From assembly GCF_001274535.1 (NCBI RefSeq), contig NZ_CP012410.1, forward strand, positions 2,267,126-2,331,125: 64,000 bases of DNA. The letters run 5' to 3'. This document shows, in pieces, positions 1 to 64,000 of the stretch. Below the pieces are notes generated by a model. It ran no database searches and was not told the origin of the DNA. It worked only from the letters and a program-made list of their open reading frames with translations. Within the stretch, counting starts at the first letter, position 1, and the number at the start of each line of letters is the position of its first letter. Origin of the DNA: Leptotrichia sp. oral taxon 212. Its GTDB lineage: Bacteria; Fusobacteriota; Fusobacteriia; Fusobacteriales; Leptotrichiaceae. The position numbers were made by a program, and so were the translations under genes.

Positions 1-184
1 TCATTTTTTCATTTTTCAGAAGCAGGAACTTCCATGGCTCAAGACCGAAAGAACTTGGTGAAAGCCTTGCTGACTCAATAATAGTATCAAAATCTTCATC
101 ACTGACTTTTCTATTTTTATCAAATTTCTTACACGCATATCTATTGTTAAACACATCTATTATTTCCTGATTTTTTGATTTCAT
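1..184 (-). CDS. Nitroreductase family protein, N-terminal part (cut by window edge)
   Basis: The reading frame starts with ATG at 184 and runs off the left edge, so only the first 61 residues are visible. They contain NRYACKKFD, followed by ESARLSPSSFGLEPWKF, the flavin-binding N-terminal signature of NfsB/NAD(P)H nitroreductases. Family members are FMN-dependent cytoplasmic oxidoreductases that reduce nitro compounds or quinones. The start is supported by a TAGGAG site nine bases upstream that overlaps the stop codon of oppA, with only 12 bases between the two genes. It is therefore probably the last gene of the opp transcript or coupled to it. The substrate cannot be told from this fragment. 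Confidence 0.8.
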   Translation of the reverse strand, partial: MKSKNQEIIDVFNNRYACKKFDKNRKVSDEDFDTIIESARLSPSSFGLEPWKFLLLKNEKM

Positions 185-196
185 AAAAGTCCACTC

Positions 197-1780
197 CTAT
201 TTTCCCATGTACATATCTCTTAAGAAATACTCTCCTCCTATTGAAAGGAATGTTATATCCTTTACTTCAGGATTTACAAGATATCTTTTCTGTCTTTGGA
301 ATAGCACTGCTACCGGTACTTCTTCAGAAATGATTTTTTCCATTTCTATCATTGCAGGAACTCTTACTTTAGGATCTGCTGTACTCTTTGCTGTTTTTAC
401 AAGTTCATCATATCTCGCATTTTTATAATCTCCACGGTTATTTGCATTTTTAGAGTCAAACAAATCAAGATATGTTATAGGATCAAGGAAATCCCCAGTC
501 CAGTTATGTAATGTTACCTGATAGTTTCTCTGTTTAGTTTTCTGAATTCTCTCTTTCCCTTTTACAACGCTTAATTTCAAATCAATTCCTAAATTATTTT
601 TTAGACTTGCCTGAACAAATTCAGATATAACCTTTGTATTTGATCCTTCTCCAAAAACTAATTCTATAGATGGGAACTGCTGCATCCCTTCTTCTTTAAG
701 CCCTTCAGCAAGTAATTTCTTAGCTTCTTCAGGATTGTAATCAGGTAATGAAGTAGGTACTTCTTCAGCAAAGTCTTTTTCCAGTCCTTTTATTCCAATT
801 CCTGATGGAACAAATGATTTTACATTCTTTTCTGAATTATCCAGTGTTTTTTCTACAAGCTCTTTCTTATTTATAGCCATTGATATAGCTTTTCTTACTT
901 TTGCATTATTTAAAGGTTTTACGTTAGTATTAAACAGAAGATACCACATTCCTCCGTCATTCGCCTGTACCAGTTCAGGTTTCCCCTTAAATTCTTTTGA
1001 CTGCTCAAAGTTTATCGCTGTAACATCAACCTCACCGTTTTTAAAGTTGCTTGCCGCTACTTCTGAATCAATAAGCTTTAATACAATTTTATCTGTTTTA
1101 ACATTTTTTGCATCCCAGTAGTCAGGATTTTTTTCGAAAACAAGCTGTGAATTATGAACCCATTCTTTTAATAAATAAGGTCCTGAAGATATTGTCTTAT
1201 CAGCTTCCATAAAATACTTATCTTTAACTTCTCCATAGTATTTTTCATTTAACGGCATATACGCCTTAAATGTTACTAAATCATCAAAATATGGAGTCGG
1301 CGCTTCTAAAGTAACTTCAAGTGTTTTGTCATCTATAACCTTGATTCCAACTTCATCCGCACTAACTTTTTTTGAATTGAAGGCTTCTCCATTCTTTATT
1401 GGAAACAGAAGATTTGCGTTTCCTGACCCTGTTGCAGGATCAAGCGCTCTCAACCATCCTGCTTTAAAATCCTTCGCAGTAATAGGATCTCCGTTTGACC
1501 ATTTTAGTCCATCTCTAAGATGAAATGTCCATTTAAGTCCATCAGTTGTAGATTCCCATTTTTCAGCAAGTCCGGCCACCGATTTTCCATTTTTATCCTT
1601 TCTTAAAAGTCCTTCCATTACAAGTTCATCTACAGTTCCTCCTGGAATATCCGTAGTTATCTGCGGATCAATTGATGAAGGTTCTGTTCTTAAATTTATT
1701 GTAATTTCCCCACCTTTGGAACCTCCTCCACAGGCCACCATGAATATCATCATTGACAATAATAATAAAATCTTTTTCAT
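197..1780 (-). CDS. oppA: Peptide ABC transporter substrate-binding lipoprotein (OppA type)
   Basis: This 527-residue protein has a lipoprotein signal peptide ending in a lipobox (MVAC, Cys17), so it should be lipid-anchored outside the inner membrane. The body is a family 5 extracellular solute-binding protein. Visible signs are TINLRTEPSSIDPQ at the N-terminus, the GLLRKDKNG and WTFHLRDGLKWSNG blocks near residues 60-100, and the C-terminal VAVLFQRQK. Its role is to capture oligopeptides for OppBCDF. It lies about 130 bases downstream of oppF with a good GGAGG site. The distal place of the binding protein differs from the classical oppABCDF order, and extra expression of it would be typical. 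Opp is the best call, but a dipeptide-type (Dpp) specificity cannot be excluded. Confidence 0.88.
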   Translation of the reverse strand: MKKILLLLSMMIFMVACGGGSKGGEITINLRTEPSSIDPQITTDIPGGTVDELVMEGLLRKDKNGKSVAGLAEKWESTTDGLKWTFHLRDGLKWSNGDPITAKDFKAGWLRALDPATGSGNANLLFPIKNGEAFNSKKVSADEVGIKVIDDKTLEVTLEAPTPYFDDLVTFKAYMPLNEKYYGEVKDKYFMEADKTISSGPYLLKEWVHNSQLVFEKNPDYWDAKNVKTDKIVLKLIDSEVAASNFKNGEVDVTAINFEQSKEFKGKPELVQANDGGMWYLLFNTNVKPLNNAKVRKAISMAINKKELVEKTLDNSEKNVKSFVPSGIGIKGLEKDFAEEVPTSLPDYNPEEAKKLLAEGLKEEGMQQFPSIELVFGEGSNTKVISEFVQASLKNNLGIDLKLSVVKGKERIQKTKQRNYQVTLHNWTGDFLDPITYLDLFDSKNANNRGDYKNARYDELVKTAKSTADPKVRVPAMIEMEKIISEEVPVAVLFQRQKRYLVNPEVKDITFLSIGGEYFLRDMYMGK

Positions 1781-1914
1781 GTTCCCTCCTTAATTTTTTA
1801 CTTTCATTTTTTATAATATTTTTTATTATACATTATAATTTAATATTTTTCTACCTCTATTTTTATTCTTAAAATTAAACATTCTCATATAATAACATCA
1901 ATATTTTACTGCAA

Positions 1915-2874
1915 TTATATCAGTTTATGCTCAACCAGAAAGGAAGTTTCCACAAAGTGTCCGGGCTTATATTCTGTAAGTTCCGATTCTTCAGGTACAA
2001 AATTTATTTCAGATACATCTCCAACCGGACTTCTCAGATATGTTTCTTCCATTTCCACTTTTTCATGTCTCTTAAAATCCGGATCTGCTATCGGAACAGC
2101 GGAAATAAGCGACTTTGTATAGCTATGCACAGGATTACTGTATACATCTTCAGGTTTCCCCAGTTCTACAACCTTTCCTCTGTACATTACTGCCACCCTG
2201 TCTGAAATATATTTTACCATTGACAGGTCATGTGCAATAAAAAGAAGTGTGAGATTACGCTGTTTCTGTAATTTCTTCAGAAGATTTACAACCTGAGCCT
2301 GTATTGAAACATCAAGGGCAGAAATAGGCTCATCACATACAAGGATTTCAGGATCCACTCCCAAAGCTCTCGCTATTCCTATCCTCTGTCTCTGACCTCC
2401 TGAAAATTCATGTGGAAATCTGCTGGCATGTTCCCTATTAAGCCCAACAATTTCAAGAAGATTATACACTTTTTCCATTCTTTCCTTTTTTGAACTTGCC
2501 AATTTATGGATATCTATCCCTTCTGCAACAATGTCTCCTACTGTCATTCTTGGATTTAATGAAGCCTGGGGATCCTGAAATATCATCTGTATTTTTTTAG
2601 TAAATTCCTTTACACTGTAACTTTCCACAGGTTTGCCTTCAACAAGGATATCACCTGCAGTCTTTGGATAAAGTCTGCTTACAGTACGTCCCAGAGTCGT
2701 CTTTCCTGACCCTGATTCTCCTACAAGACTCAGGACTTCCCCTCTGTAAATATCCATCGTTACATTGTCTACAGCCTTCAGAACCTGTCTTTTTTTCATT
2801 GGAAAATATTTTTTTAGATTTTTCATTTCTATTATCTTTTCTTTTCCAATTTCCTTCCCATTTGTTTCAGGCAT
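1915..2874 (-). CDS. oppF: Oligopeptide ABC transporter ATP-binding protein OppF
   Basis: A 319-residue ATPase that pairs with OppD to power peptide uptake. It has Walker A GESGSGKTT (about residues 52-60), the ABC signature FSGGQ (157-161), Walker B ILVCDEP (177-183) and the C-terminal oligopeptide/dipeptide transporter extension. The start ATG overlaps the oppD stop in TAATG, a sign of translational coupling. Its N-terminus has the charged MKKRQ stretch common in OppF/DppF, which separates it from OppD. It is cytoplasmic and bound to the OppBC membrane pair. Confidence 0.9.
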   Translation of the reverse strand: MPETNGKEIGKEKIIEMKNLKKYFPMKKRQVLKAVDNVTMDIYRGEVLSLVGESGSGKTTLGRTVSRLYPKTAGDILVEGKPVESYSVKEFTKKIQMIFQDPQASLNPRMTVGDIVAEGIDIHKLASSKKERMEKVYNLLEIVGLNREHASRFPHEFSGGQRQRIGIARALGVDPEILVCDEPISALDVSIQAQVVNLLKKLQKQRNLTLLFIAHDLSMVKYISDRVAVMYRGKVVELGKPEDVYSNPVHSYTKSLISAVPIADPDFKRHEKVEMEETYLRSPVGDVSEINFVPEESELTEYKPGHFVETSFLVEHKLI

Positions 2875-3902
2875 TACTTTTCTCCCCCTTCCTCATTATT
2901 TTCAAAAGGATTTTTTACTTCCGGTGCCCCTTTTATATAAAGCCATGATTTCACAAAATGACCATTTCCCAAATCTATCATAGGCGGTTTTTTTTCATAG
3001 TCAATTTTCATTGCATATTCAGATCTTGGCGCAAAAGGATCTCCTGCAGGCGGTTTCAGTAAGTCAGGTGGCGTTCCAGGTATTGGTTCAAGCTTTTCTC
3101 CACTTGACATATCAAGCCTCGGCAGTGATTTCAGAAGCCCCCATGTATACGGATGTTTCGGATGCTTAAATAGCTCCCTTACAGGAGCTTCTTCAAGTTT
3201 TTCCCCTGCATACATAACTATTACCCTGTCAGCCGTTTCAGCAACAACCCCTAAATCATGAGTTATCAGTATTACCCCTATGTTAAGCTCCTTTTTCAGA
3301 CTGTTTATAAGATCCAGTATCTGAGCCTGTATCGTAACATCAAGTGCTGTCGTAGGTTCATCACATATAAGCAGTTCAGGCTCACACGACAGTGCAATAG
3401 CAATAACTGCCCTCTGTCTCATTCCTCCTGAAAATTCATGTGGATACTGGTTAAATCTTTCTTCAGGCTTTGGTATCCCTACTTTTCTCAGCATTTCAAC
3501 TGCCTGTTTTTTTGCTTCTTCCTTTGTAACCTTTTTATGTATGAGAATTCCTTCCATTATCTGTTTTCCTACCTTTATCGTAGGATTCAGCGAAGTCATC
3601 GGATCCTGAAATATCATTCCAATTTTTCCACCTCTAAGCTGTCTCATTCTTTCATCAGAAACCTTTATCAGATTTTCTCCCTGAAACAGTATTTCTCCGC
3701 CTTTTATTTCACCTGGAGGCATAGGTATCAGTTTCATGACAGTCTGAACTGTAACTGATTTTCCTGAGCCTGATTCTCCCACTATTGCAAGCGTTTCTCC
3801 CCTGTTTACATGAAAGCTTATATCTCTCAGTGCCTTCACTTCACCGGCATATGTATTAAAAGAAACACTTAAATTTTTTACTTCCAATATTTTTTCATTC
3901 AT
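2874..3902 (-). CDS. oppD: Oligopeptide ABC transporter ATP-binding protein OppD
   Basis: A 342-residue ATPase. Walker A is GESGSGKS (about 42-49), the signature is FSGGM (157-161) and Walker B is LLICDEP (177-183). The C-terminal domain contains the proline-rich PIPGTPPDLLKPPAGDPFAPR segment, which is the hallmark of OppD/DppD (oligo_HPY). The start follows a GGAGATAAATAA site. It lies about 100 bases after oppC, a stretch with no gene, and is coupled to oppF. It works with OppF as the nucleotide-binding heterodimer. Confidence 0.9.
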   Translation of the reverse strand: MNEKILEVKNLSVSFNTYAGEVKALRDISFHVNRGETLAIVGESGSGKSVTVQTVMKLIPMPPGEIKGGEILFQGENLIKVSDERMRQLRGGKIGMIFQDPMTSLNPTIKVGKQIMEGILIHKKVTKEEAKKQAVEMLRKVGIPKPEERFNQYPHEFSGGMRQRAVIAIALSCEPELLICDEPTTALDVTIQAQILDLINSLKKELNIGVILITHDLGVVAETADRVIVMYAGEKLEEAPVRELFKHPKHPYTWGLLKSLPRLDMSSGEKLEPIPGTPPDLLKPPAGDPFAPRSEYAMKIDYEKKPPMIDLGNGHFVKSWLYIKGAPEVKNPFENNEEGGEK

Positions 3903-4006
3903 TTATTTATCTCCTGATTTTGTCATTTATCATAAGCTGAATTTAGTCTCAGCCTGAATACGGAACGACTCTCATCACTCACCTGATGCCAATCGTTTTT
4001 TTATAA

Positions 4007-5041
4007 TTATGATCTCAGTTTAGGATTAAGTGCATCATTCAGTGCATCCCCTACTATATTAAACGCCAGCGTTATCAACGAAAGAACTGTCGCCGGTATA
4101 ATAAACAGATATGGATATGTTGACATGCTCGCAAGCCCGTCAGATACAAGATTTCCTAGAGAAGCCTGTGGAAGCGGTACTCCAAGTCCTATATAACTTA
4201 AAAAGGCTTCTGTAAAGACTATGCTTGGTATATCTGTTGTAAGTCTTATTATAATTACATTTAACGTATTAGGAATCAGATGTTTCACTGTAATCCAGAA
4301 AAAATTACCTCCCAGCGACTTTGAAGCAAGTACAAATTCATTTTCCTTTATTTTAAGCACTTCCCCCCTTACAAGCAGTGAGTAATTCAGCCATCTTGTC
4401 AATGACATTGCGATAATTATAGTTTTTATGCTGTTTCCCATGACTACCATTAAAAGTATGATATAAATCATGGAAGGAATTATCATCAGAATTTCAACTA
4501 TTCTTGTCATTACCGTATCAATAATTCCACCAAAATATGCCGAAACTGCCCCGTAAACAGTACCAAAAACTACACATGCCGCCGCCGTCACTATAGAAAG
4601 CTGCATTGATATCCTTATTCCCTGCGAAAGTCTTGCAAATAAATCTCTTCCAAGTATATCTGTTCCAAGATAATGTCCTTTTGCAAATCCTTTTAATGGA
4701 TTTAGATATTCTTCATTCGTATTTACATCACTGAAAGAATACTTTGTAAGGCTCTGTCCAAAAAACGCAAGGAACACAAACACACACAGCATTCCCAGAA
4801 AAAACAATGCCAGTTTGTTTTTCCTGAATCTTCTCCATCCATCCTGCCAGAATGTCAGACTCGGTCTATATATTACTTCACTTTGAGCTGTATCAGGTCC
4901 TACCACTTGAAATTCATCAGCTGTGGGAATATATTCAAAATCATGTATATCTTCCCTCTGGACATTTTTATCTATTTCTTTTGATTCCACTTTCTCTGCT
5001 ATTTCCTCATGCAATATTTCTTTTTCTGATGTGTTCTCCAT
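4007..5041 (-). CDS. oppC: Oligopeptide ABC transporter permease OppC
   Basis: An inner-membrane permease of about 344 residues. An acidic cytoplasmic N-terminal tail of about 75 residues is followed by a first membrane helix (LALFFLGMLCVFVFLAFFG). The BPD_transp_1 domain then has the EAA-type loop, seen as FTEAFLSYIGLGVPLPQ. An ATG at 5092 is also open but lies inside oppB. The ATG at 5041 is preferred because an AAGGAG lies 12 bases upstream and it begins just past the oppB stop. The long acidic N-terminal tail is typical of OppC. It forms the translocation channel with OppB. Confidence 0.88.
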   Translation of the reverse strand: MENTSEKEILHEEIAEKVESKEIDKNVQREDIHDFEYIPTADEFQVVGPDTAQSEVIYRPSLTFWQDGWRRFRKNKLALFFLGMLCVFVFLAFFGQSLTKYSFSDVNTNEEYLNPLKGFAKGHYLGTDILGRDLFARLSQGIRISMQLSIVTAAACVVFGTVYGAVSAYFGGIIDTVMTRIVEILMIIPSMIYIILLMVVMGNSIKTIIIAMSLTRWLNYSLLVRGEVLKIKENEFVLASKSLGGNFFWITVKHLIPNTLNVIIIRLTTDIPSIVFTEAFLSYIGLGVPLPQASLGNLVSDGLASMSTYPYLFIIPATVLSLITLAFNIVGDALNDALNPKLRS

Positions 5042-5042
5042 T

Positions 5043-6023
5043 CTACACTTCATCTCCTTTCCCCAGTTTAATCTTCGGATCAACAAGTGCATAAACCAGA
5101 TCCATTACAATCATCATTCCTATAAGAAATATGGCATAAAAGACTGTTACTCCCAGAACCATTGTATAATCCCTGTTTGTTATGCTGTCAATATAGTATT
5201 TTCCTAGTCCCGGTATTGTAAATGCCTTTTCTATTACAAATGAACCTGTCAAAACTGCCGCAATAGTAGGCCCCATAATTGTAACTATTGGAAGTATTGC
5301 ATTTCTCAATGCATGTTTCCATATGATATTTACCGGCTTTACCCCTTTTGCTACAGCAAGTCTTATATAATCCTGTCCCATAACTTCTATCATTTTTCCT
5401 CTTAAAAGCCTTGCTATCAGTGCCACTGTATAAAGTCCCAGTGCAATCGGAGGAAGTATTTTCTTATCAAACGAATCCCATCCTGATATACGAATTCTGA
5501 ACATTCTTGGAAGCCCAAGCTGTTTTATGAAAAATCCGTTATGTATGTCCACCACATACTTATGCATAAGCCCTGCTATTACAAAACTCGGAACCGATAT
5601 TCCGATAATTGCTATTACCATGGCTATTTTATCCTGATATTTTCCTCTTTTTAAAGCTGCTACAATTCCAAGCGGTATTCCTGCCAGTAGTGCAAATATT
5701 ATGGCTCTTATACCTAAATCTGCAGAACTTTTAAATCCTTCCTTTATAGTATCGTTAACTGTTCGTCCTCTATCTCTCATCGATTCACCAAGATCCCCTT
5801 TTGCAATATTTCCCAGATAGTACAGGTACTGCACTCCGAGAGGTTTATCCAAATGATATTTTGCCATAAGATTAGCTTTTATCTGAGGTGGCAGTTCCTT
5901 CTCATCCTGAAAGGGATCACCTGGCAGCATATGCAACAAAAAGAATGTAATTGTTACTACCATCCAAAGAGTTACCAGTCCCAGACCTATTCTTTTCAAT
6001 ATAAATTTCAGAATATTCTTCAT
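5043..6023 (-). CDS. oppB: Oligopeptide ABC transporter permease OppB
   Basis: An inner-membrane permease of 326 residues and the first gene of the opp operon. It shows the standard OppB/DppB start (KFILKRIGLGLVTLWMVVTI), the LPGDPF motif near residue 33 and the permease EAA loop in the second half (NAILPIVTIMGPTIAAVLTG). Six membrane spans are expected. The adjacent oppC start is one base away. A near-consensus promoter lies 44 bases upstream at 6067-6095. It forms the peptide channel with OppC. Confidence 0.9.
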   Translation of the reverse strand: MKNILKFILKRIGLGLVTLWMVVTITFFLLHMLPGDPFQDEKELPPQIKANLMAKYHLDKPLGVQYLYYLGNIAKGDLGESMRDRGRTVNDTIKEGFKSSADLGIRAIIFALLAGIPLGIVAALKRGKYQDKIAMVIAIIGISVPSFVIAGLMHKYVVDIHNGFFIKQLGLPRMFRIRISGWDSFDKKILPPIALGLYTVALIARLLRGKMIEVMGQDYIRLAVAKGVKPVNIIWKHALRNAILPIVTIMGPTIAAVLTGSFVIEKAFTIPGLGKYYIDSITNRDYTMVLGVTVFYAIFLIGMMIVMDLVYALVDPKIKLGKGDEV

Positions 6024-6066
6024 TATTTATTCAGCATCCTTTCTTTAGCCTATTTCAAATATTTAT

Positions 6067-6095
6067 ATTATATTATAATACGCCCCCCTTTGCAA
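6067..6095 (-). promoter_or_regulatory. Sigma-70-type promoter of the opp operon
   Basis: On the minus strand the -35 box is TTGCAA (6095-6090) and the -10 box is TATAAT (6072-6067), with a spacer of exactly 17 bases that contains a G6 run. It lies 44 bases upstream of oppB. The boxes are read directly; promoter activity is inferred. Confidence 0.65.
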
Positions 6096-6260
6096 TATAT
6101 TACTCTTTTTGAAACAGAAATAAAGTATATATTTTTTTTATTTATTTATATACGAATTATATGTTAAAAATTTAACAAACTCTTCCTGTTTCACTTGCTT
6201 CTGAACTTTTTACAAGGTACACTATACTAAATTCAAAATCATAGCAGAGGAGAGAATGAT

Positions 6261-7961
6261 ATGAAAACAGTGTGGATAAAACACATAAAGGACTTTTGCA
6301 TTTTAATGATATTTCTATTTCTCGATGTATTAGGAGAAATTGTTCTGGCATTACTATTTGGTCAAATAATAGACAAAGCAGGTTCCAGAGATTTATCTGC
6401 CATATTTCTTCTAATCACTGAAACAATTATTTTCACAATTGTAACTGTCTTTATATACTGGTTATATAGAGTTTTTACAAAAAAGTTTATATTTTTAATG
6501 ATAAGGGATACTAAAGTAAAAATATTTTCAGATATTCAAAATCTGAATATCACCCAGTTTTTCAATGAAGATATAGGAAATAAAATATCTTTGCTGACAA
6601 ATGATATGGCAATTTTAGAAGATGATTATTTTCAGAGCCTTATTCTAGTTATAAGGGCTGCAATTCTTTTTATACTTTCAATAGCAACAATAATAATAAA
6701 ATCTTATCAGGTTGGTATTTTTCTGTTAGTACTGACTCTATTTTCTGTTTTTCTTCCTAAACTTTTTGGTAAAAAACTTAGTTCATATAAAAAGGATTAT
6801 TCTGATGCACAGGCTGAATATACTTCCAGAATTTCTGAATACTTAAACGGTTTTGACACCATAAAATCCTTCAATATGGCTGAAACAATAAAAAAAGCAT
6901 TTTTTCATAATGCAGATACTGTTGTAAAAAAGGGAATAGTTTATGAAAAACAGTACAGTTCCATACGATCTATCTCTATATTTTTTGGAAGTTTAATATT
7001 TATGGGGGGATTTCTCTTTGGTGCGTATCTTGCCGCAAAGGGAATTATTACTTTAGGAACTATGATGATCTGCATTCAGCTTTCAAACCATATTTCAAAT
7101 CCTATTTATACCTTTGTGGAAAGATTTTCATCCTTCAAATCTGTGGCTGGAATACTAAAAAAAATAGAGAACCAATATTCTAACCTTAAAGAAAATGAAG
7201 ATTCCTTAATAAGCCACGAAAACCTTGAAAAAGACATAAGAATGAAACAGGTTGCTTTTTCTTATGAAAATAAAAATATTATTGAAAATATAAGTCAGTG
7301 TTTTGAAAAAAATAAGAAATATGCAATTGTCGGTTTATCAGGTTCAGGAAAATCAACTATTTTAAAACTGCTATCAGGAAAAATTAAACCAACTTTAGGT
7401 AGTATAGAAATTGATGGCATAAATATAAGCAACCTTTCTGAAAAGTCAATACTAAATTTATATTCCTATATAAGTCAAAGCGTATTTTTATTTAAAGGAA
7501 GTGTTTTCGACAATATAACCTTGTATAATAATTATCAGAAAGAAAAAGTGAAGGATATTCTTAAAAAGGTAGGACTTGAAAAATTCATATCAGAAATGGA
7601 TAATCCTGACTTTGTAGGAGAAAATGGTATAAATCTGTCAGGAGGAGAAAAGCAGAGAATTTCAATTGCAAGGGCATTAATAAGGGAAACTGACATTCTC
7701 GTTGCTGATGAAATCCTTTCTAATCTTGATAACGAAACAGCCCTGAAAATAGAGAAGGAATTGCTTAATTTGAATGGAATTACTTTAATAGCAGTTACTC
7801 ATAGATTATTTGAAGAAACTTTAACAGATTTTGATGAAATTATTGTTATAAATGAAGGAAGCATTGTAGAAACAGGAACTTTTAAAGATTTAATTGATTC
7901 AAAAGGATTTTTCTACAGAATTTATAGCCTCAGTGAAAATAGTAAAATCCCTTCGAAATAA
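6261..7961 (+). CDS. ABC exporter, fused membrane and ATPase domains
   Basis: A 566-residue half-transporter of the exporter type. The N-terminal half has about six membrane spans (residues about 10-310), including ILMIFLFLDVLGEIVLALLF at the start. The C-terminal ATPase has Walker A GLSGSGKST (about 357-365), signature LSGGEKQR (about 459) and Walker B ILVADE (about 478). It is the size of peptide, lipid or drug exporters such as MsbA/LmrA and has no peptidase C39 domain. It is divergent from opp, with a GAGGAGA ribosome site. No partner half-transporter is adjacent, so it probably works as a homodimer. The substrate is unknown. Confidence 0.8.
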   Translation: MKTVWIKHIKDFCILMIFLFLDVLGEIVLALLFGQIIDKAGSRDLSAIFLLITETIIFTIVTVFIYWLYRVFTKKFIFLMIRDTKVKIFSDIQNLNITQFFNEDIGNKISLLTNDMAILEDDYFQSLILVIRAAILFILSIATIIIKSYQVGIFLLVLTLFSVFLPKLFGKKLSSYKKDYSDAQAEYTSRISEYLNGFDTIKSFNMAETIKKAFFHNADTVVKKGIVYEKQYSSIRSISIFFGSLIFMGGFLFGAYLAAKGIITLGTMMICIQLSNHISNPIYTFVERFSSFKSVAGILKKIENQYSNLKENEDSLISHENLEKDIRMKQVAFSYENKNIIENISQCFEKNKKYAIVGLSGSGKSTILKLLSGKIKPTLGSIEIDGINISNLSEKSILNLYSYISQSVFLFKGSVFDNITLYNNYQKEKVKDILKKVGLEKFISEMDNPDFVGENGINLSGGEKQRISIARALIRETDILVADEILSNLDNETALKIEKELLNLNGITLIAVTHRLFEETLTDFDEIIVINEGSIVETGTFKDLIDSKGFFYRIYSLSENSKIPSK

Positions 7962-7972
7962 TAAATTTCACA

Positions 7973-8001
7973 TTGTAATATGCTTTTAAATTATGTATAA
8001 T
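7973..8001 (+). promoter_or_regulatory. Promoter of the M3 oligoendopeptidase gene
   Basis: TTGTAA at 7973-7978 and TATAAT at 7996-8001 are separated by 17 bases and lie just upstream of the ribosome site at 8021-8027. The near-consensus boxes indicate that the peptidase is transcribed independently of the exporter. Confidence 0.7.
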
Positions 8002-8020
8002 GTAAGTAAATAAACTGTAG

Positions 8021-8060
8021 AAAGGAGACGGAACTGTTTAAAGACAGTCCCTATTACACT
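8021..8060 (+). promoter_or_regulatory. Ribosome site separated from ATG by a small hairpin
   Basis: A strong AAAGGAG site (8021-8027) lies 33 bases before the only ATG in this frame, too far for normal initiation. Between them is an inverted repeat (8030-8037 with 8044-8051, loop TTAAAG) of five pairs plus two outer G-C pairs. If it folds, about 11 bases remain between the site and the ATG. An in-frame CTG at 8034, six bases after the site, is the alternative start and would add nine residues. Confidence 0.55.
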
Positions 8061-9755
8061 ATGAATTTTAATGATTACAAATACGAAAGAATCGACATTG
8101 ATGCAGTAAAAAAGCAGTTTGAAGAACTTATTGGGAGTTTCAGTAAAGCTGATAGTGCTGAAAAACAGTGCGAAATTATGGATAAAGTTATCAATTTAAG
8201 AAATCACATCGACACTATGATTACCCTTGTTTCTATCAGACACAGCATTAATACTGCTGATGACTTCTACGATAAGGAAAATGACTATTGCGATGAAATC
8301 AGCCCTCTGCTTTACGGATTTACAACTGATTTCTATGAAGCTCTGGTTACTTCAAAATTCAGAAAAGAACTGGAAGATAAATATGGAAAATTCCTTTTTG
8401 ACCAGGCAGAATGCTCCTTAAAAACATTCAACGAGGAAGTTATCCCTCAATTACAGGAAGAAAACAAACTGTCAAGTAAATACGACAAGTTAATCGCCAG
8501 TGCAAAAATACCTTTTGATGGTGAAGAAAGAACTTTATCACAGATGGCTCCTTATACTCAGTCAAAAGACAGAAACATAAGAAAAGATGCTGCTAAAAAA
8601 GTTGCTGAATTCTTCTCGGCACATAAAAATGATTTTGATGAAATCTACGATAAGCTTGTAAAAGTCAGAACTGAAATTGCACATAAATTAGGATTTAAAA
8701 ATTATGTGGAATTAGCTTATGCAAGACTTAGAAGACTTGATTATAATGCACAGGATGTGGCAGGTTACAGAAAACAGGTTCTTGAAAACATTGTTCCCCT
8801 GCATTCCGAACTGAGAGAAAGACAGGCTAAAAGACTTGGCATTGATAAACTGAAATTTTACGATGAACCTATAAAATTTAATTCAGGAAATGCTGATCCT
8901 CATGGAGATCCTGAATGGATTTTAAATCATGGTAAGACAATGTATCGTGAACTTTCAAAGGAAACTGATGAGTTTTTCACATTCATGACTGAAAATAACT
9001 TGCTTGACCTTCTTTCAAAAAAAGGAAAAAATAGTGGCGGATACTGTACTTACATTCCTGATTACAAGTCTCCTTTCATTTTTGCCAACTTCAACGGTAC
9101 TGCACATGATGTAGATGTACTTACTCACGAAGCAGGACACGCTTTCCAAGTTTATGAAAGCAGAGGATATGAAGTACCCGAATATTTATGGCCTAGCTAT
9201 GAAGCATGTGAAATCCACTCAATGAGTATGGAATTTTTAACATGGCCATGGATGGGACTGTATTTTGAGAATGATGAAGATAAATACAAATTCATTCATC
9301 TTTCTGAAGCACTTTTATTCATTCCTTACGGAGTTACAGTTGATGAATTCCAGCACTGGGTTTATGAAAATCCTGAAGTAACTCCTGAAGAAAGAAGAAA
9401 CAAATGGCTTGAAACAGAGAAAAAATATTTACCTACAAGAGATTACGGAGAAATTGATGAACTGAAGGAAGGAATTTTCTGGTTCAGACAGGGACATATT
9501 TTTGGAACTCCATTCTATTATATAGACTATACGTTAGCTCAGGTATGTGCTTTCCAATTCTGGATTAAATCAAGAGAAAACAGGGAAAAGGCATGGGAAG
9601 AATATCTGAACTTATGCAGACTTGGAGGAAGCAAACCTTTCTTTGAACTGATGAAGGCAGCTAACTTGAAAAATCCTTTCAACGAAGGAACAATCGCTTC
9701 AGTTATTCCTAAAATAAGGGAATTTCTTGACAGCATTGACGATATGAAAATGTAA
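8061..9755 (+). CDS. M3 family oligoendopeptidase (PepF-like)
   Basis: A 564-residue cytoplasmic zinc metallopeptidase. The HEAGH zinc motif is at about residues 356-360 (in LTHEAGHAFQVY). The third zinc ligand should be in the following EACEIHSMSMEF helix, which is the usual M3 arrangement. No signal peptide is present. Length and motifs fit the pz-peptidase/oligoendopeptidase group, which degrades imported peptides of roughly 5-20 residues. That fits the Opp importer 2 kb away. Translation initiation is unusual: the ribosome site and ATG are separated by a hairpin, and a CTG start at 8034 is possible. Confidence 0.9.
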   Translation: MNFNDYKYERIDIDAVKKQFEELIGSFSKADSAEKQCEIMDKVINLRNHIDTMITLVSIRHSINTADDFYDKENDYCDEISPLLYGFTTDFYEALVTSKFRKELEDKYGKFLFDQAECSLKTFNEEVIPQLQEENKLSSKYDKLIASAKIPFDGEERTLSQMAPYTQSKDRNIRKDAAKKVAEFFSAHKNDFDEIYDKLVKVRTEIAHKLGFKNYVELAYARLRRLDYNAQDVAGYRKQVLENIVPLHSELRERQAKRLGIDKLKFYDEPIKFNSGNADPHGDPEWILNHGKTMYRELSKETDEFFTFMTENNLLDLLSKKGKNSGGYCTYIPDYKSPFIFANFNGTAHDVDVLTHEAGHAFQVYESRGYEVPEYLWPSYEACEIHSMSMEFLTWPWMGLYFENDEDKYKFIHLSEALLFIPYGVTVDEFQHWVYENPEVTPEERRNKWLETEKKYLPTRDYGEIDELKEGIFWFRQGHIFGTPFYYIDYTLAQVCAFQFWIKSRENREKAWEEYLNLCRLGGSKPFFELMKAANLKNPFNEGTIASVIPKIREFLDSIDDMKM

Positions 9756-9785
9756 TAAATAGAAAATAGAATTGTAAAACAAAAT

Positions 9786-9867
9786 GGAAGCCCGAAAATA
9801 ATATATATCAGTAAACTGAACGGTAAAACTTAAAAGTTTAAAGATATATTATTTTGAAAAGGCTTCC
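9786..9867. terminator. Bidirectional hairpin between the M3 peptidase and cysE
   Basis: GGAAGCC (9786-9792) pairs with GGCTTCC (9861-9867). An inner stem of about 13 A/T pairs lies inside it, and an AACTTaaAAGTT palindrome sits in the loop. It lies between two convergent genes and is suited to stop both. Its length (82 bases) and compact palindromic form also resemble a small non-autonomous repeat. Confidence 0.65.
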
Positions 9868-9923
9868 TTCTATATTACTCATTTATATTATTTCATTTAT
9901 AACATTTCAATTATATTTCTACA

Positions 9924-10472
9924 TTAAATATGCCACATAAAGTAGTCTTCCGAACCTTTCTTTATTATTCTGGCAGGAATTCCTACTGCAGCCGCATCAT
10001 CCGGAATATCTTTTAAAACGACAGCATTAGCTCCTATTTTTGCATTATTTCCTATTGTTATATTCCCTAAAATCTTTGCTCCTGCACCAACTGTAACATT
10101 ATCCTTTAAAGTTGGATGCCTTTTACCTTTTGAAGAAGTTACACCGCCTAATGTAACTCCATGATAGATTATACAGTCATTCCCTACAACTGCTGTTTCA
10201 CCAATTACAATCCCCATTCCATGATCGAAAAAAATTCTTTTCCCCAATGTAGCCCCCGGATGTATTTCTATACCTGTAAAAAAACGGGAAAGCTGAGAAA
10301 AAAAACGGGCTAAAAAGAAGAATTTTCTTTTATATAGAAAATTATTGAAACGATGACTGATAACCGCATGAAATGAAGGATAAAGAAGAACTTCAATCTT
10401 ATTTCCTACAGCCGGATCTTTTTGAGATATATTATCTATTTCCTCCTTAAGCCATTTAAAAATTTTACTCAC
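9924..10472 (-). CDS. cysE: Serine O-acetyltransferase
   Basis: Makes O-acetylserine from serine and acetyl-CoA, the first step of cysteine synthesis; CysK, encoded just upstream, uses the product. The 182-residue short form starts with [11 protein letters not shown]. It has the catalytic block [20 protein letters not shown] and left-handed beta-helix hexapeptide repeats ([20 protein letters not shown]). The start is uncertain. The GTG at 10472 overlaps its own likely ribosome site (AAGAGGTGA), which would be better placed for the ATT at 10463. It is cytoplasmic and probably forms the cysteine synthase complex with CysK. Confidence 0.88.
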
Positions 10473-10544
10473 CTCTTAATTAAAATTATCAACAACATTA
10501 TTTATAGTCTTTCTGCCTGAGACTATATCCAGTAATAAAAAATT

Positions 10545-10581
10545 TTACTCTGCTTATCAAATCCTAAAATAAACAGAGTAA
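10545..10581 (-). terminator. Terminator after cysK
   Basis: An eight-pair stem TTACTCTG/CAGAGTAA (10545-10552 with 10574-10581) is followed on the minus strand by AAAATTTTTT. It lies between cysK and cysE, so cysE is either expressed by readthrough or from its own promoter. Confidence 0.6.
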
Positions 10582-10600
10582 TTATTTTATATTAATTTTA

Positions 10601-11512
10601 TTACTTGTAAGCTTCTACTGAAAGATATTTCTCTCCTCCGTCCGGAGCTATAGCCAATACTTTTTTACCTTTTCCAAGTTTTTTTGCAACCTGATATGCA
10701 GCTGCAATAGCCGCTCCTGAAGAAATTCCAACAAAAAGTCCATTTTCCTTTGAAGCCTTTAACCCATAAGCCAGCGCATCTTCATCTGTAACCTGAATTA
10801 TCTCATCAACAACATTTCCATCATAGTTTCCAGGAACAAATCCCGCTCCGATTCCCTGAATAACATGTTTTCCAGGTTGTCCACCAGAAACAACTGCTGA
10901 TTTTACAGGTTCAACTCCAATTACTTTAGTTTCAGGTCTTTCTTCCTTAAGTTTTCTTCCAACTCCTACAAGAGTTCCTGCTGTACCGATTCCAGCGACA
11001 AAAGCATCTAAAATAGGAAAATCATTCAGTATTTCAACTGCAGTAGTTTCATAATGTTTCTGCGGGTTCGCAGGATTTTCAAACTGCTGTGGCAGAAAAT
11101 ATCCAGGATTTTCAGCAACTATTCTTTCAGCTTCAGCAATAGAACCTTTCATTCCTTTTGCCCCTTCAGTAAGTATAAGTTCTGCTCCAAAAGCTTTTAT
11201 AAAATCCCTTCTCTCAACACTCGCTGTATCAGGCATTATTATTATAACTTTATATCCTTTAAGTTTTCCGATTAATGACAATGCAATCCCGGTATTTCCT
11301 GAAGTAGGTTCAACTATTGTCCCTCCAGGTTTTAACTTACCATCTTTTTCTGCAGCTTCTATCATCCCCAGAGCCGCACGATCCTTTACACTTCCACCAA
11401 GATTGTACTTTTCAAGTTTCACATACACATCGGCAATGTTTTCATCCTTTTCAAGATTAAGTTTTACAACCGGTGTATTTCCAATTAATTCTAAAATGTT
11501 TTCGTAAATCAT
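10601..11512 (-). CDS. cysK: Cysteine synthase A (O-acetylserine sulfhydrylase)
   Basis: A PLP enzyme that makes cysteine from O-acetylserine and sulfide. The PLP lysine is in GGSVKDRA (about Lys43). The substrate loop is TSGNTG (about 70-75), and the phosphate-binding glycine run is GIGTAGT. Translated from ATG at 11512 it has 303 residues, the family length, and is preceded by AGGAGG eight bases upstream. The frame is open further upstream, but that would add an unrelated hydrophobic segment. A promoter overlapped by a dyad lies about 60-100 bases upstream, suggesting regulated cysteine synthesis. cysE follows. Confidence 0.93.
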   Translation of the reverse strand: MIYENILELIGNTPVVKLNLEKDENIADVYVKLEKYNLGGSVKDRAALGMIEAAEKDGKLKPGGTIVEPTSGNTGIALSLIGKLKGYKVIIIMPDTASVERRDFIKAFGAELILTEGAKGMKGSIAEAERIVAENPGYFLPQQFENPANPQKHYETTAVEILNDFPILDAFVAGIGTAGTLVGVGRKLKEERPETKVIGVEPVKSAVVSGGQPGKHVIQGIGAGFVPGNYDGNVVDEIIQVTDEDALAYGLKASKENGLFVGISSGAAIAAAYQVAKKLGKGKKVLAIAPDGGEKYLSVEAYK

Positions 11513-11574
11513 TCCATTACCTCCTAGTAAAATTATTATATATATTAACTTATTACGAACTATTTTATTTGCAA

Positions 11575-11612
11575 ATTGTAACACTAAAAAAAATAAAATA
11601 CAAGCGTTACAA
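11575..11612 (-). promoter_or_regulatory. cysK promoter with overlapping operator dyad
   Basis: On the minus strand a -35 box TTGTAT (11603-11598) and a -10 box TACAAT (11580-11575) are 17 bases apart. The arms TTGTAAC and GTTACAA (11576-11582 and 11606-11612) form a perfect inverted repeat. One arm lies over the -10 box and the other just upstream of the -35. That geometry suits repression, but the regulator is not identified. The remaining AT-rich sequence up to 11774 shows no gene, T-box or riboswitch that I can recognise. Confidence 0.5.
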
Positions 11613-11774
11613 ATATACAAAATATAGATATAAAGTATTAATCATATTAATTTTATATGTATAAGTATATTATCAGGATACAACAAATATATATAATATC
11701 CCTCTATACATTTGATTATACAAAATACTTTTAAAAAATAAATAGAATTATAATAACAAAATTTTTTTAAATTT

Positions 11775-11821
11775 AAAAACGATATTTAAAAAATTTAAAT
11801 AATTTAATAAATACCGTTTTT
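11775..11821 (-). terminator. Terminator of the 11849-12430 gene
   Basis: The arms AAAAACGGTATTT and AAATATCGTTTTT (read on the minus strand) pair over 13 bases with one G-U pair and flank an AT-rich loop. It lies 27 bases after the stop codon at 11849. Confidence 0.6.
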
Positions 11822-11848
11822 TATATTTTACTATGTTTTAAATCTTTC

Positions 11849-12430
11849 TTAAAAATTTTCTTTATATAAAGGCTTTTCAGTATTATAAGGCTCATATATC
11901 AATACATGTATATTTTCTACAAGAGGATTGTCCTTTTTAACCTTATTCGAAAGATCTCTGGCAATCACACTAAATTCATCCCTTGTCATAAATTCCTTTG
12001 TATAGATCATTATATCTGTTCCTTTTGCATATGTTGCCGCATCAATATTCTTTATTTTGGGATTACTTTTCTTGACTTCATTTAAAATATCGTAATATTC
12101 CTTTATAAGAGTATCTACTATTTCAACAGTTTTTTTCCCTTCATCTGCTCTCACAAACAGAGTATAAGTGACTCTGTTTTTTTCAGCCTCAATTTCCTTT
12201 ATATCTTCTTCCATTGTCTGATCAGTCGTTTTTCTTATTTCTGATTTTGGATTATACCCTTCCTTTTTAATATAATTCAAAATTTCATTTTTTTCATTAT
12301 ATTCTTCTTTTACAGGTTTTGAAGTTGTTTTTCCAAATTCCGGTAATGGTGGAAATTTTGTTGTCTTTGCAGAAAATCCGACAGTTGTTAAAACTGTTAA
12401 TAATAAAACTATACTTATTCTTCTTTTCAT
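11849..12430 (-). CDS. Secreted protein of unknown function
   Basis: A 193-residue protein with a clear signal peptide (MKRRISIVLLLTVLTTVGFSA), probably cut after SA. The mature part is hydrophilic, with a Pro-rich start (TTKFPPLPEFGKTTSK) and a charged helix near residues 60-85. A mixed alpha/beta C-terminal half contains VTYTLFVRADEGKKTVEIVD. No catalytic motif is apparent. I do not recognise the family. It is followed by its own terminator, and the downstream neighbour is cysK, so no functional link can be drawn. A periplasmic or cell-envelope location is inferred. Confidence 0.75.
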   Translation of the reverse strand: MKRRISIVLLLTVLTTVGFSAKTTKFPPLPEFGKTTSKPVKEEYNEKNEILNYIKKEGYNPKSEIRKTTDQTMEEDIKEIEAEKNRVTYTLFVRADEGKKTVEIVDTLIKEYYDILNEVKKSNPKIKNIDAATYAKGTDIMIYTKEFMTRDEFSVIARDLSNKVKKDNPLVENIHVLIYEPYNTEKPLYKENF

Positions 12431-12514
12431 TTATAAACTCTCCTTTTTCTGTCTAAATATGGGGTTTCCCAATTTTTCCCATAAACCTCTATCCAATATG
12501 GATAATGCTGTACT

Positions 12515-12904
12515 TTATTTAGTATTTTTCTCATACTCTTTCCTTGCTTCTTCAAGAGAAAAGCTTCTATCGTATTTTTCTTTATTTATTTTATCCTTAA
12601 TATGAAATATTTCCTCCAAGTCAATATTATAATCATTTGCGATGGCAATTATATAATAGAATATGTCAAAAAGTTCCTCCTCTATTGTTCCTTTTATATT
12701 TTCACCGTTATATCTCAAGTTTTTCCTTATATTTTCAGCCAGCTCTCCAAATTCTTCAATCAGTTTCAATACAAGTCTCCGGGAATTTTCCTTCTTTTCC
12801 GCTTCGCTTCTGTTATCCTGTATTTTTTCAAGACTTCCCTTCTCAATATGCCTTATAAGAAACTGTATTTCCTTTAATGTCATGTCCTTATTATTTTTAG
12901 TCAA
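12515..12904 (-). CDS. MazG-like nucleotide pyrophosphohydrolase
   Basis: About 130 residues. The MazG NTP-PPase helix motifs are visible: EEFGELAENIRKN followed by EEELFDIFYYIIAIANDY, the metal-binding E-E..E-x12-28-E-x-x-D pattern. Family members hydrolyse nucleoside triphosphates (often non-canonical or dNTPs) to monophosphates. The start chosen is TTG at 12904, because an AAGGAGGAG lies six bases upstream. The frame is open to 12943 but with no ribosome site, and an internal ATG lies at 12883. It stands between the secreted protein and the 5'-nucleotidase. The exact substrate is unknown. Confidence 0.75.
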   Translation of the reverse strand: MTKNNKDMTLKEIQFLIRHIEKGSLEKIQDNRSEAEKKENSRRLVLKLIEEFGELAENIRKNLRYNGENIKGTIEEELFDIFYYIIAIANDYNIDLEEIFHIKDKINKEKYDRSFSLEEARKEYEKNTK

Positions 12905-12983
12905 ATCACTCCTCCTTATCAAATAATAAATAATACATAACAATACTACCCTAGCCTTTTTATTTTCTTAAGCTTTGCATTTT

Positions 12984-14777
12984 TTAATATTTGAATTTTA
13001 CATTTGAAGATTCAGGTCTTCCAACTGATTTTTTCTCTTTAACATAGTTTATAAATGATGTTTCAACACCTAAATGTGTATTTACTCCTTCTCTTCCAGG
13101 AGTTGAAGTAATTTTACCAAAAGTGGCATATCCGTCTTTTCCTGCCGCAATGTATGAGTTTGTTCCCACAGTATAAGTTTTTCCTGCTTCAATTGGAACC
13201 CATTTATTTGTTTTTGCATCAAGTACTTCTACTTTTTTAACTCTTGTTCCGAGAGTTCCTGCCTTAGTTGCTTCAAATCTTACTGCTGCTCCATATGGAA
13301 AGGCTCCTGAAGATCCTCCATCAAGTGCAAAATTCAACGCATCTTCTATTACTTGTTTTATTTCTGCACCATTCATTTTCAAAATATAAATTGTATTTGA
13401 AGTGAATGGAAGTAATGTATAGGCATCATCATAAGAAATTTTTCCAGGTACCAATGAAATTCTAGTTCCTCCTGAGTTCATTATTACCATGTCAACATTA
13501 CCTGTACCCATATTTTTAAGCATGTGCAGAACTGTTTCAGATACAAGCGTTGTAGCTAGCGATCCTTCCGGATTTTTTTCATTAGGTATTCTGTTTGCTG
13601 ATCCACCTGGTATTTCTTCTATTATATTACCTATTTCTTTTTTACCAAGTTCATTTTTTTCCTTTTTATATCCTTCAAGAATTTTCTGAGCTGTTGGATC
13701 TTCTTTTACAAATTTTAAATCTTTACGGCTATTTATAAATTTAATAACATCTTCTTTTTCTTTTCCTTCAAGCTGACTCTTTTCACCTTTTTCGTTTTTC
13801 ACTTCAAATAAGCTATCTCCAAGAACTATTGTAGGTTCTGCCTTTAATTCAGTTATTACACCTTTATCATTAAATTTAACCTTCATATTTCCTACCAGAT
13901 GAGAGTAGCTCCATGCTTCTGCAACATATACAGGTTCCCCTGCTGGAGACATTATTTTCTTAGGATATTCAGCAACCGGTTTCAATCCATATTCTTTGAA
14001 TCCTTCTCCTAGAAGATAGTGAGTATCCCCTGTTATAATAAGGTCTATTCCTGAAACTTTTTCAGCTATTTCAAGGTTTTTCTCATATCCTGCGTGTGAA
14101 AGGAAGATTATTTTGTTAATTCCTTTTGCCTGAAGTTCTTCTACCATTTTCTTAGCTGTTTCAACTTCATCATAGAATTTTATATCTTTTCCCGGACTTG
14201 AAGATTCAACTGTTTTTCCTACTACATCCAGTCCTACAATGGCAACATCCTGCCCTTGTATTTTCTTTATCATATAAGGAGTCCATTTTCCTTCCAGTAT
14301 GCTTCCCTTGTCAGGAACAACATTGGCTGAAACTACCGGTATTTTTAGATCATCAAGGAAGTTTTTCAGAACTAGGTTTCCATCATCAAATTCATGGTTT
14401 CCTAAAGCAAATAAGTCAAAATGCCCAACATTCATAAGAGCGGCATCAGCTTTTCCTTTAAACAGTGTATAGTAAAGCGTACCTGAAAGAGCATCTCCGG
14501 CATGCAGTACAAGATTATTCTTACCTGATTTCTTTAAATCTGATATTCTTTGAATCATTCTTGGCATTCCACCAACATTAAGAGTAACTTTTTTACCGTT
14601 AAGAACCAGTTCCATTTTTTCTTCTTCAAGATGTGAATGGTGATCATTAATATGAATAACATTCAGTTCCAATGTTTTTGGTGAAAGTGCTTTTTTTGAA
14701 GGTGCTTTCTTTTTAGCAGCTCCCATAGCTGAAATACTTAAAGCTGCAGCTAACCCTAATAAAATTAATTTTTTCAT
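12984..14777 (-). CDS. Secreted 5'-nucleotidase / metallophosphatase (UshA-like)
   Basis: A 597-residue exported enzyme with a signal peptide (LILLGLAAALSISAMGA). The N-terminal calcineurin-like domain has NDHHSH, GDALSG, GNHEFD and TGDTHYLL metal-binding blocks. The C-terminal 5'-nucleotidase domain, from about residue 370, contains NSGGTR, LLPFTSNTI and the FPYGAAVRFEAT substrate region. Known relatives dephosphorylate nucleotides or hydrolyse UDP-sugars in the periplasm so that nucleosides can be taken up. The first motif has HH where many relatives have NDFHG. Good GGAGG site. No obvious operon partner. Confidence 0.87.
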   Translation of the reverse strand: MKKLILLGLAAALSISAMGAAKKKAPSKKALSPKTLELNVIHINDHHSHLEEEKMELVLNGKKVTLNVGGMPRMIQRISDLKKSGKNNLVLHAGDALSGTLYYTLFKGKADAALMNVGHFDLFALGNHEFDDGNLVLKNFLDDLKIPVVSANVVPDKGSILEGKWTPYMIKKIQGQDVAIVGLDVVGKTVESSSPGKDIKFYDEVETAKKMVEELQAKGINKIIFLSHAGYEKNLEIAEKVSGIDLIITGDTHYLLGEGFKEYGLKPVAEYPKKIMSPAGEPVYVAEAWSYSHLVGNMKVKFNDKGVITELKAEPTIVLGDSLFEVKNEKGEKSQLEGKEKEDVIKFINSRKDLKFVKEDPTAQKILEGYKKEKNELGKKEIGNIIEEIPGGSANRIPNEKNPEGSLATTLVSETVLHMLKNMGTGNVDMVIMNSGGTRISLVPGKISYDDAYTLLPFTSNTIYILKMNGAEIKQVIEDALNFALDGGSSGAFPYGAAVRFEATKAGTLGTRVKKVEVLDAKTNKWVPIEAGKTYTVGTNSYIAAGKDGYATFGKITSTPGREGVNTHLGVETSFINYVKEKKSVGRPESSNVKFKY

Positions 14778-14891
14778 GTTTCCTCCTTTAAATTTTCTTA
14801 TTTTTTATTGTCAATATAATTATATCCTGATTTTTCTAAAAATCAAAACTATATTATCTCAATAATACCAGTACCAAGTTTATTTACATGA

Positions 14892-15293
14892 CTATTTTCC
14901 CTTTAATGAATCAAAATATTTAGTCAATGACGGAGAAGCAAAATAATCAAGCCATTTTTTCTCCGGAATTGTACAATATTTTGCATAATATTGCATTGTA
15001 ACTTTTATAGGATCTTTTTCATTTACAAACAATCCTTCTTCCTGTATTATTCTTCCATAAGTAGTCAGAGAGGAGTCAAAGTTGTCTATCATCTCTGTAT
15101 TTTTATTATCTTCATGAAATGATCGTAACAAAACCTGCTTTATGATAAACCTGCAACGAAAATCTCCTGGAAATATCTCTTTTATATTTTTATATGCGGA
15201 ATCAAATTTTTCATCCTTAAAAGGATCCTTTACATTACCTAAAGAAACCATACTTACGAAAAGAAATAAATATACTGCAATTTTTTTCATCAT
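14892..15293 (-). CDS. Small secreted protein of unknown function
   Basis: A 133-residue protein with a signal peptide (KIAVYLFLFVSMVSLGN). The mature part is about 113 residues, hydrophilic, and contains two Cys (FRCRF and YCTIP) that could form a disulfide outside the cytoplasm. No known motif is recognised. An AAAGGATGG site supports the start. It lies alone between the 5'-nucleotidase and the divergent thioredoxin gene. A periplasmic location is inferred. Confidence 0.65.
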   Translation of the reverse strand: MMKKIAVYLFLFVSMVSLGNVKDPFKDEKFDSAYKNIKEIFPGDFRCRFIIKQVLLRSFHEDNKNTEMIDNFDSSLTTYGRIIQEEGLFVNEKDPIKVTMQYYAKYCTIPEKKWLDYFASPSLTKYFDSLKGK

Positions 15294-15452
15294 TTAAACC
15301 ATCCTTTCTGTTTTATTTGAATAATTTTATATTCAATATCTTTTCTAATAAATATTATATCCCGATTTTTTAAAAATGCACACTGATTTTTTATAATTTT
15401 AAAATAGCTTATTATAAAAATAGATTAGCAAAAAATCATATTCATGAAAAAA

Positions 15453-15481
15453 TTGACTTATTTGAAAAAAAATGGTATATT
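15453..15481 (+). promoter_or_regulatory. Promoter of trxA
   Basis: TTGACT (15453-15458), a 17-base spacer and TATATT (15476-15481), with an extended TGG before the -10 box. It lies inside the longest open frame, which shows that the upstream ATG at 15444 is not the start and supports the ATG at 15534. Confidence 0.75.
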
Positions 15482-15533
15482 CAAATTATCAATTAGTTAT
15501 ACAAAAATAATAAATTTAAGGAGAGATGATATA

Positions 15534-15845
15534 ATGGCAATAAGTTTAAACAAAGATAGTTTTGAAAAACAAATATCTAATGGAGTTACTCTTGTAGATT
15601 TCTGGGCTGAATGGTGTTCACCATGTAGATTTCAGCTTCCTATTTTAGAAGAAGTTTCAGAAGAAATTGGAACTAAGGCAGTTGTAGCTAAAGTTAATGT
15701 AGATGAAGAACTTGAACTTGCTCAGCAGTTTGGTGTACAAAGCATCCCTACACTGATTTTATTTAAGGATGGGGCGCCTATTGACATAATGGTAGGAGTT
15801 CAGGATAAAGAAACTCTTGTAGGAAAAATTACTAAAGCACTGTAA
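15534..15845 (+). CDS. trxA: Thioredoxin
   Basis: A 104-residue cytoplasmic disulfide reductase of the usual thioredoxin length. The active site is WCSPC (Cys28, Cys31), followed by the cis-Pro region SIPTLILFKDG. Standard thioredoxins have WCGPC, so the Gly to Ser change is unusual and could shift redox potential. Start chosen at 15534 (AAGGAG nine bases before; a promoter lies 50-80 bases upstream). trxB follows 378 bases downstream on the same strand, separated by a repeat element, so the two may not share one transcript. Confidence 0.92.
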   Translation: MAISLNKDSFEKQISNGVTLVDFWAEWCSPCRFQLPILEEVSEEIGTKAVVAKVNVDEELELAQQFGVQSIPTLILFKDGAPIDIMVGVQDKETLVGKITKAL

Positions 15846-15900
15846 AAACAATAATTTTCTGAAATTTTTATTATCAGAAGTAATAAAGTTGCAAAAATTA

Positions 15901-16144
15901 AGGGGGTTGTCTCAAAAAGAAAATTTTTAAAAAATTGTGAAAACTATGTTTTTGAATTGTTTAAAATTTTACAATGTAAAACAGTAAATGAATTTAGGAA
16001 ATGTCAACTGTTTGAGCCGAAAGGCGAGTTTTGACTCTTTCTTAATGAATGACTGTTTTATATGAGTAAAATTTTAGTAAATGAATAAAATATAGTTTTT
16101 ATATATTATATTTATAGTGTTACTATTTTGATATAGTCTCTTTT
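15901..16144. repeat. Dispersed GTCTCAAAA repeat, long copy (MITE-like)
   Basis: This fills most of the gene-free stretch between trxA and trxB. The left end GGGGGTTGTCTCAAAAAG is matched by an imperfect inverted right end (TACTATTTTGATATAGTCTC, 16121-16140). The left 70 bases closely resemble the copies at 23243-23338 and 31281-31405, including GAAAACTAT, TTTTTGAATT and TTTAAAATTTT. No transposase frame is present. It may be a non-autonomous IS derivative. Confidence 0.6.
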
Positions 16145-16175
16145 GGAAGCAACTTTTCCTAATTTTAAATTATAG

Positions 16176-16223
16176 AAAAGGAGGCGTAATGCCTAAAAAT
16201 TACAGGCAGAACGGTAAAAACAT
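16176..16223 (+). promoter_or_regulatory. trxB leader: ribosome site, hairpin and possible leader peptide
   Basis: AAAAGGAGG (16176-16184) lies 39 bases before the trxB ATG. An interrupted stem (CGT..TGCCT with AGGCA..ACG, 16185-16213) begins right after it; when folded, ten bases remain to the ATG. A 16-codon frame (MPKNYRQNGKNICMIQ, 16189-16239) also starts four bases after the site and overlaps the trxB start in another frame. Coupling or hairpin bypass are both possible. Confidence 0.5.
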
Positions 16224-17150
16224 ATGTATGATTCAGTAATTATAGGATCGGGTCCTGCAGGGCTGACTGCGGCTATTTACTTAAGCAGGGCAGGATTGAA
16301 AAATGTTATTATAAGCGGAGCTATGCCAGGGGGACAGCTTACGTCCACAACTGACATTGAAAACTTTCCGGGTTTCCCTAAAGGTATATCAGGTTTTCAG
16401 CTCATGGAGGATATGGCACTTCAGGCTGCAAACTTTGGTACGGAAACTTTGAATACAACTGTTACTTCAATTGATTTTGACAGCAGACCTTTTAAAATAC
16501 ATCTGAAAAATAATAGTATACTTGAAACAAGATCGATAATTCTTTCAACAGGTTCAACTGCAAAATACCTTGGAATTGAAAACGAAATTGAAAGTATAGG
16601 AAACGGTGTAAGTGCATGTGCCACTTGCGACGGATTTTTCTACAGGGGGAAAGAAGTACTCGTTATAGGTGGTGGGGATACTGCCATGGAAGAGGCTACA
16701 TTTCTTACAAAACTGGCAAGTAAAGTAACATTAGTTCATAGAAGAAATGAACTCAGAGCTTCTGCCATAATGCAGGAAAGAGCCCGTAAAAATAAGAAAA
16801 TTGAATGGAAGCTGAACTATACTCCATTGAAGGTTATCACTAATGAATTAGGAAAAGTTTCAGGTATAGAATTACGTAACAACGAAACAAATGAAACAGA
16901 AGTAATTAATACTGACGGTATTTTTGTTGCCATTGGCCATAAACCAAATACTGATTTTTTAAACGGAAAAATTGAACTGGATTCAAGCGGTTATATTATA
17001 ACGGAAGGAAAATCCTCAAAAACAAACATTCCAGGAGTATTTGCGGCAGGTGATATACAGGATAACAAATACCAGCAGGCAATAACAGCTGCAGGAAGTG
17101 GGGCAATTGCCGCTCTTGATGCGAAAGAATATTTAAATGAAAATGAATAA
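16224..17150 (+). CDS. trxB: Thioredoxin reductase
   Basis: A 308-residue FAD/NADPH enzyme that keeps thioredoxin reduced. It has the FAD motif GSGPAGLTAA (about 8-17), the redox pair CATC (about 132-135), the NADPH motif GGGDTAMEE (149-157) and the C-terminal FAD motif AAGDIQD. Length and domain order (FAD, NADPH, FAD) match the low-molecular-weight bacterial type. It is cytoplasmic. The strong ribosome site is displaced from the ATG by a hairpin or short leader frame. It is convergent with pgk across a shared terminator. Confidence 0.93.
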   Translation: MYDSVIIGSGPAGLTAAIYLSRAGLKNVIISGAMPGGQLTSTTDIENFPGFPKGISGFQLMEDMALQAANFGTETLNTTVTSIDFDSRPFKIHLKNNSILETRSIILSTGSTAKYLGIENEIESIGNGVSACATCDGFFYRGKEVLVIGGGDTAMEEATFLTKLASKVTLVHRRNELRASAIMQERARKNKKIEWKLNYTPLKVITNELGKVSGIELRNNETNETEVINTDGIFVAIGHKPNTDFLNGKIELDSSGYIITEGKSSKTNIPGVFAAGDIQDNKYQQAITAAGSGAIAALDAKEYLNENE

Positions 17151-17172
17151 AACTGATATGTTTACATAAAAT

Positions 17173-17220
17173 AGGTTTCTCCATAATGTAATACAAAAGA
17201 CTGCATTGTAGGAGAAACCT
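17173..17220. terminator. Bidirectional terminator between trxB and pgk
   Basis: A perfect ten-pair stem AGGTTTCTCC/GGAGAAACCT (17173-17182 with 17211-17220) is flanked by an A-rich left side and a T-rich right side (TCTTATTTTAT). It lies just after both convergent stop codons. Confidence 0.8.
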
Positions 17221-17280
17221 TCTTATTTTATATTTCACAATAATATTTATTATTTATCGATTATATGACCTGAATCAATT

Positions 17281-18507
17281 CTAGTGAGAACATCCACATC
17301 CGCATTCTTTTTCAGCAATTGCTTCTACACCTGGTAATGGTTTACCTTCAAGATATTCAAGGGAAGCTCCTCCGCCAGTAGAAATATGAGAAAATTTATC
17401 AGCAAATCCTAACTGAATAGCTGCTGCTGCTGAGTCTCCTCCACCAATAATTGTTGTAGCTCCTGCTAAATCAGCAATTGCTTTACATACTCCTATTGTT
17501 CCTTTTGCGAAGTTTTCCATTTCAAATACTCCCATTGGTCCGTTCCATACTACTGTTTTTGCTCCAACTAAAGCATCTGCAAATAATTTGATAGATGCTT
17601 CACCTATGTCAAGACCCATCCATCCATCTTCAATACCGTCTACAGAAACTGTTTTAAATTCTGTATCATTTTTGAATTCTTTAGCTACTACTGTATCTAC
17701 AGGTAAGATTAGTTCTACACCTTTTTCTTTTGCTTTTGCAATTAATGAAGCAGCCAGTTCAACTTTATCTTCTTCAAGAAGTGAAGAACCTGTATTTTTT
17801 CCCTGAGCCTTAAGGAAAGTAAACATCATTCCTCCACCAATTATTACTTTATCTGCCTTGTCCAATAAATTTTCAATTACTCCTATTTTGTCAGAAACTT
17901 TTGCTCCTCCTAAAATAGCAACTAAAGGTCTTGCAGGATTGTCTACTGCTCCTCCTATAAAGTTTATTTCCTTTTCTACAAGGAATCCTACTGCTGATTC
18001 TTTAATGTTTGAAGCGATTCCAACATTTGAAGCATGTGCTCTGTGTGCAGTTCCAAACGCATCATTTACAAAGACATCTCCTAATGAAGCCCAGTATTTT
18101 CCTAATTCAGGGTCATTTTTAGATTCTTTTTTACCATCTAAATCTTCAAATCTTGTATTTTCAAACATTAAAATTTCCCCATCTTTTAATTCCGCTATTG
18201 CAGCTTCTAATTCTGCTCCTCTTGTTTCCGGAACAAATTTAACAGGTTTCCCTAATGCTTCTGCCAATCTTTTTGCAACAGGTGCTAAAGTTTTAGAAGT
18301 TTTATCTTCTTCTGCCTTAACTTTTCCTAAATGTGAAAATGCAATAACTTTCCCACCATTTTCCAGAATATACTTTAATGTAGGTAATGCCGCAATAATT
18401 CTGTTATCGTCAGTAATTACCCCATCTTTTATAGGCACGTTGAAATCCACTCTTACCAGTACTTTTTTACCTTTTACATCTAAATCTTTTAATGTCTTTT
18501 TAGCCAT
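17281..18507 (-). CDS. pgk: Phosphoglycerate kinase
   Basis: A 408-residue cytoplasmic glycolytic enzyme that transfers phosphate from 1,3-bisphosphoglycerate to ADP. It shows the signature [11 protein letters not shown] near the N-terminus, [11 protein letters not shown], and the nucleotide-binding GGGDSAAA with [18 protein letters not shown] near the end. An odd feature is a short Cys-rich tail ending ECGCGCSH, beyond the usual Pgk end, that could bind metal. GGAGG lies six bases before the start. A consensus promoter lies upstream at 18551-18579. The plus-strand frame over the same region is a shadow. Confidence 0.95.
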
Positions 18508-18550
18508 TGCTTCCTCCTATAATAAATTATTTTTTTCTTTATTTGATTAG

Positions 18551-18579
18551 ATTATAGCACTGTTTAACTGTATTTTCAA
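18551..18579 (-). promoter_or_regulatory. Promoter of pgk
   Basis: On the minus strand TTGAAA (18579-18574) and TATAAT (18556-18551) are 17 bases apart and lie about 44 bases upstream of the pgk start, as expected for a strong housekeeping promoter. Confidence 0.7.
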
Positions 18580-18604
18580 GAGTTATTTCTTTATGTGTAA
18601 TTAC

Positions 18605-18868
18605 TTAAAATGAAGTAATAAATGTCAGGAATCCTAACACGACACCTGCAGTATTTGGAATAATAAGTATAAAATCTTTCTTTGGTTCCTTAGTCCATCC
18701 ATAAATAACCCATATTAGACAGGAAAAAGATGCAAATAAAGGCTGCCAAGGTTGTGATTTAGTTCCAGACAGGTTCGCCATAATTTGCGGAATATATGCT
18801 ATAAAAACGAAAACTCCAATAAATGCCCCTATTGAACCCACTATAGTGTTAATCTTACTTTTATTCAT
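18605..18868 (-). CDS. SemiSWEET family sugar transporter
   Basis: A protein of 87 residues with three membrane helices. The PQ-loop motif YIPQI is in the first helix, followed by WQPLFASFSCLIWVIYGW and a third helix LIIPNTAGVVLGFLTFI. Size and pattern match bacterial SemiSWEETs, which dimerise to allow facilitated sugar diffusion across the inner membrane. The ATG at 18868 is preferred over that at 18886 because GGAGGAG lies directly upstream. No operon partner except the nearby pgk. The sugar is unknown. Confidence 0.8.
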   Translation of the reverse strand: MNKSKINTIVGSIGAFIGVFVFIAYIPQIMANLSGTKSQPWQPLFASFSCLIWVIYGWTKEPKKDFILIIPNTAGVVLGFLTFITSF

Positions 18869-18989
18869 TTCTACTCCTCCTTTCATTATTTGAAATTTTT
18901 TAGCTATTTATTTTAACACATTCAAAAATTAATTTCAATGTTCTGTCACATTCTATTCCGTTAATTTAGATTGTTTTATTTTAATTTCA

Positions 18990-19550
18990 TTAGATATTAT
19001 TATTTTGAATTATTTCCTCTATCAAAGGTAATTCAGTGATGCCATCCCTATCCAGAAAATGTCCTGCATTTTCTATTAAATAAAATTCAGCATCTAACTT
19101 TTCAGATATTTCCTTACTGAATTCAAAAGGCACTAAATAATCGTCTTTTGCTGCAATTACAACTTTCAATTTACATTTTTCACTTATTTTTTTATAATCT
19201 AGACTTGTCTCAACAAATGGATGCAGTTCTTCAAATCCCTTAATAGGTCTGTCAAATGCTGAAACCATTATAAAACCTCCTACCTCATTCAAATTTTCAT
19301 ATTCAGAAAGATATCTCAAAAGTGTTATATTTCCTAAGCTATGAGCAACAAAATAAGTATTTTCATTTATTATTTCTATATCTTTTTTTAATTTGGCAAT
19401 CCACTCATTCACTTTTGGAGTTTCAGGAGTAGGCATCTTCAATATTTCAATCTCATATCCTTTATTTCCTAATATTCTCTTTAGCCACGGAAACCAATGC
19501 TTATCAGGAGAAGCTCCATACCCATGTATAACATATATCTGTTTTTTCAT
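18990..19550 (-). CDS. Alpha/beta hydrolase, RBBP9/YdeN type
   Basis: About 186 residues. It has the oxyanion motif HGYGASP, the nucleophile motif AHSLGN (Ser), the acid in AAKDDYLVP and the catalytic His in NAGHFLDRDG, which completes the Ser-Asp-His triad. The length fits the small RBBP9/YdeN serine hydrolases. It is cytoplasmic; the substrate is unknown. A GTG three codons upstream (19559) is also possible. It is divergent from the HxlR regulator across 116 bases that contain a dyad, so HxlR may control it. Confidence 0.78.
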   Translation of the reverse strand: MKKQIYVIHGYGASPDKHWFPWLKRILGNKGYEIEILKMPTPETPKVNEWIAKLKKDIEIINENTYFVAHSLGNITLLRYLSEYENLNEVGGFIMVSAFDRPIKGFEELHPFVETSLDYKKISEKCKLKVVIAAKDDYLVPFEFSKEISEKLDAEFYLIENAGHFLDRDGITELPLIEEIIQNNNI

Positions 19551-19569
19551 TTTATCCACCTTCCTATAC

Positions 19570-19643
19570 TTGTTTTTTTATATATAATTCATTATAATAG
19601 ATTATATTAATAAAGGAAAGTACGCACTTTTTTGTGTGATACT
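19570..19643 (+). promoter_or_regulatory. Promoter and operator-like dyad of the HxlR gene
   Basis: TTGTTT (19570-19575), 17 bases, TATAAT (19593-19598). Downstream, at 19619-19643, an imperfect dyad AGTA..CAC / GTG..TACT is centred on a T run. It lies within the untranslated leader between two divergent genes and is a candidate autoregulatory HxlR site. Binding is inferred only. Confidence 0.5.
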
Positions 19644-19666
19644 AACCAAAAGGAGAGTAATTAATT

Positions 19667-20014
19667 ATGAAAAATATATGCCGTACAAAACAGGCTCCTT
19701 TTTTAAAAACACTTTCTATTATTGAAGGAAAATGGAAATTCAGAATACTGTATGAACTGGCTTGTGAGACCACTTTACGTTATGGCGAGCTTAAAAAAAA
19801 TTTAACACCTGTTACACATAAAATGCTTTCTGCCCAGTTAAAAAGTCTTGAAAAGGACAATATGATTATTAGGAAAGAATACCCTCAAGTTCCTCCTAAA
19901 GTCGAGTATTCACTATCTGAAAAGGGACTGACTTTTCTTCCTATTATGAAACTGATGTGTGAATGGGGACGAAATCATACTGTTCCATATGAAAAGGAAG
20001 TAAAATCTGAGTAA
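19667..20014 (+). CDS. HxlR family transcriptional regulator
   Basis: A 115-residue winged-helix DNA-binding protein. Typical HxlR features are an N-terminal Cys (NICRTKQAPF), IIEGKWKFRILYELA, LRYGELKKNL, ITHKMLS-like VTHKMLSAQLKSLEKD and the wing PPKVEYSLSEKG. In relatives the N-terminal Cys senses oxidants or electrophiles; here Cys is at residue 4. A good AAAGGAG site is present. It is divergent from the serine hydrolase, with an operator-like dyad in the leader, so it probably regulates itself and perhaps that gene. Confidence 0.85.
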   Translation: MKNICRTKQAPFLKTLSIIEGKWKFRILYELACETTLRYGELKKNLTPVTHKMLSAQLKSLEKDNMIIRKEYPQVPPKVEYSLSEKGLTFLPIMKLMCEWGRNHTVPYEKEVKSE

Positions 20015-20079
20015 GAACTCCAAAAATATTATAAAGTAATATAAAAATACATCTATTAAATTTAAAATACCTTTTGTTC

Positions 20080-20225
20080 TTGACTTTTTCAAAAAATCAA
20101 GTATAACATTATTGTATATGATATAATCGTAGTGTGGTGGTAAGGATAATTGAAAACACACACAATTAAGATGATAAATTAAAGGAGCTGTCTCAAAATG
20201 CTTAAAATTTTAAGATAGCTCCTTT
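20080..20225 (+). ncRNA. Candidate small RNA (promoter to terminator, no gene)
   Basis: This lies in the gene-free stretch 20015-20325. TTGACT (20080-20085), a 16-base spacer and TATAAC (20102-20107) form a good promoter. About 70 bases later a strong hairpin (20181-20225) would end transcription. No credible coding frame lies between. Inside it, GTGTG/CACAC and AATTG/CAATT can pair. The predicted RNA is about 110 bases. It is unproven; the boxes may be relics. Confidence 0.3.
20181..20225. repeat. GTCTCAAAA repeat, short hairpin copy
   Basis: AAAGGAGCTGTCTCAAAA pairs almost fully with TTTTAAGATAGCTCCTTT around a nine-base loop. It is the minimal form of the repeat at 15901, 23243 and 31281 and can act as a terminator. 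Confidence 0.6.
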
Positions 20226-20230
20226 ATCCA

Positions 20231-20312
20231 TTGCCACATGGCTTTTAATTTTTAATTTGCCGCTATGGGCTTTAATCTGTAAGTCATTGCCGCTATGGGC
20301 TTTTAATTTCTG
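20231..20312. repeat. Three short direct repeats
   Basis: Three copies of a roughly 22-base unit start at 20231, 20257 and 20287, with the core TTGCCGCTATGGGCTTTTAAT; the first is diverged and the second lacks one T. Spacing is 26 and 30 bases, so this is a short tandem array rather than a CRISPR. It lies directly after the short hairpin and before the MazF-like stop codon. Confidence 0.6.
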
Positions 20313-20325
20313 TATAAATTATAGT

Positions 20326-20850
20326 CTATGTTGATAATTTTGTCAATATTTTTTTTACCTCATTATCTAACAAATCCATTTGATTTCCGGATAATTTAAT
20401 ATATCTTCTTTTCCCATCTATCCGTGGCCTGAATAATCTTGCACGGCTTATACTTCTTATAGAATGTACTAAAGCATATGTCTCTGTTTGATTTGAATTT
20501 CTTTGTGATTGTAATTTTTGGATAATCCCTAAATTTATTCCTTTTTTTGACTTAGATGTAAATGGAATTACAACAGCAGTATTTTTATTTACTGAAATAA
20601 CTACACAATAATGTTTATATCTAAATTCTGAACCAATTCCAAATCCAAAATCAGCTATAAAAACTTCTCCTCTTTTGCAAGGTGTTTTTTCTAAAATTAT
20701 TGTTTTTTTCCCATTTTTATCTACTAATATTTCTATATTTTTCTGAATTAAAAATAAAATGTATTCAATTAATTTTAAATATTCTTCTGATATAATTAAT
20801 TTCTTGATTTTTTTAAGTTTTCTCTTGAAAATTCTAAATCCTTTTTTCAC
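20326..20850 (-). CDS. PemK/MazF-like toxin with N-terminal extension
   Basis: 174 residues. The C-terminal 115 residues match the MazF/PemK fold: KRGEVFIADFG, KHYCVVISVNKNTAVVIPFTS, YALVHSIRSISRARL and a C-terminal helix. MazF-type proteins are mRNA interferases. An extra basic N-terminal segment of about 55 residues (FRIFKRKLKKIKKL) is not part of the core. The start is GTG with AAGGAG eight bases upstream. That site lies at the end of a small frame that would be the antitoxin but is broken. Surrounding repeats suggest acquired or mobile DNA. Whether it is toxic is not shown. Confidence 0.7.
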   Translation of the reverse strand: MKKGFRIFKRKLKKIKKLIISEEYLKLIEYILFLIQKNIEILVDKNGKKTIILEKTPCKRGEVFIADFGFGIGSEFRYKHYCVVISVNKNTAVVIPFTSKSKKGINLGIIQKLQSQRNSNQTETYALVHSIRSISRARLFRPRIDGKRRYIKLSGNQMDLLDNEVKKILTKLST

Positions 20851-20855
20851 CCCTG

Positions 20856-20992
20856 TTACTCCTTATTTCTGTCAATAATATAATCTTCTATTTTCTGAAA
20901 ATGTTCAGATTTTGTAGGTATATCTATTTGACATTTGCTGAATCACACATAACTTTTTCGACATTTTCATCTTTTATTTTTTTCACCCCCAT
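20856..20992 (-). pseudogene. Possible antitoxin gene, broken by one missing base
   Basis: The ATG at 20992 opens MGVKKIKDENVEKVMCDSANVK and stops with TAG at 20924-20926. In the next frame the sequence continues IDIPTKSEHFQKIEDYIID and ends in RNKE with TAA at 20856, five bases before the toxin GTG. One extra A in AAA (20927-20929) would join them into a single frame of about 45 codons. Position and size fit an antitoxin, but I recognise no family, and the start codon has only a weak ribosome site. The rest of this gene-free stretch (20993-21085) shows nothing. Confidence 0.4.
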
Positions 20993-21085
20993 ATATATTA
21001 TAGAGCCACAATAGACTTAAAAGTAATACTTGAATATATTATACAGTATACAGATATGAAAGTTAAGTCTTTTTTAATAAAAAAA

Positions 21086-21135
21086 TCGACAACCTGAAAA
21101 AGCTTATTAAGCTTAGATTTTCTTAAGGTTATCGA
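21086..21135 (-). terminator. Terminator of the amino-acid symporter gene
   Basis: A ten-base stem TCGATAACCT/AGGTTGTCGA (one G-U) with an inner AAGCTTAATAAGCTT palindrome is followed on the minus strand by TTTTTTTATT. It lies 57 bases after the stop codon. Confidence 0.75.
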
Positions 21136-21192
21136 ACTTTTTTGACTCTCCCACTTAACAAAGAGTCTTTATTTCATTTCTATATTATTTTA

Positions 21193-22566
21193 TTATGCTT
21201 CTATTACTCTTTCGCTTTTAAACACAGTTTCATCAAAACTTCCCATTTCCCTGTCCACTACAGTTGAAATTGTCATTGCTCCGTTTACATTTACTGCTGT
21301 ACGTCCCATATCTATTATTGAATCTATAGGCAATACTATTGCGACAGGATCAAATGGTAGTCCCATTCCTCCAAGCACAACTGTTGCCGCTATATATGCT
21401 GTTCCTGGAACTCCTGCCATTCCAAATGAACCTAATACTATTACTGTTATAAGGCTTACAAGGAATACAGGTGTAATTGCAATTCCGTTCATATTAGCTA
21501 TCATTATTGCTATAACTGCAGGGAATACTCCGGCACATCCATTCATTCCTATAGTTGTTCCCAATGTTGCTGTAAAGTTTGCCGTTGCAGAACTTACTCC
21601 CACTTCCTTTTCCAGCGTTTCAATAGTTACAGGCAGCGTTCCCATGCTTGAAGTCGTTGTAAGCGCAAGAATTAGCGGCGCCATTGCCTTCTTATAATAT
21701 GCAAAAGGATTTACTCCATGTATAGCAAGGTTTATAGACTGCATTATAACTACCAGTACTAACGATATAAACATTACAATCAGATAAGTAACAAGGTTTT
21801 TAAATACTTCCAGTCCATAGGAAGCTGTCAGGTCAAACATTAATGCAGCAACTCCATAAGGAATTATTTTTATAATAGTTGTTGTAACACTTGTCATTAC
21901 TGTAAACAATGCTGCCGCCACATCTTTTAAAGGCTGTATTTTTTCAGGTTTTTTCAGGCTTACCCTATTTGTTGCAAATCCTAGGAATGCCGCAAATATT
22001 ACTACTCCTATTACGCTTGTTTCAGCCATTGCCTTGAAAATATTTGACGGAATAAATGAAACTACTACATCAACAAGCCCTTTATACTCACCTTTACCTG
22101 TCCATGCTTCCATTCCTTCAGGTAATTTCATGCCTACTCCCAAATTAAACATCATTGCAACTGAAATTCCTATAATTGCTGAAATTGCAACAGTTACTGT
22201 ATAGTAACCTACTGATTTTCCTGTTAATTTTCTCAAATTTTCATTGTTTTTCGAATTTACTATTGAATTGTAAACTGATAATCCAACCAGCGGAATAACA
22301 ACCATCTTAAGAAGACTTGTAAATCCTCTTCCTACTAATGAAGCAGCAGTTGTCACATTTTTTATGACATCAGGTACCTGTTCTGCCCCTACCATACCTA
22401 AAGTTGATTGAAATACAATTCCTACAACAAACCCCAATACTGTTGAAATAATAACTCTTGTAGAAAATTTAAATTTCTTCTTTAAATTTACATTTATATG
22501 GACTAATAAAAAGAATAATAAAATCAATATTCCTATCCATATGCTTGAAAATAATAATGTTGACAT
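21193..22566 (-). CDS. Dicarboxylate/amino acid:cation symporter (TcyP-like)
   Basis: A 457-residue inner-membrane DAACS transporter with about ten hydrophobic segments. It shows the helical-hairpin serine-rich motif (ALTTTSSMGTLPVT), the conserved GMNGCAGVFPAVIA region and the C-terminal IDMGRTAVNVNGAMT substrate and cation site. The long N-terminal helix with LKKKFKFSTRV and the VGRGFTSLLKMVVIPLV region are more like the L-cystine transporter TcyP than GltP. Cystine uptake would fit the thiol genes in this window, but specificity is inferred. It is divergent from the DUF441 gene and has its own terminator. Confidence 0.78.
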   Translation of the reverse strand: MSTLLFSSIWIGILILLFFLLVHINVNLKKKFKFSTRVIISTVLGFVVGIVFQSTLGMVGAEQVPDVIKNVTTAASLVGRGFTSLLKMVVIPLVGLSVYNSIVNSKNNENLRKLTGKSVGYYTVTVAISAIIGISVAMMFNLGVGMKLPEGMEAWTGKGEYKGLVDVVVSFIPSNIFKAMAETSVIGVVIFAAFLGFATNRVSLKKPEKIQPLKDVAAALFTVMTSVTTTIIKIIPYGVAALMFDLTASYGLEVFKNLVTYLIVMFISLVLVVIMQSINLAIHGVNPFAYYKKAMAPLILALTTTSSMGTLPVTIETLEKEVGVSSATANFTATLGTTIGMNGCAGVFPAVIAIMIANMNGIAITPVFLVSLITVIVLGSFGMAGVPGTAYIAATVVLGGMGLPFDPVAIVLPIDSIIDMGRTAVNVNGAMTISTVVDREMGSFDETVFKSERVIEA

Positions 22567-22704
22567 TTTTTTCCTCCTGTTCTGTTAGTAAACTATAACT
22601 TTAAAATGTTTTCATATACAAATATATCATTTGTATTTGATTATGTCAAGATTTTTTTTAGTTTCTCATTTATTTTTCCCAATTAACAAAATAAAAATTT
22701 ATTA

Positions 22705-22733
22705 TTGATAATTTTTTGTTTTTTAGTTACAAT
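22705..22733 (+). promoter_or_regulatory. Promoter of the DUF441 gene
   Basis: TTGATA (22705-22710) and TACAAT (22728-22733) with a 17-base AT-rich spacer lie 30 bases before the start codon. Confidence 0.5.
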
Positions 22734-22763
22734 TAATAATATAAATTTTTTAAGGAGTGATAA

Positions 22764-23225
22764 ATGGAAAGCTGGTTATTTCTAGGATTAATACTGTTTA
22801 TTGGAACTGTATCAAAAAATCAGTCCATAATAATAGCAACAATTTTTGTAATGATATTAAAATTTTTACCATTTACGGATAATATAATGACTGAATTCAG
22901 GAAAAAGGGAATAAACTGGGGTGTATTAGTTATTACAATCGCAATTTTAATTCCTATAGCAACTAAGGAAATTGGTTTTCTTGATCTTCTGAATGCCTTT
23001 AAATCTCCTATAGGTTGGGTTGCAATATTAAGTGGAATAGGAGTTTCCCTACTTTCCGCAAAAGGTGTAAATCTACTTTCAGGGCAGCCCGAAATAACTG
23101 TTGCTCTTGTTTTTGGAACAATAATTGGTGTCGTTTTCATGAAAGGAATTGCGGCAGGCCCTGTTATTGCAAGTGGAATCACATATTGTATTTTACAAAT
23201 TATAAATGCCATATGGAAGAAATAA
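22764..23225 (+). CDS. DUF441 family membrane protein
   Basis: A 153-residue inner-membrane protein with four or five hydrophobic helices. The sequence pattern [37 protein letters not shown] and [14 protein letters not shown]-like [17 protein letters not shown] is that of the DUF441/YeaL family, whose function is not known. Good AAGGAG site. Transcribed alone and ended by the repeat hairpin at 23243-23338. Confidence 0.82.
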
Positions 23226-23242
23226 GACATATCTGAAAGACT

Positions 23243-23338
23243 AAAAAAGGATGTATCAAAAAGAAAATCTAAAAAATAATGTGGAAACTATATTTTTGAA
23301 TTATTTAAAATTTTTCTATTTTGAGACATCCTCTTTTT
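23243..23338. repeat. GTCTCAAAA repeat copy acting as terminator
   Basis: The left arm AAAAAAGGATGTATCAAAAAG is matched by the inverted right arm CTATTTTGAGACATCCTC. Between them is the conserved interior (GGAAACTATATTTTTGAATT, TTTAAAATTTT) shared with the copies at 15901 and 31281. It lies between convergent genes and ends in a T run. Confidence 0.65.
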
Positions 23339-23374
23339 ATTTAAGATTATAAATTTTCAGATATATTTCCTTTA

Positions 23375-26300
23375 TTAATATCTGAACATTCTCACATTAT
23401 CCGGTACTTTTTCATTTACCCAACGTTTTAATATCATTCCCTGTTTTGCCTTCAGGGACAGTTTTATTTTTCCTTTTCCATCTATTTTAACAATATTTCC
23501 CTTTATCATATCCAGATATTTTTCATTAGGATGACCAGTAATAAATTCAATATTTTGAACGTCTTTAGAGGAATTATTTATAACAGTAATAATGGAACGT
23601 CCTTCATTTGAACGCTCATAAGCTATTACGTCATTTTCGTTGTCAGCAAGTAGTTCCTTGAATTTTCCATACACAAGAACCCTGTTTTCCTTTCTTATTT
23701 TTATGAGTTTTTTATACCACTGAAATAAATCCTTATCAAGATACTGTTCATATTCTTCATTTCTGTTTATCTTAGAAGGGTTTTTTTCCATATCATAGAT
23801 AAACTCATCCCAGAGCATAGGCTTTCTGCAGTAAGGATCCGTAGCTCCCCACATACCTACCTCATCTCCGTAAAATAACATTGGAGCACCTATATATGTC
23901 ATCTGGAAAATTGATATAAGTTTTAATATATCCTTTGGCTTAATATTACTGCTAATCCAGTCTATTGTAGTGTTTGGATGATAATTCGAAGCCAGGTCAG
24001 GTCTTATTCCGTTATACCCTTTTTCAAGCTGTTTTCCTTCTTCCAGATTTCTTCCTACCTTATCGTTCACAATTCTGGAATAAAGTCTGTCCGTATCATG
24101 TGAACCGTTTAAATTCTGGGAAGCCTGTAATGCCTGAAACGGATACCATGTCCTCTTTTCCCTCAGTTCATTGAAAAAATCCTGAGCTTTAAGCTTATAT
24201 GTATCTCCGCCTTCCTTTCCCTGATTTATAAAATATCCTATCACTGTTTTCAGCCATTCATAATTCATTACAGTATCAAATTTATTACCGTCGTTTATAT
24301 CTCCTGAAGCATTTCCCCACAGTTCGGCAGTTATATAGGAGTCCGCCTTTACATCCTTTACAACTTCCCGCCATTCATGCCAGAATTTCTGATTTTCCAG
24401 ACAGTTAGGCACATCAAGCCTCCATCCGTCTATCCCGTCATCATCCTGCCAGTTAGCTGAAACTCTTCCGTCAGGCCCATACATCCATTTTCTCGTAATA
24501 TTGAAAATATATTCCTTATACTGTTCATTGAACGTGTTGAATTCAGGCAGCGAATTAAAACCTGCCCATGCATTGTAAATTACCCTGTTTTTATTCGCAC
24601 TTACAGTCAGGTAGGCATCCTCATCGGAAAAATGTTCCTCCACCGGAACATGTTCCTTAAAATCCGTAAACTTGTACCAGTCCTTATATTCGGATTTTTC
24701 ACCATCAGCCATCACCATATTAAACGTCCAGTGCCTGTCACTGCTATGGTTAAACACTCCGTCAAATATGACTCTTATTCCGTTCTTATGAAATTCCTTT
24801 ATTAAGTCAGCCATAATAAGATCTGATTCTGTCCATACCCATGTAGCGAGATTTTCTGTTTCTCCGTATCCATTTTTCCCTTTATTTTCACCCTTCAGGT
24901 TTACTTCCAATAATTTCAGTTCACTGTTATTGACTGCATTTTTTCCAAGAACATCAATGTATGACTTATTTCCATATCCGTTGTTTTCAGATATTTCAAC
25001 TCCATGTTTTTTCCCACTTGTTCTTATAGTACCAAAATCCGGTGAAATATGCCTGAAATCATCAGCTCCATATTTATGGTTCTGATAGGAAAAAAACACA
25101 GGATTCAGCCATACTGCATTTATTCCCAGTTCCTTCATGTAAGGAATCTTTTCCTTAATTCCTTTCAGATCTCCACCATACATTCTGGCGTATTTCAAAC
25201 TGTAATTTATATTCTTTTCCTTTTCTTTCTCCCATGAAACCTGGTGTCCAAAATCAGAAGTCCATCTGTTTCTGTCAAACTGCTCCTCATTTTCATTTTT
25301 AGACCATTTATATTTCTCTATAAAGTTCTGCTCATGAAGTTCGTTTACTTTAAATGCTTCCGGTCCAAATTCATTAAAAATCGGGTCATTATAGTTATTT
25401 CCGTTATAAAATCTGTCAGGAAATATATTGTACCAGACTGCCTCCTTGGACCAGTTTGGTATTTTAAATATCTGAATATCTTCTGATGTTGTTTTTATAG
25501 AGAGCCTTTTCGGTTTCTTGTCAAATGTCAGATCTTTTCCATCAAAATACGCCTTAACTCCTCCATCTTCCAGAACAAAGAAATAAAGAAGCTTTTCGAC
25601 TTCCTTTCCAAAGTCGATTATTCTTCCAAAATAATCAAATCCATTTGTCCTGTCCCTGAATCTTTCAAGTTCATAAATCATTTCATAATTGTCTTCCTCA
25701 TTCAGAACTACACTTATATAAGCTCTTTCGATATCATTCATCTGTGTTCTTATTTTAAACTCATATTCCCTGTCTGAAAGCTTATTAAAATATTTCAGGC
25801 TTTCGTAATTATGAATTATTGCCTTAAGATTAGTCTTCCTGTCTATAGCTTCAAAGACAAATTTTCCTGTTCCAATATCTCCCTGCGGAAACAGCGCTCC
25901 ATTTTCTCCGATTATAAGTTTCAGATTTTCATTTTTTGGATACCATTCGTTGTCAATGAAATATTTATATTCATAAGTTCCTTCAGATAGCGCCAATTCA
26001 ACCTCATAAAGTGTACCTTCTATATGATGAATAGGCTCACTGTCTCCGGTCCATCCGTTAAAAACACCGGATATTTTCATTTCATCAGCTTTTTCCAGAT
26101 TAAAATCCTTTATATCAAGTATCATTCTATAAAATTTTGTTTTTGAAAATAAAATTTTATTTTTTTCAGAATCATAAGTTACCAGTATGTCCAGTCCCTT
26201 CTGAAATCCCGTTATTGGTTTTGGAATTACATTTTCCTCTGTTTTTGCTTCAAAATCAGTTGCGAAAGGAGCAGTATGATTATAAGTAACTCCCTGCAGA

Positions 26301-26446
26301 CTTCCATTTTCATCTTCCACTGAAAAAGAATAGCTTCCTGATTCTATATTTGACCATTTGCAGACATACAGTCCGTCATTTCTTTGTTTAAAATCTATTT
26401 TTTTATATAACTCATTGTTTCTAAATATTAACAGTATGTTTTTCAT
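23375..26446 (-). CDS. GH13 alpha-amylase / neopullulanase-type enzyme
   Basis: A 1023-residue glycoside hydrolase without a signal peptide, so probably cytoplasmic. The first 330 residues look like several beta-sandwich (CBM48/amylase N-terminal) modules. The catalytic barrel begins near 345 (WYNIFPDRFYNG). Conserved regions are FDGVFNHSSDRHW, GWRLDVPN (nucleophile Asp near 678), ITAELWG (acid/base Glu near 708) and GSHDTDR (Asp near 784). A C-terminal beta domain follows. It should cut alpha-1,4 (perhaps alpha-1,6) links in imported maltodextrins. It is unusually long compared with neopullulanases of about 590 residues. It is followed downstream by the convergent DUF441 gene. Confidence 0.85.
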   Translation of the reverse strand: MKNILLIFRNNELYKKIDFKQRNDGLYVCKWSNIESGSYSFSVEDENGSLQGVTYNHTAPFATDFEAKTEENVIPKPITGFQKGLDILVTYDSEKNKILFSKTKFYRMILDIKDFNLEKADEMKISGVFNGWTGDSEPIHHIEGTLYEVELALSEGTYEYKYFIDNEWYPKNENLKLIIGENGALFPQGDIGTGKFVFEAIDRKTNLKAIIHNYESLKYFNKLSDREYEFKIRTQMNDIERAYISVVLNEEDNYEMIYELERFRDRTNGFDYFGRIIDFGKEVEKLLYFFVLEDGGVKAYFDGKDLTFDKKPKRLSIKTTSEDIQIFKIPNWSKEAVWYNIFPDRFYNGNNYNDPIFNEFGPEAFKVNELHEQNFIEKYKWSKNENEEQFDRNRWTSDFGHQVSWEKEKEKNINYSLKYARMYGGDLKGIKEKIPYMKELGINAVWLNPVFFSYQNHKYGADDFRHISPDFGTIRTSGKKHGVEISENNGYGNKSYIDVLGKNAVNNSELKLLEVNLKGENKGKNGYGETENLATWVWTESDLIMADLIKEFHKNGIRVIFDGVFNHSSDRHWTFNMVMADGEKSEYKDWYKFTDFKEHVPVEEHFSDEDAYLTVSANKNRVIYNAWAGFNSLPEFNTFNEQYKEYIFNITRKWMYGPDGRVSANWQDDDGIDGWRLDVPNCLENQKFWHEWREVVKDVKADSYITAELWGNASGDINDGNKFDTVMNYEWLKTVIGYFINQGKEGGDTYKLKAQDFFNELREKRTWYPFQALQASQNLNGSHDTDRLYSRIVNDKVGRNLEEGKQLEKGYNGIRPDLASNYHPNTTIDWISSNIKPKDILKLISIFQMTYIGAPMLFYGDEVGMWGATDPYCRKPMLWDEFIYDMEKNPSKINRNEEYEQYLDKDLFQWYKKLIKIRKENRVLVYGKFKELLADNENDVIAYERSNEGRSIITVINNSSKDVQNIEFITGHPNEKYLDMIKGNIVKIDGKGKIKLSLKAKQGMILKRWVNEKVPDNVRMFRY

Positions 26447-26502
26447 TTCTCTCCCAATTCCTTTATTACACTTCTTATCCTCTAATTTTCAGATAAGAAA
26501 AT

Positions 26503-27873
26503 CTATATTTCAAAAAATACTTTATACGCCCTGTATGTTTCATACAAGTCAGCCTTGGAGGATATTTCAAACAGCGAATGCATTGATAAAAGCGCCGGCC
26601 CTGCATCTATTGTTCTTATTCCATAATAGGCAAGAAATTTTGCAACAGTTCCTCCTCCACCTTCATCAACTTTTCCAAATCCTCCAAATTGATATTTTAT
26701 ATCATTCTTATTAAATATCCGCCTTATTTCATGAATAAATTCAGCATCTGCATCGTTTGCGGCTACCTTTCCCCTGCTTCCTGTATATTTTGCAAATGCC
26801 AGTCCGTAGGAAAGTCTTGCAACGTTTTCAGGATCATGAACACTTTTAAATACAGGATTCATTGCCGCTGTGACATCTGATGACAACGCCTTTGAATTCC
26901 ATAGAGTTTCCCTCAGAATCTGATCATTATAATTTTCTTCTGTCATGGAAAGCAGTTTTCCTACAATCAGTTCAGGCAATGTTGTCTTTAAGCTTGTAGA
27001 ACCTTCACTTCCTATTTCTTCCTTGTCTGTCAGATATACCATTACAGTCTTTTCAGGATTTTTCACTTCATAAAGGGCTCTTAATGAAGTATATGCACAT
27101 ATTCTGTCATCCTGCCCATATCCTCCTATCATGCTCTGATCAATTCCCACATCCCTCAGCTTTCCTGCAGGAACTACTTCAAGCTCTGCAGTAATAAAGT
27201 CATCTTCTTCTATTCCATATTGTTCCTTAAGTTTATTAAGCACAAGCTGCTTTGTCTGTTTTTTGACATTTTCATCGTTCACTGGCATATTTCCAAATAA
27301 AAGCTTCAGTTCCTCACCTTTGATAACTTCCCTGGTATTTCTCTCATCCTGAACCTTATAGGACAGATGTGGAAGTATATCAGGCACACTGAATACAGGA
27401 TCTATATCCTTTTCTCCTATTGAAAGTGTAACTTTTTTCCCGTTAGACAGAAATACTACCCCATGTAAGGCTAAAGGTGTCGCTGCCCATTGATACTTCT
27501 TTATTCCTCCATAATAATGGGTATTTAAAAGTGCAAACTCCTCTTCTTCCTTTATTGGATTTGGTTTTAAATCAAGCCTTGGAGAATCAATGTGTGAAAC
27601 TATCATATTAATTCCACTTTTGATATCTTTACCCACTATTACTGCAATAAGGTTTTTGTCCCTGTTATTAAAATAGACCTTGTCTCCCTTTTTTAATTCT
27701 GTTTTTTCATTTATGTTAACAAATCCATTTTTCTTAAGTTCTTCTTCGGTAACAGTTACAAATTCCCTTTCTGTCTTTGCAGAATCAAGGTATGCCTTAT
27801 ATTCTTCCGAAAATTCAAAAATTCTCTTTTTTTCCTCTTCAGTATAACTTTTCCATAAATTTTCCCTGTTCAT
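26503..27873 (-). CDS. M18 family aminopeptidase
   Basis: A 456-residue cytoplasmic zinc aminopeptidase of the ApeA/LAP4 family. It shows MIVSHIDSPRLDLKPNP (metal-binding His/Asp), LTDKEEIGSEGSTSL (catalytic Glu pair), SSDVTAAMNP and the C-terminal SMHSLFEISSKADL (metal His). It removes N-terminal residues from peptides and would finish digestion of Opp-imported peptides. Start chosen at 27873, where AGGAGG lies nine bases upstream; the frame is open further upstream without a ribosome site. GH13 follows 57 bases downstream and may be co-transcribed. Confidence 0.9.
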   Translation of the reverse strand: MNRENLWKSYTEEEKKRIFEFSEEYKAYLDSAKTEREFVTVTEEELKKNGFVNINEKTELKKGDKVYFNNRDKNLIAVIVGKDIKSGINMIVSHIDSPRLDLKPNPIKEEEEFALLNTHYYGGIKKYQWAATPLALHGVVFLSNGKKVTLSIGEKDIDPVFSVPDILPHLSYKVQDERNTREVIKGEELKLLFGNMPVNDENVKKQTKQLVLNKLKEQYGIEEDDFITAELEVVPAGKLRDVGIDQSMIGGYGQDDRICAYTSLRALYEVKNPEKTVMVYLTDKEEIGSEGSTSLKTTLPELIVGKLLSMTEENYNDQILRETLWNSKALSSDVTAAMNPVFKSVHDPENVARLSYGLAFAKYTGSRGKVAANDADAEFIHEIRRIFNKNDIKYQFGGFGKVDEGGGGTVAKFLAYYGIRTIDAGPALLSMHSLFEISSKADLYETYRAYKVFFEI

Positions 27874-28015
27874 ATATATACCTCCTGTCTTAACTTTACA
27901 TTCCTGTTTTGTAGTAGTAAATTGTATCATTTTTATAGATTTTAGTCTATACCAAATTTTCGAGTACAACAAAACAGACAGCAATATACAGATTTATTTA
28001 AATATTTTACAGTAA

Positions 28016-28085
28016 AAAACGGATATCTAAAAATACTTTCTGAACCAATGAATAAGTTCGCCTATTTTCAATAAATATCCGTTTT
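28016..28085 (-). terminator. Terminator after hydF
   Basis: AAAAACGGATAT and ATATCCGTTTT pair over 11 bases around a long loop. It lies 40 bases beyond the hydF stop and upstream of the M18 gene. Confidence 0.55.
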
Positions 28086-28124
28086 ATATAATTAAATTCT
28101 TATAAAATAAATAATAATTTATTA

Positions 28125-29342
28125 TTATTCTGGCATAGTGCCTTTTATAGCTCTGTCCAGTATACCTGTCAGATAGGCAAGCGTTACTCCATAATTTGTT
28201 ATAGGAACACCCTTTTCTTCTGCCATCTGGATACGGTTTACCATATTCTTCCTTGTTATCATACATGAGCCGCAATGAATAATTAAATCTACATTTTCCA
28301 TGTGGAACTCTTTTTCCTTAAAAGTTGCTCCATTCTGAAAAATGATATTCAGATTGGGATTTATTTTTTTCTTCAGAAGATTAGGTATTTTTACAGTTCC
28401 TATATCCTCATGAGATGTTGTATGGGCACAGCTTTCTGCAATCAGGACTGTTCCTTCCTTCTTATTTTTCAGGCCTTCCAATGCCCTGATTCCTTCAATG
28501 AACTTTTTTATATCCCCCTTCTGTCTGGCAAACAGCATCGAAAAACTTGTCAGCGGTATGTCCTCAGGAACTATTTTATCCACTGTTTTAAATACCTGTG
28601 AATCTGTAATTACAAGATCAATATTCTGAATTTCCCTTATTGTTTCTTCAAGTTCAGTTTCCCTCACCACTATTGTTTTTATTCCATTATCCAGACATTC
28701 TCTTATTACCTGAACCTGTGGCAGTATAAGTCTTCCTTTTGGAGCTTCTGAATCAATGGGAACTACAAGTACTACTGTCGAACCATATGCAACCAGATCT
28801 CCTATTAGCGGAGGATCTTCTTCCTGATTTTTCAGATTTTTCATTATTATCTCTAACAAATTTTCTCTCTTTAAATGAACATTTTCATCTAAAAAGCTGT
28901 CTCCTGAATTTTCTTTCCTTAATTTTTTTCTTTCTTCGTCCTTCAGCAGATCAAGTTTATTCCACACAAAAACATGAGGTATTCTGAATCTCTGAAAAAA
29001 CAGCTTTGCTTCTTTCTTTTCTTCCATGTCTATTTTGTCCGCATTCAGGACATATATTGCCAAATCAGTCTTCTGCAAAATTTCTTCCGTTTTTTCAACT
29101 CTCATTTTACCTAAACTTCCAATATCATCCAGTCCCGCCGTATCTATAATTCTAACAGGTCCATAGCCTATCAGCTCCATAGACTTGTAGACAGGATCCG
29201 TTGTCGTTCCGGGAATATCTGAAACCAGTGAAATTTCCTGATTTAACAGGAGATTAAAAATACTTGACTTTCCAGCATTCCTTCTTCCAAAAAATGCTAT
29301 ATGTTTTCTGTTTGAGTCAGGCGTATTCAATCTCTCCATCAT
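28125..29342 (-). CDS. hydF: [FeFe]-hydrogenase maturation GTPase HydF
   Basis: A 405-residue scaffold on which the two-iron subcluster of [FeFe]-hydrogenase is assembled. The N-terminal GTPase has P-loop GRRNAGKSS (19-27), DIPGTTTDP and NKLD. The C-terminal part carries the 4Fe-4S ligands CAHTT and HCGSC. The start ATG overlaps the hydG stop by four bases (ATGA), showing translational coupling. It is the last gene of the cluster. No hydE or hydrogenase subunit gene is in the window. Confidence 0.93.
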   Translation of the reverse strand: MMERLNTPDSNRKHIAFFGRRNAGKSSIFNLLLNQEISLVSDIPGTTTDPVYKSMELIGYGPVRIIDTAGLDDIGSLGKMRVEKTEEILQKTDLAIYVLNADKIDMEEKKEAKLFFQRFRIPHVFVWNKLDLLKDEERKKLRKENSGDSFLDENVHLKRENLLEIIMKNLKNQEEDPPLIGDLVAYGSTVVLVVPIDSEAPKGRLILPQVQVIRECLDNGIKTIVVRETELEETIREIQNIDLVITDSQVFKTVDKIVPEDIPLTSFSMLFARQKGDIKKFIEGIRALEGLKNKKEGTVLIAESCAHTTSHEDIGTVKIPNLLKKKINPNLNIIFQNGATFKEKEFHMENVDLIIHCGSCMITRKNMVNRIQMAEEKGVPITNYGVTLAYLTGILDRAIKGTMPE

Positions 29343-30736
29343 AGATACAGATCCCTTTCTCCTGCCTTCAGTTTATCTATATTTTTCAGAACAAACTGTT
29401 CCAGTCTCTTATTTTCAATTGTTGCCGCCTGTTCCCTTACAAATTTTTCGACTTTTGCCAGTAATTCCTTATCCCCGTAATCTACCGCATATTCCACCAG
29501 AGTTGTCAGGGCATTAGGCTTACACAGGTTATGAATCATTTCAGATTTTGCTATTTCCATGAATTTTTCTCCGACTCTTCCTGTTCTGTAGCAAGAAGTA
29601 CAGTAACTAGGAATATATCCTGCCGCCATAAGGTCTTCTATTACCTGTTTTGGGCTTCTTTCATCTGCAGTAGCAAACTGGCTTACATTTCTTCCTTTTA
29701 TATGCTCTTCATATCCTCCAACACCAGTACATGAACCTGCACTTACCTGAGAAATTCCATGTTGTATAAGTATTTCCCTCATTTCTGCAGTTTCCCTTGT
29801 TGACAGGATCATACCTGTATACGGAACGGCTATTCTTATAATTGTAACTATTTTCTTAAATGTCTCATCATCTAACAAATAAGGAAATGTTTCCAGATTT
29901 ACTCCTTCTGCAGGTCTTAACCTTGGAACTGAAATTGTGTGGAAACCTACTCCAAACCTTTTTTCCAGATGTTCGTTATGCATCATAAGTCCCAGTACTT
30001 CAAACTTAGGATCTGCAAGACCAAACAGCACTCCTGCACCCACATCTTCTATTCCTGCTTCCATTGCCCTGTCAAAAGATGTTGTATGATAGTCATAGTT
30101 CCCTTTTAAGCATTTCGGGTGAACTTTTTTATAGACTTCTTCATCATAAGTTTCCTGAAACAGTATATAAGTTCCTATTCCCTTTTCATTCAATCTTCTA
30201 TAATTTTCAACTGTTGTTGCAGCTATATTTACATTTATTCTTCTTATTTTACCATTTTTATTATAAGTATCATAAATTGTATCTATTGCCTCAAGTATAT
30301 ATTCTATGTCACAGTTTACAGGGTCTTCCCCTGCTTCCAGTGCAAGTCTTTTATGTCCCATTTCTTCCAGTATCATAACTTCCTTTTTTATTTCTTCCAT
30401 TGACAGTCTTCTACGATGAAATTTGTTTTCCTTCTTGTATCCACAGTAAACACAGTTATTTACACAGAAATCACTTATATAGAGTGGCGCAAACAGGACT
30501 ATCCTGTTACCATATACATCTTTTTTTATTTTTCCGGCTATCTGAAACATTTTTTCAACTAGGTCGTCATCCTTAATATACAAAAGTTTCGCTATATCCA
30601 GATGTGTTATTTTTTCTTTATTTTCTGCCTTTCTAAGTACTTCCAGTATATCTTCCCTTGTAGCATTTTTCCCTTCTTCTAATAATTGAAAAATTTTCTC
30701 TCTGTCAATTTTCACATGTTCCTTGAATCTTTCCAT
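29339..30736 (-). CDS. hydG: [FeFe]-hydrogenase maturase HydG (tyrosine lyase)
   Basis: A radical SAM enzyme of about 465 residues that cleaves tyrosine to make the CO and CN ligands of the H-cluster. The radical SAM motif is CVNNCVYC. The C-terminal auxiliary cluster has CTSC with a further Cys in SYCTSCYRTGRVGE and NLCKPN. Start chosen at 30736 because AAGGAG lies nine bases upstream; the ATG at 30745 would be too close to it. It is coupled to hydF. The TM1266-like regulator gene lies 150 bases upstream. Confidence 0.92.
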   Translation of the reverse strand: MERFKEHVKIDREKIFQLLEEGKNATREDILEVLRKAENKEKITHLDIAKLLYIKDDDLVEKMFQIAGKIKKDVYGNRIVLFAPLYISDFCVNNCVYCGYKKENKFHRRRLSMEEIKKEVMILEEMGHKRLALEAGEDPVNCDIEYILEAIDTIYDTYNKNGKIRRINVNIAATTVENYRRLNEKGIGTYILFQETYDEEVYKKVHPKCLKGNYDYHTTSFDRAMEAGIEDVGAGVLFGLADPKFEVLGLMMHNEHLEKRFGVGFHTISVPRLRPAEGVNLETFPYLLDDETFKKIVTIIRIAVPYTGMILSTRETAEMREILIQHGISQVSAGSCTGVGGYEEHIKGRNVSQFATADERSPKQVIEDLMAAGYIPSYCTSCYRTGRVGEKFMEIAKSEMIHNLCKPNALTTLVEYAVDYGDKELLAKVEKFVREQAATIENKRLEQFVLKNIDKLKAGERDLYL

Positions 30737-30887
30737 AAATTCCATCTCCTTTTGGATTAGATACATTTGAAACTTGTATTTCAAAGTATCTTTTCCATTA
30801 GTTTATAAATTAAATCTCAATGACCTTCCTACCCTCATAACCTCTTTAAAAATAAATTTTCAGAAATTATCAGTACATCTCAATATT

Positions 30888-31145
30888 TTAATCCATTTCC
30901 TTTTTAGAAACTGTTGTTTTTACCTGTATTTCCGGAATGCTTCCTAATTTTCCTGTAAATGAATTTATTTCATCCATTGTTCCAAGCATTATTATTGAAA
31001 CTACTGATACACCTTCATTATGAAAAGGAAGTCCCATTCTGCCATAAATATACTGCTGAAAGTTTGCCACAATATTATTGAATTCAACTTGATGTTCTTT
31101 GGCATTTTCCATCATAACACTTATTACTGCTATTCTTTTTTTCAT
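30888..31145 (-). CDS. TM1266-family iron-only hydrogenase system regulator
   Basis: An 85-residue protein with an ACT/ferredoxin-like fold pattern: RIAVISVMMENAKEHQVEFN, GRMGLPFHNEGVSVVSIIMLG and IPEIQVKTTVSK. This is the small family named for TM1266, regularly found beside hydE/F/G and thought to regulate or sense in hydrogenase maturation; the mechanism is unknown. Start at 31145 follows AAAGGGATG; the longer open frame lacks a ribosome site. First gene of the hydG-hydF group. Confidence 0.82.
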   Translation of the reverse strand: MKKRIAVISVMMENAKEHQVEFNNIVANFQQYIYGRMGLPFHNEGVSVVSIIMLGTMDEINSFTGKLGSIPEIQVKTTVSKKEMD

Positions 31146-31280
31146 AATATCATCCCTTTCAAAACAGATTTTAGAAAATAATATTTTTCTCTTTAATTTT
31201 ATTATATCTTTAAAATTATCTAAGTCAATGAATTTAAAAATATTATTTTTCATTTGAAAATCAAATAGTTTTAATAGCAA

Positions 31281-31405
31281 AAAAAGAAGGCTATCTCAAA
31301 ATTTAAAAAACATGAAAACTATATTTGTTCATTTGCTAAAATTTCACAATTCATAAATACAATTTTTACATTATTTTTCAATTTTTCTGAGATAGTCTCC
31401 TCAAA
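31281..31405. repeat. GTCTCAAAA repeat copy
   Basis: GAAGGCTATCTCAAAA on the left and TTCTGAGATAGTCTCCTC on the right are imperfect inverted ends. The interior shares GAAAACTATATTTG and CTAAAATTT with the copies at 15901 and 23243. It lies between pgi (just downstream of its stop) and the hydrogenase regulator, and can terminate pgi. Confidence 0.6.
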
Positions 31406-31421
31406 TAATTTATTTTCAGTT

Positions 31422-32777
31422 TTATTTCATTTCGCTTAATTTTGCTTCAAGTTTTTTACCCTCTTCTTCATATCCAGGTTTTCCAAGCAGTGCAAACATA
31501 TTTTTCTTATACGCTTCAACTCCCGGCTGATCAAACGGGTTCACTCCAAGAAGATATCCGCTTACTCCGCATGCTTTTTCAAAGAAGTAGAAAGCATACC
31601 CTAAATGATAAGGTGTAACTTCAGGTATATTTACACCAAGATTAGGAACTCCTCCATCTATATGCGCCAATATAACTCCGTCAGTAGCTTTTTTATTTAC
31701 ATAATCCAAAGTTTTTCCGGCTATGAAGTTAAGCCCGTCAAGATTTTCCGCATCTTTTTCAATTACATATTCTGATTCAGGTTTTTCTATTGAAACCACT
31801 GTTTCAAAGAACATTCTCTGACCTTCCTGAATGTATTGACCTAAAGAATGCAAGTCAGCTGAAAAATCTACAGAAGATGGATAAAGTCCTTTTCCGTCTT
31901 TTCCTTCAGATTCTCCAAACAGCTGTTTCCACCATTCAGCAAAATAATGAAGTCTAGGTTCATAATTTACCATTATTTCTATATTTTTCCCTTTTCTAAG
32001 AAGAATATTTCTTACTGCCGCATACTGTAAAGTCTGGTTATCTTCAAGTGTTTTTCCGTTATAATCTTTTACAGCATCTGCCGCTCCCTTCATCAGGTCA
32101 TCAATATCTATTCCGGCAGCTGCAATTGGAAGCAGTCCAACTGCTGTCAGTACTGAAAATCTTCCACCAACATTGTCAGGTACGACAAATGTTTCATATC
32201 CTTCAGCATCAGCCAGTGTTTTCAATGCTCCCCTAGCCTTATCCGTTGTGGCATATATTCTTTTTCCTGCTTCTTCCTTGCCATATTTATCTTCAAGCAT
32301 TTTCTTAAATACTCTGAAAGCTATTGCCGGCTCAGTTGTAGTTCCGGATTTTGAAATTACATTTACGGAAAAATCCCTGTCTCCTACTAAATCTATTAGA
32401 TGATTTAAATAGACACCGCTCATATTTGTTCCTGCAAAATAAATTTCAGGCCCTTTTCTTTTTTCCTTAGGCAGATTGTTGTAAAAACTGTGTGATAAAA
32501 ATTCAATCGCCGCTTTCGCTCCAAGGTATGAACCACCTATTCCTATTACAATAAGAACTTCCGAATCAGATTTTATTTTTTCCGCAGCCTTTTTTATTCT
32601 CGTAAATTCTTCCTTATCATAATCCTCCGGCAATGTCAGCCATCCAAGATAATCATTTCCTGCCCCATTTTTTGATACCAGAACCTCATTTGCCAGTTCA
32701 ACATACGGTTTTATCTGCTTTATTTCTTCATCACTTATAAAATTTCTTGCAAATTGATAACTAAAATTCAATTTCAT
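31422..32777 (-). CDS. pgi: Glucose-6-phosphate isomerase
   Basis: A 451-residue cytoplasmic enzyme that interconverts glucose 6-phosphate and fructose 6-phosphate. Visible blocks are [30 protein letters not shown] (sugar phosphate binding), [17 protein letters not shown] (signature) and [14 protein letters not shown] near the end (catalytic region). The length fits the short Gram-positive/Thermotoga-like type. An AAAGGATG site precedes the start. It is followed by the repeat hairpin at 31281-31405. Confidence 0.95.
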
Positions 32778-32953
32778 CTTTTTTACATCCTTTCCATATT
32801 TTAAATATAATTATATTTTACTTTTATATAAGTTTTTATTTACTTTCATAAAATTTTAGAAAATATTATGAACAAAAGTTTTATATTATATTTATTTTTC
32901 TTTTCATAAAGTATAACAAAAAAGTACAGTTTTTTCAAGATAGGCAATAAATA

Positions 32954-33005
32954 AAAGTCACATTTCAGAATTATTCTGCTTCAGTCATAATTCTGATAGT
33001 GACTT
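32954..33005 (-). terminator. Terminator of the Tad2-like gene
   Basis: AGTCAC/GTGACT outer stem with an inner CAGAATTAT/ATAATTCTG stem (32954-33005), followed on the minus strand by TTTTATTTATT. It lies 15 bases after the stop codon, so the small gene has its own transcript end. Confidence 0.75.
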
Positions 33006-33019
33006 CCATAAATCTTTTT

Positions 33020-33235
33020 TTAAACTATTTCCCATTCTTTGGCAAACAGTTCAACATAATTTGGAATCCAAGGTACTCTGCCGAATCTGCTTTCTACGTA
33101 TAAGTAAGGGTGTGTGTTACATAGAGTCCCGTCAAGATTTTGAACTTTTACTCTGACATCATTGTTCCATTTAGGTAATCTCATTGCTTTTGCACCATCT
33201 TCTCTTATTACTGTAAATGCTTCTGAAAAGGTCAT
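33020..33235 (-). CDS. DUF2829 / Tad2-like small protein
   Basis: A 71-residue cytoplasmic protein. It starts MTFSEAFTVIREDGAKAMRL and ends with VPWIPNYVELFAKEWEIV. The PW-x-P-x7-A-x-[DE]-W-E ending and the F-x-x-A start are the pattern of DUF2829, the family of the phage anti-Thoeris protein Tad2, which binds cyclic ADP-ribose isomers. Here it stands alone between pgi and prs with an AAGGAG site and its own terminator; no phage genes are around. It could be an anti-defence relic or a host nucleotide-signal binder. The family call is by motif only. Confidence 0.65.
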   Translation of the reverse strand: MTFSEAFTVIREDGAKAMRLPKWNNDVRVKVQNLDGTLCNTHPYLYVESRFGRVPWIPNYVELFAKEWEIV

Positions 33236-33425
33236 AATACCAACTCCTTCAAAATAAATTATTTATATATTTTATATAAAAATCAGAGCCTGCCCCAAAT
33301 TATCTGCTATATCCAGTTATATTTCTAATCTATTTAATTCTTTACATTACAATTATAATACAAAAATATTAAAAATCAAGACATTTTTTTATTGATTTTA
33401 TGTTTTTAAATGTTAATTTTTATTT

Positions 33426-34409
33426 TCAACATTGTTCTGAAGGCAGCTCAAAAAGATCACTTATCGGTTCATCTTTTGCTATCCTTTTTATTGTTTCAGC
33501 AAATATTTCACTTGCTGACAATATTCTAAGCTTATCAAATCTCTGTTCTTCTGACAAATAAATACTATCTGTCACAACAATTTTTGTAAATACGGATTCC
33601 TTCAACCTTTCTATTGCAGGTCCTGAAAATACAGCATGTGTTGCACATGCATATACTTTTACAGCTCCTCTTTCTATAAGGACTTTGGCGGCATTACATA
33701 TAGTCCCTGCAGTATCGATCATATCATCTACTAGAATTACTTTTTTTCCTTCCACATCTCCAATTATGTTCATTACTTCACACTCATTTGCTTTTTGTCT
33801 TCTCTTATCTATTATTGCTAAAGGTGTATGTAGCCATTTTGCCAATCCTCTAGCTCTCTTAACTCCTCCTACATCAGGAGATACCACAACAGTATTTTCA
33901 GGTCCAAAGTCATATTTTATAAAATGCTTTGCCAGAATAGGCAATGCTTCCATATGATCAACAGGAATATCAAAGAATCCCTGCGTCTGCCTTGCATGTA
34001 AATCCATAGTCACCACTCTTGTAGCTCCTGCCTCTGCCAGAAGATTTGCAACTAATTTTGCAGTTATTGGTTCTCTTGGGCTTGCAGTCCTGTCCTGTCT
34101 TGCATAACCATAGTAAGGAATTATGGCTATTATTTCTTCCGCAGAAGCCCTTCTTAAAGCATCAATAAAAACTAGAAGTTCCATAATACTTTCATTTACT
34201 GGATTTGAAGTGGACTGAATAACAAACACTTTACATCCTCTTACGCTTTCTTCAGGTTTTATAAAAACTTCACCATCTGAAAATCTGTTCATTTTTACTA
34301 AGTTTAAGTCCATTTCAAGATCTTCTGACACTTTTTTTGCCAAATCCTGGCTTGAAGATCCTGCAAAAATCTTAATTTTCTTCTTTTCTTCCTCGCTTAA
34401 AACTAGCAT
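33426..34409 (-). CDS. prs: Ribose-phosphate pyrophosphokinase
   Basis: A 327-residue cytoplasmic enzyme that makes PRPP from ribose 5-phosphate and ATP. It shows the ATP-binding YYGYARQDRTASPREPI, the metal-binding DLHARQTQGFFDIPVD, VVSPDVGGVKRARGLA and the PRPP loop VILVDDMIDTAGT. Length and order match class I PRPP synthase. A GAAAGGA site precedes the start. It supplies nucleotide and amino acid synthesis. No operon partner is evident. Confidence 0.95.
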   Translation of the reverse strand: MLVLSEEEKKKIKIFAGSSSQDLAKKVSEDLEMDLNLVKMNRFSDGEVFIKPEESVRGCKVFVIQSTSNPVNESIMELLVFIDALRRASAEEIIAIIPYYGYARQDRTASPREPITAKLVANLLAEAGATRVVTMDLHARQTQGFFDIPVDHMEALPILAKHFIKYDFGPENTVVVSPDVGGVKRARGLAKWLHTPLAIIDKRRQKANECEVMNIIGDVEGKKVILVDDMIDTAGTICNAAKVLIERGAVKVYACATHAVFSGPAIERLKESVFTKIVVTDSIYLSEEQRFDKLRILSASEIFAETIKRIAKDEPISDLFELPSEQC

Positions 34410-34479
34410 CTAATATTTTCCTTTCTCACGATTGATTATCCTTTTTAAATTTATTACATCTATTATACCACAATTTTTT

Positions 34480-35319
34480 TTACTTTAGAAAATTTTTCTT
34501 TTTTTTATCTCTCTCCTTATCAAAAAACCATCCCCATTTATTGAAATATTTTATTGCTGATTTTGAGTGTATAATCATCATTTTACGGGATTTATACGAT
34601 GCCTTTCCATGCTCGTGTACAATTTCAGCTTCAGGATAATATACAACCTTAAATTTTTCTCCTATTCTTCTGCATAAATCATAATCTTCCATATACATGA
34701 AATATCTTTCATCAAATTTTCCTACCTCTTCAAAAACTTTAAACGGCACAAAAATAAAACATCCTGAAAGAATAGGCACTTCCATAACATGATTATAGTC
34801 ATATTTCCTCATTTCATATTTATAATCCATTTCCGCTATCATTTTCTTAAAGGGAAGAAATCTTCTGAATATTAGATTAAAAGGACTAGGTAACAATCTG
34901 CATGAATAATTTACCTTGCCATCCGGATCCTTTATTTTTGGTCCTATCTGTCCAATTTCAGGATGCTGTTCCATATAGTCATATATTTTTTCAACTGTGC
35001 CTTCTTCAAAAAATATATCAGGATTTATTATAAGATGATATTTAGTTATATTTTCCTGTTTATCGATCTTCTCTTTCAGAAGCTTTTCTATTACAGCATT
35101 ATGACCTGCTCCAAATCCTTTATTGGAATTATTGAATACGTACTCTATTCTGTCATCGTTAAACTTTTTTATAAATTCTCTCAGACTATCCTTTTCAGAA
35201 TTATCTGAAATAAATAATTTAAAATTAAGTTTTAATTTCTGAAAACAGTTTATTATTTTTTCAAGAACTTCTTCATCGGTATTATAAGTTACAATACATG
35301 CCGTTAAATCATACATCAT
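34480..35319 (-). CDS. Glycosyltransferase family 2 (rhamnosyltransferase-like)
   Basis: 279 residues with a GT-A fold: TACIVTYNTDEEVL at the N-terminus, GFGAGHNAVIEK, the metal/nucleotide motif NPDIFF, and the acceptor/catalytic region MYMEDYDLCRRIGEKF. A basic C-terminus (KKKKNFLK) suggests membrane association. The sequence resembles WbbL-type rhamnosyltransferases, and the gene lies just downstream of rfbB-rfbC for dTDP-rhamnose, so transfer of rhamnose to a surface glycan is likely. The exact acceptor is unknown. A hairpin at 35351-35420 separates it from rfbC. Confidence 0.8.
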   Translation of the reverse strand: MMYDLTACIVTYNTDEEVLEKIINCFQKLKLNFKLFISDNSEKDSLREFIKKFNDDRIEYVFNNSNKGFGAGHNAVIEKLLKEKIDKQENITKYHLIINPDIFFEEGTVEKIYDYMEQHPEIGQIGPKIKDPDGKVNYSCRLLPSPFNLIFRRFLPFKKMIAEMDYKYEMRKYDYNHVMEVPILSGCFIFVPFKVFEEVGKFDERYFMYMEDYDLCRRIGEKFKVVYYPEAEIVHEHGKASYKSRKMMIIHSKSAIKYFNKWGWFFDKERDKKKKNFLK

Positions 35320-35350
35320 TTTTAGCCTTTCTTCCTATTTTTACTAAAAC

Positions 35351-35420
35351 AGCTATCCCGGTAATATATTTTACGGTTTATTCAAAAAAATACCATTTTA
35401 TATATTTTATCGGGATAGCT
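35351..35420 (-). terminator. Hairpin between rfbC and the glycosyltransferase
   Basis: A perfect ten-pair stem AGCTATCCCG/CGGGATAGCT (35351-35360 with 35411-35420) with AT-rich inner pairing. It is suited to stop transcription after rfbC; its size resembles the other palindromic repeats of the window. Confidence 0.6.
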
Positions 35421-35429
35421 ATATTTTAT

Positions 35430-36002
35430 CTATTCGAAATAACTTTTATCAGGATTGAATTCCTGCTGTTTCTGATCTTTTTCAGAAATTGTAAGTTCTT
35501 CAGGATTTATTCCAAATTCTTCAAATTTCCAGTCTATATTCAATGTTTTGTCATTCCATAAAATACCGCTGTCATATTCAGGAGCATATAAATCTGTACA
35601 TCTATACACAAATTCTGTTTCATCATCCAATGTCAGAAATCCGTGTGCAAATCCTTCGGGAACATAAAACATAAGTTTATTTTCTCCAGACAGCTCTATT
35701 CCATACCATTGACCGAAAGTTTCACTTCCTTTTCTCAAATCCACTGCAACATCATAGACACGTCCTTTTATAACTCTTACCAGTTTCCCCTGAGTATGCT
35801 TTGTCTGAAAATGTAAACCTCTTAAGACACCTTTTTTGGATTTTGAATGATTATCCTGAACAAAATTCATTTTAAGTCCTAATTCTTCAAAAGATCCCTG
35901 ATTGTATGTTTCCATAAAAAAGCCTCTTGAATCTCCAAAAACTTTTGTCTCAATTATTACAAGATCTTTAATTGGAGTTTTTTTCACAGTAAAGTTATTC
36001 AT
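35430..36002 (-). CDS. rfbC: dTDP-4-dehydrorhamnose 3,5-epimerase
   Basis: A 190-residue cupin enzyme of the dTDP-L-rhamnose pathway. The catalytic motif is RGLHFQ (His), followed by GKLVRVIKGRVYDVAVDLR and the substrate-binding VPEGFAHGFLTL. The start is the ATG at 36002 with GGAGG upstream, overlapping the rfbB stop region by a base or so; the longer frame is shadow. It follows rfbB directly, so the two are co-transcribed. rfbA and rfbD are not visible here. Confidence 0.92.
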   Translation of the reverse strand: MNNFTVKKTPIKDLVIIETKVFGDSRGFFMETYNQGSFEELGLKMNFVQDNHSKSKKGVLRGLHFQTKHTQGKLVRVIKGRVYDVAVDLRKGSETFGQWYGIELSGENKLMFYVPEGFAHGFLTLDDETEFVYRCTDLYAPEYDSGILWNDKTLNIDWKFEEFGINPEELTISEKDQKQQEFNPDKSYFE

Positions 36003-36003
36003 T

Positions 36004-37211
36004 TTATTTACCTCCATACATTTCTTCATAATATTTCTGATAATCTCCGGAAATAACTTCATTTACCCATTCCTGATTTTCAAGATACCATTTTACAGTT
36101 TTTCTTATTCCTGTTTCAAAATCAGTTTCAGGATACCATCCAAGATCTCTTGCTATTTTTGAAGGGTCTATAGCATATCTCATATCATGCCCCAGTCTGT
36201 CCTGAACATAAGTTATCAGATTATAGTTTATATTCTCAAGGTCTGTTTTCAGAACTTTCTTATATTCATCATTATTTGTAATTTCTTCTTTTAATATGTC
36301 AATTACAAGTTTTACAATATTTATATTCTGTTCTTCATTAAATCCGCCTATATTGTAGATTTCCCCTTCTTTTCCTTCCCTTAATACAAGGTCAATTCCT
36401 TTACAATGATCTTCCACATATAGCCAGTCCCTGACATTGTCTCCCTTTCCGTAAACAGGAAGTTTTTTCCCTTCAAGAACATTTTTTATCATAAGAGGTA
36501 TCAGTTTTTCAGGAAAATGATAAGGACCGTAGTTATTTGAACATCTTGTTATCGTTATTGGCATTTTATAAGTTTCCCCATATGCAAGAACTATATGGTC
36601 TGCCCCTGCCTTTGAAGCTGAGTATGGACTTCTCGGATCTAAAGGTGTTTTTTCTGTAAAAAATTTATCTCCATATGTCTTTAAGTTTGTCCTGTTTTTT
36701 ACAACATTTTTAACTTTTTCATCTTCAATTACAAGTTCTATAGCTTTTTCATAATCTTTTGACAAACTTCCATAAACTTCATCTGTGGAAACCTGCAAAT
36801 ATTTTACACCGTCTCTATAAACAGGATATCCATTTTCCCCTTTTGAAACTGTCCATGCCTTTTTTGCATTTTCAAGCAGATTCTGTGTTCCAAGAATATT
36901 TGTCTCAAGAAATATCTGAGGATTTTCAATGGATCTGTCTACATGCGATTCCGCAGCAAAATTCACCACGTAGTCAACCTCATTTTCAGAAAAGATTCTT
37001 TCAATTTCTTTTCTGTCCCTGATATCAACCTTTTCAAATTTCACTTTGGAATTTTTTAATTCTTCCCTTATAGTTCCTAAATTACCTGCATAAGTTAAAG
37101 CATCTACAACTATTACTTTAATATCTTCTTTACCATCATATTTTTTAAGATATACTTCAAATAATTTGCACCAATAAATCCTGCTGCTCCTGTTACTAAA
37201 TATGTTTTCAT
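36004..37211 (-). pseudogene. rfbB: dTDP-glucose 4,6-dehydratase, broken by a one-base deletion
   Basis: The N-terminus starts at ATG 37211 with KTYLVTGAAGFIGANYLKYI (Rossmann NAD motif GAAGFIG) and then meets a stop after 32 codons. The rest continues in the next frame: KVIVVDALTYAGNLGTI, FAAESHVDRS, and catalytic YSASKAGADH. One added A in the A6 run at 37141-37146 restores a single frame of about 403 codons. The longest intact frame begins only at 37044 and lacks the NAD motif, so it could not work alone. Function of the intact enzyme: second step of dTDP-rhamnose synthesis. It may be a phase-variable switch, slippage site or read error. Confidence 0.85.
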
Positions 37212-37242
37212 TTAAAGTCCTCCTGAAATTTTTATTTATATT

Positions 37243-38247
37243 TTACTTCTTTTTATAAACCCTTACATAATCAACTTTCATTTCTGTCGGAAATTTAACA
37301 TCTCCGTCTTCTCCTGTTTTATTCTGTAATGCAACATTTATCATTAGAAAATGTGGTAGCTTAAAGATATTCTCGCTGGATCTTCCAACTTTTTTCATTG
37401 AAAGTCTTTTGTATACTCTTCCATTAAACAGCCACTTTATTTCTTTTTCATCCCATTCCACCGCATATGTGTTGAATCTTGTCAAATCTTCATTTTTCTT
37501 AATTTTCAAATCACTTCCTACAAATGATGCATAAGTATTGTCAGCTTTTAATGCATGAGCTGTTCCAGTAACTCTCTGTAAATTATCTCCATATATTTCA
37601 AATATATCTATTTCTTCCTTTGCCGGAATGTTTGATGCCTGTGAATAATCTGCAGGCCATGTCCAGAATGCAGGCCAAGCACCTATCCCTTCAGGCATGG
37701 TTGCTCTCATTTCTATTTTTCCTTCATGAATAGTAAATTTATCCTTTGTGTGGATAGCTCCTGAACTGTATAAAATTTTTCTGTCTTTTCCATCTATTTT
37801 TACTGTCTTATTATCTTCCTTTTTTACTGTTATTACAAGATAACCGTCTTCAAATTTTACATTATCCCTTAAATAATACTGTTTTGCCTTAAATCCATAC
37901 TGATCCACCAAATCTCCATTTTCGTCAAGATAATTTCCTGAATTCCATGGATTTCCATTTTCCCAGTAACTCCATTTTGAAGTATCCATTTTATTTTCAT
38001 CAAATTCATCTCTCCATACAAGTTCCCATTCCACTTTCTTTTTTTTGAAAGGATTTTGCGATTTCTTTTTTTTCTTTTCTTCCTTTATTTCTTTTGCTTC
38101 TTCTGCTTTATCTACACTTGTTTCGCTTTCTATTTTTTCTGCATTCTGTTTCACTTTTGTTATTTCTTCTCCTGTTTTTCTTGCTGCTGATGAAATTCTG
38201 CTAAATCCTATTATTCCCAAACACAATACTAAAAATATTTTTTTCAT
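37243..38247 (-). CDS. Secreted GH16 beta-glucanase-like enzyme
   Basis: 334 residues. The signal peptide (KKIFLVLCLGIIGFSRISS) is followed by a highly charged linker (residues 24-70, many K/E). The GH16 domain from about residue 73 starts WELVWRDEFD. The catalytic motif is EIDIFE (212-217), with GAWPAFW just before it. The C-terminal part ends MKVDYVRVYKK, as in laminarinases. It should cut beta-1,3/1,4-glucans outside the cytoplasm. The charged linker may tether it to the envelope. An AAGGAG site is present. It is upstream of rfbB by direction, separated by 32 bases. Confidence 0.88.
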   Translation of the reverse strand: MKKIFLVLCLGIIGFSRISSAARKTGEEITKVKQNAEKIESETSVDKAEEAKEIKEEKKKKKSQNPFKKKKVEWELVWRDEFDENKMDTSKWSYWENGNPWNSGNYLDENGDLVDQYGFKAKQYYLRDNVKFEDGYLVITVKKEDNKTVKIDGKDRKILYSSGAIHTKDKFTIHEGKIEMRATMPEGIGAWPAFWTWPADYSQASNIPAKEEIDIFEIYGDNLQRVTGTAHALKADNTYASFVGSDLKIKKNEDLTRFNTYAVEWDEKEIKWLFNGRVYKRLSMKKVGRSSENIFKLPHFLMINVALQNKTGEDGDVKFPTEMKVDYVRVYKKK

Positions 38248-38382
38248 CCAGTTTCTCCTTAATTCTTTTATTTTTCTAATATTTCTTAAATCTTAACACA
38301 TTATATCAAAAAAGACTGAAACAAGTCCAGTCTTTCATATTATTTCACATAAAAATCTTCCATGATAATATTTTTATAAAAT

Positions 38383-39054
38383 TTATTTTGATTTTTTATA
38401 CATTTCCCTGAAATTTCTTAACTTTTCATCCAGTTCAGCCACTCCCCATCTGCCATTATCTTTTTCAAGATAAATCGTTCCTTTCATGGAAGTATACCCA
38501 TCTATATTTTTAAAAGATTTTTTCATATTATCAAACATTTTTGTTATCATTATATCTTCAATTTTATCTTTAGGCAGCTTTGACATTTCTGCAAGTTTTT
38601 TTTCATTAAAAATATCTTCTTCAGACATTAGCTGCATATAATTTTCAAAACTTTTCGTTACATCAGGAACTGATATTTCTGTTGTCACTTCTACAATGTC
38701 ATTTGCTGCATATCTTATTTTTATAACCTTTATTTTATATTTACTTAATAAATCATCAAATAAATCCGTGTAATATTCTTCCATTTTTTTCTTTAATTTC
38801 TGGGAAGTCTTTTTGTCCATTAAAGGTACCTGTACCTGACTTTCCATCATTCCGGAAATCATTGATTTCATCCCTTCCATTGTTGCTCCTGTAATAAGGC
38901 TGTAATCTCTTTTGAAAGCTACTTCTATTTCCTTGTTATTCTTATTTATCTCCTGCTGTGACAGTGTAACCCCTTTTTTAAGGACTACTTTGTAATCTTC
39001 TGAAAACAGTTGTAGAGATAATGCCATTAAAACTATTAAAAGTAATTTTTTCAT
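38383..39054 (-). CDS. Secreted protein of unknown function
   Basis: A 223-residue protein with a signal peptide (MKKLLLIVLMALSLQLFSE). The mature part is rich in Lys and Glu with long predicted helices (residues 55-100, with five Met) and ends in a short beta segment (GTIYLEKDNGRWGVAELDEK). The end pattern resembles NTF2-like/DUF4878-type export proteins, but I cannot assign a family. A GGAGGAG site is present. It is transcribed towards GH16 and may be in the same unit. A periplasmic location is inferred. Confidence 0.65.
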   Translation of the reverse strand: MKKLLLIVLMALSLQLFSEDYKVVLKKGVTLSQQEINKNNKEIEVAFKRDYSLITGATMEGMKSMISGMMESQVQVPLMDKKTSQKLKKKMEEYYTDLFDDLLSKYKIKVIKIRYAANDIVEVTTEISVPDVTKSFENYMQLMSEEDIFNEKKLAEMSKLPKDKIEDIMITKMFDNMKKSFKNIDGYTSMKGTIYLEKDNGRWGVAELDEKLRNFREMYKKSK

Positions 39055-39131
39055 AAAATCTGCTCCTCCATTTTAAATATTTATACTATATTGTAACATA
39101 TTTTTTCTATTTTCAAATATATTTTATAAAA

Positions 39132-39171
39132 AATGGAATGAATGCTTAAATTAATAAGAAATCACTCCATT
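39132..39171 (-). terminator. Terminator of the XRE regulator gene
   Basis: AATGGA..TGA and TCACTCCATT pair with one mismatch; on the minus strand the stem is followed by CCATTTTTTATAA. It begins 18 bases after the stop codon. Confidence 0.65.
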
Positions 39172-39188
39172 CAATATTTTATAAAATT

Positions 39189-39596
39189 CTATCCCCTGTT
39201 TAGAAGGCCTATGTATTCCTTCACCAGAAAGACCTTTTCCGGCTCCATTTTCATAAGCTCTTCTATTATCTTTCCTATTTCTATATCTGAAATTTCCTCT
39301 ATCAGTTCAGACATTATTTCCTTCTTTAAATCTGACATATCCTTATCTGTATATCCTATTATCTTAAAAAGTTTCAGATGATCAACATTTAAGATTTTAG
39401 AAATTTTCTTCAGTAAAAGAGGATTTGTCATACTGTGCTTCCCTGATTCCAAATTAGATAAATAAGCAGGACTAATCTTTAGCAGCTCCGCCATTTCCCT
39501 TAGCCCTATATTCTTTTGCAGACGCTTATTCCTAATGTAGTAACCCAAGGCTATAACAAGGTTGGGATTTGCTTTTATATCTTGCTTTTCATCCAT
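39189..39596 (-). CDS. XRE family transcriptional regulator
   Basis: A protein of about 135 residues. The N-terminal HTH_3 domain (about residues 13-70) reads YYIRNKRLQKNIGLREMAELLKISPAYLSNLESGKH in pieces, a classical lambda-repressor-like helix-turn-helix. The C-terminal part is acidic and helical (SELIEEISDIEIGKIIEELM). The start ATG at 39596 follows AAAGGTGG; a GTG is open at 39605. It is downstream of the ula operon, 120 bases beyond ulaF, with its own terminator. A link to ula control is only positional. Confidence 0.82.
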   Translation of the reverse strand: MDEKQDIKANPNLVIALGYYIRNKRLQKNIGLREMAELLKISPAYLSNLESGKHSMTNPLLLKKISKILNVDHLKLFKIIGYTDKDMSDLKKEIMSELIEEISDIEIGKIIEELMKMEPEKVFLVKEYIGLLNRG

Positions 39597-39720
39597 TCTA
39601 TCCACCTTTCAGCATTGTAGCAATCCAATGCCATGTAACTTAAAATTTTGCCAAATCTATTTTACCATTTTTTAATTTACTTTATTACTGAAAAATCATT
39701 TCTTTTCATAATAATTTTAT

Positions 39721-40422
39721 TTACTTTTTCTTCTGTCCATAATAGGCATTTTCTCCATGCTTTCTTAAGAAATGCTTATCAAGCAGCTCCTGTTGCATAG
39801 GCTTTACATCTTTATTTACCTGTTCTGTAAATGTTGCCATTTTTGCAAGTTCTTCAAGTACAACTGAATTATACACTGCTTCAGCCGCATTTTTCCCCCA
39901 TGTGAAAGGCCCGTGACTATTAACTATTACTGCAGGAACAAATTTAGTATTTATATTTCTTTTTTCAAAAGTTTCTATTATTACTGTTCCCGTTTCCTTT
40001 TCATATTCCCCGGCAATTTCTTCAGGAGTCATTTTTCTTGTACATGGAACAGGTCCGTAAAAATAATCTCCATGTGTTGTTCCATAAGCAGGAATATCTC
40101 TTCCGCTCTGTGCCCATATTGTTGCATTTGTTGAATGTGTATGCACTATTCCTCCTATTTCAGGAAATTTTTTATACAATTCAACATGTGTAGGTGTATC
40201 AGAAGAAGGATTGAGGTTTCCCTCCACTACTTTCCCATCCAGATCAACAACTACCATATCTTCAGCCTTCAGTTTATCATATTCCACTCCACTTGGTTTT
40301 ATAACTACAAGTCCTTTTTCCCTGTCTATGGCACTTACGTTTCCCCATGTGAAAAGTACAAGCCCCTTTGCAGGTAATTCAAGATTTGCCTTATATACTT
40401 CGTCTTTTAGTTTTTCAAGCAT
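39721..40422 (-). CDS. ulaF: L-ribulose-5-phosphate 4-epimerase (UlaF/AraD)
   Basis: A 233-residue class II aldolase-fold enzyme that turns L-ribulose 5-phosphate into D-xylulose 5-phosphate, the last step of ascorbate catabolism. Zinc ligands are in [13 protein letters not shown] and later [15 protein letters not shown] binds phosphate. Start chosen at 40422 (AAAGGAGG nine bases upstream), which meets the ulaE stop. It is the final gene of the operon. AraD of arabinose use is very similar, but the context fixes the role. Confidence 0.9.
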
Positions 40423-41297
40423 TAGATAAATCCTCCTTTCCTCATTTTTCCAAGCATCCATTCCTTGGCCTTCTTCACTTCCTCGATTGGATTGTCAGAT
40501 TTTTCAGTCCACATTTCTATAAGGAACGGACCTTTATAATTCAGCTCCTTCAGTTTAGCAAATACTTTTGGAAAATCCACACATCCTTCTCCAAAAGGAA
40601 CTTCCTTAAATTTTCCCGGAAAACTGTCTGTTACTGCAAGTGTATCCTTCAGGTGAATTCCTGTTATTTCGCCATTCTTTATTCCAAGCTCCAGTTCCTT
40701 TAATGTGTCATTTTCAGGCCATGCAGTAAGATTTCCTACATCAGGATAAACTTTCAGCCATGGCGATTTTATTATTTCTGCATATTCCATATATTTTGTA
40801 ATTGAGTTTATAAAAGGATGGTCCATTATTTCTATCGACAGTGTAATATTATATGAAGATGCCCATTCTACAGCTTTTTTCAGATTTTCTGTAAAATATT
40901 TCTTTGTCTGTTCACTGCCATCTTCATAATACACATCATATCCTGCCATCTGGATTGTTCTGATTCCCATCTTATCAGCAAAAATTATAGCTTTCTGCAT
41001 TAATTCCATTGCTTTTTCTCTCGTTTTTTCATCCATGCTTCCCATTGGAAATCTTCTATGTCCGCTAAAACACATTGATGGAATTCTGACTCCTGTATTT
41101 ACAAGCTCAGCATGTATTCTGTTAATTTCCTCATCAGACCAGTCAAGCCTTGCAAGTCTTTCATCAGTTTCATCTACTGATATTTCAACAAAATCATATC
41201 TGCATTCCTTTACAAGACGTATTCTTTCAATCCAGTCAATATCCTTAGGAAGAGCCTTTTCATATATTCCCAAATTAAGTTTATTTAAATCTTTCAT
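40422..41297 (-). CDS. ulaE: L-ribulose-5-phosphate 3-epimerase (UlaE)
   Basis: A 291-residue TIM-barrel epimerase converting L-xylulose 5-phosphate to L-ribulose 5-phosphate. It reads [15 protein letters not shown] at the start, then [37 protein letters not shown] (metal Glu) and [24 protein letters not shown] (metal His, Glu). It matches the UlaE/SgaU type in length and motifs. It is coupled by overlap to ulaF and lies 99 bases after ulaD. Confidence 0.92.
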
Positions 41298-41396
41298 TAT
41301 TAACCTCTTCTATTAAAATTTATTCTGAACAGTTTTTCCTATAAAAATTTTAAATTTTCAGATAATTTATTTCCATCATAAAAGAAAGAAATTTTA

Positions 41397-42059
41397 CTAT
41401 TCAGACCAGTATTTAGCTATTTCTTCCTTAAATTCCCTTGCAGCCTGTGCAGGATTTGCAGCCTCAGTAATTCCACGTCCCGCAATAAATGTGAATACAT
41501 CTACACCTTTAAACAGTTTAAGTGTTTCAGTGCTCAATCCACCTGTTACTGATACTCTGAATCCCATTTCAATAAGTTTCTTAACCTTGTTTAAGTCCTT
41601 TTCACCCCAAGTTTCACCGGCAAGCAGTGCATCACGGCTCTGATGATATATAGCCTGACTTATTCCGGCATCAAGCCATTGCTGAGCCTGTTCATAAGTC
41701 CAGTCACCGTAAAGTTCCACCTGTATTTCCCCTTTATCTCCACGTACTTCCTTTATTGCCTTTAAAGCGGCTTTCATTGTTGGAATAGTTGCCGAACAGA
41801 TACATGTCATCCAGTCAGCACCCCTTACTGCATTGTTTTTTGCTACTGTTCCACCTGCATCCGCACATTTAGTATCAGCTACTATTGTCTTTTCAGGAAA
41901 AAGACTTCTTAAAACTTCTACAAGTTCACTCCCCACCTGCAGCAGACAAACTGTCCCTGCTTCTATAACGTCCACTTCATGTCCTACTGACACTGCAGCT
42001 TTTATTGCCCCCTGTAGATCTGAATGATCCAATGCTACCTGTAATAAAGGTCTTGCCAT
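41397..42059 (-). CDS. ulaD: 3-keto-L-gulonate-6-phosphate decarboxylase (UlaD)
   Basis: A 220-residue member of the OMP-decarboxylase superfamily. Reaction: 3-keto-L-gulonate 6-phosphate to L-xylulose 5-phosphate plus CO2. The metal-binding DTKCADAGGTVA (Lys, Asp), the start PLLQVALDHSDL and GGLSTETLKLF with FIAGRGITEA (phosphate binding) are as in UlaD/SgbH. Good AGGAGG site. It lies 83 bases after ulaC, a gap that holds a strong hairpin. Confidence 0.92.
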   Translation of the reverse strand: MARPLLQVALDHSDLQGAIKAAVSVGHEVDVIEAGTVCLLQVGSELVEVLRSLFPEKTIVADTKCADAGGTVAKNNAVRGADWMTCICSATIPTMKAALKAIKEVRGDKGEIQVELYGDWTYEQAQQWLDAGISQAIYHQSRDALLAGETWGEKDLNKVKKLIEMGFRVSVTGGLSTETLKLFKGVDVFTFIAGRGITEAANPAQAAREFKEEIAKYWSE

Positions 42060-42086
42060 ATCTATATCCTCCTAATTTTATTAGTA

Positions 42087-42119
42087 AAATATGCCGACTT
42101 TTAACTTGCCGGCATATTT
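42087..42119 (-). terminator. Hairpin inside the ula operon, between ulaC and ulaD
   Basis: A perfect ten-pair stem AAATATGCCG/CGGCATATTT (42087-42096 with 42110-42119) and a 13-base loop are followed on the minus strand by TTTTACTAATAAAA. It could act as a partial terminator or processing/stability site separating transport genes from catabolic genes. Confidence 0.65.
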
Positions 42120-42142
42120 CTGATTGCAATTTTTAATTTAAT

Positions 42143-42598
42143 TTATCCGGCAACTGCGTCACTGATTATTTTATAAATATCTTCCGGAACTGCAGCCGCT
42201 CTTATTTTTTCAAATACGTCTTCATCTTCAAAAAGCATTACTATCTGAGGGATAGCTTCCCCATTGTGTACATCTGCATTAACTGCCGCAAGACCTATCA
42301 GTATGTCAACTTCCTGCCCATCAGGAAAAGAAACAGGCTGATCAAGTGTTACAAAACTGAAGGAATTTTTATTCACACCTTTTTCAGGTCTTTCATGAGG
42401 CATCGCAAGCCCTGGAGCCAATACATAAAATGGTCCCAATTCCTTAGTTCTTTCAATTATTGCATCAACATAGCTTCTTTCCACAGCATTTTTTTCCAGC
42501 AAAGGTTTCATGCATACTTCTATTGCTTCTTCCCATGTTGAGGCATGCTGTTTTAACACTACAGAATTATTTTCCTTTAACGAATCCATTAAATTCAT
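42143..42598 (-). CDS. ulaC: Ascorbate PTS enzyme IIA (UlaC)
   Basis: A 151-residue cytoplasmic phosphocarrier of the PtsN/mannitol IIA family. The phospho-His is in LAMPHERPEKG. Earlier blocks are STWEEAIEVCMKPLLEKNAV and the C-terminal IPQIVMLFEDEDVFEKIR. It takes phosphate from HPr and passes it to UlaB. GGAGG lies seven bases before the start. It sits 48 bases after ulaB in the PTS half of the operon. Confidence 0.9.
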   Translation of the reverse strand: MNLMDSLKENNSVVLKQHASTWEEAIEVCMKPLLEKNAVERSYVDAIIERTKELGPFYVLAPGLAMPHERPEKGVNKNSFSFVTLDQPVSFPDGQEVDILIGLAAVNADVHNGEAIPQIVMLFEDEDVFEKIRAAAVPEDIYKIISDAVAG

Positions 42599-42646
42599 CC
42601 TATATCCTCCAAATTCAATCTGTAATTTGTTGTAATTTTACTGATG

Positions 42647-42928
42647 TTAACCGATTCCTACTTCTTTCAATTTTGTTTCAAGTTCATTAGCGTCAAGCAA
42701 GTTTAAAAGTCCTATCATTTTAGTATTTGGTCCACCTTTTAAATCATTTATTATGTGTGTTGAAGCTAAAACTAAATCATAGTTTGCAAGTCCTGATTTT
42801 GCTTCACCCAGACTGCAAGAATTTACATCTGCATCTACATTCAGTTTTTTCAACACCTGAGCCACTTTCATTTTCATAATCATACTTGTTCCCATTCCAC
42901 TTCCGCATACTGCAAGTACTTTCATCAT
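42647..42928 (-). CDS. ulaB: Ascorbate PTS enzyme IIB (UlaB)
   Basis: A phosphocarrier of about 93 residues with the Cys P-loop VCGSGMGTSMI, as in UlaB/lactose IIB. The Cys is phosphorylated by UlaC and passes phosphate to ascorbate during transport. The ATG at 42928 is chosen (GAGAGA upstream); a GTG at 42937 and another ATG at 42925 are nearby. It lies 32 bases after ulaA. Confidence 0.9.
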   Translation of the reverse strand: MMKVLAVCGSGMGTSMIMKMKVAQVLKKLNVDADVNSCSLGEAKSGLANYDLVLASTHIINDLKGGPNTKMIGLLNLLDANELETKLKEVGIG

Positions 42929-42960
42929 TATTACCACTTCTCTCTTTCTTTTCTATTATT

Positions 42961-44484
42961 TTAGTTTTCTTCCAAATTTACTGTTCCTTCAAAATACTGT
43001 TCCTTATTTTTGGATTTCATATACTGTAACTGAGGAATTAACAGCATAGCTGCAATTACCAGTACATATCCTATTACTCCTAAGTACTTCATTACGAATC
43101 CCTGAGCAAGCCATACTGTACTCTGGTCAATATTTCCATGCCATCCACCTTTTAACTGGAATAAAGCCACGGCAACTGCTCCACATAATACCTGTAGTAC
43201 TCCTGACAGTGCCGACAGTATTAATGCAGCCCTTGCTCCACCACGTTTATCAGCATACACTGCAATAGTGGCATTATCAAAGAATACCGGAACGAATCCT
43301 GTTATTATAAATACAGGCGATTTGAATATAAGTAATCCTGCTATTGATATAAACTGAGCTATTGTTCCCACTAAGAATCCAAATAACACTGCACTTGGTG
43401 ATCCAAACCCGTAAGAAGCCGCACAGTCAACTGCCGGTAAAGATCCTGGCAATATTTTATTTGAAATTCCCTGGAATGATAATGTTAGTTCAGACACGAA
43501 CATTCTAACACCAGTTTTTAATATTGTCAAATATACTGCGAACAATAATGTTGTTGATACAACATAAGTTCCGAATGAAAGTTTTTTAGGATCGAATGCT
43601 CCTGCAGCCACTCCATTAGGATTTATAACTGGACAAGTCTGTACTCCATTTGCAATTGTACATTTTCCAAATTTTGCAGTGAAGAATTCAGGTCCTAATA
43701 CCAGCATTATTACTCCAAAGAATATTATCATTATAAGTCCTGTTGCAATAATGTCATCATGTAACATTGTCAGCCATTTAGGCAATTTCAGGTCATCCAG
43801 TCTCTTCTTAGGATTTCCTATTTTAGGAGCCAGCTTATCAGCAGCCCAGATTGCAAACATCTGTTGATGTCCTATAGCAAATCCTGCATTTTCAGTCAGT
43901 CTTTGAGTCGGTTCAACCGAAAGATTTGATCCTACTGCCCAGTATATTCCTGAAAATAAACCTATAAGTACGATTCCCCATATGTTACGGAACTGAGGGA
44001 ACAGGAAGAAAATCATCCATGAAGCTGTTGAAGCCTGCTGCTGCATAATGTGTCCTGTTATGAACAATGTTCTTACTTTAGTAATTTTTCTGAATAAAAC
44101 TAATACTATATTTACAATAAATCCGATTAACAATGCCATCATAACCGATGCAGCCAGACTTGCTTTTGAAGGATCCTGTTCTATCATTCCTTTAATCGCT
44201 TCATCAACAGCCTGCAGTCCAAAATATGGATCTATAACTGCTGCATTCAATTGAAATTTAGTCTTTAATGCGGCCAGGATTGGTCTGAATGTTGTTACCA
44301 GTCCACCTGCACCTACGTTTAATATCATATATCCTACAGTCGCCTTAATAAATCCACCAACTGCTTCATATATTTTCTTACCTAAAAATAAATAACCTAC
44401 AAAAACTAAAAGACCTACAAAAAATTCCGGTTTAGTTAATATATTCTGTCCAAACCATGTTCCTATTGCCATTAAAAAATTCAT
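42961..44484 (-). CDS. ulaA: Ascorbate PTS permease IIC (UlaA)
   Basis: A 507-residue inner-membrane protein with about 11 hydrophobic segments, which imports and phosphorylates L-ascorbate with UlaB/UlaC. Signature regions are KPEFFVGLLVFVGYLFLGK, GGLVTTFRPIL near residue 60, HIMQQQASTASW and SLPAVDCAASYGFGSPSA. Family length is about 465; this one has an extra segment between about 265 and 295 with two Cys (GKCTIANGVQTCP). It lies 74 bases after ulaG. Confidence 0.92.
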   Translation of the reverse strand: MNFLMAIGTWFGQNILTKPEFFVGLLVFVGYLFLGKKIYEAVGGFIKATVGYMILNVGAGGLVTTFRPILAALKTKFQLNAAVIDPYFGLQAVDEAIKGMIEQDPSKASLAASVMMALLIGFIVNIVLVLFRKITKVRTLFITGHIMQQQASTASWMIFFLFPQFRNIWGIVLIGLFSGIYWAVGSNLSVEPTQRLTENAGFAIGHQQMFAIWAADKLAPKIGNPKKRLDDLKLPKWLTMLHDDIIATGLIMIIFFGVIMLVLGPEFFTAKFGKCTIANGVQTCPVINPNGVAAGAFDPKKLSFGTYVVSTTLLFAVYLTILKTGVRMFVSELTLSFQGISNKILPGSLPAVDCAASYGFGSPSAVLFGFLVGTIAQFISIAGLLIFKSPVFIITGFVPVFFDNATIAVYADKRGGARAALILSALSGVLQVLCGAVAVALFQLKGGWHGNIDQSTVWLAQGFVMKYLGVIGYVLVIAAMLLIPQLQYMKSKNKEQYFEGTVNLEEN

Positions 44485-44558
44485 TTTTTTCTCCTTTTAA
44501 ATTATTTTATTTTTTTAATACTTACTTTTAATATACTTTTTATCCTCAAAAATTTATT

Positions 44559-45620
44559 TTATAAGAATGATTTGAATGGTAAATCAGGTTCTATAGTGAA
44601 CGCATCTTCAAATCCTCTTGGGTACATATATTCCATGTCATCCTTGTTATCAGGGAATACAAATTTTCCTCCAGGCTGCCATATATATGGTTTAAATTTG
44701 TACTTCATTCTGTCTTTTCTGTAATTCCATAATAAAGTAATTTCTTTTGGATCAGCCATAAAGTTAGACCATATATCGTGATGTATAGGTATTACAACTT
44801 GTGTTTTCAGTTCCTCAGCCACTCTCAGTACATCTGAAGAAGTTAATTTATCTGTCATTCCTCTTGGATTTTCTCCAAATCCTACAAAGGCAACATCAAC
44901 CTTGTTTTCATTTCCATGCTTTACAAAATAGTTTGAATGATGTGAATCTCCTGCATTATACACATTACCTGCCTTTGTTTCTATCAGATAGTTAACTGCC
45001 ATATCGTCCATATCAGGTGGAAGTTTGTCTTTTAAAACAACATCTTCAGCCACTGTAAGCAGCATTGTTCTGTCGAATGATTCAAGAGCTTTTATTTTCG
45101 CATCCTTAACAGTTACTTCATCCCCAGGTCTTACAGTTACAAGTCTGTCTTCAGGCACACCCCATTTTCTCCATATGTCTGTACAAGTCTTAGGACCTAT
45201 AAATTTTGCTTCAGGGCAGTTTTTAAGAACTGCTGCCGCTACATTCTGATCTATGTGATCACTGTGTGAGTGAGTAGCCATAAGAGCATCAAGTTCTTTT
45301 ATTGCAAAAGGATCTATAACACAAGGAGTAGTTCTCAGGTTTGGCTGTAATGCCACACATCCTACTGCTCTCTGGTGCTGATGCTTAGGTTTCATAAGCT
45401 TGTTTTTTCCTGTTCTCTTTCCTGTTGCCACCCAAAGATCCATACAGATATTTGCGTTTCCTTCAGTCTTTACCCAGAGTCCCATATTTCCAAGCCACCA
45501 CATTGCAACTTTTCCAGGCTCAACTTTTGTTTCTTCAATTTCTTCATTTAACCAAGTTCCCCATTCGGGAAAAGTACTTAAAATCCAAGATTCTCTCGTA
45601 ATTTCGTCTAATTTAGCCAT
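44559..45620 (-). CDS. ulaG: L-ascorbate-6-phosphate lactonase (UlaG)
   Basis: A 353-residue metallo-beta-lactamase-fold hydrolase that opens the lactone ring of L-ascorbate 6-phosphate. The metal motif is THSHSDHID, followed by GDSHHSNYF and the C-terminal [11 protein letters not shown]. Length and motifs match UlaG. It is the first gene of the operon, with GGAGGA upstream, a promoter at 45698-45725 and operator-like repeats in its leader. It is cytoplasmic, acting on the product of UlaABC. Confidence 0.93.
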
Positions 45621-45641
45621 TTGTTTCCTCCTAAAAATAAT

Positions 45642-45725
45642 TTTGTTAGCATTTTTGTTAGTAATCTATTTTTGTCTGTTCATTATTTGTTAACAATGTT
45701 ATACCCTGTTTTTTCAAAAAGTCAA
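45642..45725 (-). promoter_or_regulatory. ula operon promoter with operator-like repeats
   Basis: On the minus strand TTGACT (45725-45720) and TATAAC (45703-45698) are 16 bases apart. A perfect ten-base palindrome TTGTTAACAA (45687-45696) covers the expected transcription start. Two TTTGTTAG direct repeats lie 12 bases apart closer to ulaG (45642-45661). These look like sites for a DeoR-type repressor such as UlaR, which is not encoded in this window. Confidence 0.55.
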
Positions 45726-45840
45726 TAGCACTTTTAAATTCTTTTTGATTACGTTTTTTTATTCATCGATATATCCTATATATTTTCATTAGTATACTAA
45801 AAGTTACTATAATACAATATTATCCTTATTAAATACTAAA

Positions 45841-45878
45841 AAAGATATGCTATATTTTTAATTATAAAGCATATCTTT
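45841..45878 (-). terminator. Terminator of the PepSY gene
   Basis: A perfect 11-pair stem AAAGATATGCT/AGCATATCTTT (45841-45851 with 45868-45878), followed on the minus strand by TTTTTTAG. It lies 34 bases after the stop codon. Confidence 0.75.
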
Positions 45879-45911
45879 ATATAATTTATTTTATTTTAAG
45901 TTTATTACAGA

Positions 45912-46250
45912 TTAATCATTGTCTACATCCCATTTTACAATTCTTCCACTCACTGCATCTATATCAAATTCATATTCAAGACCTCTAAAGTATATTTTTC
46001 CTTCATATACCATTCTTCCGTCTTCCCAGTCCAGATGAAGATTTCTTACATGTGAACTGTTTGCTCCTGGAACTCTTGATAAAGCAATAGCTCTCGCTCT
46101 GTTTGCTCCTATGTAGTTACCATTTCTGTTACTTCTTCTCACTGATGATGCCCTATTATTTTTTCTTGATTTTCCTGCAGCATTTGCTGTAACTCCAATT
46201 CCCAGTATCATTATTCCTAATAATATTACATTCAACATTTTCTTTTTCAT
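45912..46250 (-). CDS. Small secreted PepSY-domain protein
   Basis: About 112 residues. A signal peptide (MLNVILLGIMILGIGVTANA) is followed by a basic region (KSRKNNRASSVRRSNRN). One PepSY repeat from about residue 50 reads IGANRARAIALSRVPGA, VYEGKIYFRGLEYEFDIDAVSGRIVKWD. PepSY domains bind or inhibit peptidases or act in the envelope. A TTG two codons upstream (46256) is nearer to the AAGGAG and may be the true start. A periplasmic location is inferred. Confidence 0.8.
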   Translation of the reverse strand: MKKKMLNVILLGIMILGIGVTANAAGKSRKNNRASSVRRSNRNGNYIGANRARAIALSRVPGANSSHVRNLHLDWEDGRMVYEGKIYFRGLEYEFDIDAVSGRIVKWDVDND

Positions 46251-46387
46251 AAGCAATCTATCTCCTTATTATGTTTTTTTATCTAAATGTATTATAGAAT
46301 GACTATATGAATTTAAAATGAATGGAAAATAAAATTGATAATTTTACACTTCACTATTTTCTATAACTTTTCCTTTTATAAAAAAAA

Positions 46388-46475
46388 TGGTGCCCGAGGC
46401 CGGAGTCGAACCGGCACGATATCACTATCGACGGATTTTGAGTCCGTTGCGTCTACCAATTTCACCACTCGGGCA
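46388..46475 (-). tRNA. tRNA-Leu (anticodon CAA)
   Basis: Acceptor arms TGCCCGA and TCGGGCA pair perfectly. The D-arm, a five-pair anticodon stem ACGGA/TCCGT with loop CTCAAAA (anticodon CAA, reads UUG), a long variable arm (class II tRNA) and GGTTCGACTCC of the T-arm are visible. CCA is encoded (46388-46390) and is followed by a T7 run that can end transcription. Confidence 0.95.
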
Positions 46476-46641
46476 TAACACCATTATCTAATATTTTTAA
46501 TACTTATACATTTTAATAGATTTTGAGAGATATGTCAACTATTTTTTATAATTTAAGCAATAGTGGGCTAATTATGCTTTTTACACTCTGTTTCTTTTCA
46601 TATCTCCCAAAATCTTTTATTTCCATATATTTTATTTTTTT

Positions 46642-47471
46642 CTATTCAGCATTTACAATCAATTTTATACCATTTGGAAGCTCAATAACTGCTTTATTCT
46701 TATCTTTTATCGAAAAATTTCCCTCAAATTTTTCTTTATCCATTGTTGCATAAATTTCTTCAACACCTGTAGAGTTTGCATTTTTAGGAATTTTCCTCAT
46801 ACCATTCCACTGATTCATTCCAAAATGATGATGATATCCGTCTATTGAAAGAAAATATGCCTTCGGTACTTCTGAAACTACATCAAGACCTAATTTCTTA
46901 ACATAGAAATCTTTATCATTTTCAATATCTGAAGATTCCATGTGAATATGACCTATTTTTGTTCCCTCAGGAATTGAAAATTCAGGCATGCCGTCGGAAA
47001 TTCTAAGCAAGTCCTCGACATCAACCTGTTCCGTTCCCATGACAACATGACCATTTTCCCATTTCCAGTTATGATAATCCCTGTCAGCATAAACTTCAAT
47101 CCCATTTCCTTCGGGATCTGTCAGATAAATAGCTTCACTTACATCATGATCCCCTGCTCCGTCAAGCTTTATCTGCTCCTTTACACAGTTTCTTAAAAAG
47201 TTTCCTAAATCTTCCCTTTCAGGTAATAAATATGCAATATGATACACATTTGTCTCATCATGTTCTTTTTTTCTTCATTTCCATAGGAAATAAGCCTTAT
47301 AATTTCTTTTGTTTCAGTTCCTAGTGAAATTTTCCTTTTATCAGCATTTTTTTCATCCCTCAGAACTTTCATCTTTAGTAACTTAACATAAAAATTCTTC
47401 ATCTTTTCAATATCTTTTACCCTTAAGATTATAAAATCAAAATTTAATCCATATCTTTTTTTGCTGCTCAT
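46642..47471 (-). pseudogene. Two-domain VOC (glyoxalase/CatE-like) protein, frameshifted
   Basis: Two VOC domains are visible. The first begins LNFDFIILRVKDIEKMKNFY; the second holds GTKIGHIHMESSDIENDKDFY and GYHHHFGMNQWNG. The frame breaks at a run of seven A (47266-47272 on the plus strand as T7). With eight, EEKKEHDETNVYHIAYLLPERED reads through and gives about 277 residues, the size of catechol-2,3-dioxygenase-like CatE. As written, two separate frames of about 88 and 201 residues remain. Start at 47471 (GGGAAGTG upstream). A metal-dependent dioxygenase or glyoxalase role is known for the family; the substrate is unknown. Confidence 0.8.
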
Positions 47472-47575
47472 AGTATTCACTTCCCATTTTAAAAAATAAT
47501 ATCTTTATCATATATGATATTTGTATATAAAAATATAGTAACACTTTAAAATGTAAAAATCAATATTTTATATTC

Positions 47576-48160
47576 CTACTCACTATATTTTATCCGTTTT
47601 TCAACTTCTTCGTATCTTGGGCTCCCAATAAGCTTTTCAAGGTCAATATTGGAACGGATATTCCCTTTTCTTATTTCAGGCATAAGCCTATTTATTTCCT
47701 TTTTTGTAAATCCCAGTATTTTCAATGTATCTTCATCAGCACTGTTAATATTGTACTTTCTAAAATTCTTCCCATTATAATTTTCAGAAGGATTTTTTAT
47801 TTTTTCTTCATCGACATAAAGATATTTTTTTGCCTGTTTCATTCCTGCATCACCAAAACGTGGAATATTTTTCATTTCCTTAATATCTGAAATAATCCCC
47901 ACTTCATCCCGAAATTCAACAATCTTTTCAGCTTTTGATTTCTGAAATCCCAGTTTCAGGAGCTCATCATAGCTGACACTGTTCACATCAAACTTTTTAT
48001 CCGTCTTTGACAGATCATTTTCCTTCTTGGCTTTCTCCTTCTTATAGGAAGCTTCTTCGCTAATTTCTATATCAGGAATACGCTTATCCTCAATATAGAG
48101 CCTTAAAAAGTTTCCCGCAGTTAAAAGTATTACAAAAATAACAGCATGTTTTATTTTCAT
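47576..48160 (-). CDS. Helix-hairpin-helix protein (ComEA-like)
   Basis: 194 residues. One N-terminal membrane segment (AVIFVILLTAGNFLRLYI) and a charged linker (about 25-50) are followed by HhH motifs: FDVNSVSYDELLKLGFQKSKAEKIVEFR, then IPRFGDAGMKQAKKYLYV, and a second set YNINSADEDTLKILGFTKKEI. This is the ComEA pattern, a membrane-anchored protein that binds incoming DNA in natural transformation. Two sets of motifs are more than the single pair in many ComEA. Other competence genes are not seen here. It follows hemZ by 62 bases. Confidence 0.72.
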   Translation of the reverse strand: MKIKHAVIFVILLTAGNFLRLYIEDKRIPDIEISEEASYKKEKAKKENDLSKTDKKFDVNSVSYDELLKLGFQKSKAEKIVEFRDEVGIISDIKEMKNIPRFGDAGMKQAKKYLYVDEEKIKNPSENYNGKNFRKYNINSADEDTLKILGFTKKEINRLMPEIRKGNIRSNIDLEKLIGSPRYEEVEKRIKYSE

Positions 48161-48222
48161 GTCCTTCTACCCCCTCAATTAATTTCCCTTTTATTTTATT
48201 TTTTTATCAACCCTTTTAATTA

Positions 48223-49692
48223 TTACTCAAATTTTTCATATTTACTTTCAAACAGATTTTTTAAAGCCTGTTTTTTCTCCTCCAGCCTTACAGGCAGTTC
48301 ATTTACCCACACTAACGGATCCTTTGGATTTACAAGCCTTTTTATACTGTTTCTTTTTTCTTTTTCATTATAATGTATGAGTTTTGTTATTGCTCCTGCA
48401 CCGATTCCGATGACAGTCTTGTTTTCTTCTATCATTTCAATATTATAGACGGATTCTTCACCTTCTACAGAATATCCAAGGTTTTCTCCCCACTGGAAAC
48501 TGTTTTTCTGTCTGTACATGTAATAAGGATTCAATTTCTTATTTTCTGTCACTTTATCTATTTTATCAAAAATTCTTTTATAATCAAGCTCAATATAATG
48601 CCTGTAGTTTTCCTTATTCAGCCTGCTTGCATTTTTTATGGCAAGATTATGAATTGTAAGGTTTTCAGGATTATATTTTTCCAGTTCTTCCAACGTATGT
48701 AAAATATCTTCTGTCGTCTCTCCGGGAAGTCCCAGAATCAGATCCATATTAATTTTGAGACCCATTTCTTTAGACATACTGTAAACATTGTCAAACTCTT
48801 CCCTGTTGTGATACCTGTTTACAAGCTTTAATGTCTTTTCATTAAAACTTTGCGGATTTATGCTTATTTTATCTACACCATGTTTTTTCAGTATTTGAAG
48901 TTTTTCTCTGTCTAAAGTGTCTATCCTTCCAGCTTCAAAAGTAAACTCCCTAAGATTTTGCAAATCATAGTTTTCCTTTACAGTAATAAGCAGTTTTTCA
49001 ATCTTTTCAGCAGAAAGTATTGATGGCGTTCCCCCGCCAATGTATATTGTATTTATCTTTAATTTCTGTTCCTGCGCAAATTTTCCTATTTCGGATGTTT
49101 CCCTATACAGTGACTTAATATATTCATCATACCTTTCTGCATACTTCCCCTTCAGAAGATACGCAGGAAAGGAACAGTAAGTACATTTTGTAGGACAGAA
49201 AGCCACACCTATATAGATTCCTATCGTTTCCCTGTCAAGATATTTTTCCTGCCTTTTTACTATATCAAGGAGAAGCTTTATCTTTTCTTCACTTACAAAA
49301 TATATATTTTTCAATATATCTGCTATTTTTTCGTAGGAAAGTCCCATATTTAAAAACCTTCCCGCAATCTTTGCAGGACGTACACCAATAAGTGCTCCCC
49401 ACTTATATTCCCTTTCTTTTCCAGAAAGCTTCAAAAGGGAAGTTTTTGCCATAACTTCAGCCTGATCAAAATAATCATTCCCTATTTTTTCATAGGAAAT
49501 TTCAATTTCCTTTACAGTTCTATTCCCTATAATAACAGAAGATTTCACTGTTATCAGCTGTAAACTTTCATTTACATCTATACATATTTTTTCATCTGCA
49601 TTTTCAGATAAAATTTCATAGTATTCAGGAAGAAGAACCCTTACAAATTCTTCCAGCTTGTTTTTATTTATATCTATGTTTGAAATTATCAT
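48223..49692 (-). CDS. hemZ: Radical SAM coproporphyrinogen dehydrogenase-like (HemZ)
   Basis: 489 residues. An N-terminal domain of about 160 residues precedes the radical SAM core, which has CPTKCTYCSF (4Fe-4S Cys triad), YIGGGTPSIL, and EAGRIDT. The arrangement, with an N-terminal extension and the GVRPAKIAGR motif, is that of HemZ rather than HemN. Relatives make protoporphyrinogen without oxygen, although many HemW/HemZ-like proteins have other roles; no other heme genes are in the window. The start lies three bases after the uppP stop, so it is probably co-transcribed. Confidence 0.8.
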   Translation of the reverse strand: MIISNIDINKNKLEEFVRVLLPEYYEILSENADEKICIDVNESLQLITVKSSVIIGNRTVKEIEISYEKIGNDYFDQAEVMAKTSLLKLSGKEREYKWGALIGVRPAKIAGRFLNMGLSYEKIADILKNIYFVSEEKIKLLLDIVKRQEKYLDRETIGIYIGVAFCPTKCTYCSFPAYLLKGKYAERYDEYIKSLYRETSEIGKFAQEQKLKINTIYIGGGTPSILSAEKIEKLLITVKENYDLQNLREFTFEAGRIDTLDREKLQILKKHGVDKISINPQSFNEKTLKLVNRYHNREEFDNVYSMSKEMGLKINMDLILGLPGETTEDILHTLEELEKYNPENLTIHNLAIKNASRLNKENYRHYIELDYKRIFDKIDKVTENKKLNPYYMYRQKNSFQWGENLGYSVEGEESVYNIEMIEENKTVIGIGAGAITKLIHYNEKEKRNSIKRLVNPKDPLVWVNELPVRLEEKKQALKNLFESKYEKFE

Positions 49693-49695
49693 CTG

Positions 49696-50520
49696 TTACT
49701 TTACAACCCCCGTAAGAAACAAAATTAAAATAATTATTCCTACTATGATACGGTAATATCCAAATATTTTAAAATCATGTTTTTTAATATAATTCATAAA
49801 TACTTTTATCACTCCATAGGCAAATATAAATGAAAGGACAAATCCTAAAGCTATGAGGAACCATTCGTAACTTCCCAGTCCTGAACCGATTTTAATTATT
49901 TTCAGAAGAGTTGCACCCAGCATTGTAGGAATTGCCAGAAAAAAAGAAAATTCAGTTGCAAGAACTCTGTTAAGCCCCAGAAGAACTCCACCAATAATAG
50001 TGGCCGCCGATCTCGAAGTTCCCGGTATCATTGCCAGACATTGGAAAATACCTATTTCTAGAGCTGTTATAACAGGAAGTTCAGCTATAGTTTTAAATTT
50101 TTCCTTTCTTTTTTTGCCTGATTCCAGCCATATAAGTAAAATTCCATAAACTACAAGCATTACTGAAACTGTCATTGGATTAAAAAGATGCTCATCTATA
50201 ACATCATCAAAAAGTAACCCTAAAACTACTGCAGGCAATACTGCAGCGATAATTTTTATCCACATGAGCGTTATTTCTTTTCTTTTCTGTGAGGAAATCT
50301 TCGAGGAAAAAGGCCATATTTTATTCCAGTAATACACAACAACTGATAATATTGCCCCAAGCTGGATTATTATTTCAAAAGCATTTACAAACTGTTTATT
50401 TTCTGACAGCTTTAAAAACTGCTCCACTATTATCATATGTCCTGTACTGCTTACAGGGATAAATTCTGTCAGCCCTTCCACAAGGCTCAGCAATACTACT
50501 TTTACAATATCTAGAATCAT
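49696..50520 (-). CDS. uppP: Undecaprenyl-diphosphatase UppP (BacA)
   Basis: A 274-residue inner-membrane enzyme that recycles the lipid carrier of cell-wall synthesis and gives bacitracin resistance. The two active-site blocks are EFIPVSSTGHM near the N-terminus and PGTSRSAATI at about residue 165. Eight helices are expected. Start chosen at 50520, where GAAGGAG lies six bases upstream. It is followed at once by hemZ. Confidence 0.94.
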   Translation of the reverse strand: MILDIVKVVLLSLVEGLTEFIPVSSTGHMIIVEQFLKLSENKQFVNAFEIIIQLGAILSVVVYYWNKIWPFSSKISSQKRKEITLMWIKIIAAVLPAVVLGLLFDDVIDEHLFNPMTVSVMLVVYGILLIWLESGKKRKEKFKTIAELPVITALEIGIFQCLAMIPGTSRSAATIIGGVLLGLNRVLATEFSFFLAIPTMLGATLLKIIKIGSGLGSYEWFLIALGFVLSFIFAYGVIKVFMNYIKKHDFKIFGYYRIIVGIIILILFLTGVVK

Positions 50521-50582
50521 GATTTTCTCCTTCTTTATTTTCATATCTAGCCTTGACTGATGTCAAGACCCGTCTGATATAC

Positions 50583-51506
50583 TTATCTGATTTTTATATG
50601 TTTTATTTCCTTCATATCCTTGAACCTGTTAAATCCTACAATTCCTGCAAGAATTATTATTCCTCCAATAATTGTAGCCGGTGTCAGTTTCTCATCCAGA
50701 AAAACTATTCCTGCAATTGCCGCAATAAAAGGCATAAGAAACATAAAATTCACAATTTCACTTGTTGTTTCAGCAAGCGAAAGAGACTTTGTCCAGAAAA
50801 GCGAAGCAAGAACGCTTGCCATTAGCGACAGGCAAAGAATTATGAAAAAACTCTCAAAATTCATTTTAGGAATTTCCAGCAGTGACTTCGGAGAATACAA
50901 TACTATAAGTATTGTCCCTGCCAAAAGACTGAAAGTCGTAGCTTCTGAAGCTGAATACCTCTCAACGAATTTCTTCTGTATAATATTATATATAGCCAAA
51001 GCCGTTGATGCAAAAAGCATCCAAAATACCCCTGCATTAAATGAAAGAACTCCTTCCCACAGGGTCAGCACCAGAATTCCTGTAAAAGAAATAAAAATTG
51101 AAATCCAGCAGTAGATATTAATCTTTTCCTTCAGAAAGATCCATGATAGCAGCGCTGTAATAATCGGACTACATGCCAGAAGTATACTTGCCGTTGCCGA
51201 GCTCAATGTACTTACAGCCTTATTAAAGGCTATCATATATACTGTAAATCCTGAAAATCCCGATATAAAAAACATCAGGCTGTCTTTCACATGAGGAAAC
51301 TTTATCTTTTTTATAAAAATAAACACAATTAAAGTAAAAAAGGAAAAAACATACCTCAGAACTGCCAATGTGACAGGATCCTTATAATATTTAAAACCCA
51401 TCTTCGTAAAAAGAAAGGATATTCCCCAAAAAAACACTGATATAAAAGCTAAAATTTTTGAAGCACCGCTTTTATGACTTTCCATGTAAAATCTTACTTT
51501 TTTCAT
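50583..51506 (-). CDS. EamA/DMT family permease
   Basis: A 307-residue inner-membrane protein with ten helices in two EamA repeats. Visible marks are FFWGISFLFTKMGF, ATASILLACSPIITALLSWIFLKEKI and, in the second repeat, FLMPFIAAIAGIVFLDEKLT. DMT proteins export or import metabolites such as amino acids; the substrate is unknown. An AAAAGGAG site precedes the start. It follows smpB by 34 bases. Confidence 0.85.
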   Translation of the reverse strand: MKKVRFYMESHKSGASKILAFISVFFWGISFLFTKMGFKYYKDPVTLAVLRYVFSFFTLIVFIFIKKIKFPHVKDSLMFFISGFSGFTVYMIAFNKAVSTLSSATASILLACSPIITALLSWIFLKEKINIYCWISIFISFTGILVLTLWEGVLSFNAGVFWMLFASTALAIYNIIQKKFVERYSASEATTFSLLAGTILIVLYSPKSLLEIPKMNFESFFIILCLSLMASVLASLFWTKSLSLAETTSEIVNFMFLMPFIAAIAGIVFLDEKLTPATIIGGIIILAGIVGFNRFKDMKEIKHIKIR

Positions 51507-51540
51507 GATGACTCCTTTTCCGTATACTATCCTTCAGATA

Positions 51541-51987
51541 CTATCTTCCAAAATCTTTCTGAACTTTTTTCATATCTCTTTCCTGGTCTTTTCTTTTAAG
51601 GGCTTCCCGCTTATCATGCAGTTTCTTACCTTTTGCAAGCCCTATTTCCATTTTTACAAGCCTCTGTTTTGTATAAACTGACAGAGGAATTATTGTATAT
51701 CCCTGTTCCTTTATCTTGGCTGCCCATTTTTCTATTTCTTTCCTGTTAAGGAGAAGTTTTCTTACCCTCGATTCAGGTTTGTTATGTATATTTCCAAATT
51801 CATAAGGAGTAATATGCATATTCATTATAAAAATTTCATTCTTTATAATTCTTATAAAGCTTTCCTTTATGCTCACTTTTCCTGCCTTCACAGACTTCAC
51901 TTCCGTTCCCACAAGTTCGATTCCTGCTTCCAGCTTATCTTCTATGAAGTAATCATGAAAAGCTTTCTTATTTCTAGCCAGTACCAT
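51541..51987 (-). CDS. smpB: SsrA-binding protein SmpB
   Basis: 148 residues. Typical SmpB start ARNKKAFHDYFIEDKLEAGIELVGTEVKS in pieces, with the RNA-binding HITPYEFGNIHN, LLLNRKEI and GKKLHDKREALKRKDQERD blocks. It binds tmRNA and rescues stalled ribosomes. It lies two bases after rnr, a very common pairing (RNase R degrades the faulty mRNAs). The tmRNA gene is not in the window. Confidence 0.96.
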   Translation of the reverse strand: MVLARNKKAFHDYFIEDKLEAGIELVGTEVKSVKAGKVSIKESFIRIIKNEIFIMNMHITPYEFGNIHNKPESRVRKLLLNRKEIEKWAAKIKEQGYTIIPLSVYTKQRLVKMEIGLAKGKKLHDKREALKRKDQERDMKKVQKDFGR

Positions 51988-51989
51988 TT

Positions 51990-54134
51990 TTAATTCCCCT
52001 CATCTTCTGTTTCTGTATTTTCCAAATCTATTTCCTCTTCACTGAAAGGTACAACTTCTATTTCCATTCTATCATAGGAAGCTCCTGTAACTATTACTTT
52101 CAGAGTATCTCCCATTGTGTATGAAACATTATGTTTCCTGTCTGTAATTTTATAGTTTTCTTCATCATAGACAAAACTGTCCCTTACAGTGTTTACATTA
52201 TAAACAACTTCTATATGGTTTTCAAGCTCCATGAATATCTTATTTTTATTCATTCCGCTCAGCCTTGCTATATAAGTCTTTCCTATCTTGTCCTGCATAT
52301 ATTCAATCAGCTTTATTTTTACACTGTCTTCTTCAAGCTTGTCAGCTATTCTCTCTGTTCTGGAAATAGCCGCTGAAATCACTTCAAAGCTGGACATATA
52401 TTTTGTTTTTTCCTTGTCCTTCATAAATCTTTCTATCGATCTCCCCAGCATTCTATGTACTACAAGATCCGAATATCTTCTGATAGGCGAAGTAAAATGC
52501 AGATAATATTTCGAAGCCAGTCCAAAATGTCCCAGATTTTTATTTGCATATCTTGCCCTCTGCATCGCCCTCAAAATAAGCTTGTGTATGAGATATCCTT
52601 CCGGAAGTCCTGTCGTTTTCTCAATAATTGTCTGAAATTTTCCCGGATGAAGGTCATCCAGATTTTTTATATAATATCCAAATTTTGCCAGAGATTCATT
52701 CAGGACAGTTATCTTAGCCTTGTCAGGATCCTCATGCACCCTATATATGGCAGGTATTTCTTCCCAGAATAGCTTTTCAGCCACAACTTCATTTGCCGCA
52801 ACCATAAAATCTTCTATAAGCTTTTCCGCTTCCCCTCTTTCCCTTACTTCTATTTTCTTGACAAGTTTACTGTCATCAAGTACAACCTTTATTTCAGGCA
52901 ATTCAAAGTCTATGCTTCCTCTACGCTTTTTCGTATTTCTTATTATGTGGGAAAGTTCAAGCATTTCTGTGATCATTTTATGAATGGCGCTATATTTTTC
53001 AATCAGTTCCTCATCACCTGAAAATATTTTATTTACATCTGTATAGGTCATTCTGTATTTAGATTTTATAACAGATTTATAAAAATCATTTCCTATTACT
53101 TTTCCTCTTGCATCAAAATCTATTTCTACAGTAAATGTAAGCTTGTCCTCATGCGGATTCAATGAACACAGGTTGTTTGAAAGTTTTCTCGGAAGCATAG
53201 GTATTACCCTGTCAACAAGGTAAATGGAGTTCCCCCTTTTCAGAGCTTCCGCATCAAGTTCCGTTCCTTCCTTTACATAGTATGAAACATCAGCAATACT
53301 TACATACAGCTTGTATCCAATATCAGTTTTTTCAACGTATACCGCATCATCCAGATCCTTTGCATCTGCTCCGTCAATAGTGATAATATTAAGATGTCTC
53401 AAATCCTTCCTGTCCTCAATTTCTGCAGAAAAATCTTCTTCTATCCTGTCGACTTCCTTTATTACCTCATTTGAAAATTTTTCCTGTATCCCGTTATCTA
53501 TAAGAAGAGCAGAAATCAAAGTTTCTGTATCCTGAGGATTTCCAATTATGCTTACCACTTCACCTTCAGGTTTTTTCTCGCTGTCTCCCCAGAAATATAT
53601 TTTTACTGCGACCAGATCCCCTGTTTGGGCACCTTTTGTCTTTTTCTTTGAAATATATATATCCCTTGGAGCGTTTTTAGGCCTTACAAACCCGAAATTC
53701 ATACTCTTTTCAAATACTCCTACAACAATGTCCCTGTCCCTTTTTACAATCTTATAGACTTCACCTTCCCTGCTCTTATCAGGAGATTTACTTTCCTTAA
53801 GTATTCTTATAAGAACCGTATCTCCGTTCATTGCAGTATTTAAATAATTTCCGGGTATAAAGACACTTTTTTCTCCGGGAATATCAAGAAATCCAAAATT
53901 TCCGTTACCAATTGAAATTTCTCCCCTGAGAAAGCCTTCCTTTTCAGGCAGTGTGTATTTCCCGTTTCTTTTCAGGTAAATTTCTCCATCTTCTTCCCAG
54001 CTGTTTATAATCTGTTTATACAGCTTTCTCTTTTTCTGGCTCCACTCCAGCAGCTGTAAAATTTCCTGAAACGTGAATTCATATTCTTCCAGAACCTGTT
54101 TCAGATATTTCAGTTCTTTTTCTAAATTTTTCAT
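51990..54134 (-). CDS. rnr: Ribonuclease R
   Basis: A 714-residue exoribonuclease. An N-terminal helix-turn-helix-like region (about 1-60) is followed by cold-shock RNA-binding domains with GNFGFLDIPG and NFGFVRPKN. The RNB catalytic domain has TIDGADAKDLDDAVYV (metal Asp cluster) and the C-terminal S1 domain holds YIARLSGMNKNKIF. It degrades structured RNA 3' to 5'. An AAGGTGAG site precedes the start. It is followed by smpB and preceded by yqeK. Confidence 0.95.
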   Translation of the reverse strand: MKNLEKELKYLKQVLEEYEFTFQEILQLLEWSQKKRKLYKQIINSWEEDGEIYLKRNGKYTLPEKEGFLRGEISIGNGNFGFLDIPGEKSVFIPGNYLNTAMNGDTVLIRILKESKSPDKSREGEVYKIVKRDRDIVVGVFEKSMNFGFVRPKNAPRDIYISKKKTKGAQTGDLVAVKIYFWGDSEKKPEGEVVSIIGNPQDTETLISALLIDNGIQEKFSNEVIKEVDRIEEDFSAEIEDRKDLRHLNIITIDGADAKDLDDAVYVEKTDIGYKLYVSIADVSYYVKEGTELDAEALKRGNSIYLVDRVIPMLPRKLSNNLCSLNPHEDKLTFTVEIDFDARGKVIGNDFYKSVIKSKYRMTYTDVNKIFSGDEELIEKYSAIHKMITEMLELSHIIRNTKKRRGSIDFELPEIKVVLDDSKLVKKIEVRERGEAEKLIEDFMVAANEVVAEKLFWEEIPAIYRVHEDPDKAKITVLNESLAKFGYYIKNLDDLHPGKFQTIIEKTTGLPEGYLIHKLILRAMQRARYANKNLGHFGLASKYYLHFTSPIRRYSDLVVHRMLGRSIERFMKDKEKTKYMSSFEVISAAISRTERIADKLEEDSVKIKLIEYMQDKIGKTYIARLSGMNKNKIFMELENHIEVVYNVNTVRDSFVYDEENYKITDRKHNVSYTMGDTLKVIVTGASYDRMEIEVVPFSEEEIDLENTETEDEGN

Positions 54135-54152
54135 TTCTCACCTTATTTAACT

Positions 54153-54725
54153 TTATTTTTTATATATTAAAGAATTTCTGAACAGGATAATGTTCGGATG
54201 AATGATATTATCCTTTGAAATCAGATATTCAAGTTTTGTATCTATCTCATATTTTATTGCCTCATCCAGATTTTCTTCAGCAAGTTTCCTTGCCTTTTCT
54301 ACACCTTCCCAGTTTCTTCCGTCTTCTATCGCATCTGCAAGATATACTATCTTAGCTAAAGTTGACATATTACCGCTTCCTATAGTATGGTACCTTACTC
54401 CGTCAAGTATATCCTCATTGTCGACACCATAAATGTCATAGTTGTTTTTTACAAATTCTGCACCTGCAAAACCATGTAATACTGCTGTCGAATGCGACAT
54501 TTCATCTCTAACTTCAGGATATTTCCCCTTTACAAGATCGATCATACGTGAAAGCTCAAAAAACTTTGCTATATCATGCAGATAGGCAGACACTTCCACA
54601 TCCTCTTCATTTTCACCATAAATTTTTGCCAGCCTTTTTGCACATTTGGCAACCCTTTCAACATGTGCATATCTTTTCTCGTCAAGATGACTTTTTACAT
54701 TTGCCTTAATTTTTTCTATGTCCAT
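54153..54725 (-). CDS. yqeK: HD-domain Ap4A hydrolase YqeK
   Basis: A protein of about 190 residues with the HD metal site in KRYAHVERVAKCAKRLA and YLHDIAKFF, plus VLHGFAGAEF and YHTIGSGNMSTLAKIVYLADAIE. This is the YqeK family, symmetrical diadenosine tetraphosphatases. The ATG at 54725 is preferred over 54731, which touches the AAGGAG. It lies in the yajC-amidase-GerMN-yqeK-rnr-smpB run. Usual partners (nadD, rsfS) are not adjacent. Confidence 0.9.
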   Translation of the reverse strand: MDIEKIKANVKSHLDEKRYAHVERVAKCAKRLAKIYGENEEDVEVSAYLHDIAKFFELSRMIDLVKGKYPEVRDEMSHSTAVLHGFAGAEFVKNNYDIYGVDNEDILDGVRYHTIGSGNMSTLAKIVYLADAIEDGRNWEGVEKARKLAEENLDEAIKYEIDTKLEYLISKDNIIHPNIILFRNSLIYKK

Positions 54726-54754
54726 TTCCATCTCCTTATATGAAAAGCAGGCAA

Positions 54755-55318
54755 TTATTGAATAATTGCCTCTCCATCTATCTGTATATTTATTCCCTGT
54801 ATATTAGGAAAATTATTTGAAATTGTTCTTGCTATTGACTGCGTAAATCCGTCAAACAGATCCTTATTTTTTCTTAGTCCTGAAAATGCTTCATTTAATT
54901 TTATTATAACTGTATTTTTACCGTCAGTTTTTAAATTATATGCACTCAGAAACTTCATGTCTTTTGTCAGGAAAGGCGAAGCTTTTATAACTTCGTTTAT
55001 GTAGTCTCCTTCTATAAGATTCTGCTGTTTTTCTATAACGGCTTCCTTTTCTTCAATCTGTTTTGTCTGGGGATTATAAACAAATATGGATAGTTTTTCA
55101 AGTGACTGCTGATTTTCAGCAGGCGCTTTAGCCAGCTTTGAGTCAACAACTACATTTATTGTTTCATTATTTTTCTTATCATATTCATTTAATGCAATTG
55201 CACCACCTGATAAAAGAACAAGCAATATTACAATAAAATTTCTTTTAAAAAAGTTACTTTTCTTTTTTACATCTGCTGTTTCCTTTTCTTTTCTTGTATC
55301 CTTGCTATTCCCCTCCAT
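54755..55318 (-). CDS. GerMN-domain membrane protein
   Basis: 187 residues. A charged cytoplasmic start (about 1-25) is followed by one membrane helix (FIVILLVLLSGGAIALNEY). An outward domain ends in the GerMN motif (FLSAYNLKTDGKNTVIIKLNEAF, ARTISNNFPNIQGINIQIDG). GerMN was named in spore germination proteins but occurs in non-sporulating bacteria as an envelope domain. It follows the cell-wall amidase by 38 bases, so a role in the envelope is likely. Confidence 0.78.
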   Translation of the reverse strand: MEGNSKDTRKEKETADVKKKSNFFKRNFIVILLVLLSGGAIALNEYDKKNNETINVVVDSKLAKAPAENQQSLEKLSIFVYNPQTKQIEEKEAVIEKQQNLIEGDYINEVIKASPFLTKDMKFLSAYNLKTDGKNTVIIKLNEAFSGLRKNKDLFDGFTQSIARTISNNFPNIQGINIQIDGEAIIQ

Positions 55319-55356
55319 AGTTTACTCCTATCAAATTTTTCATTATTTTTATTATT

Positions 55357-56469
55357 CTATTTCATAAAATGTCTTCTTATTGCATCTGCTATAGCTTTAG
55401 CGGCTCTTTCCTGATCATAGTCATTTACAAATTGTGACACGTCTGAATAGTTAGTTACAAATCCCAGCTCAATAAGTATTGAAGGAGAATTGCTTCCTCT
55501 CAGCACTGCAAAGTTTGCATTCTTTACTCCTCTATCTCTTACTGAGAAGTTATTTAACAGTCCATCCAGTACATCCTGTGCCAGTGCGGAACTTCTTGTC
55601 TGGTTCATTCTGTAATTAATATCCTTTAAAGCATAATCAGACATTGCAACTCCACTGTCCACTGTATTGTTAAACTTTGCTACATCTCTACTGTAATTGT
55701 CAGCATCCTTTTTAGCGTAATAGTAGACTTCTGTTCCACTTGCTGAAGAATTTCCACCTGAATTCAGGTGAACACTTACAAACAGGTCTGCCGATCTTAC
55801 ATTTCCTATTTCAGGTCTTTCCTGCAATGTTTTAAATACATCTGTTGTTCTTGTCATTATTACATTGTAGTCTTTTCCAAGTTCTTTTCCAAGTTTTATA
55901 CCTATCTGCAATGCGAGGTCTTTTTCCCTGTAACCGTTTCCTACAGCTCCTGAATCATGTCCTCCATGACCCGGATCCACAACTATTGTGTATGTTCCTT
56001 TTCTGTTTGAGCTAGGTCTTCTGTCTGTGGTATCTGGAGTTCTTACAGGTTCCTTTTCCCTGCTTCCTGTTATTCTGTCACCTGTTTTACTTTTGCTATC
56101 TGAAGAAACTGCATTTGGATTATTAAATTTTACCTGAAACTCTTTTTTTGAGTTCAGTACAGTATAGTCTGTTCCATCTTTCAGGAAAAAGTATATTTTT
56201 AATCCATTTCCCTGATCCATTATACTTACCGAATCTAAATAAGGGTCATTTAAAATTCTAGGATCCGCCGCACTCCTTCTGACATCCGGCAATGTCAATA
56301 TCAGTACTGCTCCTGTACTAGTTCTACCTTTTACTGCTTCTATGCTTACCTGTTTATTTTCTCTTAATGTTCCTGTGAATACTCCACTTCTGTAATCCAT
56401 TTTTTCCAAAGTTTCTGAAAATACGACTGTACTCATTAAAAGTAACAGAAGTACAAATATTTTTTTCAT
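55357..56469 (-). CDS. N-acetylmuramoyl-L-alanine amidase (AmiC-like)
   Basis: 370 residues. A signal peptide (IFVLLLLLMSTVVFS) precedes an N-terminal AMIN-like beta domain (about 20-120) and a Ser/Pro/Arg-rich linker (about 125-160). The catalytic Amidase_3 domain has VDPGHGGHDSGAVG (zinc His), KDLALQIGIKL, SVHLNSG (zinc His) and ILIELGFVTN (catalytic Glu). It cuts the amide bond between muramic acid and the stem peptide outside the inner membrane, used in daughter-cell separation. Good GGAGG site. Confidence 0.93.
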   Translation of the reverse strand: MKKIFVLLLLLMSTVVFSETLEKMDYRSGVFTGTLRENKQVSIEAVKGRTSTGAVLILTLPDVRRSAADPRILNDPYLDSVSIMDQGNGLKIYFFLKDGTDYTVLNSKKEFQVKFNNPNAVSSDSKSKTGDRITGSREKEPVRTPDTTDRRPSSNRKGTYTIVVDPGHGGHDSGAVGNGYREKDLALQIGIKLGKELGKDYNVIMTRTTDVFKTLQERPEIGNVRSADLFVSVHLNSGGNSSASGTEVYYYAKKDADNYSRDVAKFNNTVDSGVAMSDYALKDINYRMNQTRSSALAQDVLDGLLNNFSVRDRGVKNANFAVLRGSNSPSILIELGFVTNYSDVSQFVNDYDQERAAKAIADAIRRHFMK

Positions 56470-56551
56470 TTTTTCCTCCTGATTTCCATTATGGTTTTAA
56501 AATTATCTGAAAAATACACGATTAATGAAAATTCAAATTAATAAAACCTTA

Positions 56552-56809
56552 CTATTTTACAACTCTTGAAACAGCACTTTTTGATATTGTCATTTTCACA
56601 TTCTTATCTATTACAATTTCTACAGTTGCTTCAGAAACAGATGCAATTTTTCCATGTATTCCACCAATTGTAACTATTTCATCTCCTATTTTCAGGCTTC
56701 CCAGCATTGTCTCCTGCTCTTTTTTTCTCTTTCTTCCTGAAAGTATCTGTGGTAAAAATAGAACCACCATAAACACAACATATATTAGTATCCATTGAAA
56801 TGTTCCCAT
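56552..56809 (-). CDS. yajC: Preprotein translocase subunit YajC
   Basis: 85 residues. One N-terminal membrane helix (WILIYVVFMVVLFLPQIL) is followed by a short basic stretch (SGRKRKKEQ) and the YajC domain with LKIGDEIVTIGGIHGKIASV and VEIVIDKNVKMTISKSAV. It is an accessory part of the SecDF-YajC complex. AAGGAG lies eight bases before the start. The amidase gene follows 82 bases downstream. Confidence 0.92.
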   Translation of the reverse strand: MGTFQWILIYVVFMVVLFLPQILSGRKRKKEQETMLGSLKIGDEIVTIGGIHGKIASVSEATVEIVIDKNVKMTISKSAVSRVVK

Positions 56810-56916
56810 CGCTTTGCTCCTTAATCTGTAATTTATTATTTTTCTATAAAATTATACCACAATCATATCCCTTTTTCAATTTTTTATTTGCTGGTTCTGA
56901 ATATGTTAAATTTAAA

Positions 56917-56951
56917 AGGATTAACTTCTGCCCTTTACAGAATTTAATCCT
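56917..56951 (-). terminator. Terminator of the immunity-like gene
   Basis: AGGATTAA/TTAATCCT outer stem and TTCTG/CAGAA inner stem with a one-base mismatch (56917-56951), followed on the minus strand by TTTTAAATTT. It is strong and close to the stop codon at 56967. Confidence 0.75.
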
Positions 56952-56966
56952 AATCGGTTAGTTAAA

Positions 56967-57360
56967 TTAATTTCTCCAAGCTATAAGATCGTTCATATAA
57001 ATTTCAATACTAAGTTTTTTTATTTTATATGTTAATTCTCCAACTTTTATATTAATTTGTCTTATTTCTTCATTTTTTTCTGAATCTTTTCCGTCTGAAG
57101 TAACAGATACAAAATAATAATCTAATAACGGATCAAATTTTCCTAAATTTTGACTCCATTTTCCAAATTCTTCTTCTATATCCTTTTTTACATCTTCACG
57201 AAATCTGCTAATTTCTCCGTATACTAAATAGTTAACTATACATAAAATAACTTATTAAGGATAAACCATGTGACTCTTTAATATCTTTTCTAATGTTTAA
57301 ATTTTTTCTTAGTTCTAAAAATTCTTCTATTGCTTTTTTTAATTCTAAATATTTGTTCAT
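56967..57360 (-). pseudogene. Immunity-like small gene, frameshifted
   Basis: The ATG at 57360 (GGGGG site upstream) starts MNKYLELKKAIEEFLELRKN and stops after about 42 codons with TAA near 57255. The next frame runs on as NYLVYGEISRFREDVKKDIE to a stop at 56967, ending NDLIAWRN. One added base in the TTTT run gives about 131 residues. It follows the toxin-like fragment by 23 bases, as CdiI follows CdiA. No family is recognised. It is acidic and probably cytoplasmic. Confidence 0.55.
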
Positions 57361-57383
57361 GTTATTCCCCCTTTCTTAAAATA

Positions 57384-57641
57384 TTATTTAGAATATTTCA
57401 TTATAGTTATTCCTGGAATTTCCCAAGGTTCTCGAATAAATACCTGTTCTATCTCCATTCCACCCAAATACATCCCACCTTGATAACCTAGTGGTTTCTC
57501 ATATATTACTGTACCTGCTGCTATTTTTACAGCATATACTTGTCCTATTGGTGAACTATAAACTTCCCATTTTCCTGTATTTTGGTTAATATTAAAAGTA
57601 TTTGTTTTTACATCAGTCCAATAAGGTTTAACAGCTGTATC
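57384..57641 (-). pseudogene. Polymorphic-toxin C-terminal fragment
   Basis: In a frame one base off the end of the FHA fragment, an open stretch reads DTAVKPYWTDVKTNTFNIN ... YAVKIAAGTVIYEKPLGYQG ... IEQVFIREPWEIPGITI and ends KYSK (stop 57384). One added G at about 57641 would fuse it to NTGG of the FHA fragment. Place and size (about 85 residues) fit a CdiA-CT toxin tip. The GTVIYEKPLG..GG pattern looks like an ADP-ribose-handling TNT-type toxin, but I cannot confirm it. Confidence 0.5.
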
Positions 57642-58629
57642 CTCCAGTATTCAATGTGAAACCGCCATCTATCAGTGAACCTGTCTGCCTTGTTTTGCCC
57701 TTCACTTCAAGCATTCCACTTCCTGCAGTGAACTCCGATACTTCCCTTGTTATTCTCTGTACAGTTTTCCCTTGGCTGTAGCCTGCTGAAACACTCTGTA
57801 TGTTTGTATTGTATGTTGTACCCCTGTTACCTTTTGTACTGTTTATTCCTATTCCTGTGCTTATGGAATAGCCTCTGCTCCTTGAATCAAATCTGTCCTG
57901 AAGACTCTCCACTGTGTGGTTACCCTCTATCTTACCTGAAATGCTTCCCGTCTTTATGTCCACTCCGCTGTCTTTTACATCTCCTCCTACATTGTAATGG
58001 CTGTTTCCTTTTGTCTCATCCTTAGGATTTGTATAGTATACTCCTTCACTTTTACTCTTACTTCCACTTGTACTCGCTGTAACTGTTGTGCCATTGCCCT
58101 TGAAAGGGTTCATTCCGTCTGATCCCTTGGCAAGACTGAGTCCATATCCTCTGCTTCCCGTATTTTCCTTTATTGTGCTCTTTCCTGCTTCCCTTATGAT
58201 GTTTCCTGTTATATTGTATACCGTGTCGCCTTCATTGAGCATGTTAAGATTGACAGTATGGAGGTTCTTTCCGTTATACTCCACTCCGCCCTTTACATGT
58301 AGTCTGCTTCCAACTGACATTCTTTCTTCCCTGTGGTAGCTGTTCTGGCTCTTGCTGTAGTTCAGTGATGCACTCGTTGCCAGCGGGCTCGTGAACAGGT
58401 TTCCAAATGCATTCATAGCTCCCATTCCTGCACTGAATGCTCCAAATCCTGAATTGAGGTAGTCTTCCCTATGTTTTGACTTCCCGATTGCCCTTCCTGC
58501 ATCTATAAGCTGTTTTGCCGCTCCTATTACAGGTATTCCTACTGTCACTCCTACTCCTATGTAGGTCTTTTTGCTGACTGTATCAATCCCCCACTTTTTC
58601 AAAAAAGTGGGCAAAAACTCCCAACTCAA
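57628..58629 (-). pseudogene. Filamentous-haemagglutinin C-terminal fragment
   Basis: 333 open codons without a real start (the first codon is TTG inside a palindrome). The sequence is the late part of an FHA/CdiA-type exoprotein: GKSKHREDYLNSGFGAFSAG, MSVGSRLHVKGGVEYNGK, NLNMLNEGDTVYNITGNII and other beta-helix repeats rich in G, S, T and N. It ends NTGGYSC just before a toxin-like frame. The missing front would be thousands of residues. It is a remnant left by recombination at the palindrome on its left border (58605-58752). Confidence 0.75.
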
Positions 58630-58750
58630 ATTATTTCATGTTCAAAAATAATCAGTTCGCTAAAAAATCACAAACTCACTCCGCTTAGACAGTGATTTTT
58701 CTTTACGCTCATCTATTTATTTTTTCACTGAAATAATTTGAATGTTGGGG
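58620..58750. repeat. Nested palindromic element
   Basis: CCCAACTCAAATTATTTCA (58621-58638) is inverted at 58729-58749 with a two-base gap. Inside, AAAAATCAC (58663-58671) pairs with GTGATTTTT (58692-58700). Next to it, 58590-58612 forms another palindrome (CCCACTTTTT..AAAAAGTGGG). It marks the border between two haemagglutinin remnants and is a likely recombination site. Confidence 0.6.
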
Positions 58751-58775
58751 GTTCTAATAAACAATTATTTTTTCC

Positions 58776-58997
58776 TTACTCCTTGTTTTTGTTTATTTCT
58801 TCCATTTTTTTCCTATGTTCCTTCTCTTTTCTTTTTTCTCTACGTTTTTCTTCTCTTTCATTTGATTTCCTACGAACTTCAGAGCAAAAGCTACCTCCAT
58901 CATCTGATAAAATACAGTACATTCCTATACATGAATTTGTCAAAAGCATTATTGACAATAATAATACTATTATCTTTCCCTTAATTAGATATTTCAT
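58776..58997 (-). CDS. Small lipoprotein with charged tail
   Basis: 73 residues. The lipoprotein signal IIVLLLSIMLLTNSC has the likely lipidated Cys at 23. After a short Cys/Gly-containing stretch (IGMYCILSDDGGSFC) comes a strongly charged helix (RKSNEREEKRREKRKEKEH). GAGGTG lies eight bases before the start. It overlaps the end of the tpsA-like frame by 17 bases, as a partner or immunity gene might. No family is recognised; function unknown. Confidence 0.55.
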   Translation of the reverse strand: MKYLIKGKIIVLLLSIMLLTNSCIGMYCILSDDGGSFCSEVRRKSNEREEKRREKRKEKEHRKKMEEINKNKE

Positions 58998-60120
58998 TTC
59001 TCAAACACCTCAAATAAGTATTTATTTCCGGAACTGTAACATTTACTCTTTCAGGATGTTCTACATTCATATTTCCCCTATTATTTATACTGTTCAGTCC
59101 TTTATCATGATATCTTCCATTCTCATAGTTAGTTATCATTCTGCTTCTGTTTAACTCATCCACCGCCTTAACTACTCCCGGAGTATCTGTCCATACTCCC
59201 GGTCCATTCATTATGAGATTTATATAGTCCTTCTGGTTATCTCTTTCATAACTGGTTATCTTCATTTGTGCCGTTGCATAATCTATGTGTCCTTCTCTAT
59301 ATGAATTTATAGCATTGTGAATATTCGAAGAATATACTGGTGAAGTATATGTATATCTTCTATGTCCGTTATTTGTGACAACATTTTCTACTGCATTCCT
59401 TACTGTTTCAGAAGTTGCTATTTGATAATCTGTCATTTTACTGAAATCCATTTTTTCTATTCCTTTTTGTTCAGCAAGTAATGCATCCTTCTGGTTTCTT
59501 GCTATCTGTACTATCTCACTGTTTGAAAGAACATAGTTATTTTTACTGTCATAGGGACTTCCATTCTTTGCATAGTATATTTCTGTTTCAACATATCCCT
59601 TTACGACAGGCTTGTTATTAAATATTACTCCATTTCCATATCTTGTAAGTGACTTTCCTACAGGTATATTCGCTGACATTATCTGATCTATATCTCTTGC
59701 AGAACTTTTTCCGTTATCAAGGTTCAATGCATTTGTTTCTCCTATAAAGAATCCTTTTAAACTTTCATTATTTCCTACTTCATCATCTACATTAGTTGCT
59801 GAACCTATTACCTTTCCTCCTGCTTTTTCAGTCTGCACCACAATATTTTTATTATTGTTTAGGATAAGTCCCCTCTCTCCTACCTGGAGTTCCCTCAGGG
59901 AGTTGTAGCCCGTTCCGTTCCCGTTCGGCCTTGCTATGTCTATCTAATCCACCCCTGAAGCTGTCCGTGTGACTTTTGTTCCGATATTTGCAGGATCCGG
60001 AACTATTTCAGAAAATATGTTGAAATTAAAAAACAGCAGCAAAACAAAAGCCACTGTCTTCTGACCAAGTCTATATCTGAAATATTCTGATATGTTCCTC
60101 CCCACATTCTTAAACTCCAT
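58981..60120 (-). pseudogene. TpsA/CdiA-like secreted protein, with amber codon
   Basis: The ATG at 60120 starts with an extended signal peptide (NISEYFRYRLGQKTVAFVLLLFFN). The start of a two-partner-secretion domain follows: IDIARPNGNGTGYNSLRELQ and VGERGLILNNNKNIVV. A TAG at 59944-59946 (codon 59) interrupts GVD-IDIA; a C to T change from CAG (Gln) would explain it. The frame then stays open to 58981 (about 380 codons). The rest of the TPS domain and all repeats are missing. The C-terminal 250 residues (MDFSKMTDYQIATSETVRNA ... INTYLRCLRN) are unrelated and unknown, perhaps an effector tip joined by deletion. Confidence 0.75.
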
Positions 60121-60326
60121 ATTTTACCTTCTTTATTTATTAGTTTTATATTATTTTTATTATTTATTTTGATTTAATTATATCCTAATTTTTTAACATT
60201 TTCCATTTGTTTTTTCTTTGTTTTTTACCTGCAAATATCATTCAATTCCTATTTTCTTTACTATTTACCCTATTCCTTCTTAAAAAATAATTCGTCTTTT
60301 ATTTTCTTAATATAAAGTTCGTAAAT

Positions 60327-61168
60327 TTAATAAGGCATCCCTTCAAGTTTTTTATAAATTATGCCTTTGATTCCTTTAGTTTTATAATTTTTTTGGAAAT
60401 ACTTTATAATTTCTGCTGTCGGACTTTTCGGATAAGCTTTTATAAATCTGTCAAATTCCCTGTTGTTCTTTTCAAGTATAGACGGATTTTTACCTGATGA
60501 CATTGTTGGAGTATTATCCATTCCCAGAATATATGTATTTCTATACTGAAGAACCTTTTCCTTAACATTTTTTTAAGATCTTCGTCAGCATCAGGATATT
60601 TTTTCATAAAATTCTCCCATACTATGATTCTATCTCCCAGTTCTTTAAAAGTAATTGTAATTCCTGCATCATCTGCAAAATTTCCTTCATTTTTATCAGC
60701 AGTAATTTTCAGATATTCCCTATATGCGTCACTAACATAATCTTTAAAAATATTGTAGTAAAAATCAGGACGTGCTCCCACAGCATATGTCCCTTCCCCT
60801 GCATATTCAAGAATTAATCCATATTTATTTAAAATTTTACTGTTAATTTCATTCAGTTCAGCTTTGTTAAAAGATTTGCTACGTATATTTTCATTCAGTA
60901 TTCCATTTCCATTTTCATAAAAATATTCCGATGTTTCATTATAATACTGGTTAAAAAGCCTGTCTGCTTCCTTCTGATTTGACGATTTGAGCTTAGCTAT
61001 AATATTATTTTTTTTGCTTTCAATTTCATTCAGCATCTTTTGATTAAGAAAGTCTTCTGATTTCTTTTCACTTACTGCTGTATTTTTCTTAGAAACAGCT
61101 TGGCCTGCACACACTTCCACATTTAAAATAAATCCAATAATTCCTAAAACAAATAAAATTTTTTTCAT
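60327..61168 (-). pseudogene. Secreted protein of unknown function, frameshifted
   Basis: A signal peptide (KKILFVLGIIGFILNVEVCAG) starts at the ATG at 61168 (AAAGGAG nine bases upstream). The mature protein is helical and charged, with KKYPDADEDLKK before the break. At a T7 run (60568-60574) the frame is lost; with eight, it reads DLKKNVKEKVLQYRNTYILG and continues NTPTMSSGKNPSILEKNNRE to the stop at 60327, giving about 280 residues. The second half repeats the FDRFIKAYPKSPTAEIIKYF pattern of the first, as in TPR-like proteins. Family unknown; periplasmic location inferred. Confidence 0.7.
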
Positions 61169-61220
61169 AATATGCATCTCCTTTTACCTAGATTTATTAT
61201 TTAATATAATTATATCCCAC

Positions 61221-61958
61221 TTATTGTAGAAGAGCAATTTTATTCATTATTCCAATATTTTTTTCAAAATATATTTTTCTGTCCTCGTATTTTAAAAGCA
61301 TGGGATAAATTTCCACACCTTTTTCCAACGCCTCGTAAAAAGTTTCAGAAAACTCCCTGTCTATGTTATGCTCAGGAGCAAATATTTCTGACCTTCTGAA
61401 TATGAGGATTATCACCGCCGCCCTGAATCCCTCCTTCTTAAGTTCCATAAGTTCACGGAGATGCTTTACAGCCCTTACTGAAGGTGCTCCCGGAAATTTT
61501 GCAGTATTTTCTTCCACCAGTGTACATCCCTTTATTTCAATATATATTTTTTCCTTTTCCGTTTCCATGTAAAAATCCATCTTGCTGTTATTATATTTCA
61601 TTTCAGGCTTTATATACGAAGGTTTTCCAAATGGTGAAAGTTTTTCATTATTAAATACTGATTCTGCAATATATCTATGAAATGCAGTATTTATAAGGAC
61701 TGTTTCACCATGTATCCTTACAGCAATGACATCCCATTTTGTCTTTCTTTCCTCTTTATCAGCCTTTTTTATAAGAAGTTCAGCTCCTTCAACAAGGAGT
61801 TCCTTCAGTCTTCCTGTATCGTGAAGATGGGCAAAGTCTTCTTTTTTTTCCTTCCCTTTAAATTCAAATCTCACTGTAAATCTTGTAACTCTTTCCTTAA
61901 AAATTACAGTTTCGTCATAATCTACCGTATAAATGCTTTCCCTATTATTACTTTTCAT
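61221..61958 (-). CDS. sfsA: DNA/RNA nuclease SfsA
   Basis: A 245-residue SfsA family protein. N-terminal OB-like part (FKERVTRFTVRFEF, HLHDTGRLKELL-like HLHDTGRLKELLVEGAE). The C-terminal nuclease-like core has MDFYME, IEIKGCTLVEENTAKFPGAPS and VRAVKHLRELMELKKEGFRA. Long known as a 'sugar fermentation stimulation protein'; the fold has nuclease residues (D, E-x-K). Start follows AAAGGAAG. It lies between the frameshifted secreted protein and nrdG, transcribed in the same direction. Confidence 0.9.
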   Translation of the reverse strand: MKSNNRESIYTVDYDETVIFKERVTRFTVRFEFKGKEKKEDFAHLHDTGRLKELLVEGAELLIKKADKEERKTKWDVIAVRIHGETVLINTAFHRYIAESVFNNEKLSPFGKPSYIKPEMKYNNSKMDFYMETEKEKIYIEIKGCTLVEENTAKFPGAPSVRAVKHLRELMELKKEGFRAAVIILIFRRSEIFAPEHNIDREFSETFYEALEKGVEIYPMLLKYEDRKIYFEKNIGIMNKIALLQ

Positions 61959-62062
61959 CTTACTTCCTTTATCGTTTTCTGTCCTATATATTTTTATTTC
62001 TGCAAATTTTAATTTCCATGTGTCTTATGTTCTGTGCATCTTTTATATTCTAATTACAGCTA

Positions 62063-62590
62063 TTATTCTGGATTATTTCCATTTCCATAATAATTTTCAA
62101 ATTCTGACTTCCTTATTATCCGCTGGTTACTGCTCCCCCTGAATTTAAGTGCAGGAGAATAGAGTTCCTTTATGAAAAGGCCGTCCACCAGAACATCTAT
62201 GTACTTCAGGCAGGCTTTCCTTTCCCTGTTTTCCAATATATCTTCTATCGTATACCCTGTATAGACCCATATATTTTTCCCTGTCTTTTTCTTTAAAAAT
62301 TTTAGCACTTCAAACATTTCGACGGGATTAAATAAGGGATCTCCTCCGCTTACTGTAATCCCGTCGAGCAGCTCATTACTGTTTATTTCTTCCGCAATTT
62401 CCTCAAGTTTCCCATATGTAAGTTTTTCTCCATTACATGGATTCCAGGACTCCTCATTATGACATCCGGGGCAGGCATGCGGACATCCTGAAAAATATAT
62501 GGAATATCTCAGTCCCTCCCCATCAACTATTGTTTCCCTGTATATTCCGAGTATCCTTAATGTAAATTCTTTTTTCTTCACAGTTTCCAT
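62063..62590 (-). CDS. nrdG: Anaerobic ribonucleotide reductase activase NrdG
   Basis: A 175-residue radical SAM protein that makes the glycyl radical on NrdD. The Fe-S motif is CPHACPGCHN (Cys triad), preceded by GEGLRYSIYFSGC and followed by GITVSGGDPL and NIWVYTGYTIED. It starts four bases after the nrdD stop, so the two are co-transcribed. It works only without oxygen, which supports an anaerobic lifestyle. Confidence 0.94.
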   Translation of the reverse strand: METVKKKEFTLRILGIYRETIVDGEGLRYSIYFSGCPHACPGCHNEESWNPCNGEKLTYGKLEEIAEEINSNELLDGITVSGGDPLFNPVEMFEVLKFLKKKTGKNIWVYTGYTIEDILENRERKACLKYIDVLVDGLFIKELYSPALKFRGSSNQRIIRKSEFENYYGNGNNPE

Positions 62591-62594
62591 GGCA

Positions 62595-64000
62595 TCACTT
62601 CATTCCATGTTTCACTCTGTCTTTTTCTTCAGCTTTCTTTGCACTGTTCCAGCTGTCGAGATCTCCGGTCAGATACCCTGTTATTCTTCTTATTTTGGAT
62701 ATGTTATGACTTCCGCATACAGGACATTCGTTTCCTATTATTGTTTCCGTACCGCAGTCCCTGCATTTATCAACCGGGTGGTTTATTGAACCGTATCCGA
62801 TACCTGTATCTTTCATCACTTTCACAATTTTCAGTATTACACTTACATTTTTTCTTGCTTCCCCGTCAAGTTCCACATATGTAATGTGTCCTCCTGTAGT
62901 CAGCTTATGAAACGGTGCCTCTTTTCTTATTTTATCAAATATTCCTATATTTTCCTTCACATCAATATGAAAGGAGTTTACATAATAATCCCTGTCTGTA
63001 ACGTCTGCTATTTCTCCGAATTTTTCCCTGTCAAGTCTTAGAAATCTTCCTGCCAGACTTTCTGCAGGAGTTGCCAGGATAGAATAGTTCAGTCCATATT
63101 TCTGTTTCAGTTCATCAGCAATCCCATTCATCATTTTTACAGTATCATAAAGAGTGCTGTACGCCAGATCACTGCTTCCATGATCCACATCAAAAAGAGC
63201 ATACATTGCATTTGAACCTCCCACAAATCCTATTCCAAGCGTACCTGAAAGCAGGACATCCCCAAGTTCACTGTTTGAATCTGTATCAACCATTCCTTTC
63301 CATAAATTATTTGCCCTCATGAAAGGGAACTGTTTTGCCAGTGCAGTTCTTTGAAAACTGTATCTCTCATACAGCTGTTCTGCAGTAAAATATGTCATTT
63401 CCTTAACTTTTTCCTGAAAACCTTTTACAAGAAGTTCACATTTTTTATTTATTTCTTCCTGCTCATCAGAAAACTTTCCTTCCTGTTTCATTTCTTCTAT
63501 TTCTTTTTCAACTTTTCTTCTTACTTCAATGGCAATTCTTGGGAAGTTGATGCTTGTAAAGGAAAGGTTTCCTCTTCCAAGACTTGTCTTTTCCCCATGC
63601 AGATTTTCAAAAACCCTTGTTCTGCATCCCATTGTTGCCACTTCATATCTGTATTTTAAAGGATCATTTATATCCCATTTTTCATGTCTGTTAAACTCCG
63701 TATCAAGGAATACAAAGTTCGGAAAAAGCCGTCTGCTCGTTGTATGGCATGAAAGCAGAAGCAGGTCAAAATTAGGTGCCTTAAATTTTTTCCCGTTTTC
63801 TTTTTTTCCAAAATCAGCCGCAAGACTTTCAATATCCCCGTTCAGTTCTTCAGCCGTCTGATTCATCACTTCGTCAAAATTTTCCATTGCATATCTGTAA
63901 TCTTCTTCTGTATAGTTAACTCCTTCCTTAACTTTGAAAATCTGAATAGGAAATATAGGAGTTTCCCTCTTTCCAAGTCCATCCTCAGTAGCCTTCAGGA
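62595..64000 (-). CDS. nrdD: Anaerobic ribonucleoside-triphosphate reductase NrdD (partial)
   Basis: The frame is open from the right window edge, so the N-terminal part is missing; the ATG at 63887 is internal. About 468 residues are visible, starting at KATEDGLGKRETPIFPIQIF. Blocks include YEVATMGCRTRVFENL, SFTSINFPRIAIE, TLGIGFVGGSNAMYAL and the zinc ribbon CRDCGTE..CPVCG. The glycyl radical motif RRITGYLTG is near the end. It makes dNTPs from NTPs without oxygen. nrdG follows by four bases. Confidence 0.94.
   Translation of the reverse strand, partial: LKATEDGLGKRETPIFPIQIFKVKEGVNYTEEDYRYAMENFDEVMNQTAEELNGDIESLAADFGKKENGKKFKAPNFDLLLLSCHTTSRRLFPNFVFLDTEFNRHEKWDINDPLKYRYEVATMGCRTRVFENLHGEKTSLGRGNLSFTSINFPRIAIEVRRKVEKEIEEMKQEGKFSDEQEEINKKCELLVKGFQEKVKEMTYFTAEQLYERYSFQRTALAKQFPFMRANNLWKGMVDTDSNSELGDVLLSGTLGIGFVGGSNAMYALFDVDHGSSDLAYSTLYDTVKMMNGIADELKQKYGLNYSILATPAESLAGRFLRLDREKFGEIADVTDRDYYVNSFHIDVKENIGIFDKIRKEAPFHKLTTGGHITYVELDGEARKNVSVILKIVKVMKDTGIGYGSINHPVDKCRDCGTETIIGNECPVCGSHNISKIRRITGYLTGDLDSWNSAKKAEEKDRVKHGMK

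Follow-up and report, generated by a model that had tools for sequence, protein, structure and literature searches.

We report that the chromosome of Leptotrichia sp. oral taxon 212 carries a stand-alone gene of the Tad2-like family, which was found in the 64,000-nucleotide stretch analysed here (hereafter the window); it codes for a 71-residue protein with a predicted Tad2 fold, is conserved under purifying selection in three genomes, and has relatives chiefly in phages and prophages. Tad2 proteins are phage weapons against Thoeris and CBASS, and the canonical anti-Thoeris form is a sponge, a homotetramer that binds gcADPR or His-ADPR. Our preferred reading, whose chances we judge to be evenly balanced, is that the protein would be a captured and domesticated single-gene version of this fold that binds a ligand, probably one other than gcADPR. 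The features of the locus are listed below, where G006 and G015 denote two sister-genus genomes:

33020–33235, minus strand: Tad2-like (PF11195/DUF2829) protein of 71 amino acids, identified by an ATG-start reading frame, Pfam and the predicted fold
33244–33249, minus strand: ribosome site AAGGAG, 8 nucleotides before the ATG, kept in G006 and G015
33352–33379, minus strand: sigma-70-like promoter TTGATT-16-TATAAT, marked by three-genome conservation
32945–33014, minus strand: terminator-like hairpin directly 3′ of the stop codon
35430–37044, minus strand: rmlC and rmlB of the dTDP-rhamnose pathway, neighbours common to G006 and G015

Family and predicted fold

The protein encoded by the minus strand of 33020–33235 (MTFSEAFTVIREDGAKAMRLPKWNNDVRVKVQNLDGTLCNTHPYLYVESRFGRVPWIPNYVELFAKEWEIV) scores 42.1 bits (E 1.3e-10) with the Pfam profile PF11195 (Tad2-like), whose curated cut-off is 25, with residues 1–71 spanning positions 1–73 of the 73-position profile, and the same profile is matched by 17 of 17 aligned relatives. 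Thus, the DUF2829/Tad2 membership that the initial annotation had read from motifs holds over the full length of the profile; the C-terminal motif VPW-x-PN...KEWE that it had cited is present, with a spacer of x6 and not x7. In the PHROGs collection the protein matches phrog_1048 and phrog_872, both annotated as of unknown function, while NCBIfam matches of 14.8 and 12.9 bits to biotin ligase were rejected as chance. The gene is present in one copy in the host genome (one contig, 2.44 Mb), is similar to its neighbours in GC and third-position GC, and lies slightly below them in codon adaptation (0.63 versus 0.68–0.76).

The best of five AlphaFold2 models (mean pLDDT from 53 to 86.5), built from an alignment of 17 relatives, has a mean pLDDT of 86.5, with a weak loop at residues 31–40 (about 64). 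A Foldseek search of the PDB with this single-chain model returned Tad2 as all of the top 18 matches. In structural alignments with VIA-align, the predicted model superposes on SPO1 Tad2 (8SME) with a Z of 10.4 and an rmsd of 2.0 over 69 residues, and on ModTad2, AcrIIA7/HgmTad2 and SptTad2 with Z of 9.1–10.2; the best non-Tad2 chain reaches a Z of only 4.6. Many Tad2-like proteins are likewise among the top matches to viral predicted structures, and a profile-profile comparison matches canonical Tad2 at E 6e-9. Since a phmmer search of PDB sequences with the single protein gave no match, and the family profile ranked Tad2 chains first only weakly (E 0.025–0.42), it is the fold search that carries the likeness to Tad2.

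Motifs and gene neighbours of the short subfamily

The seven canonical Tad2 sequences that we aligned all share GWNGK-x-MF and WxPSxxD. Neither GWNG nor WxPSxxD occurs in any of 78 distinct sequences of the short subfamily represented by the 71-residue protein, of which 76 display RLPxWxx(D/E)V or a close variant of it. The alignment also reveals that the short protein is missing the middle insertion of canonical Tad2 (71 versus 85–108 residues). The conserved set that replaces the canonical motifs comprises RLPxWxxDV, Q32, PYLYVESRFGxVPW and E62. Beyond the search pattern, invariant residues include L20, W23, P55, W56, E62 and W68, with R19, Q32 and T41 nearly invariant, and the conservation of residues 45–52 is partly built in by the LYVESRFG search pattern. 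The middle insertion of Tad2 has been tied to cyclic-dinucleotide binding, and its gcADPR pocket has been placed in the β1–β2 loop and other loops (PMC12043709); by our alignment, GWNGK maps to that β1–β2 loop. By motif, then, the 71-residue protein is not a canonical anti-Thoeris sponge, and because another conserved set stands in place of the canonical motifs, gcADPR held in the manner of SPO1 Tad2 is probably not its ligand. The simplest reading of these sequences would be the same scaffold with another ligand.

The characterized Tad2 proteins illustrate both the likeness and the divergence. SPO1 Tad2 (gp34.65; 8SME, 8SMF, 8SMG) has the Pfam family, the 69-residue fold and W23/W56/W68 in common with the chromosomal protein; however, it is 89 residues long against 71 and phage-borne rather than chromosomal, and its GWNGK, WxPSxxD and middle insertion are missing here. 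ModTad2 (9EIB, His-ADPR), HgmTad2/AcrIIA7 (8KBI, 8KBJ, 8KBK) and SptTad2 (8WJD) share the fold at about 20% identity, and with 86–104 residues they possess the middle insertion, which the chromosomal protein lacks. A Tannerellaceae copy of the short gene (L022:327-668) has about 40 extra residues at the site of the missing insertion.

In at least 11 phage loci the short-subfamily gene directly adjoins a gene for a canonical Tad2, an arrangement that suggests a pair with divided ligands. Phage contigs with this adjacency are L039, L046, L049, L050, L057 and L063, and further L064, L065, L077, L084 and L038.

The settings of the phage genes vary. On phage contigs, terminase, portal or minor head genes often stand on one side of the gene and the major head genes on the other; the Enterococcus phages have it upstream of the genes for dUTPase and guanylate kinase; and prophages in the host's own bacterial family have it next to the endolysin gene. 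These varied sites imply that it behaves as an accessory gene rather than belonging to a single structural module. They also bear on the possibility that the protein acts on a protein partner: the host would turn a protein of phage type, as a decoy or dominant-negative factor, against incoming phages that encode it themselves. The near-invariance of many residues across phage copies from several phyla, and the presence of relatives in prophages of the host's bacterial family, would fit such a role; however, the unrelated phage sites (head module, tail-lysin border, dUTPase–guanylate kinase region) oppose one structural partner, and several solved Tad2 chains hold nucleotide-type ligands, going by their entry titles. 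We regard a protein partner as unlikely.

We consider it quite improbable that selection keeps the protein as an ordinary sponge against Thoeris or CBASS, for the protection of prophages or the silencing of toxic signalling. Such a role would agree with the identical Pfam family and fold and with the frequent placement of subfamily genes beside canonical Tad2 in phages, but it is opposed by the lack of both motifs and of the insertion and by the host itself: neither the host genome nor G006 has a match to ThsB_TIR, TIR_2 or SMODS in searches whose positive controls matched. The sequestration of the Thoeris signal that the initial annotation had entertained is weakened on the same grounds.

Genomic setting, descent and selection

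The Tad2-like gene is flanked on the same strand by pgi (NCBIfam NF010697) and prs (NF002320), as the initial annotation had stated for the window. However, this is a local arrangement: none of the 29 prs loci of relatives that were examined showed pgi within 1.5 kb, and we rejected pgi–prs as a conserved setting. The order in the window is rmlB–rmlC, a glycosyltransferase gene, prs and then the Tad2-like gene, and in G006 and G015 the gene directly follows rmlB–rmlC, which is thus the neighbour shared across the related genomes. None of the ten flanking proteins matched phage structural, lysis or integration proteins in PHROGs; the placement away from phage genes was judged from PHROGs and NCBIfam for the window flanks, and from homology and by eye for G006 and G015. 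The earlier description of a stand-alone chromosomal gene with no phage gene nearby is therefore borne out. The genome encodes two ribose-phosphate pyrophosphokinases that are 82% identical (window 33426-34409 and G000:C1:448098-449075), the window copy sitting in the dTDP-rhamnose region. Elsewhere in the window, at 57628-59841, two ORFs (333 and 286 residues) look by eye like pieces of the C-terminal region of a large protein, either a filamentous adhesin or one of contact-dependent inhibition.

About 90 relatives, spread across phyla, sit in phage or prophage contigs. Searches with LYVESRFG as the pattern recovered 14 loci from several phyla in GTDB contigs and, in IMG/VR, 80 of at least 90 loci; INPHARED contributed 16 phages, 12 of them phages of Enterococcus, and plasmids gave no match. 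In the tree the three chromosomal genes form one clade (support 100/99), which groups with copies of the Enterococcus phage 9183/vipetofem type (100/86) and apart from the prophage copies of their own bacterial family; the tree has 69 columns and is unrooted, without an outgroup, and the direction of transfer is drawn from the distribution. The DUF2829 proteins of Enterococcus phages 9183, vipetofem and VPE25 belong to the same short subfamily and to this nearest group, that of phage 9183 having HPYLYVESRFGxVPWxPTQVE in common with the 71-residue protein; they differ in being phage genes, at about 50% identity to the chromosomal one. The same-family prophage proteins (G025, G028, G002), encoded beside an endolysin gene, are of the same subfamily at 51–52% identity but form a separate branch, which indicates a separate acquisition. 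Given the grouping with Enterococcus phage copies and the phage-borne relatives, capture from a phage appears the likeliest origin of the chromosomal gene, and the phage ancestry raised at the outset is judged likely from these relatives and their loci.

The converse, that phages acquired their copies from an old bacterial gene, could draw on the unrooted tree, the long branch of the chromosomal clade and its strong purifying selection; nevertheless, PF11195 is matched in only 8 genomes among 149 relatives, of the five same-family matches in genomes other than the host's, three are prophage-borne, and the phage copies span several phyla, making this descent very unlikely.

Orthologues in the two sister-genus genomes share 98.6% (G006) and 91.5% (G015) protein identity with the host protein, and these three genomes are the only carriers of the chromosomal form. 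Among them, dN is 0.006–0.042, dS 0.51–0.67 and dN/dS 0.009–0.083, the gene differing from that of G006 by one amino-acid change among about 20 nucleotide differences. The −35/−10 pair, ribosome site and start codon are aligned across all three; the promoter takes the form TTG(A/C)TT...TATAAT in each, this conservation being the evidence for it, as the promoter scan alone is not above chance, and it predicts a 5′ leader of about 110 nucleotides. The hairpin 3′ of the stop (−25.3 kcal/mol, z −7.1) is absent from the list of a simple terminator scan, yet G006 and G015 have strong hairpins of unrelated sequence at the same site; being single-copy, the hairpin sequence rules out a repeat element as its source, and there are no Rfam families near the gene. 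The conserved signals and co-located hairpins are as expected of one gene maintained as its own transcription unit, in line with the ribosome site and terminator first ascribed to the gene. The gene is thus domesticated and kept by selection (dN/dS 0.01–0.08), and a prophage remnant in decay, which the phage or prophage nature of nearly all relatives might bring to mind, is extremely improbable given the selection, the lone amino-acid change, the conserved promoter and the absence of other phage genes nearby.

Proposed function and meaning

In our preferred reading, a phage-type Tad2-fold gene would have been captured on the chromosome, near rmlB–rmlC, in the lineage of the host genus and its sister genus, and retained there as an independent unit of transcription, one gene with a promoter and a terminator of its own. 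The protein would form a small homo-oligomer, as Tad2 does, hold a small and probably nucleotide-like ligand between subunits, and buffer or sense it. We infer the binding of a small molecule, and the caution with which binding was first proposed was apt. A sponge-like action on another small molecule would be the leading candidate, with about an even chance, and a role in modulating some nucleotide signal in the host is possible.

The host genome has a diadenylate (c-di-AMP) cyclase. No GGDEF protein was found in it, and c-di-GMP is unlikely as a ligand that is the host's own signal. A type III-like CRISPR module lies at L166:6819-12658 (about G000:C1:586818-592657), with genes for NucC (223.6 bits, PADLOC), a Cas10 palm protein of 655 residues, a Csm3-like RAMP, a Csm5gr7-like protein and a 405-residue protein without a match; CRISPR-like repeats close to it appear as a frame repeating ILIVAECNVN (L166:4115-4495). 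The 18 kb surrounding Csm1 in G006 yielded neither NucC nor a protein closely related to this Cas10, so there is no simple co-occurrence with the Tad2-like gene. It is conceivable, if distinctly unlikely, that a phage sponge was turned into a regulator of the host's own nucleotide signalling with a new ligand pocket on the Tad2 fold, for example by buffering the cyclic oligoadenylate of the Cas10/NucC module or c-di-AMP.

A search of open-licence papers gave no report of a host-domesticated DUF2829 copy among the titles and abstracts listed. The 71-residue protein is best classed under PF11195 and not among the anti-Thoeris proteins, and reading this family as "anti-Thoeris" would mislead annotators for the short subfamily. 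This motif-divergent subfamily, whose phage members often neighbour a canonical Tad2, points to a further ligand, and a resident copy under selection in a host without detected Thoeris or CBASS would mean a second life of the Tad2 fold in bacteria.
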